This document shows positions 1-26,138 of a stretch of 26,138 nt of DNA, piece after piece (position 1 is the first letter of the stretch; each line of letters opens with the position of its first letter). This stretch comes from a virus. The stretch lies in the IMG/VR virus record IMGVR_UViG_3300044846_001187, positions 1-26,138 of that record; one strand, written 5' to 3'. The notes under the pieces were generated by a model. The model worked only from the letters and a program-made list of their open reading frames with translations, ran no database searches and was not told the DNA's origin. Made by a program: the position numbers and the translations under genes.

Positions 1-456
1 GCCTAACAACTTACCAAATGATACTGCAGCATTTTTAAGGCACTCTGTTTTGAGTTTAGGAAACGCAAGGTCTAAAGCATTAGGTTTCTTATTATCTGCA
101 TTTAATGCCCACCTATTGCGTTCTATTGGATCTGCGGCAATGTGGCTCGGCACTTTATCTACCATGATTACAATCGATGCTGCACCTGTTCTGCGCAACT
201 CATACCCGGTTATCGGATGAATCACTACAAGGTCAAGTGAACCTACCACTTCATTCGCCATGCGTTCCCACTTAAAATTTTCAGTGCGCCAATGCCCGAA
301 GAACATTTCATCGAGTGTAGTTTCAACGTGGCTAACTACCAGCGTTACGGCCTTGCCATCGGGTGTCTTTTCAATGCCTTCCTTATCAGGTGCAGCGTTA
401 AGCATTTGCTGGAACTTCTGCAATGCTTCTAAGTTGTCTTTGTGAAAACTGTTCAT
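1..456 (-). CDS. Rad52-like single-strand annealing protein (partial)
   Basis: The gene starts at the ATG at 456-454 and runs off the left edge after 152 codons, so only the N-terminal part is visible. The translation has the layout of phage Rad52/Sak-type annealing proteins: a helix followed by a segment on a small-domain 'LDEMFFGHW' motif, then beta-rich sequence with 'HPITGYELRRTG', and finally 'ECLKNAAVSFGKLLG', which resembles the family's 'ALKNAxxxFG' helix that carries DNA-binding residues. Such proteins anneal complementary single strands during phage recombination. The 33-aa gene lies just upstream and the probable promoter block at 617-651 precedes both. A VRR-NUC nuclease and an SSB-like protein in the same arm fit a recombination role. 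The assignment rests on motif resemblance only; the missing C-terminus cannot be judged. Confidence 0.6.
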   Translation of the reverse strand, partial: MNSFHKDNLEALQKFQQMLNAAPDKEGIEKTPDGKAVTLVVSHVETTLDEMFFGHWRTENFKWERMANEVVGSLDLVVIHPITGYELRRTGAASIVIMVDKVPSHIAADPIERNRWALNADNKKPNALDLAFPKLKTECLKNAAVSFGKLLG

Positions 457-474
457 GTTGTTATTGATTTTAGA

Positions 475-576
475 TTAATACTTCATTAGGCAATCATTCA
501 GTTCTTGACAGTAGCTAAGAATGGCGAAGAAGATTGCGCCCCATACGATGTACTTGATTACTTTACTTGCTTTCAT
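475..576 (-). CDS. 33-aa single-pass membrane peptide
   Basis: A short open frame starts at the ATG at 576-574 after an A-rich, SD-less leader and ends at a TAA at 477-475. The peptide has a basic N-terminus (MKASKVIKY), one hydrophobic stretch of about 13 residues (residues 10-22, IVWGAIFFAILSY) and a short tail with two cysteines, so it probably crosses the membrane once. It sits 18 nt before the annealing-protein start and shares its leader style, suggesting co-transcription. No family is recognised. The identical AATAACAACATG-type leader of the next gene supports it being a real gene. Confidence 0.5.
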   Translation of the reverse strand: MKASKVIKYIVWGAIFFAILSYCQELNDCLMKY

Positions 577-616
577 GTTGTTGTTTTTTGTTATTGATGG
601 TGCAATGATAGTATAA

Positions 617-651
617 ATACTTACACCTACCTTGTTAAAAATTGTTAAAAT
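617..651 (-). promoter_or_regulatory. Control block shared with 7069-7105 (copy 1)
   Basis: Read on the minus strand, ATTTTAAC, one base, then ATTTTTAACAA is followed after 5 nt by GTGTAAGTAT. The same elements occur on the plus strand at 7069-7105 with 20 of 21 bases of the first part and 10 of 10 of the second identical, and 7 nt between them. This copy precedes the 33-aa and annealing-protein genes. A TATCATTG, close to the TANNTTTG -7 element, lies just downstream but has no good -33 partner. Promoter or operator function is inferred from position and duplication. Confidence 0.5.
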
Positions 652-658
652 TGCAATC

Positions 659-675
659 GGTTACAGATTGTAACC
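659..675. repeat. Inverted repeat after the terminase gene
   Basis: GGTTACA, a 3-nt spacer and TGTAACC form a perfect 7-bp inverted repeat that begins 3 nt beyond the terminase stop codon in the direction of transcription. It is followed by AT-rich sequence rather than a clean T-tract, so it may be a weak terminator or an operator in front of the control block at 617-651. The 3-nt loop is tight for an RNA hairpin, which slightly favours a protein-binding site. Confidence 0.4.
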
Positions 676-678
676 ACC

Positions 679-1980
679 TCACGCCCACGAATAGCTACCG
701 TAGTTCGGGAACAATTCAAAATACATACGCATCATGATAGCATCTGCGTAGTCAGGTGATTTGCCATGCATCCGGGCTATTTCATCTTTGCTTATCACAG
801 CGAGTTTGCCATCTGCTTCCGGTTGCCGCCTGCGTATCATGTCCAGTTCTTGAACAATCACATCACGAAACTGATTCACTTTGAAGATTACTTTGTTCTG
901 TTCTATCAATTCTGCAAGCTTAAAGTAACATTCTGCTTTTTGGTTCGTATATCGGTCGGCTTGCTTTGCCCTTCCACCATTAAGGAAACCGCGACACTTT
1001 AAGCTATCGACTACACCACCACCCACACCATCTTCATCGCAGATTACATTGCTTAATTTGATGCCATGCCTATCACATAGCTGGCGAATGGTAGATACAA
1101 CTGTTGTGATTGGTTGCTTGCGCAGTTCGTGTATTTCGATTAGGTGCAATCCATGCCACACGCAAATGACACTACGGTCTTTTCCAAGTCGCGCGATATC
1201 GGCACTGATGTATTTATCGCCTTTGCTTTCTTCATCCCGGAAGCAGCGCAATAAATCTTCATACTGATATATCCAGTCCACACTTTCGTCATAGTCCCAA
1301 TCGCCTTCAAGCAATCGCTTTCTATCTGCTTCAGGAAGGCGCATCATCTTTGCTTCATAGACTGCATCAGGATTGACTGTATTATCCTTCATCAAAGCTT
1401 CCACAAATGCTTTGTGTGGTGGCAATAATTCTTTTTTCCATGGATGCCAATAGTCATTGTATAACCAACCTTTTGATGGATTACAACTCATCAAACCTTT
1501 TGGAATACCACCAACTAAATTGTAACGCACACGTGTGTCGATTATATCAACCGCCTTCTTTGTCATTTCTGCAACCTCGTCTAAGAAGTAATCAGTAATT
1601 TCAAGTGATCCAAATCTATGGAAATCGGGATCGCTGGGTGTAGCTGCCATATCCATTAGGATTGTTTCACTACCATTGAACCAACGAATCATGTTTAGTT
1701 GTCCATTGTAGGTGTAGTGTTCACCTGCTTTCAATCCCATTTGGGTGCATATCTCCCAAAAGCGAAGCATGGTAGATAGTTGCAGCTTCTTTAATTCAGC
1801 ACGACCTATCAAACCGCGTGTCTGTGGATGTTTCAGTCTGCGTGCAATTTGCCAGTAACAACCTAACCATGTCTTACCACCGTATACACCACCACCATAC
1901 AACACCTGCTCTACATTGCTGGATGTAGACAAGTGTCGTAGGGCTTGCTCTTGTTTGCTATTGAATTGGGCTTGATACAT
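679..1980 (-). CDS. terL: Terminase large subunit
   Basis: The 433-aa product is the packaging motor: an ATPase that translocates DNA into the prohead and a nuclease that cuts the concatemer. Walker A is GGGVYGGKT (residues 29-37), Walker B is ITDYFLDEVAEM with D134-E135, and the RNase H-like nuclease shows D261 in SADIARLGKDRS, the VICDEDGVGGGVVD segment around D315/D317, and D413 in SPDYADA. Length is typical. The frame is open back to an ATG at 2025, but the ATG at 1980 is preferred because it begins 2 nt after the upstream stop and gives the usual N-terminus. The gene is oddly placed: it is on the opposite strand and about 6 kb from the small-terminase-like gene and far from the portal. 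Confidence 0.95.
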   Translation of the reverse strand: MYQAQFNSKQEQALRHLSTSSNVEQVLYGGGVYGGKTWLGCYWQIARRLKHPQTRGLIGRAELKKLQLSTMLRFWEICTQMGLKAGEHYTYNGQLNMIRWFNGSETILMDMAATPSDPDFHRFGSLEITDYFLDEVAEMTKKAVDIIDTRVRYNLVGGIPKGLMSCNPSKGWLYNDYWHPWKKELLPPHKAFVEALMKDNTVNPDAVYEAKMMRLPEADRKRLLEGDWDYDESVDWIYQYEDLLRCFRDEESKGDKYISADIARLGKDRSVICVWHGLHLIEIHELRKQPITTVVSTIRQLCDRHGIKLSNVICDEDGVGGGVVDSLKCRGFLNGGRAKQADRYTNQKAECYFKLAELIEQNKVIFKVNQFRDVIVQELDMIRRRQPEADGKLAVISKDEIARMHGKSPDYADAIMMRMYFELFPNYGSYSWA

Positions 1981-1982
1981 TG

Positions 1983-2219
1983 TTAGGTAAACAACCCGAT
2001 ATACATTCCAACCAAACCACCGCATAGCGTGGCTATCATATCCAACGTGCTAAATGATTTTTCCTTCAGCACAGAATCAAACAACTCTTTGCCTGCTGCA
2101 AATGCAAACACCACGATCATTGAGAATGGTGCGCTGAATATCGAAGCGGCAGCAGCGTAGATAGCAACACCATATAGCGCATGGTTAGCTTTGTCTTGTG
2201 GTAGGTTAGGCAGGTTCAT
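1983..2219 (-). CDS. Small multi-pass membrane protein
   Basis: This 78-aa protein begins NLPQDKANHALYG and then has about three hydrophobic stretches (residues 15-25, 30-43 and 60-77), with a KELFDSVLKEKSFSTLDM loop between the second and third. The pattern 'DK..H...G ... KE..D ... D..AT..G' resembles small VanZ-like/DUF2279-type phage membrane proteins, which are sometimes guessed to be holins. It overlaps the upstream SSB-like gene by one base (TAATG) and is followed 2 nt later by the terminase, so it is part of the same operon. A lysis role is possible but a separate holin-endolysin pair lies at the right end of the window, so function is left open. Confidence 0.7.
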   Translation of the reverse strand: MNLPNLPQDKANHALYGVAIYAAAASIFSAPFSMIVVFAFAAGKELFDSVLKEKSFSTLDMIATLCGGLVGMYIGLFT

Positions 2220-2449
2220 TAGAATGGCAGATCTCCTGATGGTAGTTCGTCTACTTCATCACGTTTTACAAGTGGCTCACTCATTTTACCGGAAAAGAAC
2301 TTGCCATTCTTTCCTTCTTTAACCCATGCAGCCAGTCGCATCTTTTTACCATTGACCATGATTTCACCTGTGTATTCAGGTGCGTTGTTAGTTGTCTTGT
2401 TGTTCTTGAATAGGGTGAACTGTCCCTCTTGCATTTGATAGTTGCTCAT
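2219..2449 (-). CDS. Small SSB-like protein with acidic C-terminal tip
   Basis: The 76-aa product has the beta-rich core 'LFKNNK...PEYTGEIMVNGKKMRLAAWVKEGKNGKFFSGKMS' seen in small phage proteins of the DUF736-like type, and ends in LPSGDLPF. That last tetrapeptide matches the acidic/aromatic tip (DDIPF) by which bacterial SSB recruits partner proteins. The fold size is below that of a full OB-fold SSB, so single-strand binding is plausible but not shown. It sits between small genes and the terminase in an arm that also encodes an annealing protein, a VRR-NUC nuclease and the replication proteins, which fits a DNA-metabolism role. Confidence 0.65.
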   Translation of the reverse strand: MSNYQMQEGQFTLFKNNKTTNNAPEYTGEIMVNGKKMRLAAWVKEGKNGKFFSGKMSEPLVKRDEVDELPSGDLPF

Positions 2450-2454
2450 TGTAT

Positions 2455-2637
2455 TTAATTATTTATGATTCCGATGTCTTCAATCATTAGACTAATTGTG
2501 GTCTTGCCGTAAAAGTCCTGTGTTTCTACGACTTCAAAGGTTTCATGGTCGATGCTATGACCATTGATGAAACCAATATAGATTTCAGTATCGTCGTGAT
2601 ACTGCGCAAGCTTATCCCACAATTCACCTATTGTCAT
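2455..2637 (-). CDS. Conserved small protein, MTIGELWDKL type
   Basis: The 60-aa protein opens with TIGELWDKLAQYHDDTEIYIGF, which resembles the widespread short family 'MTVxELIExLxxxxPDTEVxI' found in phages and mobile elements, whose biochemical role is unknown to me. The rest is alternating beta-like sequence ending IEDIGIINN. Its ATG overlaps the stop of the 53-aa gene upstream in an ATGA arrangement, indicating translational coupling inside the leftward operon. Confidence 0.65.
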   Translation of the reverse strand: MTIGELWDKLAQYHDDTEIYIGFINGHSIDHETFEVVETQDFYGKTTISLMIEDIGIINN

Positions 2638-2795
2638 AGCTTATATTCATCTTTATCAGTTAGTAGATATAACTCCTCAAAGATAAGGCGCATTGCCATG
2701 TTATCACTCATTGCTGGTCGCATACTTCGCTTAGCTGTTAGCACGAACAATTTGCGGAGCAGATCGGTTTCTTTTTGCTTATCGTATTGCTTCAT
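2634..2795 (-). CDS. 53-aa small protein of unknown function
   Basis: A short frame runs from the ATG at 2795-2793 to a TGA at 2636-2634. The peptide is helical and basic (MKQYDKQKETDLLRKLF at the start, then MAMRLIFEELYLLTDKDEYKL). Both ends overlap neighbours by ATGA, which is strong support for a real gene. GGAGGTGA lies 3 nt before the start, within the end of the upstream gene; this is a textbook Shine-Dalgarno sequence, rare in this window. No family recognised. Confidence 0.65.
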   Translation of the reverse strand: MKQYDKQKETDLLRKLFVLTAKRSMRPAMSDNMAMRLIFEELYLLTDKDEYKL

Positions 2796-3034
2796 TTGTC
2801 ACCTCCGTATGTTTCACTATAATACATAGCGAATTCAAATCTTGCACTTAATTCATTAGGGCATTCGAGCAACTTAGCACCTTCGCAAAACATCTCTTTC
2901 ATCTGCTCCTTCTCCATTGCTTTGGCTTGTTGTATTAGTAAATCTAATGTTTCCCATTCTATTTTACAAAATTGTGGATTACCATATGATTCTAATTCTT
3001 TAATTAACCACTCTACTGCTGTTTGCTTTTTCAT
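2792..3034 (-). CDS. Small helical phage protein, KQTAVEWLIKEL type
   Basis: From the ATG at 3034 the product is 80 aa and starts MKKQTAVEWLIKELESYG, a start I recognise from many small Bacteroidetes-phage proteins; it continues with a helix QAKAMEKEQMKEMFCEGAKLL and ends with FEFAMYYSETYGGDK. The family usually ends in an acidic or tyrosine-containing tail like this one. The upstream ATG at 3046 is also in frame, but the one at 3034 falls 1 nt after the upstream stop (TGATATG) and matches the family. Function unknown. Confidence 0.7.
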   Translation of the reverse strand: MKKQTAVEWLIKELESYGNPQFCKIEWETLDLLIQQAKAMEKEQMKEMFCEGAKLLECPNELSARFEFAMYYSETYGGDK

Positions 3035-3035
3035 A

Positions 3036-3725
3036 TCAGTATTCATTTTGCGTTTCGATTAATTCCTTATACCGTTCCTGCCTGTATTCCGTAAACTGAT
3101 ACGGCTTGTTTTTGTACACCCGGAAGCGCATATCGTTATCCCACAAAGGCAGCGCATCGTATTCATTCATCAATTCAATTTCAAGCTGTGAAGGTTTGTT
3201 ATGTCTTACTGCACGCACTGGTTCTTCTTTGATGCTTAACTTATCTGCTGCCTGTTGCATCGCATCCATGATTTGCGGATGCTGGAACATTTCGTAGATA
3301 TTATTCTGCTGCTTCTTGCTTTCATTGATTGCATCACTTACCACTTGCCTTTCTTGGTCGTAAAGTGGAAACCATGCAAGCACAGTAGCTGGGTCAATAC
3401 GATTGAACAGCGTGCCGTACTTACCAATGGCACCGTTATCAAAAATAATTTGCAGTTCTTCAAGTGAATACATCCACATCTTGTCCATGATTTGTTCAGC
3501 GCAAAATTCAATCTGCAAGCTGTTCATGGTATTCTGCACATTGACCAGCTGCACGCACCGGGCAAGCAATGACATCACTGCGACTTTGGTTAGTTCCTTA
3601 TCAACCTTCCGAAGTAGACTGAGTTTTTCCTGCTGCATCGCGTGCGCGACTGATAGCGATTGCTTCGGTGAGAAGTTGGTTAGCTTGTGCAATGCTGTTT
3701 GCTGTTGTATTTGGTTGTTTTCCAT
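3036..3725 (-). CDS. Replication-associated protein (DUF6633-like)
   Basis: The 229-aa product is counted from the ATG at 3725, which follows an AAAACCAAAATCAAT leader. The middle 'MYSLEELQIIFDNGAIGKYGTLFNRIDPATVLAWFPLYDQER' (roughly residues 84-125) resembles a Bacteroidetes phage and plasmid family usually found beside replication initiators; I recall it as DUF6633 but could not check. The C-terminal part is charged and aromatic-rich. The gene starts inside the initiator gene and overlaps it by 125 nt, an unusually long overlap. A helicase-loader or primosome role is inferred only from the neighbour. Confidence 0.6.
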   Translation of the reverse strand: MENNQIQQQTALHKLTNFSPKQSLSVAHAMQQEKLSLLRKVDKELTKVAVMSLLARCVQLVNVQNTMNSLQIEFCAEQIMDKMWMYSLEELQIIFDNGAIGKYGTLFNRIDPATVLAWFPLYDQERQVVSDAINESKKQQNNIYEMFQHPQIMDAMQQAADKLSIKEEPVRAVRHNKPSQLEIELMNEYDALPLWDNDMRFRVYKNKPYQFTEYRQERYKELIETQNEY

Positions 3726-4401
3726 ATTGATTTTGGTTTTTATTTTTTTCAAATGTAAATGCATTATTCATCCATTTGCGCACAGTCGCTTCCCAAGAAA
3801 CGATTTTTGCGCCACCCGATGTTTTCCACCCGGTGCTTGTGTAGTGGTCAAAACAATTTTTGCTTTCTGCAACAATTTTCATTTCGCTCCACTTACCACC
3901 CGATTTCATATTCAACTCACCCATAAAATTATAAATATCATTTTCGGATGGTGGTGAAAACACCACTCTATTGTTTCTTTGTTTCTTTGTTTCTTGGTTT
4001 CTTTGTTTATCTATGGGGGCACTGCTGTGTTCAATGCTGTGTTCAATGCCGTTGCTGTGCTGTATCAATGCCGTATCCAATGCTGTATGCAATGCTGTGG
4101 CTTTTTTGCTACGGCATATTGATATTATTGTGCTGCTATACTGGTTCTTAGATTCACTTATGATTTGAATGAAATTCCATTTAGCTAAGTCGCTAAGTGC
4201 ATCCAAGTAGGTGCGCTTGTTACCAATATGCAATCCTTCCATAGTTGCGTTCGTTGGTATTCCAAACTGCTCCTTCCAGCCAAGTCGATTGTTTAGTTCA
4301 ATGATCCACATGAACAAAGCAGTGTGCTGGCACTTCACTTCCGAATGCTCAAAGGCAAAGTCAAACCACTTCCGGGAAAGGTCGTAACCGTTATTTTTCA
4401 T
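3601..4401 (-). CDS. O-like phage replication initiator
   Basis: This 266-aa protein has an N-terminal winged-helix-like region (residues 10-95, with ALFMWIIELNNRLGWKEQFGIPTNATMEGL and a recognition-type segment NKRTYLDALSDLAKWNFIQII), a low-complexity linker (about residues 98-145) and a C-terminal region with 'KSGGKWSEMK...FDHYTSTGWKTSGGAKIVSWEATVRKWMNNA', typical of phage replisome organisers that bind the origin and load the helicase. The DNA of the linker is made of two tandem-repeat arrays, as in lambda gene O where the origin lies inside the gene. The start overlaps the stop of the GIY-YIG gene (ATGA). The last 125 nt are shared with the next gene in another frame. Confidence 0.75.
   Translation of the reverse strand: MKNNGYDLSRKWFDFAFEHSEVKCQHTALFMWIIELNNRLGWKEQFGIPTNATMEGLHIGNKRTYLDALSDLAKWNFIQIISESKNQYSSTIISICRSKKATALHTALDTALIQHSNGIEHSIEHSSAPIDKQRNQETKKQRNNRVVFSPPSENDIYNFMGELNMKSGGKWSEMKIVAESKNCFDHYTSTGWKTSGGAKIVSWEATVRKWMNNAFTFEKNKNQNQYGKQPNTTANSIAQANQLLTEAIAISRARDAAGKTQSTSEG
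3971..4010. repeat. Five 8-bp tandem units, origin candidate
   Basis: TTGTTTCT occurs three times exactly, then TGGTTTCT and TTGTTTAT, in perfect 8-bp register. On the coding strand this is an A-rich purine strand (AAACAAAG type). A period of 8 is not a multiple of 3, so the repeat is not a simple peptide repeat. It lies 12 nt from the iteron-like array inside the initiator gene and could be the easily melted part of an origin. Confidence 0.5.
4023..4100. repeat. Iteron-like 12-bp array, origin candidate
   Basis: Units of the form TGCTGTRTNCAA follow each other: two exact copies of TGCTGTGTTCAA, a longer diverged copy (4047-4068), TGCCGTATCCAA, TGCTGTATGCAA and a final partial TGCTGTGG. They encode an Ala/Thr/Leu/His-rich linker of the replication initiator (about residues 101-127). 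Arrangement, unit size and place match origins embedded in initiator genes such as lambda ori in O. Function is inferred. Confidence 0.55.
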
Positions 4402-4688
4402 TTGTGCTGTGTGTTGTATTTCGGCTGTAAAGTTTTAATCAAATGTTTTTCAAACTCCTTTGAGTTTGTACATTCTGTAAAATAAAACTGAACATAACCA
4501 TAAGTTGCATTCAATAAACGTAATACTTCATGCCTATTGTAACGCTGCCATAAATTTATAGAACTACCAACGTATAAAACGCCTATCGTAGGTTCGACAA
4601 TCACATAAACCCCTTCCTTTTTTGAAGGATAAGCGAAGTTTCTATCGTAGGTATTGGGTGTATACCATGAATCTTTTAAATAAAACAT
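4398..4688 (-). CDS. Free-standing GIY-YIG endonuclease
   Basis: The 96-aa product is one GIY-YIG domain: GVYVI (residues 26-30) and YVG (39-41) are the name-giving strands, R49 in LWQRYNRH is the expected catalytic arginine, E80 in KEFEKHLI the metal-binding glutamate, and KYN (90-92) closes the domain. There is no added DNA-recognition domain, so it may be a small nicking or repair-type nuclease rather than a large homing enzyme. It is the first gene behind the promoter at 4797-4827, after a folded leader, and its stop overlaps the start of the replication initiator. No intron was seen around it. Confidence 0.85.
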   Translation of the reverse strand: MFYLKDSWYTPNTYDRNFAYPSKKEGVYVIVEPTIGVLYVGSSINLWQRYNRHEVLRLLNATYGYVQFYFTECTNSKEFEKHLIKTLQPKYNTQHK

Positions 4689-4699
4689 AGAACTAAATA

Positions 4700-4764
4700 C
4701 CCACCACTACACACAAAGGCAACCCAGCGCACGGTTGTGCTTATGGCAATGCGGTAGTGATGGG
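4700..4764 (-). ncRNA. Structured leader RNA candidate before GIY-YIG gene
   Basis: On the minus strand CCCATCACTAC (4764-4754) can pair with GTAGTGGTGGG (4710-4700) over 11 bp with a single G-U pair, whereas the plus strand has a mismatch at that point, so the fold favours leftward RNA. Between the arms is a smaller GCAC-AACC-GTGC hairpin, and its AACC loop could pair with the following GGGTT. The element lies in the roughly 100-nt leader predicted from the promoter at 4797-4827 and ends 11 nt before the GIY-YIG start. It has no T-tract. I do not recognise a known riboswitch or ribozyme. Confidence 0.4.
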
Positions 4765-4796
4765 ATTTAAAATGTTTTTCATACTGAGTTGCGTTG

Positions 4797-4827
4797 CAAA
4801 GATATACAAAATATCTCTACTTCCAAA
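4797..4827 (-). promoter_or_regulatory. Near-consensus Bacteroidetes promoter, leftward
   Basis: On the minus strand TTTG (4827-4824), 19 nt and TATCTTTG (4804-4797) fit the Bacteroidetes housekeeping promoter exactly. The -33 element lies in the last codons of the upstream gene. An inverted repeat AGATAT-acaaa-ATATCT (4800-4816) sits across the spacer and -7 element and may be an operator. Predicted transcripts start near 4790 and would carry the folded leader, the GIY-YIG nuclease and the replication genes. Confidence 0.7.
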
Positions 4828-5239
4828 TTGCAGTTGCAATCATGAATCCGATTACAGCACCTGCGGCTAATGCTAAGAAGATACGGCTGTTACTATTGTC
4901 GCATTCAGCTTCATGAACAACCGGTATTGGTGTGGGTGTAGGTGCTTTGCGAACAGGTGCAATAGTCATTTGCTGCATACCAGCTTTACTTTGTGCCTGG
5001 TCAATACGCGATTGCTTCAGGCATTCCTTGACCATCGAATTGACAATGGCTTGTGTAGGTGCATTGCCTATCCACTTGGTCACGTCACCTTCGCGCTTAA
5101 TCATTTTAGCTTCGCGCATTAGCGTAACGACACGCGAACCAATGCGGTATTTGCGCTGCATATCTTTAACATCAAACTGCTTTGCTGTATATAACTCCAT
5201 CATGAAGTCGTAATACTTTTCCTTTGTGTTTTTTCTCAT
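4817..5239 (-). CDS. HTH-like protein with C-terminal membrane anchor
   Basis: The 140-aa protein has an N-terminal region (residues 5-60) with the look of a winged-helix or HTH domain ('YDFMMELYTAKQFDVKDMQRKYRIGSRVVTLMREAKMI'), then a helix, a proline-threonine linker 'RKAPTPTPIPVV' and one hydrophobic segment near the C-terminus (IFLALAAGAVIGFMIATAIW). The layout suggests a DNA- or protein-binding domain tethered to the membrane. I have seen similar N-terminal domains in Bacteroidetes phages but know of no function. Its ATG overlaps the VRR-NUC stop. The promoter for the next genes overlaps its 3' end. Confidence 0.65.
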   Translation of the reverse strand: MRKNTKEKYYDFMMELYTAKQFDVKDMQRKYRIGSRVVTLMREAKMIKREGDVTKWIGNAPTQAIVNSMVKECLKQSRIDQAQSKAGMQQMTIAPVRKAPTPTPIPVVHEAECDNSNSRIFLALAAGAVIGFMIATAIWK

Positions 5240-5598
5240 TTTTCTAAATAGGTTTTAATTGTTTGTGTGAATTCTTCGAATGATCTGCACACTTTCACGC
5301 AGTATCCTGCATTGATAAGTTGTGCGTGAACGATTTTCTGTGTGTCGGACAGCTTACCCTTTTCGGTTTTCATCTCAATGAACAAGGCATGATAACCACC
5401 TGAAGCCATGCAAACCATTAGGTCGGGCATACCGGGCATAGCACCTTCCGCTTTCAAGATGTTCCACCGCTTAGCGCGTTGCACTGGTGTGCCACCAATG
5501 AACACACCGTTTGGGAATGATGCAATCAATGTGCGTGGGAATGAATAGCGGAACCATTCAACGCAACGCTGCTGCATCTTGCTTTCGTCATGCTTCAT
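5236..5598 (-). CDS. VRR-NUC domain nuclease
   Basis: The 120-aa protein shows the compact VRR-NUC fold of the PD-(D/E)XK superfamily: an N-terminal helix 'ESKMQQRCVEWFRYSFP', the metal-site 'GMPDLMV' (active Asp), 'ALFIEMKTEKGKLSDTQ' (E-x-K) and the closing 'GYCVKVCRSFEEFTQTIKTYL'. Such phage enzymes cut branched DNA, including Holliday junctions, or act as repair nucleases. The ATG at 5598 is preferred over 5628 because it overlaps the upstream stop as ATGA. It partners in this arm with an annealing protein and an SSB-like protein, so recombination or repair is the likely setting. Confidence 0.85.
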   Translation of the reverse strand: MKHDESKMQQRCVEWFRYSFPRTLIASFPNGVFIGGTPVQRAKRWNILKAEGAMPGMPDLMVCMASGGYHALFIEMKTEKGKLSDTQKIVHAQLINAGYCVKVCRSFEEFTQTIKTYLEK

Positions 5599-6164
5599 GC
5601 AGGTAACATGTTTGACATTGCCAACCAAAATTTACCCACGTAGTCTTCATCTGCCTGAATGGTAACCACAGGTAGATGTCTTTCAAGGTGCGAATACTCC
5701 CAACCGCCAACCGAATGCACTTCATAATCACAGCCAAGTGCTACCGGGCAATACTTTATGCTGTTACGTTCGACAGGAATATCAAAACGCACTAACACAT
5801 TGGTGGTGTAGTCAAGTGTAACCATATAACACATGCGATATTCATTCACAATCTTGCGCTTAACCGTATAAAAGCGTTTGTCACCTACACGTTTGATATC
5901 ATGCACATCGTATTCGCTCTGCATTGAGTCTGTAAATTCTTCATGGAATTCCATTTGGTTCAGGTTCTGCTCAATTTCGCGCCACCTTTTTTCCTTATCG
6001 TCATTGCTGAATACTAACTTGCACCAATTAATCAGTTTGCCATTGGTCACATTCAAGTCTTTGCGCATCTGCTCAAAGCTCATGTGGTCAAAGTTCTTCA
6101 TGATGTACAAAATATCACTACGAGTGGGTAGTTCTGTGGTTCTTCTTTTATTCATCACCTTCAT
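5595..6164 (-). CDS. Unknown 189-aa protein
   Basis: The N-terminus (MNKRRTTELPTRSDILYIMKNFDHMSFEQMRKDLNVTNGKLINWCK) looks like a short HTH region with a helix pair, followed by a charged helix and a beta-rich C-terminal half (residues 95-185) with several aromatic residues. A second in-frame ATG at 6155 (MNKRRT) could be the true start; both lie inside the end of the upstream regulator gene. The stop overlaps the nuclease start. I do not recognise the family; DNA binding is only a guess from the N-terminus. Confidence 0.6.
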   Translation of the reverse strand: MKVMNKRRTTELPTRSDILYIMKNFDHMSFEQMRKDLNVTNGKLINWCKLVFSNDDKEKRWREIEQNLNQMEFHEEFTDSMQSEYDVHDIKRVGDKRFYTVKRKIVNEYRMCYMVTLDYTTNVLVRFDIPVERNSIKYCPVALGCDYEVHSVGGWEYSHLERHLPVVTIQADEDYVGKFWLAMSNMLPA

Positions 6165-6384
6165 GTTTAATGGTTATGGAATCGATTACTTCGCAAAGTG
6201 GTATCTGCATCACATGGCTAAGATTCATTAGCTGTCGAAGTCTAATGCTGCCCGGATCTGCGCACCAATTATGCAGTGTCTTTTTTACTATGGGTGTGTT
6301 GCTTCTTTGCATCGCACGAAGGAGAGCGGCTTTGCTCCCCAGCGTGCGTGCAATCAACCCATTAAGTTGATTATCTTTTTTCAT
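6148..6384 (-). CDS. XRE-like HTH regulator
   Basis: The 78-aa protein is one small DNA-binding domain: an early helix 'GLIARTLGSKAALLRAMQ' and the closing 'SIRLRQLMNLSHVMQIPLCEVIDSI', which has the spacing of the last two helices of XRE/Cro-type repressors. As the only clear repressor-like protein in the arm, it is the best candidate to bind the palindrome at 7021-7036 or the repeat at 4800-4816. The start overlaps the previous gene's stop. It lacks a C-terminal dimerisation or cleavage domain, so it is Cro-like rather than CI-like. Confidence 0.6.
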   Translation of the reverse strand: MKKDNQLNGLIARTLGSKAALLRAMQRSNTPIVKKTLHNWCADPGSIRLRQLMNLSHVMQIPLCEVIDSITIKHEGDE

Positions 6385-6716
6385 TCGATTGGTTTTAATT
6401 GTGGATTGGCTCGGTAAAATAATTCGCGATGCGCTTCACTGAACTTATGCATGAATACCGACTGGTCAATAGCTGCATAGTGCTTATCTCTGCTTTCGCG
6501 TTCTAAGCGGAATGCTACCTCGTGCTCATCTTCGTACTGCTTACTCTCGATTTGGATTGAACCACCAATGCGATAGACAGTAATAAGAATGTAATTCTCA
6601 TTCATGCAACAATAGCTTTTGGTGTAGTCACCTGATGTGAAGTAAAAAGGTAACTTAATTTCGGTTGTGCCAACTTGCTTGTTGGCGAACAGTGGTACTG
6701 TGATTGTGTTTGTCAT
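6381..6716 (-). CDS. Unknown 111-aa protein
   Basis: The first half is beta-rich (TNTITVPLFANKQVGTTEIKLPF, then 'YILITVYRIGGSIQIESKQY') and the second half is helical with 'HKFSEAHRELFYRANPQLKPIE'. It ends by overlapping the regulator start and follows a 20-nt gap after the first gene of the operon. No family is recognised; being early in the operon behind the control region it may act early in infection, which is inference from position. Confidence 0.6.
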   Translation of the reverse strand: MTNTITVPLFANKQVGTTEIKLPFYFTSGDYTKSYCCMNENYILITVYRIGGSIQIESKQYEDEHEVAFRLERESRDKHYAAIDQSVFMHKFSEAHRELFYRANPQLKPIE

Positions 6717-6736
6717 GTGTATTGAGATTTAATTGT

Positions 6737-6994
6737 TTACTGATTGTCTTCGTTTTCCCAAATAGCCTCAATGATTGCTTCTTCTAATTCGGCAATTAAC
6801 TTATCATTTTTGCTTTGGTATATGCATGTGGTTAAGTCCATGCCACCACAAATGAATTTGGTTTTGTGGTCTTTTACCGACGTTTCGGCTGGCTCGTAAT
6901 AGTTGCCTGAAAAGTTGTAGATTGAATACTCAACTTCGATAGTAAGTGTGAGTGGTGCATTGCTGCAGTCGTGTTCAAAAGTGAAATAGCTCAT
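6737..6994 (-). CDS. Unknown 85-aa acidic protein, first of leftward operon
   Basis: The product begins with beta-like sequence containing 'LTLTIEVEYSIYNFSGNYYEP' and ends with an acidic helix 'LIAELEEAIIEAIWENEDNQ'. It is the first gene behind the leftward promoter at 7026-7055, with a leader of about 25 nt. The acidic tail could serve protein binding. No relatives recognised. Confidence 0.6.
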   Translation of the reverse strand: MSYFTFEHDCSNAPLTLTIEVEYSIYNFSGNYYEPAETSVKDHKTKFICGGMDLTTCIYQSKNDKLIAELEEAIIEAIWENEDNQ

Positions 6995-7020
6995 GTTGTG
7001 TGTTTTTGTTTATCTTTGAC

Positions 7021-7036
7021 GTGTACAAATGTACAC
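7021..7036. promoter_or_regulatory. Palindromic operator candidate
   Basis: GTGTAC-aaat-GTACAC is a 6-bp-arm palindrome that covers the -7 element of the leftward promoter (TACATTTG, 7033-7026). A protein bound here would block that promoter. The likely binder is the XRE-like protein encoded downstream, by analogy with phage switches. Confidence 0.5.
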
Positions 7037-7055
7037 CCTTTTTTGGAATGTGCAA
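7026..7055 (-). promoter_or_regulatory. Leftward early promoter
   Basis: On the minus strand TTG (7055-7053, preceded by C in place of the consensus first T), 19 nt and TACATTTG (7033-7026) match the Bacteroidetes -33/-7 pattern with the same spacing as the promoter at 4797-4827. It would start RNA near 7019 and drive the genes from 6994 leftward. Confidence 0.6.
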
Positions 7056-7068
7056 GAAGTTACACCAC

Positions 7069-7105
7069 ATTTTAACTATTTTTAACAAATCGACTGTGTA
7101 AGTAT
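7069..7105 (+). promoter_or_regulatory. Control block shared with 617-651 (copy 2)
   Basis: ATTTTAAC, T, ATTTTTAACAA, 7 nt, GTGTAAGTAT; the same elements occur on the minus strand at 651-617. This copy lies immediately before the presumed start of the sigma-like gene. It may be the rightward promoter or a binding site for a phage regulator; no consensus TANNTTTG partner is seen within it. Confidence 0.5.
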
Positions 7106-7109
7106 CCAT

Positions 7110-7643
7110 ATTGGGAAACATTACAACGAGTGGCTGAACAAAGCTACAGGGCTTACCCACGATAAAACAAAGGCAAGTGATCTACTGCATGAGGTACTTG
7201 CCCGGCTAATGGATAGACCAGAGCAAGATGTGAAGGATATCGTGTGTGGTGGGAAGGTAGAGCAATATGTAAATCGTGCATTGTGGTTATCATGGCACAG
7301 CAACCGAAGTGATTATGCTGTGAAATACCGCAAATACTACGAATTACATATTGAATGTGAAGTGGCAGATACGAAACAGGATGAAACCTGGATAGGCGCA
7401 TTCATAGATGGTGAATACTTATACAGTGCAATCGGGCGTTTAAATGAATACGACAGCATATTGCTTCGTCTATATAGTAAACCCGATTTCGATTACAAAG
7501 AATTAAGCCGCGAAACAGGTATACCATACAACTACCTTCGCACTTCAATACATCGAGCATTAAAAAGAATAAGAGAATATGTTAAACTTCAACGTGCCAT
7601 TGCACATTCAACGCGAGAGATTGAACACGTGCAAAAAATGTAA
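7110..7643 (+). CDS. Sigma-70 region 4-like regulator
   Basis: The frame is open from 7086 and its codons from 7110 on (GKHYNEWLNKATGLTHDKTKASDLLHEVLARLMD) look like the start of sigma-like phage proteins, yet there is no ATG, GTG or TTG in frame before 7209. ATT at 7110 is the best-placed start and gives 177 aa; starting at ATG 7209 (144 aa) would lose the conserved helices. The C-terminal part 'LLRLYSKPDFDYKELSRETGIPYNYLRTSIHRALKRIREYV' is an HTH like sigma region 4. As first gene of the rightward arm it probably controls late expression. A lost base near the start is an alternative explanation. Confidence 0.6.
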   Translation: MGKHYNEWLNKATGLTHDKTKASDLLHEVLARLMDRPEQDVKDIVCGGKVEQYVNRALWLSWHSNRSDYAVKYRKYYELHIECEVADTKQDETWIGAFIDGEYLYSAIGRLNEYDSILLRLYSKPDFDYKELSRETGIPYNYLRTSIHRALKRIREYVKLQRAIAHSTREIEHVQKM

Positions 7644-8025
7644 GTTTTATAAACCACTTACTTCATCATGCGGAACACTTATCATAGGTGAAACAGTGGA
7701 TCCTGAAGAAAACAGCGTTACTCACTACAAAGAGAAGATAAAGCTTTGCGGTTGTGTGATGCCTGTTAAAACAAAGTTTCGTTTCGCATCATGCCCAGCG
7801 CACAAATGGTTCGCACTTGACTGGAAGCAGGAAGAAATCATCGCATTGGATGAATTCATACAGCGCATCTACAAAGCAAATAAGATTGAGAACGAAGACC
7901 TGAAGCTTTTATACCATTGGTTTAGCAAGGTGACAGGTAAACATCAACCACCATCCGGGTGTGCATCGTGCATCCGCGATTTGATAACTGAGTTTAGAAG
8001 ACAATTAGGTAAAATCGAAAAATAA
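7579..8025 (+). CDS. Zinc-ribbon-type phage protein
   Basis: The 148-aa product has cysteine pairs typical of a common phage zinc-binding layout: 'NTCKKCKFYKP', a later 'CGC' and 'ASCPAHKW' (compare the frequent CGC....K....CP.GKW pattern), and near the C-terminus 'SGCASCIRDLITEFRRQL'. The two C-terminal cysteines may bind a second metal. Its start lies within the end of the sigma-like gene (65-nt overlap). Function unknown; a role in nucleic-acid or protein binding is inferred from the ribbons. Confidence 0.7.
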   Translation: MLNFNVPLHIQRERLNTCKKCKFYKPLTSSCGTLIIGETVDPEENSVTHYKEKIKLCGCVMPVKTKFRFASCPAHKWFALDWKQEEIIALDEFIQRIYKANKIENEDLKLLYHWFSKVTGKHQPPSGCASCIRDLITEFRRQLGKIEK

Positions 8026-8031
8026 AATAAC

Positions 8032-8172
8032 ATGCCCCTACCAACACCAACACCAAAAGAAGAAAAGAACGAATTCATCGCACGTTGCATGAGTGATCCA
8101 AAGGTGCAAGGTGAATATCCTGATGCACAGCAGCGCATAGCTGTCTGCATAGCACAGTATGAACAGAAGTGA
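8032..8172 (+). CDS. 46-aa conserved small phage protein
   Basis: A short gene starts 6 nt after the preceding stop. The peptide (MPLPTPTPKEEKNEFIARCM, then SDPKVQGEYPDAQQRIAVC and IAQYEQK) carries the pattern 'P.P...E....FI.RCM.D......EYPD..QR.AVC' that recurs in phage genomes as a stand-alone peptide or as the start of head-maturation proteins. Role unknown; it lies between regulatory and packaging genes. Confidence 0.7.
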   Translation: MPLPTPTPKEEKNEFIARCMSDPKVQGEYPDAQQRIAVCIAQYEQK

Positions 8173-8196
8173 TTTGTAAACATCAAAATAACAAAC

Positions 8197-8487
8197 ATGG
8201 GACTTCAAAAAGGAATGACCAACAACCCGAATGGTAGACCATTAGGCAGTCTTAACAAGAAGACACTTGAATGGGAAGAATTCGGTCGCACCTTTGTAGC
8301 TGAAGCATTGCCAAAGGTTGCAGAATTTATAAATGAGTGCATGGATTCACGCGATGAAGATTTGAAGTTTAAGGCTTCAGCACTTACGCTGGATGTACTT
8401 GAATACTTTAAACCCAAACAAGCGCGTGTAACACATGCAGGTGATGAGAAAGCACCGGTTGTTATCAACGTACACTCAGACTTGTAA
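8197..8487 (+). CDS. Terminase small-subunit-like protein
   Basis: The 96-aa protein opens with 'GMTNNPNGRPLGSLNKKTLEWEEF', an arginine/glycine-rich DNA-binding lead as in phage small terminases and DUF5681-type proteins, followed by helices 'EALPKVAEFINECM' and 'FKASALTLDVLEYFKPKQARVTH'. The small terminase recognises packaging sites and stimulates the large subunit. The large subunit is on the other strand about 6 kb away, which is unusual, so the call depends on sequence resemblance and may be wrong. Confidence 0.55.
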   Translation: MGLQKGMTNNPNGRPLGSLNKKTLEWEEFGRTFVAEALPKVAEFINECMDSRDEDLKFKASALTLDVLEYFKPKQARVTHAGDEKAPVVINVHSDL

Positions 8488-8521
8488 CAAAAAGAACGTA
8501 AAAACTACAATACAACAGAGC

Positions 8522-9124
8522 ATGAAATTAAACTTTAGCATAGCAGCTAACGCAAAAGGCATCACGCTGAATCAGTACATCGACTACCAAAATGCAGTCG
8601 ATAAGATTGAGCAGGTGCGAGTGATTACAGGCAAGAGCACTGAAAGCATTCGCCTGCTTCAGGTTCATGTGATTGATGAAATCATTGAGCGGTTTGAAGC
8701 AGCCATTCGCTTAAGCAGTGGTGAATTTGAACGCAAGGTGCGCATTGGTGTGTATGAACTTGGCTTTGTGCCTGACCTTAGTTCAATGACGTTTGGCGAA
8801 TACGTGGACTTGGATAGCGTGTGCGGTGACATATACAAAGATGGTGTGATCATGGGCGAAGCTGCGCATAAAATGATGTGCATCTTATATCGCCCCATCA
8901 AAGCAAAGTTTGGGAAGTATTACGACATCGAGCCATACGCTACCAATGACAAACGCACTTATGAAGATGCCATTGGCGAATTGACTTTAGACCATGTGTT
9001 GAATACGCTGCTTTTTTTTTCGAGTTTAGAAATCGAACTATACAACGATTCCCTCGTTTATTTGGCAAAGGAGATAACGGAGATAGTGAAGGAGATGAAG
9101 GAACAGCAACCCCTGATGGATTAG
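8522..9124 (+). CDS. Tail assembly chaperone, short form
   Basis: This 200-aa protein resembles the gpG-type chaperones of Bacteroidetes phages: 'GITLNQYIDYQNAVDKIEQVRVITGKSTESIRLL', then 'ELGFVPDLSSMTFGEYVDLDSVCGDIYKDG...MMCILYRPIKAKFGKYYDIEPY'. Such proteins bind the tape measure during tail assembly. The start at 8522 follows an A-rich leader; the frame is open further back to 8435 but that part overlaps the previous gene. A T9 run at 9012-9020 lies near the end; a -1 slip there gives the longer form described next. Confidence 0.75.
   Translation: MKLNFSIAANAKGITLNQYIDYQNAVDKIEQVRVITGKSTESIRLLQVHVIDEIIERFEAAIRLSSGEFERKVRIGVYELGFVPDLSSMTFGEYVDLDSVCGDIYKDGVIMGEAAHKMMCILYRPIKAKFGKYYDIEPYATNDKRTYEDAIGELTLDHVLNTLLFFSSLEIELYNDSLVYLAKEITEIVKEMKEQQPLMD
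9012..9020 (+). other. T9 slippery sequence
   Basis: Nine consecutive T residues in the chaperone gene (CTT TTT TTT TCG in the zero frame) allow tandem slippage by one base. The -1 frame is open from 8965 to 9288 and encodes the conserved C-terminal region, which is what a programmed -1 frameshift in tail-chaperone genes looks like. Confidence 0.75.
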
Positions 9125-9288
9125 GTGTGTACGGTTGGTTCCATATTATTGAAAGCTTAGCCGATAGGGATATAACGAAGTTTGATGCAGTTACGGAGCG
9201 CAGGTGTTATGAAGTGTTTACGCACTTAACGTATTTAGCAGATTACGTTTATGTGCAAAAAATGGAAATGAAAAAACGCAATAGATAA
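9019..9288 (+). CDS. Tail chaperone -1 frameshift extension (gpGT-like)
   Basis: In the -1 frame after the T9 run come 89 residues with no start codon needed: a basic-aromatic helix (FEFRNRTIQRFPRLF), an acidic Gly-rich linker (GDNGDSEGDEGTATPDG), and 'YGWFHIIESLADRDITKFDAVTERRCYEVFTHL', which I know as the usual C-terminal domain of these chaperones (YGW...LA.GDI.KFD.V). Joined at 9019, the fusion is 255 aa. Its stop codon overlaps the start of the next gene by one base (TAATG). Fused forms recruit tail tube subunits to the tape measure. Confidence 0.8.
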   Translation, partial: FEFRNRTIQRFPRLFGKGDNGDSEGDEGTATPDGLGVYGWFHIIESLADRDITKFDAVTERRCYEVFTHLTYLADYVYVQKMEMKKRNR

Positions 9289-11807
9289 TGAATAGCTACA
9301 ACTACAGCTACAATGTACTTATCAATCGACTTGAAGCTTTCGCTGCTGGTCACTTTTTGATTAAGCGTTTCACACATGGGCAGATTGACCTTGCAGACCA
9401 GTTGCAAGATGATCAATACCCATTCATGCACGTAACACCTGATACTATCACACCGATTCAGGGCGGTATGCAGTTTGGTTTCTTAGTCATGTTTGCTGAT
9501 ATACCACGCGACAAAGAATACAAGGCAGAATATCAGCGCGAAGTGATAAGCGATTGCATTCGTTTAGGTCAAGACTTAATAGCTGAAGTACGCAATGGCT
9601 TAGAACTATTCGGTTTCGATGTACAGCTCGTAAACATTCCAACGTTTGAACCATTCATTGAAGAATATAAAAACACGGTAACTGGTATTGCTTTCACTTT
9701 GACACTTGAAGTGCCATGGGATTGGAGTGCGTGTGATATACCCGCAGTGTGGAGTGTAGGCGGTTCATCAAGTGGTGGAAGCGGAACAGGTTACGGCTTG
9801 ACACTTCGCACCAATGGTGTAGATAATGCTGTGCAAAACATCCTTGATTTAGTAGAAGGCACGAACGTAACCATCACAGACAACGGAGATGGTAGTGTTA
9901 CGATAGATGCAGCAGGTGGGGGTGGTGGTAGTGGAGAATATGTTAGCACCGAATGGAATGCAAACCACACTACAGCGCAAGGCAATCCATACCAAATAGG
10001 TGACAGGGTATGGTACAACGGCAGCGTGTATCGATGCATAGCAAACAACGATGGAATCAATCCAACGAATCCAACGTACTGGACTTTGCAAGCTGTTGGT
10101 TACCGTTTGCGTCAAACACCTGTGGACTGGAACGCAACGAGTGGAGATTACCAAATACTGAACAAGCCAACCATTCCTGCAGCGCAGGTCAATAGTGATT
10201 GGGATGCTGTGAGTGGTGTTGCGGAAATCCTTAACAAGCCAACACTTGCCACAGTTGCTACATCAGGCGATTACAACGACTTAATCAATCAGCCATACAT
10301 ACCAACGAACCTTGATGATTTAGCTGATGTAAACGTAGCAGGTGTTACTAATGGGCAGGTTCTAACTTACAACACGTTATTAGGAGACTGGATAGCTACC
10401 ACACCTTCGACAGGTGGTGGTATATTGCATGGCACAGCTTCAGGAACTGACACCTACACAGTTACCATAGCAGGTGCAGGTGCATACGCCGATGGAGATG
10501 CATACCTTATACGCTTCCCGAATGGTAACACTTCAGGATGTACACTTAACATCAATGGTCAAGGTGCTATTCCACTATACCGAAACAATGATGGTCTGCT
10601 CATAGGTGGGGATATTTGGGATGGTGCAGAAATGCTTTGCATCTACAATTCAACTACTTCAGGTTTCCAATGTATAGGCACTTCATCTAATAGCTTGTTT
10701 GCCTATGTAACGAATGCAGAATCAGTTACAACCATAACCAAAGGACAGCCAGTCTATGCTTTTGGTGGCACAGGTGACCGATTGACTGTTAAGCTTGCTA
10801 ATAATTCAAGTGATGCCACTTCAGCGCAGACTGTTGGTATAGTAGTAAACACATCGATAGCACCAAATCAAAAGGGAATTATCATTATTTCAGGGCAGCT
10901 TGACAATCTTAGCACGTTGCCTACATCGACTTTTGCCGATGGTGATCCAATCTATTTAGGAGCAACGGCAGGAAGCATAACTAACGTAAAGCCATACGCA
11001 CCAAATCACTTGGTGTATCTTGGCTTTGTTACTACAGCGAGTCCGGGCAACGCTGGTCGAATGTACGTGCGTGTGCAGAATGGTTATGAGTTAGATGAAC
11101 TGCATAACGTAGTAGCTACAGCACCTGCGAATAACGACTACATGTACTACGATTCAAGTACATCACTTTACCGCTTACGTCAATTAACAGCAGCGCAGAT
11201 AACAGATGCAACAACTGTTGGTCAAAATGTAGTTAAGCTTACAAATCCAAGTGCTGTTAGTTTTATTCGTGTGAATGCAGATAATACCGTTACTGCTCGC
11301 ACACCTTCACAAGTCATATCGGATTTAGGTATAGCAAATCAAATCATTTTAAATAAAAACTTTGCTGATACTTCGGCAATTACAGGTACTACAACACCAA
11401 CTATTGCCTTTAGTGTATTGATTCCTGCTAATACATTGCAAGCAAATGACTGGATAACATCGCGGTTGTTCTGCCGTACTACCGGAACAGGTGGTACTAA
11501 CTTTAACGTATATATAAACACATCGGCAGCAATACCCGGAGGTGGCACAATCATAGGTCAATGGGCAGCGGCAGCAAACCAAGCGGCTTTGTTTGAGCGT
11601 AACTGGATGATAACTGCAGCAGGTAGTTCAGGCAATCTTAAATACCTACCAAATACAGGTGTGTCTGCATATACGCCAGGTAACTTCGCGTTTGGCAATC
11701 TCACTGTAAACACTACAGTTGATCAATATTTAGTATTTGTTGCAGTTAATGGAGCTACTACAGCATCGGCAACAACCAATGGAAATGTAATAACTATAAT
11801 TCGATGA
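9288..11807 (+). CDS. Tail terminator-like domain fused to fibre protein
   Basis: The 839-aa product is a two-part protein. Residues 1-152 ('YNVLINRLEAFAAGHFLIKRFTHGQI' through 'FTLTLEVPWDWSACDIPAVW') match the small tail-terminator or completion proteins of Bacteroidetes phages. After a Gly-Ser linker (157-169) come fibre-type modules: a CBM5/12-like sequence (about 220-268; QIGDRVWYNGSVYRCIA, NPTYW), two or three 'NKPT' repeats (about 280-338), a region 'GGILHGTASGTDTYTVTIAG', and a beta-rich C-terminus. Fibres bind host surface sugars. Usually these are separate genes. The start overlaps the chaperone extension. Confidence 0.75.
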   Translation: MNSYNYSYNVLINRLEAFAAGHFLIKRFTHGQIDLADQLQDDQYPFMHVTPDTITPIQGGMQFGFLVMFADIPRDKEYKAEYQREVISDCIRLGQDLIAEVRNGLELFGFDVQLVNIPTFEPFIEEYKNTVTGIAFTLTLEVPWDWSACDIPAVWSVGGSSSGGSGTGYGLTLRTNGVDNAVQNILDLVEGTNVTITDNGDGSVTIDAAGGGGGSGEYVSTEWNANHTTAQGNPYQIGDRVWYNGSVYRCIANNDGINPTNPTYWTLQAVGYRLRQTPVDWNATSGDYQILNKPTIPAAQVNSDWDAVSGVAEILNKPTLATVATSGDYNDLINQPYIPTNLDDLADVNVAGVTNGQVLTYNTLLGDWIATTPSTGGGILHGTASGTDTYTVTIAGAGAYADGDAYLIRFPNGNTSGCTLNINGQGAIPLYRNNDGLLIGGDIWDGAEMLCIYNSTTSGFQCIGTSSNSLFAYVTNAESVTTITKGQPVYAFGGTGDRLTVKLANNSSDATSAQTVGIVVNTSIAPNQKGIIIISGQLDNLSTLPTSTFADGDPIYLGATAGSITNVKPYAPNHLVYLGFVTTASPGNAGRMYVRVQNGYELDELHNVVATAPANNDYMYYDSSTSLYRLRQLTAAQITDATTVGQNVVKLTNPSAVSFIRVNADNTVTARTPSQVISDLGIANQIILNKNFADTSAITGTTTPTIAFSVLIPANTLQANDWITSRLFCRTTGTGGTNFNVYINTSAAIPGGGTIIGQWAAAANQAALFERNWMITAAGSSGNLKYLPNTGVSAYTPGNFAFGNLTVNTTVDQYLVFVAVNGATTASATTNGNVITIIR

Positions 11808-12064
11808 GAAACATTCAACCCTTAGACATTTGGAGCAACGGCGATACAAAGACAGCTACTATGCTTAATCTTTATATCAGCTATGACGATTTAGCTACAC
11901 AAGCCGCATTGATATATAAACTCCTTGATGTGGATGGTATGCCTATTTACGAAGGGCAAATACAATTTACAGGGCAGGAATACTTAAACTGGGGAAGTAG
12001 TGGCGATTCGAATGAAGAAGCTTATGTGCTGGCTGCATCACATCTAAACATAACGCTCGTTTAA
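11804..12064 (+). CDS. Small tail-region protein of unknown role
   Basis: The 86-aa protein 'MRNIQPLDIWSNGDTKTATMLNLYI...' with 'EGQIQFTGQEYLNWG' and a closing 'AYVLAASHLNITLV' matches the pattern (IxPxxIWxNGxxxxA...G.EYxxW....Y....LNL.L) of small Bacteroidetes-phage proteins found in tail-module neighbourhoods. It overlaps both neighbours by 1 to 4 nt (ATGA and TAATGG), which indicates coupling. A part of the tail or neck is plausible, no more. Confidence 0.65.
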   Translation: MRNIQPLDIWSNGDTKTATMLNLYISYDDLATQAALIYKLLDVDGMPIYEGQIQFTGQEYLNWGSSGDSNEEAYVLAASHLNITLV

Positions 12065-12591
12065 TGGCAAGTGAATTTGAAGATATGTTGAATGAGTATG
12101 CCGCAACGGTTATCGAGCGTGCGCAATCAAACCTGCGTATCAAACGACGTGTGCGTGGCAAGGTTGTTAATCGTGTTGCTTCAGGTAACTTGCTTCGTTC
12201 ATTAACATATAAGCTGCGCATTCGTTATGGCAAACCCACCATTGACTTCACTGTGAAAGGTGATGCTGGTAAATATGCAGATGTTATTGAATATGGGCGT
12301 AGACCTTATCCGGGTGATCCAACGAAACGCCCACCATACGAAGATATCATGAAGTGGATTCGAATGAAACCGCTAAAGCTTCGCAACAAACAGGGCGCAT
12401 TCATTAAATCAACAGAGAGCGCAATCAAAAGCGCAGCCATTGCCATATCAAAAAGCATCGGTGCAAAAGGTATTCAAGGCATCAACTACTATCAGGATGC
12501 AATAGACGATACATGGGACGAATACAAGGATAAGCTAATGGATGCTTACATCAAATCTGTAGAAAATAGAATACTCTTAAACAAAAGATAA
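12064..12591 (+). CDS. HK97 gp10-like neck or head-tail joining protein
   Basis: The 175-aa basic protein has an N-terminal helix (EDMLNEYAATVIERAQSNL), then 'SGNLLRSLTYKLRI' beta strands, a glycine/tyrosine segment 'GKYADVIEYGRRP' and the 'PPYEDIMKWIRMKPLKLRN' region, ending with helices 'SAAIAISKSIGAKGIQGINYY'. This is the profile of gp10/tail-completion proteins that join head and tail. The ATG follows directly after the stop of its neighbour, and the next gene starts at the base after its stop. Confidence 0.7.
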   Translation: MASEFEDMLNEYAATVIERAQSNLRIKRRVRGKVVNRVASGNLLRSLTYKLRIRYGKPTIDFTVKGDAGKYADVIEYGRRPYPGDPTKRPPYEDIMKWIRMKPLKLRNKQGAFIKSTESAIKSAAIAISKSIGAKGIQGINYYQDAIDDTWDEYKDKLMDAYIKSVENRILLNKR

Positions 12592-13881
12592 ATGGCATTA
12601 ACAATCGTAGATGAACCCTTTAACTGGGTGGTACGTGGTCAAAAGATTATGTTGATTGCATCAAGCACAGAAGTAGCGCAGCAAGGTTTTCGCTATGGCT
12701 TGAATATAACCGTTGATGCTAAGACCTACACGTTCTATTTGTCACCTGCTCCAGACAATAACATGTACTTTGACATTGCGCCACTTGTGGATGATTTGCG
12801 CAACCAACAACAACATTTTGCCACCGATAACACAGTAGATGATTTGAGCAAGTATTCGCTTAGCGCATCAATCACTGAATGGTGGCTTGTTGCAGGTGTG
12901 CTAACAGAAAATGAAGGCAGCGAAGTAACAATGACAGGTCGCATTGTGATCAATGGCTACTATCAAGTATTCGATGGCTACAAGCCAAATCCTGAAATAG
13001 GAGTGGATGATATTAAATACGTGCTGCAGGTAAGCTTTAACTACGGCATGAGTGATCGAAAGTATGGCACGCATTCATGGTATTTAGCACCGACTTGGGG
13101 AGCAGGCAACCCAACAGCGCAAAACATAGTTTGGATTCCTTCTTATGAAACCGACTACGGCACGTTGAGCATACCGGGCAACCCAACCTACATGTTCAAT
13201 AACCTTGTTGACAATGTGCGCATTAATTTAGTCAAAGCCAATGGAACCACACTTACCGAAACGCTATCACTAAATGCTTACGATATTGAAGCTTTACCTG
13301 TTTATCCAGCCAACCTGAATGACTGGACAGGTGCATGGACAATCAAACCAAATGAGAATGACAATCCCGGTTGGAGATATTACGAAGTGTTTGCACGAAC
13401 AGGCAGCGCACAATCAAGTGTGAAATATCGTTTCTACAATGCAGCTTACTATGGGCAGAAGGATTGCCACAATGATGTGATTCGTTTGGGATGGGTGAAC
13501 AGTCGTGGTGGATGGGACTACTTCAACTTCATAAAGAAGTCGGAAATGAATGATGAGATTGAGCGCAAGAAGTACCGCAAGGTGTTGTTCAATAGTACAA
13601 CAAGTGTGTTCAGCAAAGACGATCGCGGATTGTATGAACGCAGGAACTTAGTACAGCAAGTCTTGACAGTGACCAGCGACTACATTCAGGAAGGTGAATT
13701 TCTATTCCTTCGTTCGTTGCTTGTGAGCAATCAGGTTGTTTGGATAACACAACGCAACGGTGAGAACATTGCCCTACCTGTAAACTTAGACGATACTACT
13801 TATACCGAACGTAAGACACGTGACGGCAAGCTTTACAACCTATCTTTGAAAGTAAGAATGGCAAACGAATACTGGACATAA
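12592..13881 (+). CDS. Distal tail (Dit-like) protein
   Basis: The 429-aa protein starts with beta-rich repeats and contains 'PTNPFNWVVRG'-like openings typical of tail tip proteins (here DEPFNWVVRGQKIML). The C-terminal part 'IRLGWVNSRGGWDYFNFIKKSEMNDEIERKKYRKVL' and 'VTSDYIQEGEFLFLRSLLVSNQVVWI' occur in Bacteroidetes-phage minor tail proteins. It lies directly before the largest tail gene, as Dit lies before Tal, so it probably forms the distal tail ring. Alternative: another baseplate or tail-tip component. Confidence 0.55.
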   Translation: MALTIVDEPFNWVVRGQKIMLIASSTEVAQQGFRYGLNITVDAKTYTFYLSPAPDNNMYFDIAPLVDDLRNQQQHFATDNTVDDLSKYSLSASITEWWLVAGVLTENEGSEVTMTGRIVINGYYQVFDGYKPNPEIGVDDIKYVLQVSFNYGMSDRKYGTHSWYLAPTWGAGNPTAQNIVWIPSYETDYGTLSIPGNPTYMFNNLVDNVRINLVKANGTTLTETLSLNAYDIEALPVYPANLNDWTGAWTIKPNENDNPGWRYYEVFARTGSAQSSVKYRFYNAAYYGQKDCHNDVIRLGWVNSRGGWDYFNFIKKSEMNDEIERKKYRKVLFNSTTSVFSKDDRGLYERRNLVQQVLTVTSDYIQEGEFLFLRSLLVSNQVVWITQRNGENIALPVNLDDTTYTERKTRDGKLYNLSLKVRMANEYWT

Positions 13882-13882
13882 C

Positions 13883-16800
13883 ATGAATGGAGAAGTACAA
13901 TTAATAGTAAGGAGCGAGCAGCTACCTACCATAGTAAGTGGAACTGACTATTTAGCCAGCGCGATAGTTTCAGGCGATAGTTTTTTCTTTGCATCAGCGG
14001 GAGCAAGTGGATATACTATAGGTAGCAAGATTGAAATAATCGACCAAAGTGTTTCACCTGAAGTTGTTTTGTTTACACGCTATGTGATTGCGTATGATAC
14101 AATAACAGGTGAGGTAACAGTGGACCAACCATTCACATCAAATGTTTCCGATAGTGGTACTTCAATTTACATATATACACTAATAGTTGCAGACACGTAT
14201 CTTGACCTATACGAGAACGAAAGCATATCGCAGAACTGGAAGTTTCAAGACCTATCCAACTTTACAGCACAGGGCGCATTCAGTCGTGAATTCCGTTTAC
14301 CATTTAGCGAAACGAATAAGGAAGCATTAGGGGCATTGTTCGATAATAACGTGGAGCAAGGTGCAGAGAACTACTTCTTTTACAAATTGCCTGCTGAAAT
14401 CCGCGTTGATACCCTACCTATTGCCACAGGTTACTTGCGTGTGCGCAAGGTGTATAAGCAGATGGGCAAACTTAACGAAGTCGAAGTAGCTTTTTATGCT
14501 GAAACACCTGACCTTGTTCGCACCATTGGTGAAAAGAAGTTAAGTGATATTGCTGCGCTTGCTGATTTGAATGAAGCGGTAACCTATGCAAACGTAACAA
14601 CGGAAACAGCCGACCGCATTTGGTCGCTTTGTGATCGTGGGCAAAAGTGGAGCAACGATAACAGTGCAGGTTCAAGACCGATAAGAAATACAAATGCACC
14701 TATTTTTCCTTCTGATTTAACACCTGCAGTTAGTTGGTGGTTTCTACTACGCAACATCGTAACAGAAGCAGGATTTGACCTTGTTGCTTCATCACTTGAA
14801 AACATCCTCAATGATTATTGGATGCCTTTCTCTAATACACCACAAATAATTAATGAAGGTGGAAGCAATCAATACTTCTTTGCAGCATATCCACCAACGG
14901 ATGTAAACGTTCCTTATGGTTCGTGGTCAGGAAATCCTACCATGACCAACATGACAGAAGTGTTTGATAATGACAATGCATTCAATAATACGCTTGGTTA
15001 CTGGACAGCATCAGCAGGTGGTGAATTTACATTTTTTCTCAACTTAGTTTTTACAACAGCAGGCGCAGGATTTCCTACTTATTGGACACGTATTGACCCA
15101 AGGTATTGGGTGATTCGTGGCGGCAACGTTCTTCTTAATGATTCATTGACTCCATTATCTTATCAAATAGGACTTAGTGGAACAGGCACAGGTACTTTAA
15201 ATAGAACACTGACATTGAATTTGCTTCCGGGTGATATTGTTTATTTTGAATTTACCTATGTAAATTTCGAATTTGACAATAATACCCAAATAGGTTTTGA
15301 TCCACTTGTAACTGTAGAAATTTCAGCAGGCACTGGAGCCCAAACGGCTTCAATCATTGGTATTAATAGCGCAACCATAAGCTCAAACCAAATCATTTCA
15401 TATCCGTTGAACGCACCTGATATGCGTCAAATAGATTTTGTGAATGATGTAATTAAGATGCACAACTGCGCAATCGTACCCAGTCGCATCGTGCCGAATC
15501 AAATTGCAATCATTCCACAGAATAACTATTTAGGTACAGGTGATGTATTAGACTGGACAGGCAAGCTTGACATATCTAAAGATGTTATGTTGGGCAGCAC
15601 TGTAGATGTGCAAAAGGCAACGTTTCAATTTACCTACACTGCTGGTGAAGATGCATACAGCAAACTATACAAAGATGCTAATCGTGTTTATGGTGACTAT
15701 AAAGCAGAAGGTTATACAATCAATCCATCAACTGCTCCAAGTGATTTTGTAATAGGCGACCAAAAGATTCAACTTGTAACACGCAGCGCACCTGCTGCAT
15801 TGATACCTAATACAGGAACACCTATTCAATGCTTCTACAATGAGCAGTTAGAATTTGTTGCACCAGGACCGCGCTGCTTGTATAACGCAAATACCGAACA
15901 AATTAATTTATTTAATGAAGTAACAAATAGTGCAACACCAACTACGGCTGTTCCTGTTTTAAATCACTACAGCCATACATATCCAAATATAGATGATTAC
16001 GATTTGAACTGGGCTCCTGAAGTGCCACCGCACGTTCAAACAGTAACAGCCAACCCATACAATAACCTATTTAACTTGTATTGGCGCAATTACATGAATG
16101 AGATTTACTCGCCTGAAGGTAGAATAATGGAAGCATTCTTTGCGCTTGACTTGAAGGATATACTCACATTCTCGTTTGCAGATAAGATATGGATTCAGGA
16201 CAGCTATTGGCGCATACTTGAAATAACGGATTACAAAGTAGGTTACAACGAAAGCACGAAGGTTAAGCTTATCAAATTCCTTGATCAAATTAATGACTGT
16301 TCTTCTACACCTGATAGTGTAACTGCCAACGGTGAAGTAACATTTGTTGATGGTGAAGGTGATCCTGTAGAATCGACAGAAGATTGCTGCTCACGTTATG
16401 GATATTTTTGGGATGAAGTCAACGGTGTGTGCTGGGCATTCAACAACGGTGGTCAGTTCCGCAATTCGATTGTATCAAATGGAAATGGGCAACCTGTTAA
16501 TGCTTCTGTTCAAGCTTTGAGTAATATATCGAATTCGGTAATTAATGGAACTAAGTTAGCCATTGAAGGTGGAAATAGTAGTATGCTAATGGTTGGACAA
16601 GATTTGTCCTTAACTAAGAATGTGCAAGGCAGTAATTTGTTAGGCAGGAATGTCGAAGTTAATCTACCGGGCTTGCACGTAGGTGGCGGCTATCGTGATG
16701 GCAACACACTTTCAACTTACTACGGATGGGCGCAGTTTGGAATCTTTGTGCTGCAAAGCTATCCAACAATTACAACCACAGGTCAAGTTGAAAATTTAGA

Positions 16801-17131
16801 CATTGAAGGTGTAGCAGGTGAATACATCAACATGCCCGATGATACGCTGTGGAGTTGCTTTTGGAATGTAACCATAAAAGATGCAACAGGCGCAAGTGAA
16901 ACTTCTATTCATCATTTTACACTTGAAAAGGTTGGTGGTCTTGCCATTGCCAGCGCAATTACTACGCTTAACACAATAGGTGCAATAGGTGCAAACGTGT
17001 TCACTTTTGGAATTGATACCACTACAAATACTGATGAGCATCGTATAAATGTTACGTTCACAGGAGGCACATACCCAGATGCTTTTGTAATCACTTCATC
17101 ACTTCAATACCAACAATCAAAAACAACATAA
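13883..17131 (+). CDS. Large tail-tip protein (Tal-like)
   Basis: The 1082-aa product carries, at about residues 110-165, the motif 'YENESISQNWKFQDLSNFTAQGAFSREFRLPFSETN' frequent in large minor structural proteins of Bacteroidetes phages; the middle is beta-rich with 'MRQIDFVNDVIKMHNCAIVPSRIVPNQIAIIPQNNYLGTGDVLDWT' and the end is Gly/Ser/Thr-rich and fibre-like (about 860-1082). The first part of such proteins usually sits at the tail tip and the end contacts the host. The gene lies between Dit-like and tape measure genes. No hydrolase motif was seen. Confidence 0.6.
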   Translation: MNGEVQLIVRSEQLPTIVSGTDYLASAIVSGDSFFFASAGASGYTIGSKIEIIDQSVSPEVVLFTRYVIAYDTITGEVTVDQPFTSNVSDSGTSIYIYTLIVADTYLDLYENESISQNWKFQDLSNFTAQGAFSREFRLPFSETNKEALGALFDNNVEQGAENYFFYKLPAEIRVDTLPIATGYLRVRKVYKQMGKLNEVEVAFYAETPDLVRTIGEKKLSDIAALADLNEAVTYANVTTETADRIWSLCDRGQKWSNDNSAGSRPIRNTNAPIFPSDLTPAVSWWFLLRNIVTEAGFDLVASSLENILNDYWMPFSNTPQIINEGGSNQYFFAAYPPTDVNVPYGSWSGNPTMTNMTEVFDNDNAFNNTLGYWTASAGGEFTFFLNLVFTTAGAGFPTYWTRIDPRYWVIRGGNVLLNDSLTPLSYQIGLSGTGTGTLNRTLTLNLLPGDIVYFEFTYVNFEFDNNTQIGFDPLVTVEISAGTGAQTASIIGINSATISSNQIISYPLNAPDMRQIDFVNDVIKMHNCAIVPSRIVPNQIAIIPQNNYLGTGDVLDWTGKLDISKDVMLGSTVDVQKATFQFTYTAGEDAYSKLYKDANRVYGDYKAEGYTINPSTAPSDFVIGDQKIQLVTRSAPAALIPNTGTPIQCFYNEQLEFVAPGPRCLYNANTEQINLFNEVTNSATPTTAVPVLNHYSHTYPNIDDYDLNWAPEVPPHVQTVTANPYNNLFNLYWRNYMNEIYSPEGRIMEAFFALDLKDILTFSFADKIWIQDSYWRILEITDYKVGYNESTKVKLIKFLDQINDCSSTPDSVTANGEVTFVDGEGDPVESTEDCCSRYGYFWDEVNGVCWAFNNGGQFRNSIVSNGNGQPVNASVQALSNISNSVINGTKLAIEGGNSSMLMVGQDLSLTKNVQGSNLLGRNVEVNLPGLHVGGGYRDGNTLSTYYGWAQFGIFVLQSYPTITTTGQVENLDIEGVAGEYINMPDDTLWSCFWNVTIKDATGASETSIHHFTLEKVGGLAIASAITTLNTIGAIGANVFTFGIDTTTNTDEHRINVTFTGGTYPDAFVITSSLQYQQSKTT

Positions 17132-17304
17132 TGGATTCAATCAAAAACTCAATGCGCTACATCCAGTTAGGCATCGCAACAAAGAAGGAACACAATTACT
17201 CGCTTCGCAAGTGGCAGCGTGTTCTATGGTTTGTAACGCTGTATGCATGGCGCACTATCTTGTTTTTCGGACTAATCTATTTACTATCTAAACTTATTTA
17301 CTAA
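17131..17304 (+). CDS. 57-aa basic membrane peptide
   Basis: Between the tail-tip and tape measure genes a short frame starts at 17131, where the preceding TAA overlaps it by one base (ATAATGG), and ends in TAA at 17302-17304, again overlapping the next ATG. The peptide has a basic N-terminal half (MRYIQLGIATKKEHNYSLRKWQRV) and one hydrophobic C-terminal segment (LWFVTLYAW and ILFFGLIYLLSKLIY). Double overlap supports a real gene. A role in tail assembly or membrane contact is only inferred. Confidence 0.7.
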   Translation: MDSIKNSMRYIQLGIATKKEHNYSLRKWQRVLWFVTLYAWRTILFFGLIYLLSKLIY

Positions 17305-19124
17305 TGGCTGAACCTATTGTACGGACCTTTGAGATTGACACCACGAAAAGTGAGCAGAACCTACGAAGCTTAGGTACTGCTTTCGATAGTGCAGATAATG
17401 CTGGCAAATCGCTGAAGGCGCAGCTGCGTGAATTACAAGCGCAGTTGGCTAATACTGATCCACAGACGCAAAAGTATCGCGACCTTTCAAAGGCAGCTGG
17501 TGAGCTAAAGGATAAGATTCAGGATGCAGCGCAAGCGGTAGGTACACAGGCAGGTGGAGCATTCGAAAAGGTTAGTGGTTCTTTAGGACTTGTTACATCA
17601 CGCATTGCGAATCTTGACTTCGAAGGTGCGGCTGAAGGTGCGAAGTTGCTTGCACAAAATATCAGCGACATCAAGCCGGGTGATATTGCCAAAGGTATTC
17701 AGGGAATAGGTAGTGCATTCGCATCAGTCGGTAAGGCATTATTGACCAATCCTATATTTTTGATTGGTGCAGCCATTGCAGGTGCTATCGTTTATGCTGA
17801 AGAATTGCTTTCGCTGATTGACGGTGTTACAGATGCGGATCAAGAAGCATTGAACATTCAAAAAGAAAGAGCAGCTACAGCTAAAGAGCAGTTTGATTTG
17901 ATTGGTCAAACTGAAGAAAGTTTGAAGCGACAAGGTTTAAGTGAGAAACAAATAACTGAACTGAAGCTTCAGCAATTAAATGCTGCAATACTCGAGCAGC
18001 AAGTTGTAGTTGAAACAAGTAAACAACAAGCGGCTGCACAGATAGCAGCGGCTGAAAGAAACGCAAAGTATCTGCAAACCTTTCTTGACTTTGTTACGTT
18101 TCCGCAGCGCAAGATTGCAGAATTCTTTGAAGGTTTCGTAAACGGTGCAATCGATATACTTAACAAGTTAGGTTTAGGTATTGATAAAATTAGCATCACA
18201 CCAATCTTTGACCAAGTAAACAATTTTATTGTAAAGAAAATTTTTGACCCTGAAGAAGAACGAAAGAATCAGGAAGTAATTGTAAAGGATGCCGAAAAGA
18301 CATTGCTTCAATTAGTCAATCAGCGTGATGGTATTTTAAACGCACAGGAGGCAAAAGAAAAGGCAGCGCGTGAAAAGGCAGCGGCAGATAAAAAAGCTGC
18401 AGCTGAAAAGGAAGCAGCAGATTTAAAAGCAGCAACCGATAAAGCTAATGCTGATAGATTAAAGAATGAACAAGAAATAAGTGATTTACTCGATAAACTT
18501 TATCAAGAAAATGTAAAAGAATTTGAAGCGGCTGAAAAGGCAAAACTTGATGCGGCAAAACTTGCAGCTGAAGAACAGGAAAAATTACGGCAGCAGGAAT
18601 TAGCCAATGCTATTGCGCTTAAGGAAGGCAAAATACAACTTGCTACAGATTCGCTAAGCATCATTGCAAATCTTGCGGCTGTATATGGCAAAGGTGATGA
18701 GAAACGTGCAAAGCGTGCTTTTCAAATACAGAAAGCTGTTAGCATTGCACAGGCAACTATTGAAACATACAAGGGTGCAACAGCTGCATTCACTCAAACT
18801 CAATTAAATCCTATTTCTATTTTATTCCCTGCAGCACCATATATCGCTGCAGGTGCTGCGGTTGCCGCTGGTCTTGCTAATGTAGCAAGCATTTCAGCGC
18901 AACAATTTCAAGGTGGTAGCAATACTTCACCAAGTGAACCAAGTGCACCTTCACTGGGTGGTGGGGGTGGTGGAACACAACCTGCACAATTCAACCCACT
19001 TGCTGCGCAGTTTGTAACAAATAGACCTGACCAATACACACCACGTGCTTATGTGTTAGCAGGTGATGTAGCAAGCCAACAAGAAATTCGCGAGAACGTA
19101 GAAGACCTTTCACGTATTGGATAA
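17304..19124 (+). CDS. Tape measure protein
   Basis: The 606-aa protein sets tail length. It starts with the usual 'TTKSEQNLRSLGTAFDSADNAGKSLKAQLRELQAQLANTDP' coiled coil, has a hydrophobic helix pair near residues 145-172 (LLTNPIFLIGAAIAGAIVYAEELLSLI), a long Ala/Lys/Glu coiled coil (about 350-445) and a second hydrophobic region near 500-530, then a Gly-rich tail. By the rule of thumb of about 1.5 A per residue, the tail would be near 90 nm. Unusually it lies downstream of the tip genes and away from the chaperone, with seven genes between. Confidence 0.85.
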   Translation: MAEPIVRTFEIDTTKSEQNLRSLGTAFDSADNAGKSLKAQLRELQAQLANTDPQTQKYRDLSKAAGELKDKIQDAAQAVGTQAGGAFEKVSGSLGLVTSRIANLDFEGAAEGAKLLAQNISDIKPGDIAKGIQGIGSAFASVGKALLTNPIFLIGAAIAGAIVYAEELLSLIDGVTDADQEALNIQKERAATAKEQFDLIGQTEESLKRQGLSEKQITELKLQQLNAAILEQQVVVETSKQQAAAQIAAAERNAKYLQTFLDFVTFPQRKIAEFFEGFVNGAIDILNKLGLGIDKISITPIFDQVNNFIVKKIFDPEEERKNQEVIVKDAEKTLLQLVNQRDGILNAQEAKEKAAREKAAADKKAAAEKEAADLKAATDKANADRLKNEQEISDLLDKLYQENVKEFEAAEKAKLDAAKLAAEEQEKLRQQELANAIALKEGKIQLATDSLSIIANLAAVYGKGDEKRAKRAFQIQKAVSIAQATIETYKGATAAFTQTQLNPISILFPAAPYIAAGAAVAAGLANVASISAQQFQGGSNTSPSEPSAPSLGGGGGGTQPAQFNPLAAQFVTNRPDQYTPRAYVLAGDVASQQEIRENVEDLSRIG

Positions 19125-19143
19125 ACTAAATTAAATTTGCAAA

Positions 19144-19734
19144 ATGGATAAAAGAAAAATCGTTAAGTGTGTAATCGACGAAGAAGGTCGTTTGGGTATA
19201 ACTGCAATGGGGCTTGTTGATAGTCCAGCTATCGAAGAAAATTGGATAGCATTAAGCAAGATGCAACTTGCCAAAGTAGATGATGAACGCAGGATGCTAT
19301 ATGGTCCTGCATTGATACCGGATAAGCAAATACTTCGCTATGACGAAAAGGGTGAGCCATACTATGTGTACTTTGAAAAGGCAACAGTGAGCGCAATAGC
19401 GCATCAATTCTTTAAAAAGAATCTGCAACACACTACTAACCTACAGCACGAAATACCAGTGACAGGTGTGACAGTTGTAGAATCATGGATTAAAGAAGGC
19501 AAGCATGATAAGTCAATACAACTTGGTTTGCCTGAACTACCTGATGGTACATGGTTCATAGGTACAAAGGTTGATGAAGATCATGTGTGGAATGATGTAA
19601 AAGAAGGCAAGGTGCGTGGCTATAGCATCGAAGGTTTCTTTAACGAAGTGGGAGTGGCTATGAGTGGAGTGAAGAACTACGAAGCAGAATTAGTTCTTGA
19701 ATTAGAAAATATCATTAGCGGTTTGGTGAAATAA
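19144..19734 (+). CDS. XkdF-like prohead protease
   Basis: The 196-aa protein contains 'MLYGPALIPDKQILRYDEKGEPYYVYFEKATVSAIAHQFFKK' (about residues 51-92), 'NLQHE' with H102 as likely catalytic histidine, 'VVESWIKEGKHDKS' and 'DGTWFIGTKVDEDHVWNDVKEGKVRGYSIEGFF' with S161 in GYSIEG as likely serine. This is the XkdF/prohead serine protease layout, which cleaves scaffold and capsid during maturation. It starts 20 nt after the tape measure stop. A TAAATTTG lies just before the start but has no -33 partner. Confidence 0.8.
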   Translation: MDKRKIVKCVIDEEGRLGITAMGLVDSPAIEENWIALSKMQLAKVDDERRMLYGPALIPDKQILRYDEKGEPYYVYFEKATVSAIAHQFFKKNLQHTTNLQHEIPVTGVTVVESWIKEGKHDKSIQLGLPELPDGTWFIGTKVDEDHVWNDVKEGKVRGYSIEGFFNEVGVAMSGVKNYEAELVLELENIISGLVK

Positions 19735-19751
19735 AATTTTGTTTATCTTCG
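19722..19751 (+). promoter_or_regulatory. Rightward promoter at the end of the protease gene
   Basis: TTTG (19722-19725), 18 nt and TATCTTCG (19744-19751) match the Bacteroidetes promoter with one base off in the -7 element. Predicted start is near 19758, next to a TTATC-gt-GATAA palindrome (19757-19768). Transcripts would meet the terminator at 19800-19826 after about 70 nt, or read on into the scaffold and capsid genes. Confidence 0.5.
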
Positions 19752-19757
19752 CCATGT

Positions 19758-19826
19758 TATCGTGATAAAATTGGTTTTAGGTTTTAACAATTAAAAAGAA
19801 AGGGGCAAACGAGCCCCTTCTTTTTT
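19758..19826 (+). ncRNA. Short RNA candidate between promoter and terminator
   Basis: A promoter ends at 19751 and a strong hairpin plus T-tract lies at 19800-19826, with no reading frame of note between (ATG at 19754 stops after three codons). A transcript of about 70 nt would result. It contains TTTTAACAATT, which weakly resembles the control block at 617-651 and 7069-7105. Existence is inferred from the two flanking signals only. Confidence 0.3.
19800..19826. terminator. Bidirectional terminator
   Basis: AAGGGGC-aaacga-GCCCCTT (stem 19800-19806 with 19813-19819) is followed by CTTTTTT on the plus strand and by TCTTTTT on the minus strand, so it works both ways. It separates the rightward protease gene from the leftward ribbon-helix-helix gene that ends at 19845. 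Confidence 0.85.
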
Positions 19827-19844
19827 ACAATCTAAACTAATCTA

Positions 19845-19979
19845 CTACAGCATACAAGCGCGGCTGTATTCTGCCATTGACATTTTTGATGCTTTAGCAT
19901 TTTTAACCACAGCTTTGTATTGCTTATCGGTTAATCTCACTGAAATCTTTTTCGTAAACGTTTCTTGTGGCTTTTTCAT
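19845..19979 (-). CDS. Small ribbon-helix-helix protein, orphan on opposite strand
   Basis: The 44-aa protein reads MKKPQETFTKKISVRLTDKQ, then YKAVVKNAKASKMSMAEYSR and ACML. The strand 'KKISVRLTD' followed by two helices with 'KASKMSMAEYSR' is the Arc/MetJ or MobC-type ribbon-helix-helix pattern, so it should bind DNA as a dimer. It is the only gene on this strand within the structural arm, has its own promoter (20003-20033) and ends at the bidirectional terminator, which is how morons look. It may regulate the structural promoters nearby or host genes; no target can be seen from sequence alone. Confidence 0.75.
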   Translation of the reverse strand: MKKPQETFTKKISVRLTDKQYKAVVKNAKASKMSMAEYSRACML

Positions 19980-20002
19980 AATAGGTGTATTTATTTATAC
20001 GG

Positions 20003-20033
20003 CTAATGTAAGAAGGATTTGGCATGTAACAAA
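20003..20033 (-). promoter_or_regulatory. Promoter of the ribbon-helix-helix gene
   Basis: On the minus strand TTTG (20033-20030), 19 nt and TACATTAG (20010-20003) match the Bacteroidetes promoter with one base off. RNA would start near 19996, giving a 17-nt leader before the ATG at 19979. Confidence 0.6.
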
Positions 20034-20068
20034 ATCACTTTTTTGCTACTATACCCAAATATAAATCG

Positions 20069-20656
20069 ATGTCAAACATAAAAGAACAAATCAAATCCGT
20101 ATTCTCTAAGTACGGCATTGATCCTTCAAGCGTTGGTATCAAGTTCGAAGAAGAAGCTGCTGCAACGGAAGTAAAGTTTGCAGTTGAAGGTACTTTGAAT
20201 GATGGTACTAAAATCTATTCTACCGCTGATGAGTGGGTAGTAGGTGTGGATATCTACACACAGGATGCTGAAGGTAATCCAGTGCCGGTTCCTGCAGGCG
20301 AATACATCCTTGAAGACGGTGTGACCAAAGTAGTCGTAGGCGAAGATGGTCTTGTTGCCGAAATCGAACGCGAAGAACAATCAACTGAAATGAGCAGCGA
20401 AGACCTCGTTGCTGTTATCGGTTCATTGTCGGAGCGCATTGCTGCACTTGAAACTGAAAAGACTGAACTAAGCGCATCCGTTGAATCTGCAAAGAATGAA
20501 GTTGAAACAGTTAAAGCTGAACTTGCTTCGGTTAAGAAAGCACCTGCTGTTCCTTCAGTTAAATCACAAGAGTTTAAGAAAAACGCTGCTCCTGTTGTTG
20601 CATCGAATGGTTCATCATTCAGCGACTTCATGGAAAGCTTGCGTGCAAAAAAGTAA
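20069..20656 (+). CDS. Capsid scaffold or assembly protein
   Basis: The 195-aa acidic protein combines an N-terminal domain with 'GTKIYSTADEWVVGVDIYTQDAEGNPVPVPAGEYILEDGVTKVVVGEDGLVAEI', seen before capsid genes of Bacteroidetes phages, with a coiled coil 'LSERIAALETEKTELSASVESAKNEVETVKAELASVKK' (about residues 114-152) and a basic C-terminus. It lies between the protease and capsid genes, the usual scaffold position. It would template the prohead and be removed by the protease. No good promoter of its own was found; it may use the one at 19722-19751 by read-through. Confidence 0.7.
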   Translation: MSNIKEQIKSVFSKYGIDPSSVGIKFEEEAAATEVKFAVEGTLNDGTKIYSTADEWVVGVDIYTQDAEGNPVPVPAGEYILEDGVTKVVVGEDGLVAEIEREEQSTEMSSEDLVAVIGSLSERIAALETEKTELSASVESAKNEVETVKAELASVKKAPAVPSVKSQEFKKNAAPVVASNGSSFSDFMESLRAKK

Positions 20657-20685
20657 ATTAATTCACCTCATAATTTAAATTTAAA

Positions 20686-21582
20686 ATGCCAACAACAACT
20701 TCACTCACCACCACCTATGCAGGTGAATTAGCTGGTGAAATCGTAGCTAAAGCTTTGTTGTCTAACGTATCTGCTGGATATGTTACAATGAAGCCAAACG
20801 TACCTTACAAATCAGTAGTACGTAAAATTGATGACACCGTATCATTTGCGGCAGGAACATGTGATTTCACGCCAACAGGCACAATCACTTTGACCGAGCG
20901 CATTTTGACTTTGGAAGAATTCCAAGTTCAGCGTCAAATCTGTAAAAAGGACTTCTTCACAGATTGGTCTACAGCCGATGTAATGTCAGGTCGCGTAAAC
21001 ACTCAAATCCAAGATGCTATTATCGAGCGTTTGGTAGGTGGTATCGCAGCTGCTAACGAAACTATCATGTGGTCAGGTGTAAATGCAACCGCTGGTCAGT
21101 ACGATGGATTCGAGACTTTGATCAAGGCAGGTGGTTCAGGTGCTGTATCTGCAGGTTCAGGCGCATTGAGCGACACTAACATTATCGCTACCATTTGGGA
21201 CGTAATCAACACTGCTCCTGCTGCTGTGAAAGGTGCTGCTGAAAAGCCAGCTATCTACATGGGACAGGCTGCATGGGAAGCTTACATGCAAGCACAAATC
21301 GCTGCAGGTAACGGTTGGTATTTGACAGGTGGTCCTGAAGTAAGCAAGCGTTTCGTTGGTATGTACGAAATCTACGTTTGTCCGGGTATGACTGCTAACA
21401 ATATCATCTTTGCTCAACCAAGCAACTTGATGTTGGGTACTTGGCAGGAAAACCAAATGAACGAAGTGTTCATTTTGGATATGCAGAATCTTGACGGCTC
21501 ACAGAACGTTCGCTACGGTGCACGTTTCTACTTGGGTGCGCAGATTGCTGTTGCCGAAGACATCACCTACTGGGGTGCATAA
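20686..21582 (+). CDS. Major capsid protein
   Basis: The 298-aa product has the length and composition of HK97-fold capsid proteins: an N-terminal arm, 'GFETLIKAGGSGAVSAG' region, beta strands with 'IYMGQAAWEAYMQAQ' and a closing 'NVRYGARFYLGAQIAVAEDITYWGA', which matches the P-domain and C-terminal beta strand pattern. It follows the scaffold gene by 29 nt and is followed by a hairpin at 21596-21617, fitting a highly expressed gene. It is one of the surest calls in the structural arm, from context rather than a search. Confidence 0.85.
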   Translation: MPTTTSLTTTYAGELAGEIVAKALLSNVSAGYVTMKPNVPYKSVVRKIDDTVSFAAGTCDFTPTGTITLTERILTLEEFQVQRQICKKDFFTDWSTADVMSGRVNTQIQDAIIERLVGGIAAANETIMWSGVNATAGQYDGFETLIKAGGSGAVSAGSGALSDTNIIATIWDVINTAPAAVKGAAEKPAIYMGQAAWEAYMQAQIAAGNGWYLTGGPEVSKRFVGMYEIYVCPGMTANNIIFAQPSNLMLGTWQENQMNEVFILDMQNLDGSQNVRYGARFYLGAQIAVAEDITYWGA

Positions 21583-21595
21583 TCAATAAAATAAG

Positions 21596-21620
21596 AAGGG
21601 GGTGTAACAGCCCCCTTTTA
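21596..21620 (+). terminator. Hairpin after major capsid gene
   Basis: AAGGGGG (21596-21602) pairs with CCCCCTT (21611-21617) around an 8-nt loop, followed by a short TTTTA run. It lies 13 nt after the capsid stop. The T-tract is short, so partial read-through to the next gene or mRNA 3'-end protection is likely. Confidence 0.7.
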
Positions 21621-21641
21621 ACCAACTAAAAAAATAATAAT

Positions 21642-22193
21642 ATGGCTTGTGAATTAACTACTGGCTTTACACTTGGATGCCTTGAAGGTATTGGTGGTGT
21701 TAAAGAAGTATTGATAGCTAATTACGAAGATTTCGAAACAGGAATCACTTACGGTGGTACTAATGGCGAAGTTGATGGATTGCCTACTGCAACCATCTAT
21801 CGTTATGTTCCATTCCGTAATTCAGGTTCATACGTAGAAACGGTGCAAAAGAATTTGGAAACAGGTACACTGTTTTTCTCGCAGGAAGTTGGATGGACTT
21901 TCGGTAAGTTGAATCAAGAAATGCGTAATGAGTTTTTGCTTGTTGCCAAAGCTAAAATGATTGTGTTTGTTCGTACTAATGACGATCAAATACTTTTGGT
22001 TGGTGCTGGCGAAGGAGCGCAAATGACTGCAGGAACTGTTCAATCAGGTGCGCAGAAAGCTGATTTGATGGGATATCAAGTAACGTTGATTGCTGAAGAA
22101 CTTGCTCCAGCCGTTCACCTTGAACCTTACAATCCAGCAACTGAAACACCATTTGCTAACTTTCCGGGCATTACTGTAAGTCCTGCCTACTAA
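21642..22193 (+). CDS. Major tail tube protein
   Basis: The 183-aa protein begins 'MACELTTGFTLGCLEGIGGVKEVLIANYEDFETGITY', a typical start of tail tube proteins of Bacteroidetes phages (MAC.LT.G..L.C....GGVKE..), and has 'GSYVETVQKNLETGTLFFSQEVGWTFGKLNQEMRNEFLLVAKAKMIVFVRTNDDQILLVGAGEG' in the middle, the expected beta sandwich. It forms the tail tube over the tape measure. It follows the capsid hairpin and precedes a terminator at 22234-22264, so it forms its own unit. Confidence 0.75.
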   Translation: MACELTTGFTLGCLEGIGGVKEVLIANYEDFETGITYGGTNGEVDGLPTATIYRYVPFRNSGSYVETVQKNLETGTLFFSQEVGWTFGKLNQEMRNEFLLVAKAKMIVFVRTNDDQILLVGAGEGAQMTAGTVQSGAQKADLMGYQVTLIAEELAPAVHLEPYNPATETPFANFPGITVSPAY

Positions 22194-22220
22194 GCTTTGT
22201 TTTCCGTTCTGTGTGTCTTG

Positions 22221-22251
22221 TTGTATTGAAGAAAAGGGCAGGTTATCTTTG
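22221..22251 (+). promoter_or_regulatory. Promoter for the portal and lysis genes
   Basis: TTG (22221-22223), 20 nt and TATCTTTG (22244-22251) resemble the Bacteroidetes promoter with an exact -7 element. The -7 element is inside the loop of the terminator hairpin at 22234-22264, so RNA would start near 22258 right after the stem. The -33 part is weaker than at the other sites. Confidence 0.5.
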
Positions 22252-22264
22252 ACTTGCCCTTTTT
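22234..22264 (+). terminator. Terminator after tail tube gene
   Basis: AAGGGCAGG (22234-22242) pairs with CTTGCCCTT (22253-22261) with one G-U pair around a 10-nt loop, then a TTTT run to 22264. It lies 40 nt after the tail tube stop and holds a promoter -7 element in its loop. Confidence 0.7.
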
Positions 22265-22278
22265 AATTAAAGAAGCTA

Positions 22279-22668
22279 ATGATATATCTAACTACAAATA
22301 CAGCCAACCAGCAAGTGTATCTATCACTTGACGAAGCGCGACAGTATTACAGCACAGCATTCACGCACTATCTTATCATTCTCACACACGAAGAAAATAG
22401 CACCACCGGAAGTGACCTTGCACAGGTTGCCACGATTGTTAATGAAACGGTGCGTGTTACACAGCTGACAATTACCACAGTTGGATTAACTTTGGCAGGT
22501 AGATACCGCTACGAAGTGTACGGACAGAATTCTTCAAGCAATACAAATCCTACTAATGCCGCAGTTGTTGGCATTGTTGAGCGTGGATATGCTGTTTTAA
22601 ATGACAATACAAGTTGGTTTGACGTACCTGTCAATACCATTCCAAACGATATAATCTATGAACCATAA
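22279..22668 (+). CDS. Phage structural-region protein of unknown role
   Basis: The 129-aa beta-rich protein starts 'MIYLTTNTANQQVYLSLDEARQYYS' and has 'GRYRYEVYGQNSSSNTNPTNAAVVGIVERGYAVL', a layout found in small Bacteroidetes-phage proteins near tail or portal genes. It follows the terminator/promoter pair and overlaps the portal start by 11 nt. It may be a neck or stopper protein, but nothing decides this. Confidence 0.6.
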   Translation: MIYLTTNTANQQVYLSLDEARQYYSTAFTHYLIILTHEENSTTGSDLAQVATIVNETVRVTQLTITTVGLTLAGRYRYEVYGQNSSSNTNPTNAAVVGIVERGYAVLNDNTSWFDVPVNTIPNDIIYEP

Positions 22669-24607
22669 CGAATCAAATATAGTTTCGCTGAAGCTTAGTG
22701 AATATGTAGCTAAGAGTGATGCAGAAAAAGTGGACCGCAAAGGTTGGGTGAATTACGGAGATCAAAACGACTTTCCGCAGTATCTACGTGACCTATCGCA
22801 CGAATCACCAGTGCATGGTTCACTCGTTGTGGCTATTGGTGACATGATAGCAGGCAAGGGCATTCAGTCGGAGCAATACCAAGCTGAATTAGATGCGCTG
22901 AATATCGATACTTTGACCTATGCATGCGCAAAGGATTTGAAGTTATTTGGTGGTTTCTTCATCGAAGTAATTTGGAGCAATGACCGCACTGTTATATCAA
23001 AGCTTAACGCGATACCATTTGAAGAATGTCGCATTGCGGTTAATCAGGAAGACGAAAGCGAGATAGGAATCTTTCACAGCTACGACTGGTCAAACATTCG
23101 TAAGAAGAAAAACACACCTGAGTTCATTCCTAAATACAACTACCTAACACGCGAACAAGAACCACGTCAAATCTATTGGTGCTTTACGTACACAGGTAGT
23201 GATTCATACCCACGACCTGACTATTGGAGCGCGATTAATTACATCGAATTAGATAAGCAGATATCTATATTCCATATCAACCAAATATCGAACGGTCTTT
23301 TCCCTTCTACCATTATCAACTTCTACAATGGTCAGGCAACGCCTGAACAAAAGCAGCAAATGATGTTGGATTGGGAAAACAAAATGAGTGGTGCGCGTAA
23401 CGCTGGCAAGGTGGTTATGTTCTTCAATGAACGTGATCAACCTAAGACTGAAGTTACACCATTCCCGGTTAATGATGCTGATAAGCAATATCAGTTAATG
23501 AATGATACTGCACAGCAGAAGATTATCACAGCGCATCGTGTCACGACTCCGCTTCTATTTGGTATTCGCGAGAACACAGGATTCGGTAGCAACAAAGATG
23601 AAATGGCTACAGGACTTGAGATATTCAATAAGCAAGTTGTAGAGCCGTATCAGGCAATGATTAATAAGAGCATTGAAGAATTGTTAGGCAATCAGCTTCC
23701 GGGTGTAACCTTTGAGATTGTGCCTAATACACCACTTGCTGTTGAACAGGCAGAAGTTATTGCAGATACAACAGGTGGAACTACTGCAGATGTAGCTGCT
23801 ACTGCTTTGAATGGTGCACAGATTACTTCACTTGTAGACATAGTTATGCAAAGTGCAGCGGGTGCTGTTCCTGTGAGCAGTGCAAAGGCAATCGTGCAAG
23901 CTGCATTCCCAACATTGCCACCTACTACTATCGATGCAATCTTTGCTGATGTTATGCCCGGCACATTGCAACCTACCGAAGTGATTCAATCAAGTGTTGA
24001 GTTAAAAAAAAAAGTAGATGCTGACTTTGATGAGAGCACAGTAGGTGATGCATTAATTGCACTTGGTGAAGATGCATCCGAAGATTGGATATTGATTGAT
24101 GCATATAACGCTGATGAAGAAATTGAACACGAATTTGCAGTGCGCACAGGTGCGGCAAGACCAGCGGCAAAGAGTGAGCAGGATGCTATTATCGATGGCA
24201 AATACTTTATTACTCGTTACGTTTACGCAGGTGACTTTAGGCATGATAATATGCGCCCATTCTGCAAGAAGATGGTGGAAGCAGGCAAGCTGTATCGCAA
24301 AGAAGATATAGTGGCAATGGAAAATGTTGCAGTCAATCCCGGATGGGGACCTGAAGGCGCAGCTACTTATGACATTTGGTTTTACAAAGGCGGTGGAAAC
24401 TGCAAACACTTTTGGGAAAAGCGCGTATATGTAGATGCAAGTGGCGCAAAGATTAACCCGAATGACCCTGATGCAACACGAATAGCTGTGAGCATGGCTG
24501 AACGCATGGGATATAAAGTGCGAAATAACTCACTTGTTGCAAAGCTTCCTGAAGATATGCCCTATAACGGCTTCCTTCCAACCAATCCTATTTACGGCAA
24601 TCAATAA
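22658..24607 (+). CDS. Portal protein with C-terminal domain
   Basis: Residues 1 to about 450 have portal character: 'GWVNYGDQNDFPQYLRDLSHESPVHGSLVVAIGDMIAGKG', 'FHINQISNGLFPSTIINFYNG', 'AQQKIITAHRVTTPLLFGIRENTGFGSNKDEM'. The extra 200 residues 'YVYAGDFRHDNMRPFCKKMVEAGKLYRKEDI' to 'YDIWFYKGGGNCKHFWEKRVY' resemble a domain common at the end of Bacteroidetes phage portals. A run of ten A (24004-24013) at residues 450-452 lies at the domain boundary. The portal forms the ring through which DNA enters. In most phages it comes before the capsid gene; here it follows. Confidence 0.85.
   Translation: MNHNESNIVSLKLSEYVAKSDAEKVDRKGWVNYGDQNDFPQYLRDLSHESPVHGSLVVAIGDMIAGKGIQSEQYQAELDALNIDTLTYACAKDLKLFGGFFIEVIWSNDRTVISKLNAIPFEECRIAVNQEDESEIGIFHSYDWSNIRKKKNTPEFIPKYNYLTREQEPRQIYWCFTYTGSDSYPRPDYWSAINYIELDKQISIFHINQISNGLFPSTIINFYNGQATPEQKQQMMLDWENKMSGARNAGKVVMFFNERDQPKTEVTPFPVNDADKQYQLMNDTAQQKIITAHRVTTPLLFGIRENTGFGSNKDEMATGLEIFNKQVVEPYQAMINKSIEELLGNQLPGVTFEIVPNTPLAVEQAEVIADTTGGTTADVAATALNGAQITSLVDIVMQSAAGAVPVSSAKAIVQAAFPTLPPTTIDAIFADVMPGTLQPTEVIQSSVELKKKVDADFDESTVGDALIALGEDASEDWILIDAYNADEEIEHEFAVRTGAARPAAKSEQDAIIDGKYFITRYVYAGDFRHDNMRPFCKKMVEAGKLYRKEDIVAMENVAVNPGWGPEGAATYDIWFYKGGGNCKHFWEKRVYVDASGAKINPNDPDATRIAVSMAERMGYKVRNNSLVAKLPEDMPYNGFLPTNPIYGNQ
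24004..24013 (+). other. A10 run at the portal domain boundary
   Basis: TTA AAA AAA AAA GTA encodes Leu-Lys-Lys-Lys-Val. A slip by -1 at the run leads to a stop at 24022-24024 after three residues, and by +1 to a TAG at 24015-24017, so either slip would give a portal of about 455 residues without the C-terminal domain. Whether it happens cannot be read from the sequence. Confidence 0.35.
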
Positions 24608-24615
24608 TTAAAACT

Positions 24616-25185
24616 ATGGCTGAAGTATTACTAATATCCGAAAACTACGTGAAGAAGTACACTACCATCAACGGCAGTGTAGATCCAAACCTTCTATACC
24701 CATCAATCTATTTGGCGCAGGACAAATGGCTACTTCCCTTTTTGGGAACTGACTTGTTGAATAAAATAAAAGCAGACGTTGCAGCAGGTACAATAAGCGG
24801 TAACTACGAAACATTGTTAGAAGATTACATCCAAAAGATGCTACTTTGGTGGGTAATGGTGGATGTTACACCTAACTTGTGCTATCGCATGGACAACGGC
24901 ACGCTGGTTCAACGTCAAAGTGAAGACACTGTGCCTGTTTCGGATTTGGTTATGAAGGATATGATAGACCGGGCAAGACAAAATGCGGAGCATTATACCA
25001 CTTTGCTCGTTGATTACTTGTGTGCGAATAGCAGTTTGTTTCCTGAATACAGCACAGCGCAGTGGCCTGACCGTTCACCACGTACAGACGTGACCAACAC
25101 GCTCAATTATCAGTTTTCATCGGGCAACACATCGACCAGCTTCCGCCCTACCTACTCACGCAATATCATTAACCGCATACCATGA
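24616..25185 (+). CDS. Head-tail adaptor candidate (DUF6712-like)
   Basis: The 189-aa protein begins 'AEVLLISENYVKKYTTINGSVDPNLLYPSIYLAQDKWLLPFLGTDLLNKIK', which resembles a Bacteroidetes-phage family I remember as DUF6712, found next to portal genes and likely a head-tail adaptor. It continues with helical segments 'YIQKMLLWWVMVDVTPNLCYRM' and 'MIDRARQNAEHYTTLLVDYLC'. It lies 9 nt after the portal and ends by overlapping the next gene as ATGA. The number of the family was not checked. Confidence 0.6.
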   Translation: MAEVLLISENYVKKYTTINGSVDPNLLYPSIYLAQDKWLLPFLGTDLLNKIKADVAAGTISGNYETLLEDYIQKMLLWWVMVDVTPNLCYRMDNGTLVQRQSEDTVPVSDLVMKDMIDRARQNAEHYTTLLVDYLCANSSLFPEYSTAQWPDRSPRTDVTNTLNYQFSSGNTSTSFRPTYSRNIINRIP

Positions 25186-25301
25186 GTGAAAAGAAGACAC
25201 TGAAACAAGATTACACTGAACGTTTGCGCAAGTATGAGCGTGAGCTTTCACTAAAACTACGAAGCAATGTCAGCAAAGAAGCAGACAAAACCAAAAAGTG
25301 A
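25182..25301 (+). CDS. 39-aa charged peptide
   Basis: A short frame begins at the ATG overlapping the previous stop (CATGAG) and ends with TGA at 25299-25301, overlapping the holin gene by 35 nt. The peptide (MSEKKTLKQDYTERLRKYER, then ELSLKLRSNVSKEADKTKK) is a highly charged helix. Overlap at both ends supports translation. Function unknown; it could be a regulator or partner in lysis, given its neighbours. Confidence 0.45.
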   Translation: MSEKKTLKQDYTERLRKYERELSLKLRSNVSKEADKTKK

Positions 25302-25686
25302 ACAGTCAAGTATTACTTACAAGTTCATTCGCTACAACCTTCAGTTGTTCGATGGCTTGTGGTCGATACCGATTGCGTTTGCAGTGTTCCTGATTGCAGG
25401 TGCATTGAGCAGTGAATACTTTGGCGATGCGCTTATATCTACCGAATACGTGCAATACATCGTATTAGCTTCACTCATCATGGTGTTTGCTAACTTCGTT
25501 ACCTTTTTGGGAATTCGTTTTAATTTTAGGGCGCTACAGCGCGAAGTGTATAGTAAGGAAATTAAGTATGAACTAAACACCTATCTCACCACATGGCAAA
25601 AGGTTGTCTTGTACCTGCTATTATATGCATTCTACTTTGCTGCATTCCTGTTTATTTTACGCATGCTGATGATGGCTACTGCGTAA
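25267..25686 (+). CDS. Holin-like membrane protein
   Basis: The 139-aa protein starts with a charged tail (MSAKKQTKPKSEQSS), then has hydrophobic segments at about 33-47, 62-82 and 112-135 and a basic cytoplasmic stretch 'RFNFRALQREVYSKEIKYELN' between the last two. This fits a three-segment (class I type) holin. Position directly before, and overlapping, the endolysin gene supports the role of letting the endolysin work on time. It is not a family I can name. Confidence 0.65.
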   Translation: MSAKKQTKPKSEQSSITYKFIRYNLQLFDGLWSIPIAFAVFLIAGALSSEYFGDALISTEYVQYIVLASLIMVFANFVTFLGIRFNFRALQREVYSKEIKYELNTYLTTWQKVVLYLLLYAFYFAAFLFILRMLMMATA

Positions 25687-26138
25687 GGGTAACAGCTGCA
25701 TCATTTGTCGGTGTAAAAGAGCGTGGCGGAAACAATAAAGGTTTCAACGATGCCGCGTTGCAGGTGTTGATGAAGCAGGAAGGTTGGTTGCCCGGTTATG
25801 CGTGGTGCAGTTTCTTTGTCATGGCTATGCTGAATGAGTGTGGCATACCGAACACCATCACAGGTTGGTCACCTACTGCATACAACAAGCGCGATGTGAT
25901 ATTTACAGATGGCAAATTTCTTCAAACGTTTAGTGACCGCGATGTGCTTGTTATGACTTTGAGTTATGCAAGCTTCCGCAAACAACGATACAAAGGCATT
26001 GGTCATACTGGCATCGTGGACAGGGTAGGCAAGTATTCAGTGCGCACCATTGAAGGCAACACCAATGATCAAGGCATGCGTGACAGTCGGTCACGTGATG
26101 GAGTGTATTATAAGATTCGACCACTAACCAAAAACTTA
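25593..26138 (+). CDS. CHAP-like endolysin with signal peptide (partial)
   Basis: The gene runs off the right edge after 182 codons. Residues 1-25 (MAKGCLVPAIICILLCC with IPVYFTHA after it) form a basic start, a hydrophobic core and a THA|DD cleavage site, i.e. a Sec signal peptide. The mature part has the CHAP/amidase-like pattern 'AASFVGVKERGGNN', 'GYAWCSFFVMAML' with C72, 'GHTGIVDRVG' with H138, and 'TIEGNTN' (E154, N156). It would cut peptidoglycan. Its first 94 nt are inside the holin gene in another frame. Export through Sec would make the holin a trigger rather than the only path. The ATG choice depends on the signal peptide. Confidence 0.75.
   Translation, partial: MAKGCLVPAIICILLCCIPVYFTHADDGYCVRVTAASFVGVKERGGNNKGFNDAALQVLMKQEGWLPGYAWCSFFVMAMLNECGIPNTITGWSPTAYNKRDVIFTDGKFLQTFSDRDVLVMTLSYASFRKQRYKGIGHTGIVDRVGKYSVRTIEGNTNDQGMRDSRSRDGVYYKIRPLTKNL

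Follow-up and report, generated by a model that had tools for sequence, protein, structure and literature searches.

A predicted pseudoknot leader RNA, probably an attenuator, ahead of a phage replication operon

The replication operon and its promoter

The DNA analyzed here by computational means, referred to as the window, comprises the 26,138 nucleotides of IMG/VR virus record IMGVR_UViG_3300044846_001187 (positions 1 to 26,138). On its minus strand a leader of approximately 100 nt opens a leftward replication operon (Table 1), the second gene of which belongs to PHROG families that are common to the replication proteins found behind other leaders described below. Megablast comparison with named phages gave no match. 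Since the nearest terminases among isolates are those of Flavobacterium phage 11b (43%) and Cellulophaga phi10:1 (38%), the host is very probably a member of the Bacteroidota. Elsewhere in the window (7209–7643, plus strand) lies a gene for a 144-aa protein with a weak match to sigma-70 region 4 (Pfam, E 2e-5, below cut-off), which adjoins the divergent start of the rightward genes.

Table 1. Features of the leader and of the first genes of the operon, listed in the direction of transcription
Feature	Position	Strand	Remarks
-33 promoter element TTTG	4824–4827	-	overlaps the end of the upstream ORF (ATT TGG AAG TAG)
Dyad AGATAT-ACAAA-ATATCT	4800–4816		over the -7 box; possible operator
-7 promoter element TATCTTTG	4797–4804	-	TAnnTTTG type of Bacteroidota
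Helix a, 5' strand GCAACUCAG	4784–4792	-	predicted RNA 5' end; 9 bp with 4727–4719
Leader AUG	4781–4783	-	directly after helix a; possible 13-codon uORF (MKNILNPITTALP, then stop), 4783–4742
Helix b, 5' strand CCCAUCACUAC	4754–4764	-	11-bp stem with 4710–4700
Inner helix CGCA	4750–4753	-	4 pairs with UGUG (4715–4712) beyond a bulged U (4711)
Hairpin c, GCAC-AACC-GUGC	4729–4740	-	inside the apical loop; all four stem pairs covary
Helix a, 3' strand CUGGGUUGC	4719–4727	-	in the apical loop of helix b; covaries with 4792–4784
Helix b, 3' strand GUAGUGGUGGG	4700–4710	-	covariation, both sides changed
U-rich tract UAUUUAGUUCU	4689–4699	-	between hairpin and start codon; terminator-like
First gene, GIY-YIG protein	4398–4688	-	96 aa; Pfam PF01541, E 2e-7
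Second gene, replication-initiator-like	3601–4401	-	266 aa; PHROG 15768/23776/28809

A pattern derived from the leader recovered 88 IMG/VR stretches and a second pattern recovered more, so that the window-type leader is represented in IMG/VR phages by at least 113 copies, 72 of them distinct; the 113 that were analyzed include related phages, and the distinct copies are not to be equated with independent events. Six relatives which were reached through the GIY-YIG gene share the leader. It is always found directly before an ORF of the same direction, and these first genes fall into ten unrelated families. At locus L007 the upstream gene is unrelated and identity starts exactly at the promoter.

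The promoter has the TTTG-N19-21-TAnnTTTG arrangement of the Bacteroidota. Its -7 box reads TATCTTTG or TATATTTG in 69 of the 72 distinct copies, and ATTTGGAAGTAG is retained at the -33 region in most copies with differing upstream DNA. The distinct copies share a constant TTTG-N4-GC layout in which only the N4 varies; the spacing from promoter to RNA is thus fixed, which places the predicted 5' end of the transcript at, or next to, position 4792, close to the originally proposed 4790. The arms of the dyad are complementary at five or six of six positions in 52 of 71 distinct copies while themselves changing (ATATAG/CTATAT, AGATAG/CTATCT, AGATAT/ATATCT and AGATAA/TTATCT), and the dyad is missing from some 15 copies of the GAAAGGGTTGT type. 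It is possibly the operator of a repressor, in which case there would be two classes of promoter.

Structure and covariation of the leader RNA

The folding energy of the minus-strand RNA is -34.5 kcal/mol, which gives a z of -3.1 (2 of 200 shuffled sequences folded equally well) versus -1.5 for the plus strand, that is, better-than-shuffled folding is limited to the minus strand. The promoter, the dyad, the 11-bp stem (helix b) and the inner hairpin (hairpin c) all lie where the original prediction had placed them, and helix b pairs fully, with one G-U, in the minus-strand RNA only. Its pairing is no accident: it is maintained in 100% of the 72 distinct copies (shuffle maximum 95.3%) through double changes such as CACUAC/GUAGUG to CUUCAC/GUGAAG. 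The inner helix is likewise 100% paired, with exchanges of CG for UA and of GC for AU. Absence of covariation among relatives had been named beforehand as grounds for abandoning the proposed structure; it is in fact strongly present. For the structure as a whole 126 cells are changed on both sides, against 37 in shuffled and at most 17 in slid alignments, 98.2% of the cells pair, and the covariation score is 0.432 versus 0.175, values which are conservative since the plain MAFFT alignment of 32 representatives misaligned some of the helix-a strands.

The most informative helix was absent from the original prediction. This is helix a, between 4792–4784 and 4727–4719, which is 99.4% paired in the 72 distinct copies (shuffle mean 70.7%; best of 500 shuffles 75.3%) and exists in 17 versions, among them GCAACUCAG/CUGGGUUGC, GCUAGUUCG/CGGACUAGC, GCGUACCCU/AGGGUACGC and GCUCGUUCG/CGGACGAGC. 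Comparison of the copies thereby shows that the nine-base 5' segment of the RNA has kept the capacity to pair with the apical loop of the downstream hairpin. A pairing of the AACC loop of hairpin c with GGUU, which had been suggested earlier, has to be given up: the loop varies freely within the form NNYC, and the GGUU covaries with the 5' end of the RNA. The tetraloop (window 4736–4733) is always NNYC though its stem varies, and is perhaps a contact or protein site. As judged from these patterns the leader is an H-type pseudoknot with a hairpin in its middle (strand order a-b-c-a'-b'). Helices a and b can coexist, and the 18–20 nt between them should, by their length, suffice to span helix b.

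Every one of the 72 distinct copies has an AUG in its leader, which in 71 lies at +9 to +11. The frame of the possible uORF relative to helix b is kept in 62 and lost in 10, and its variable codons alter the amino acids; a conserved peptide is therefore doubtful. At the gathering score Rfam gave no match for the window or for leaders L313, L309, L283, L318, L316, L197 and L196, and permissive scans gave matches at chance level only.

The hairpin of helix b ends about 12 nt before the AUG of the first gene, and the sequence after the stem is in most copies UAUUUAGUUUU. In 98.6% of copies U makes up at least five of the eight bases following the stem, compared with 5.3% of the windows upstream of ORFs on the same contigs. 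The window-type sister copies in L012 and L093 have tails of U8–U9 before a 751-aa gene (MEYLEFIQSKQK..), and L099 has a U7 tail. The statement that a T-tract is lacking was accordingly too strict; in the window itself the tail UAUUUAGUUCU is U-rich but interrupted. Because of this interruption and the long loop of the hairpin, termination in the window itself may be weak and control could be translational instead.

Unrelated leaders of the same design

When the replication protein behind one leader was used in a search, phages were found which carry, at the same place, leaders unrelated in sequence. Most of them stand ahead of replication-initiator genes. Their shared plan consists of a promoter, a 5' hairpin, and a full intrinsic terminator with a U tract that directly abuts the ATG and an apical loop complementary to the loop of the 5' hairpin ("kissing loops"). 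Leaders having a promoter, a terminator and an ORF, as called by a terminator scan with simple rules that could miss or over-call cases, numbered 53 after removal of redundancy. In 21 of them the terminator loop complements the 5' region at a duplex score of 8.5 or more (at least four of these 21 being window-type), against 0.59 expected from shuffles; a score of 9.5 is reached by 12 of the 53 versus 0.18 in shuffles. Other duplex matches of 8.5 or more within the window have no promoter and ORF and look like chance.

Twenty-one different kissing pairs were counted. L197 illustrates the arrangement, with AGUUGU[GUGCGAG]ACAACU facing [CUCGCAC]. One common gene is preceded by L200 ([GUAGCAG]/[CUGCUAC]), L192 ([GUAGAAG]/[CUUCUAC]), L211 ([GUAGGCU]/[AGCCUAC]) and L230 ([GUCGCAG]/[CUGCGAC]), another by L227 (GUUGCAG/CUGCAAC) and L198 (GUCAGAU/AUCUGAC), and the otherwise similar leaders L243 and L244 have GUCUCAG/CUGAGAC and GUCGCAC/GUGCGAC, respectively. 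One and the same gene (KDPAFLFY.. or MDAL..) can be found behind either type of leader. Fourteen of the 21 kissing 5' strands start with GU; in L200, L192 and L211 an AU stands before the loop GUAGNNN, so that start-stop pairs (AUG-UAG) result.

The design extends to isolated phages: Flavobacterium phage 11b (CGGGCAGG/CCUGCCCG before PHG11b_62), Polaribacter phage P12002L (GGUCGUAG/CUACGACC before a gene annotated "primosomal protein"), F. columnare phage FCL-2 (CAUCCAC/GUGGAUG before gp54), phages FCV-1, V175 and V186 (GUAGAGAG/CUCUCUAC, a differing leader at the genome position of that in FCL-2) and Tenacibaculum phage Gundel_1 (GUAGGAUUC/GAAUCCUAC before a "primosomal protein"). The PHROGs matched by the genes behind the leaders of FCL-2, P12002L, FCV-1 and Gundel_1 are of the replication initiation, O-like, primosomal or DnaD-like kind. 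The leaders of FCL-2 (37482–37595) and FCV-1 (35880–35995) are non-homologous, occupy the same position and are each internally kissing-complementary; the FCV-1 types carry an extra 69-aa gene. No leader was detectable in five other isolates (phi10:1, P2559Y, P12024S, 6H and B124-14), and pattern scans for further members of two kissing families yielded few new loci. On sequence comparison, then, many phages of Bacteroidota are shown to carry unrelated leaders with the same predicted logic, a classical intrinsic terminator whose loop kisses that of a 5' hairpin. The 17 versions of helix a and the 21 kissing pairs are, despite the kinship among the phages, hard to explain otherwise.

No part of the region is more variable than helix a, which still keeps its pairing: the pairwise difference of its two strands is 0.52/0.44, compared with 0.33 for the promoter spacer and 0.18/0.11 for helix b. 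Where two loci have downstream DNA that is at least 97% identical, 13 of 27 pairs differ at three or more positions of helix a. L063 and L121, with 97% identity upstream and 99.6% downstream, have completely different leader alleles, an apparent exchange of cassettes. Two window-type leaders per phage occur in L012, in L093 and on the contig of L099 and L147, always with differing helix a. The mean energies of the kissing loops are -10.2 kcal/mol for cognate and -2.3 kcal/mol for non-cognate partners, and those of the 17 window types -13.6 and -6.6 kcal/mol. With non-cognate energies this favorable on average, there may be cross-reaction between some of the window types. Some 15% of their non-cognate pairs would still reach -10 kcal/mol or better. 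The partner octamers do not recur in the window, 11b or P12002L (the FCL-2 7-mer has one chance match), hence the target would be the leader itself or another copy of it. Loops that change rapidly and remain complementary suggest self-recognition in trans as well, though drift with compensation plus recombination can also produce rapid change in helix a.

Probable function and comparison with known systems

We consider it probable that the leader is a cis-acting, loop-pairing RNA attenuator of the phage replication operon, transcribed from its own promoter, and thus probably the switch which decides expression of the replication genes. RNA polymerase would either stop at the terminator hairpin, releasing a leader RNA of approximately 100 nt, or continue into the replication genes, and the choice would be set by pairing of the 5' segment with the loop, which is possible while the 3' half of this stem has yet to be transcribed. 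Pairing may promote termination or prevent it, either being compatible with a structure in which the two helices coexist. The terminated leader could be a small RNA. With less certainty, the self-complementarity of the RNA would let terminated leaders made by other genome copies compete for the same loops, and expression would drop with a growing number of copies, or of co-infecting phages that share the loop type. Carried further, these leaders might form a class of self-complementary attenuators which sense and silence their own copies, with the loop types acting as incompatibility types among co-infecting virulent phages of Bacteroidota, kept under diversifying selection and swapped as cassettes; this extension we put forward only tentatively.

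Of the earlier interpretation the promoter and regulatory leader are well supported, the two traveling together with strong covariation, while a replication-priming RNA is not supported, being at odds with the constant position directly before a same-direction ORF and with the intrinsic terminators that end the unrelated leaders there, beside the ATG. A link to GIY-YIG genes or mobility falls with the finding that GIY-YIG genes account for only 6 of the 110 first genes, the ten first-gene families being unrelated.

Action in trans might instead be the main function, the terminated leader being a diffusible immunity or copy-number RNA that shuts off transcription of the replication genes in phages sharing its loop type, like P4 CI RNA or plasmid antisense RNAs. 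The hypervariable and self-complementary loops, the swaps of whole leaders between near-identical flanks, the differing helix a in two leaders of one phage and the gap between cognate and non-cognate kissing energies all agree with this. We regard it nevertheless as rather improbable. There is no separate CI-like gene, the promoter motif TAnnTTTG is present on the opposite strand in just one of 113 copies, and the proportion of non-cognate window-type pairs with strong predicted pairing is considerable. Among 84,980 bacterial and archaeal genomes the pattern gave 16 hits, all of them due to chance and none a true host or prophage copy, and no leader was detected near 24 replication-like genes in Bacteroidota genomes. 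Moreover FCL-2 is a virulent phage according to PMC8092290, which leaves no role for lysogenic immunity there and makes it an unlikely purpose of the leader. An antisense partner was rejected, there being no opposite-strand promoter, save in the one copy mentioned, and no second occurrence of the pairing octamers in the window, 11b or P12002L.

Somewhat less likely still is purely translational control, in which the hairpin with its AU extension (UAAAU/AUUUA) would sequester the initiation region of the first gene, to be opened or locked by helix a or by ribosomes at the AUG of the leader, with no termination of transcription in the window family. The short distance from hairpin to start codon, the invariable AUG right after helix a and the mostly paired AU extension speak for it, and the ColIb-P9 replication gene is a known case of pseudoknot control (PMC8383071, PMC10724649). 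It is opposed by the clear intrinsic terminators of unrelated leaders at the same place, by the U8–U9 tails of some window-type copies and by the broken frame and changing codons of the uORF.

That the 5' pseudoknot merely stabilizes the mRNA against 5'-end-dependent decay, or serves as an operator for a bound protein in the manner of T4 gene 32, is very unlikely; the RNA 5' end does lie within helix a, but this would leave unexplained both the terminators next to the ATG and, in other families, kissing loops away from the 5' end, and hypervariable paired bases are ill-suited to a conserved protein site. A self-cleaving HDV-like ribozyme, whose P1-P2-P3-P1'-P2' topology is matched by a-b-c-a'-b', can be dismissed, for the window has no HDV-family covariance-model match even at E 10, its linkers, 9 and 19 nt long, are incompatible with the short joints found in HDV, P1.1 and P4 are missing, and the constant spacing of the 5' end from the -7 box points to a start of transcription and not a cleavage site.

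Attenuation by loop pairing remains our preferred reading. To our knowledge almost nothing is known of how the lytic replication genes of Bacteroidota phages are controlled, and we found no description of such leaders in the open-access literature. The element is compact and testable in isolated, culturable phages, with at least 21 loop versions from cultured and uncultured members, and its natural orthogonal kissing-loop pairs are available for Bacteroidota expression tools. We would predict that matched double mutants restore function and that phages with the same loop interfere with one another.

With no Rfam match, antisense promoter or prophage copies, the leader belongs to none of the systems it resembles. 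The RNAI/RNAII pair of ColE1 has 7-nt kissing loops of rapidly changing specificity; the phage loops are likewise fully complementary over approximately 7 nt and change fast, but ColE1 employs two molecules and controls a primer whereas the phage pairing lies within one leader. The T4 gene 32 leader also contains a pseudoknot ahead of a phage replication gene; it binds the gene product and, unlike the leaders described here, has no terminator. The countertranscript attenuation of pT181 and pIP501 shares with them a leader terminator before the replication-initiator gene and, as predicted for the phages, control by RNA pairing (PMC8383071), but depends on an antisense RNA transcribed in the opposite direction, for which no promoter is seen here. 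In the repZ systems of ColIb-P9, IncB and IncK a 5' stem-loop pairs through its loop with a distal hairpin just upstream of the replication gene, and a pairing of this kind is predicted for the phage leaders; single loop changes alter incompatibility there (PMC10724649), and a leader peptide takes part. Those systems act on translation through the antisense RNAI, whereas the distal partner in the phages is a terminator loop, with no antisense RNA seen and a leader AUG that is conserved without strict conservation of its frame. In phage P4 a leader-derived RNA, CI, governs transcription of the replication genes through RNA-RNA pairing (seqA, seqB and seqC) and termination (PMC4825925). Complementary sites and terminators are both present in our leaders and their effect on replication-gene transcription is predicted to be of the same kind, with no sequence relation found. 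P4 differs in its lysogeny, in the processing of its CI RNA and in having several complementary sites; the phages described here look virulent, and in them both partners, a 5' loop and the apical loop of the terminator itself, belong to one leader. The element suggests that plasmid-style RNA control of copy number or incompatibility may operate in virulent phages.
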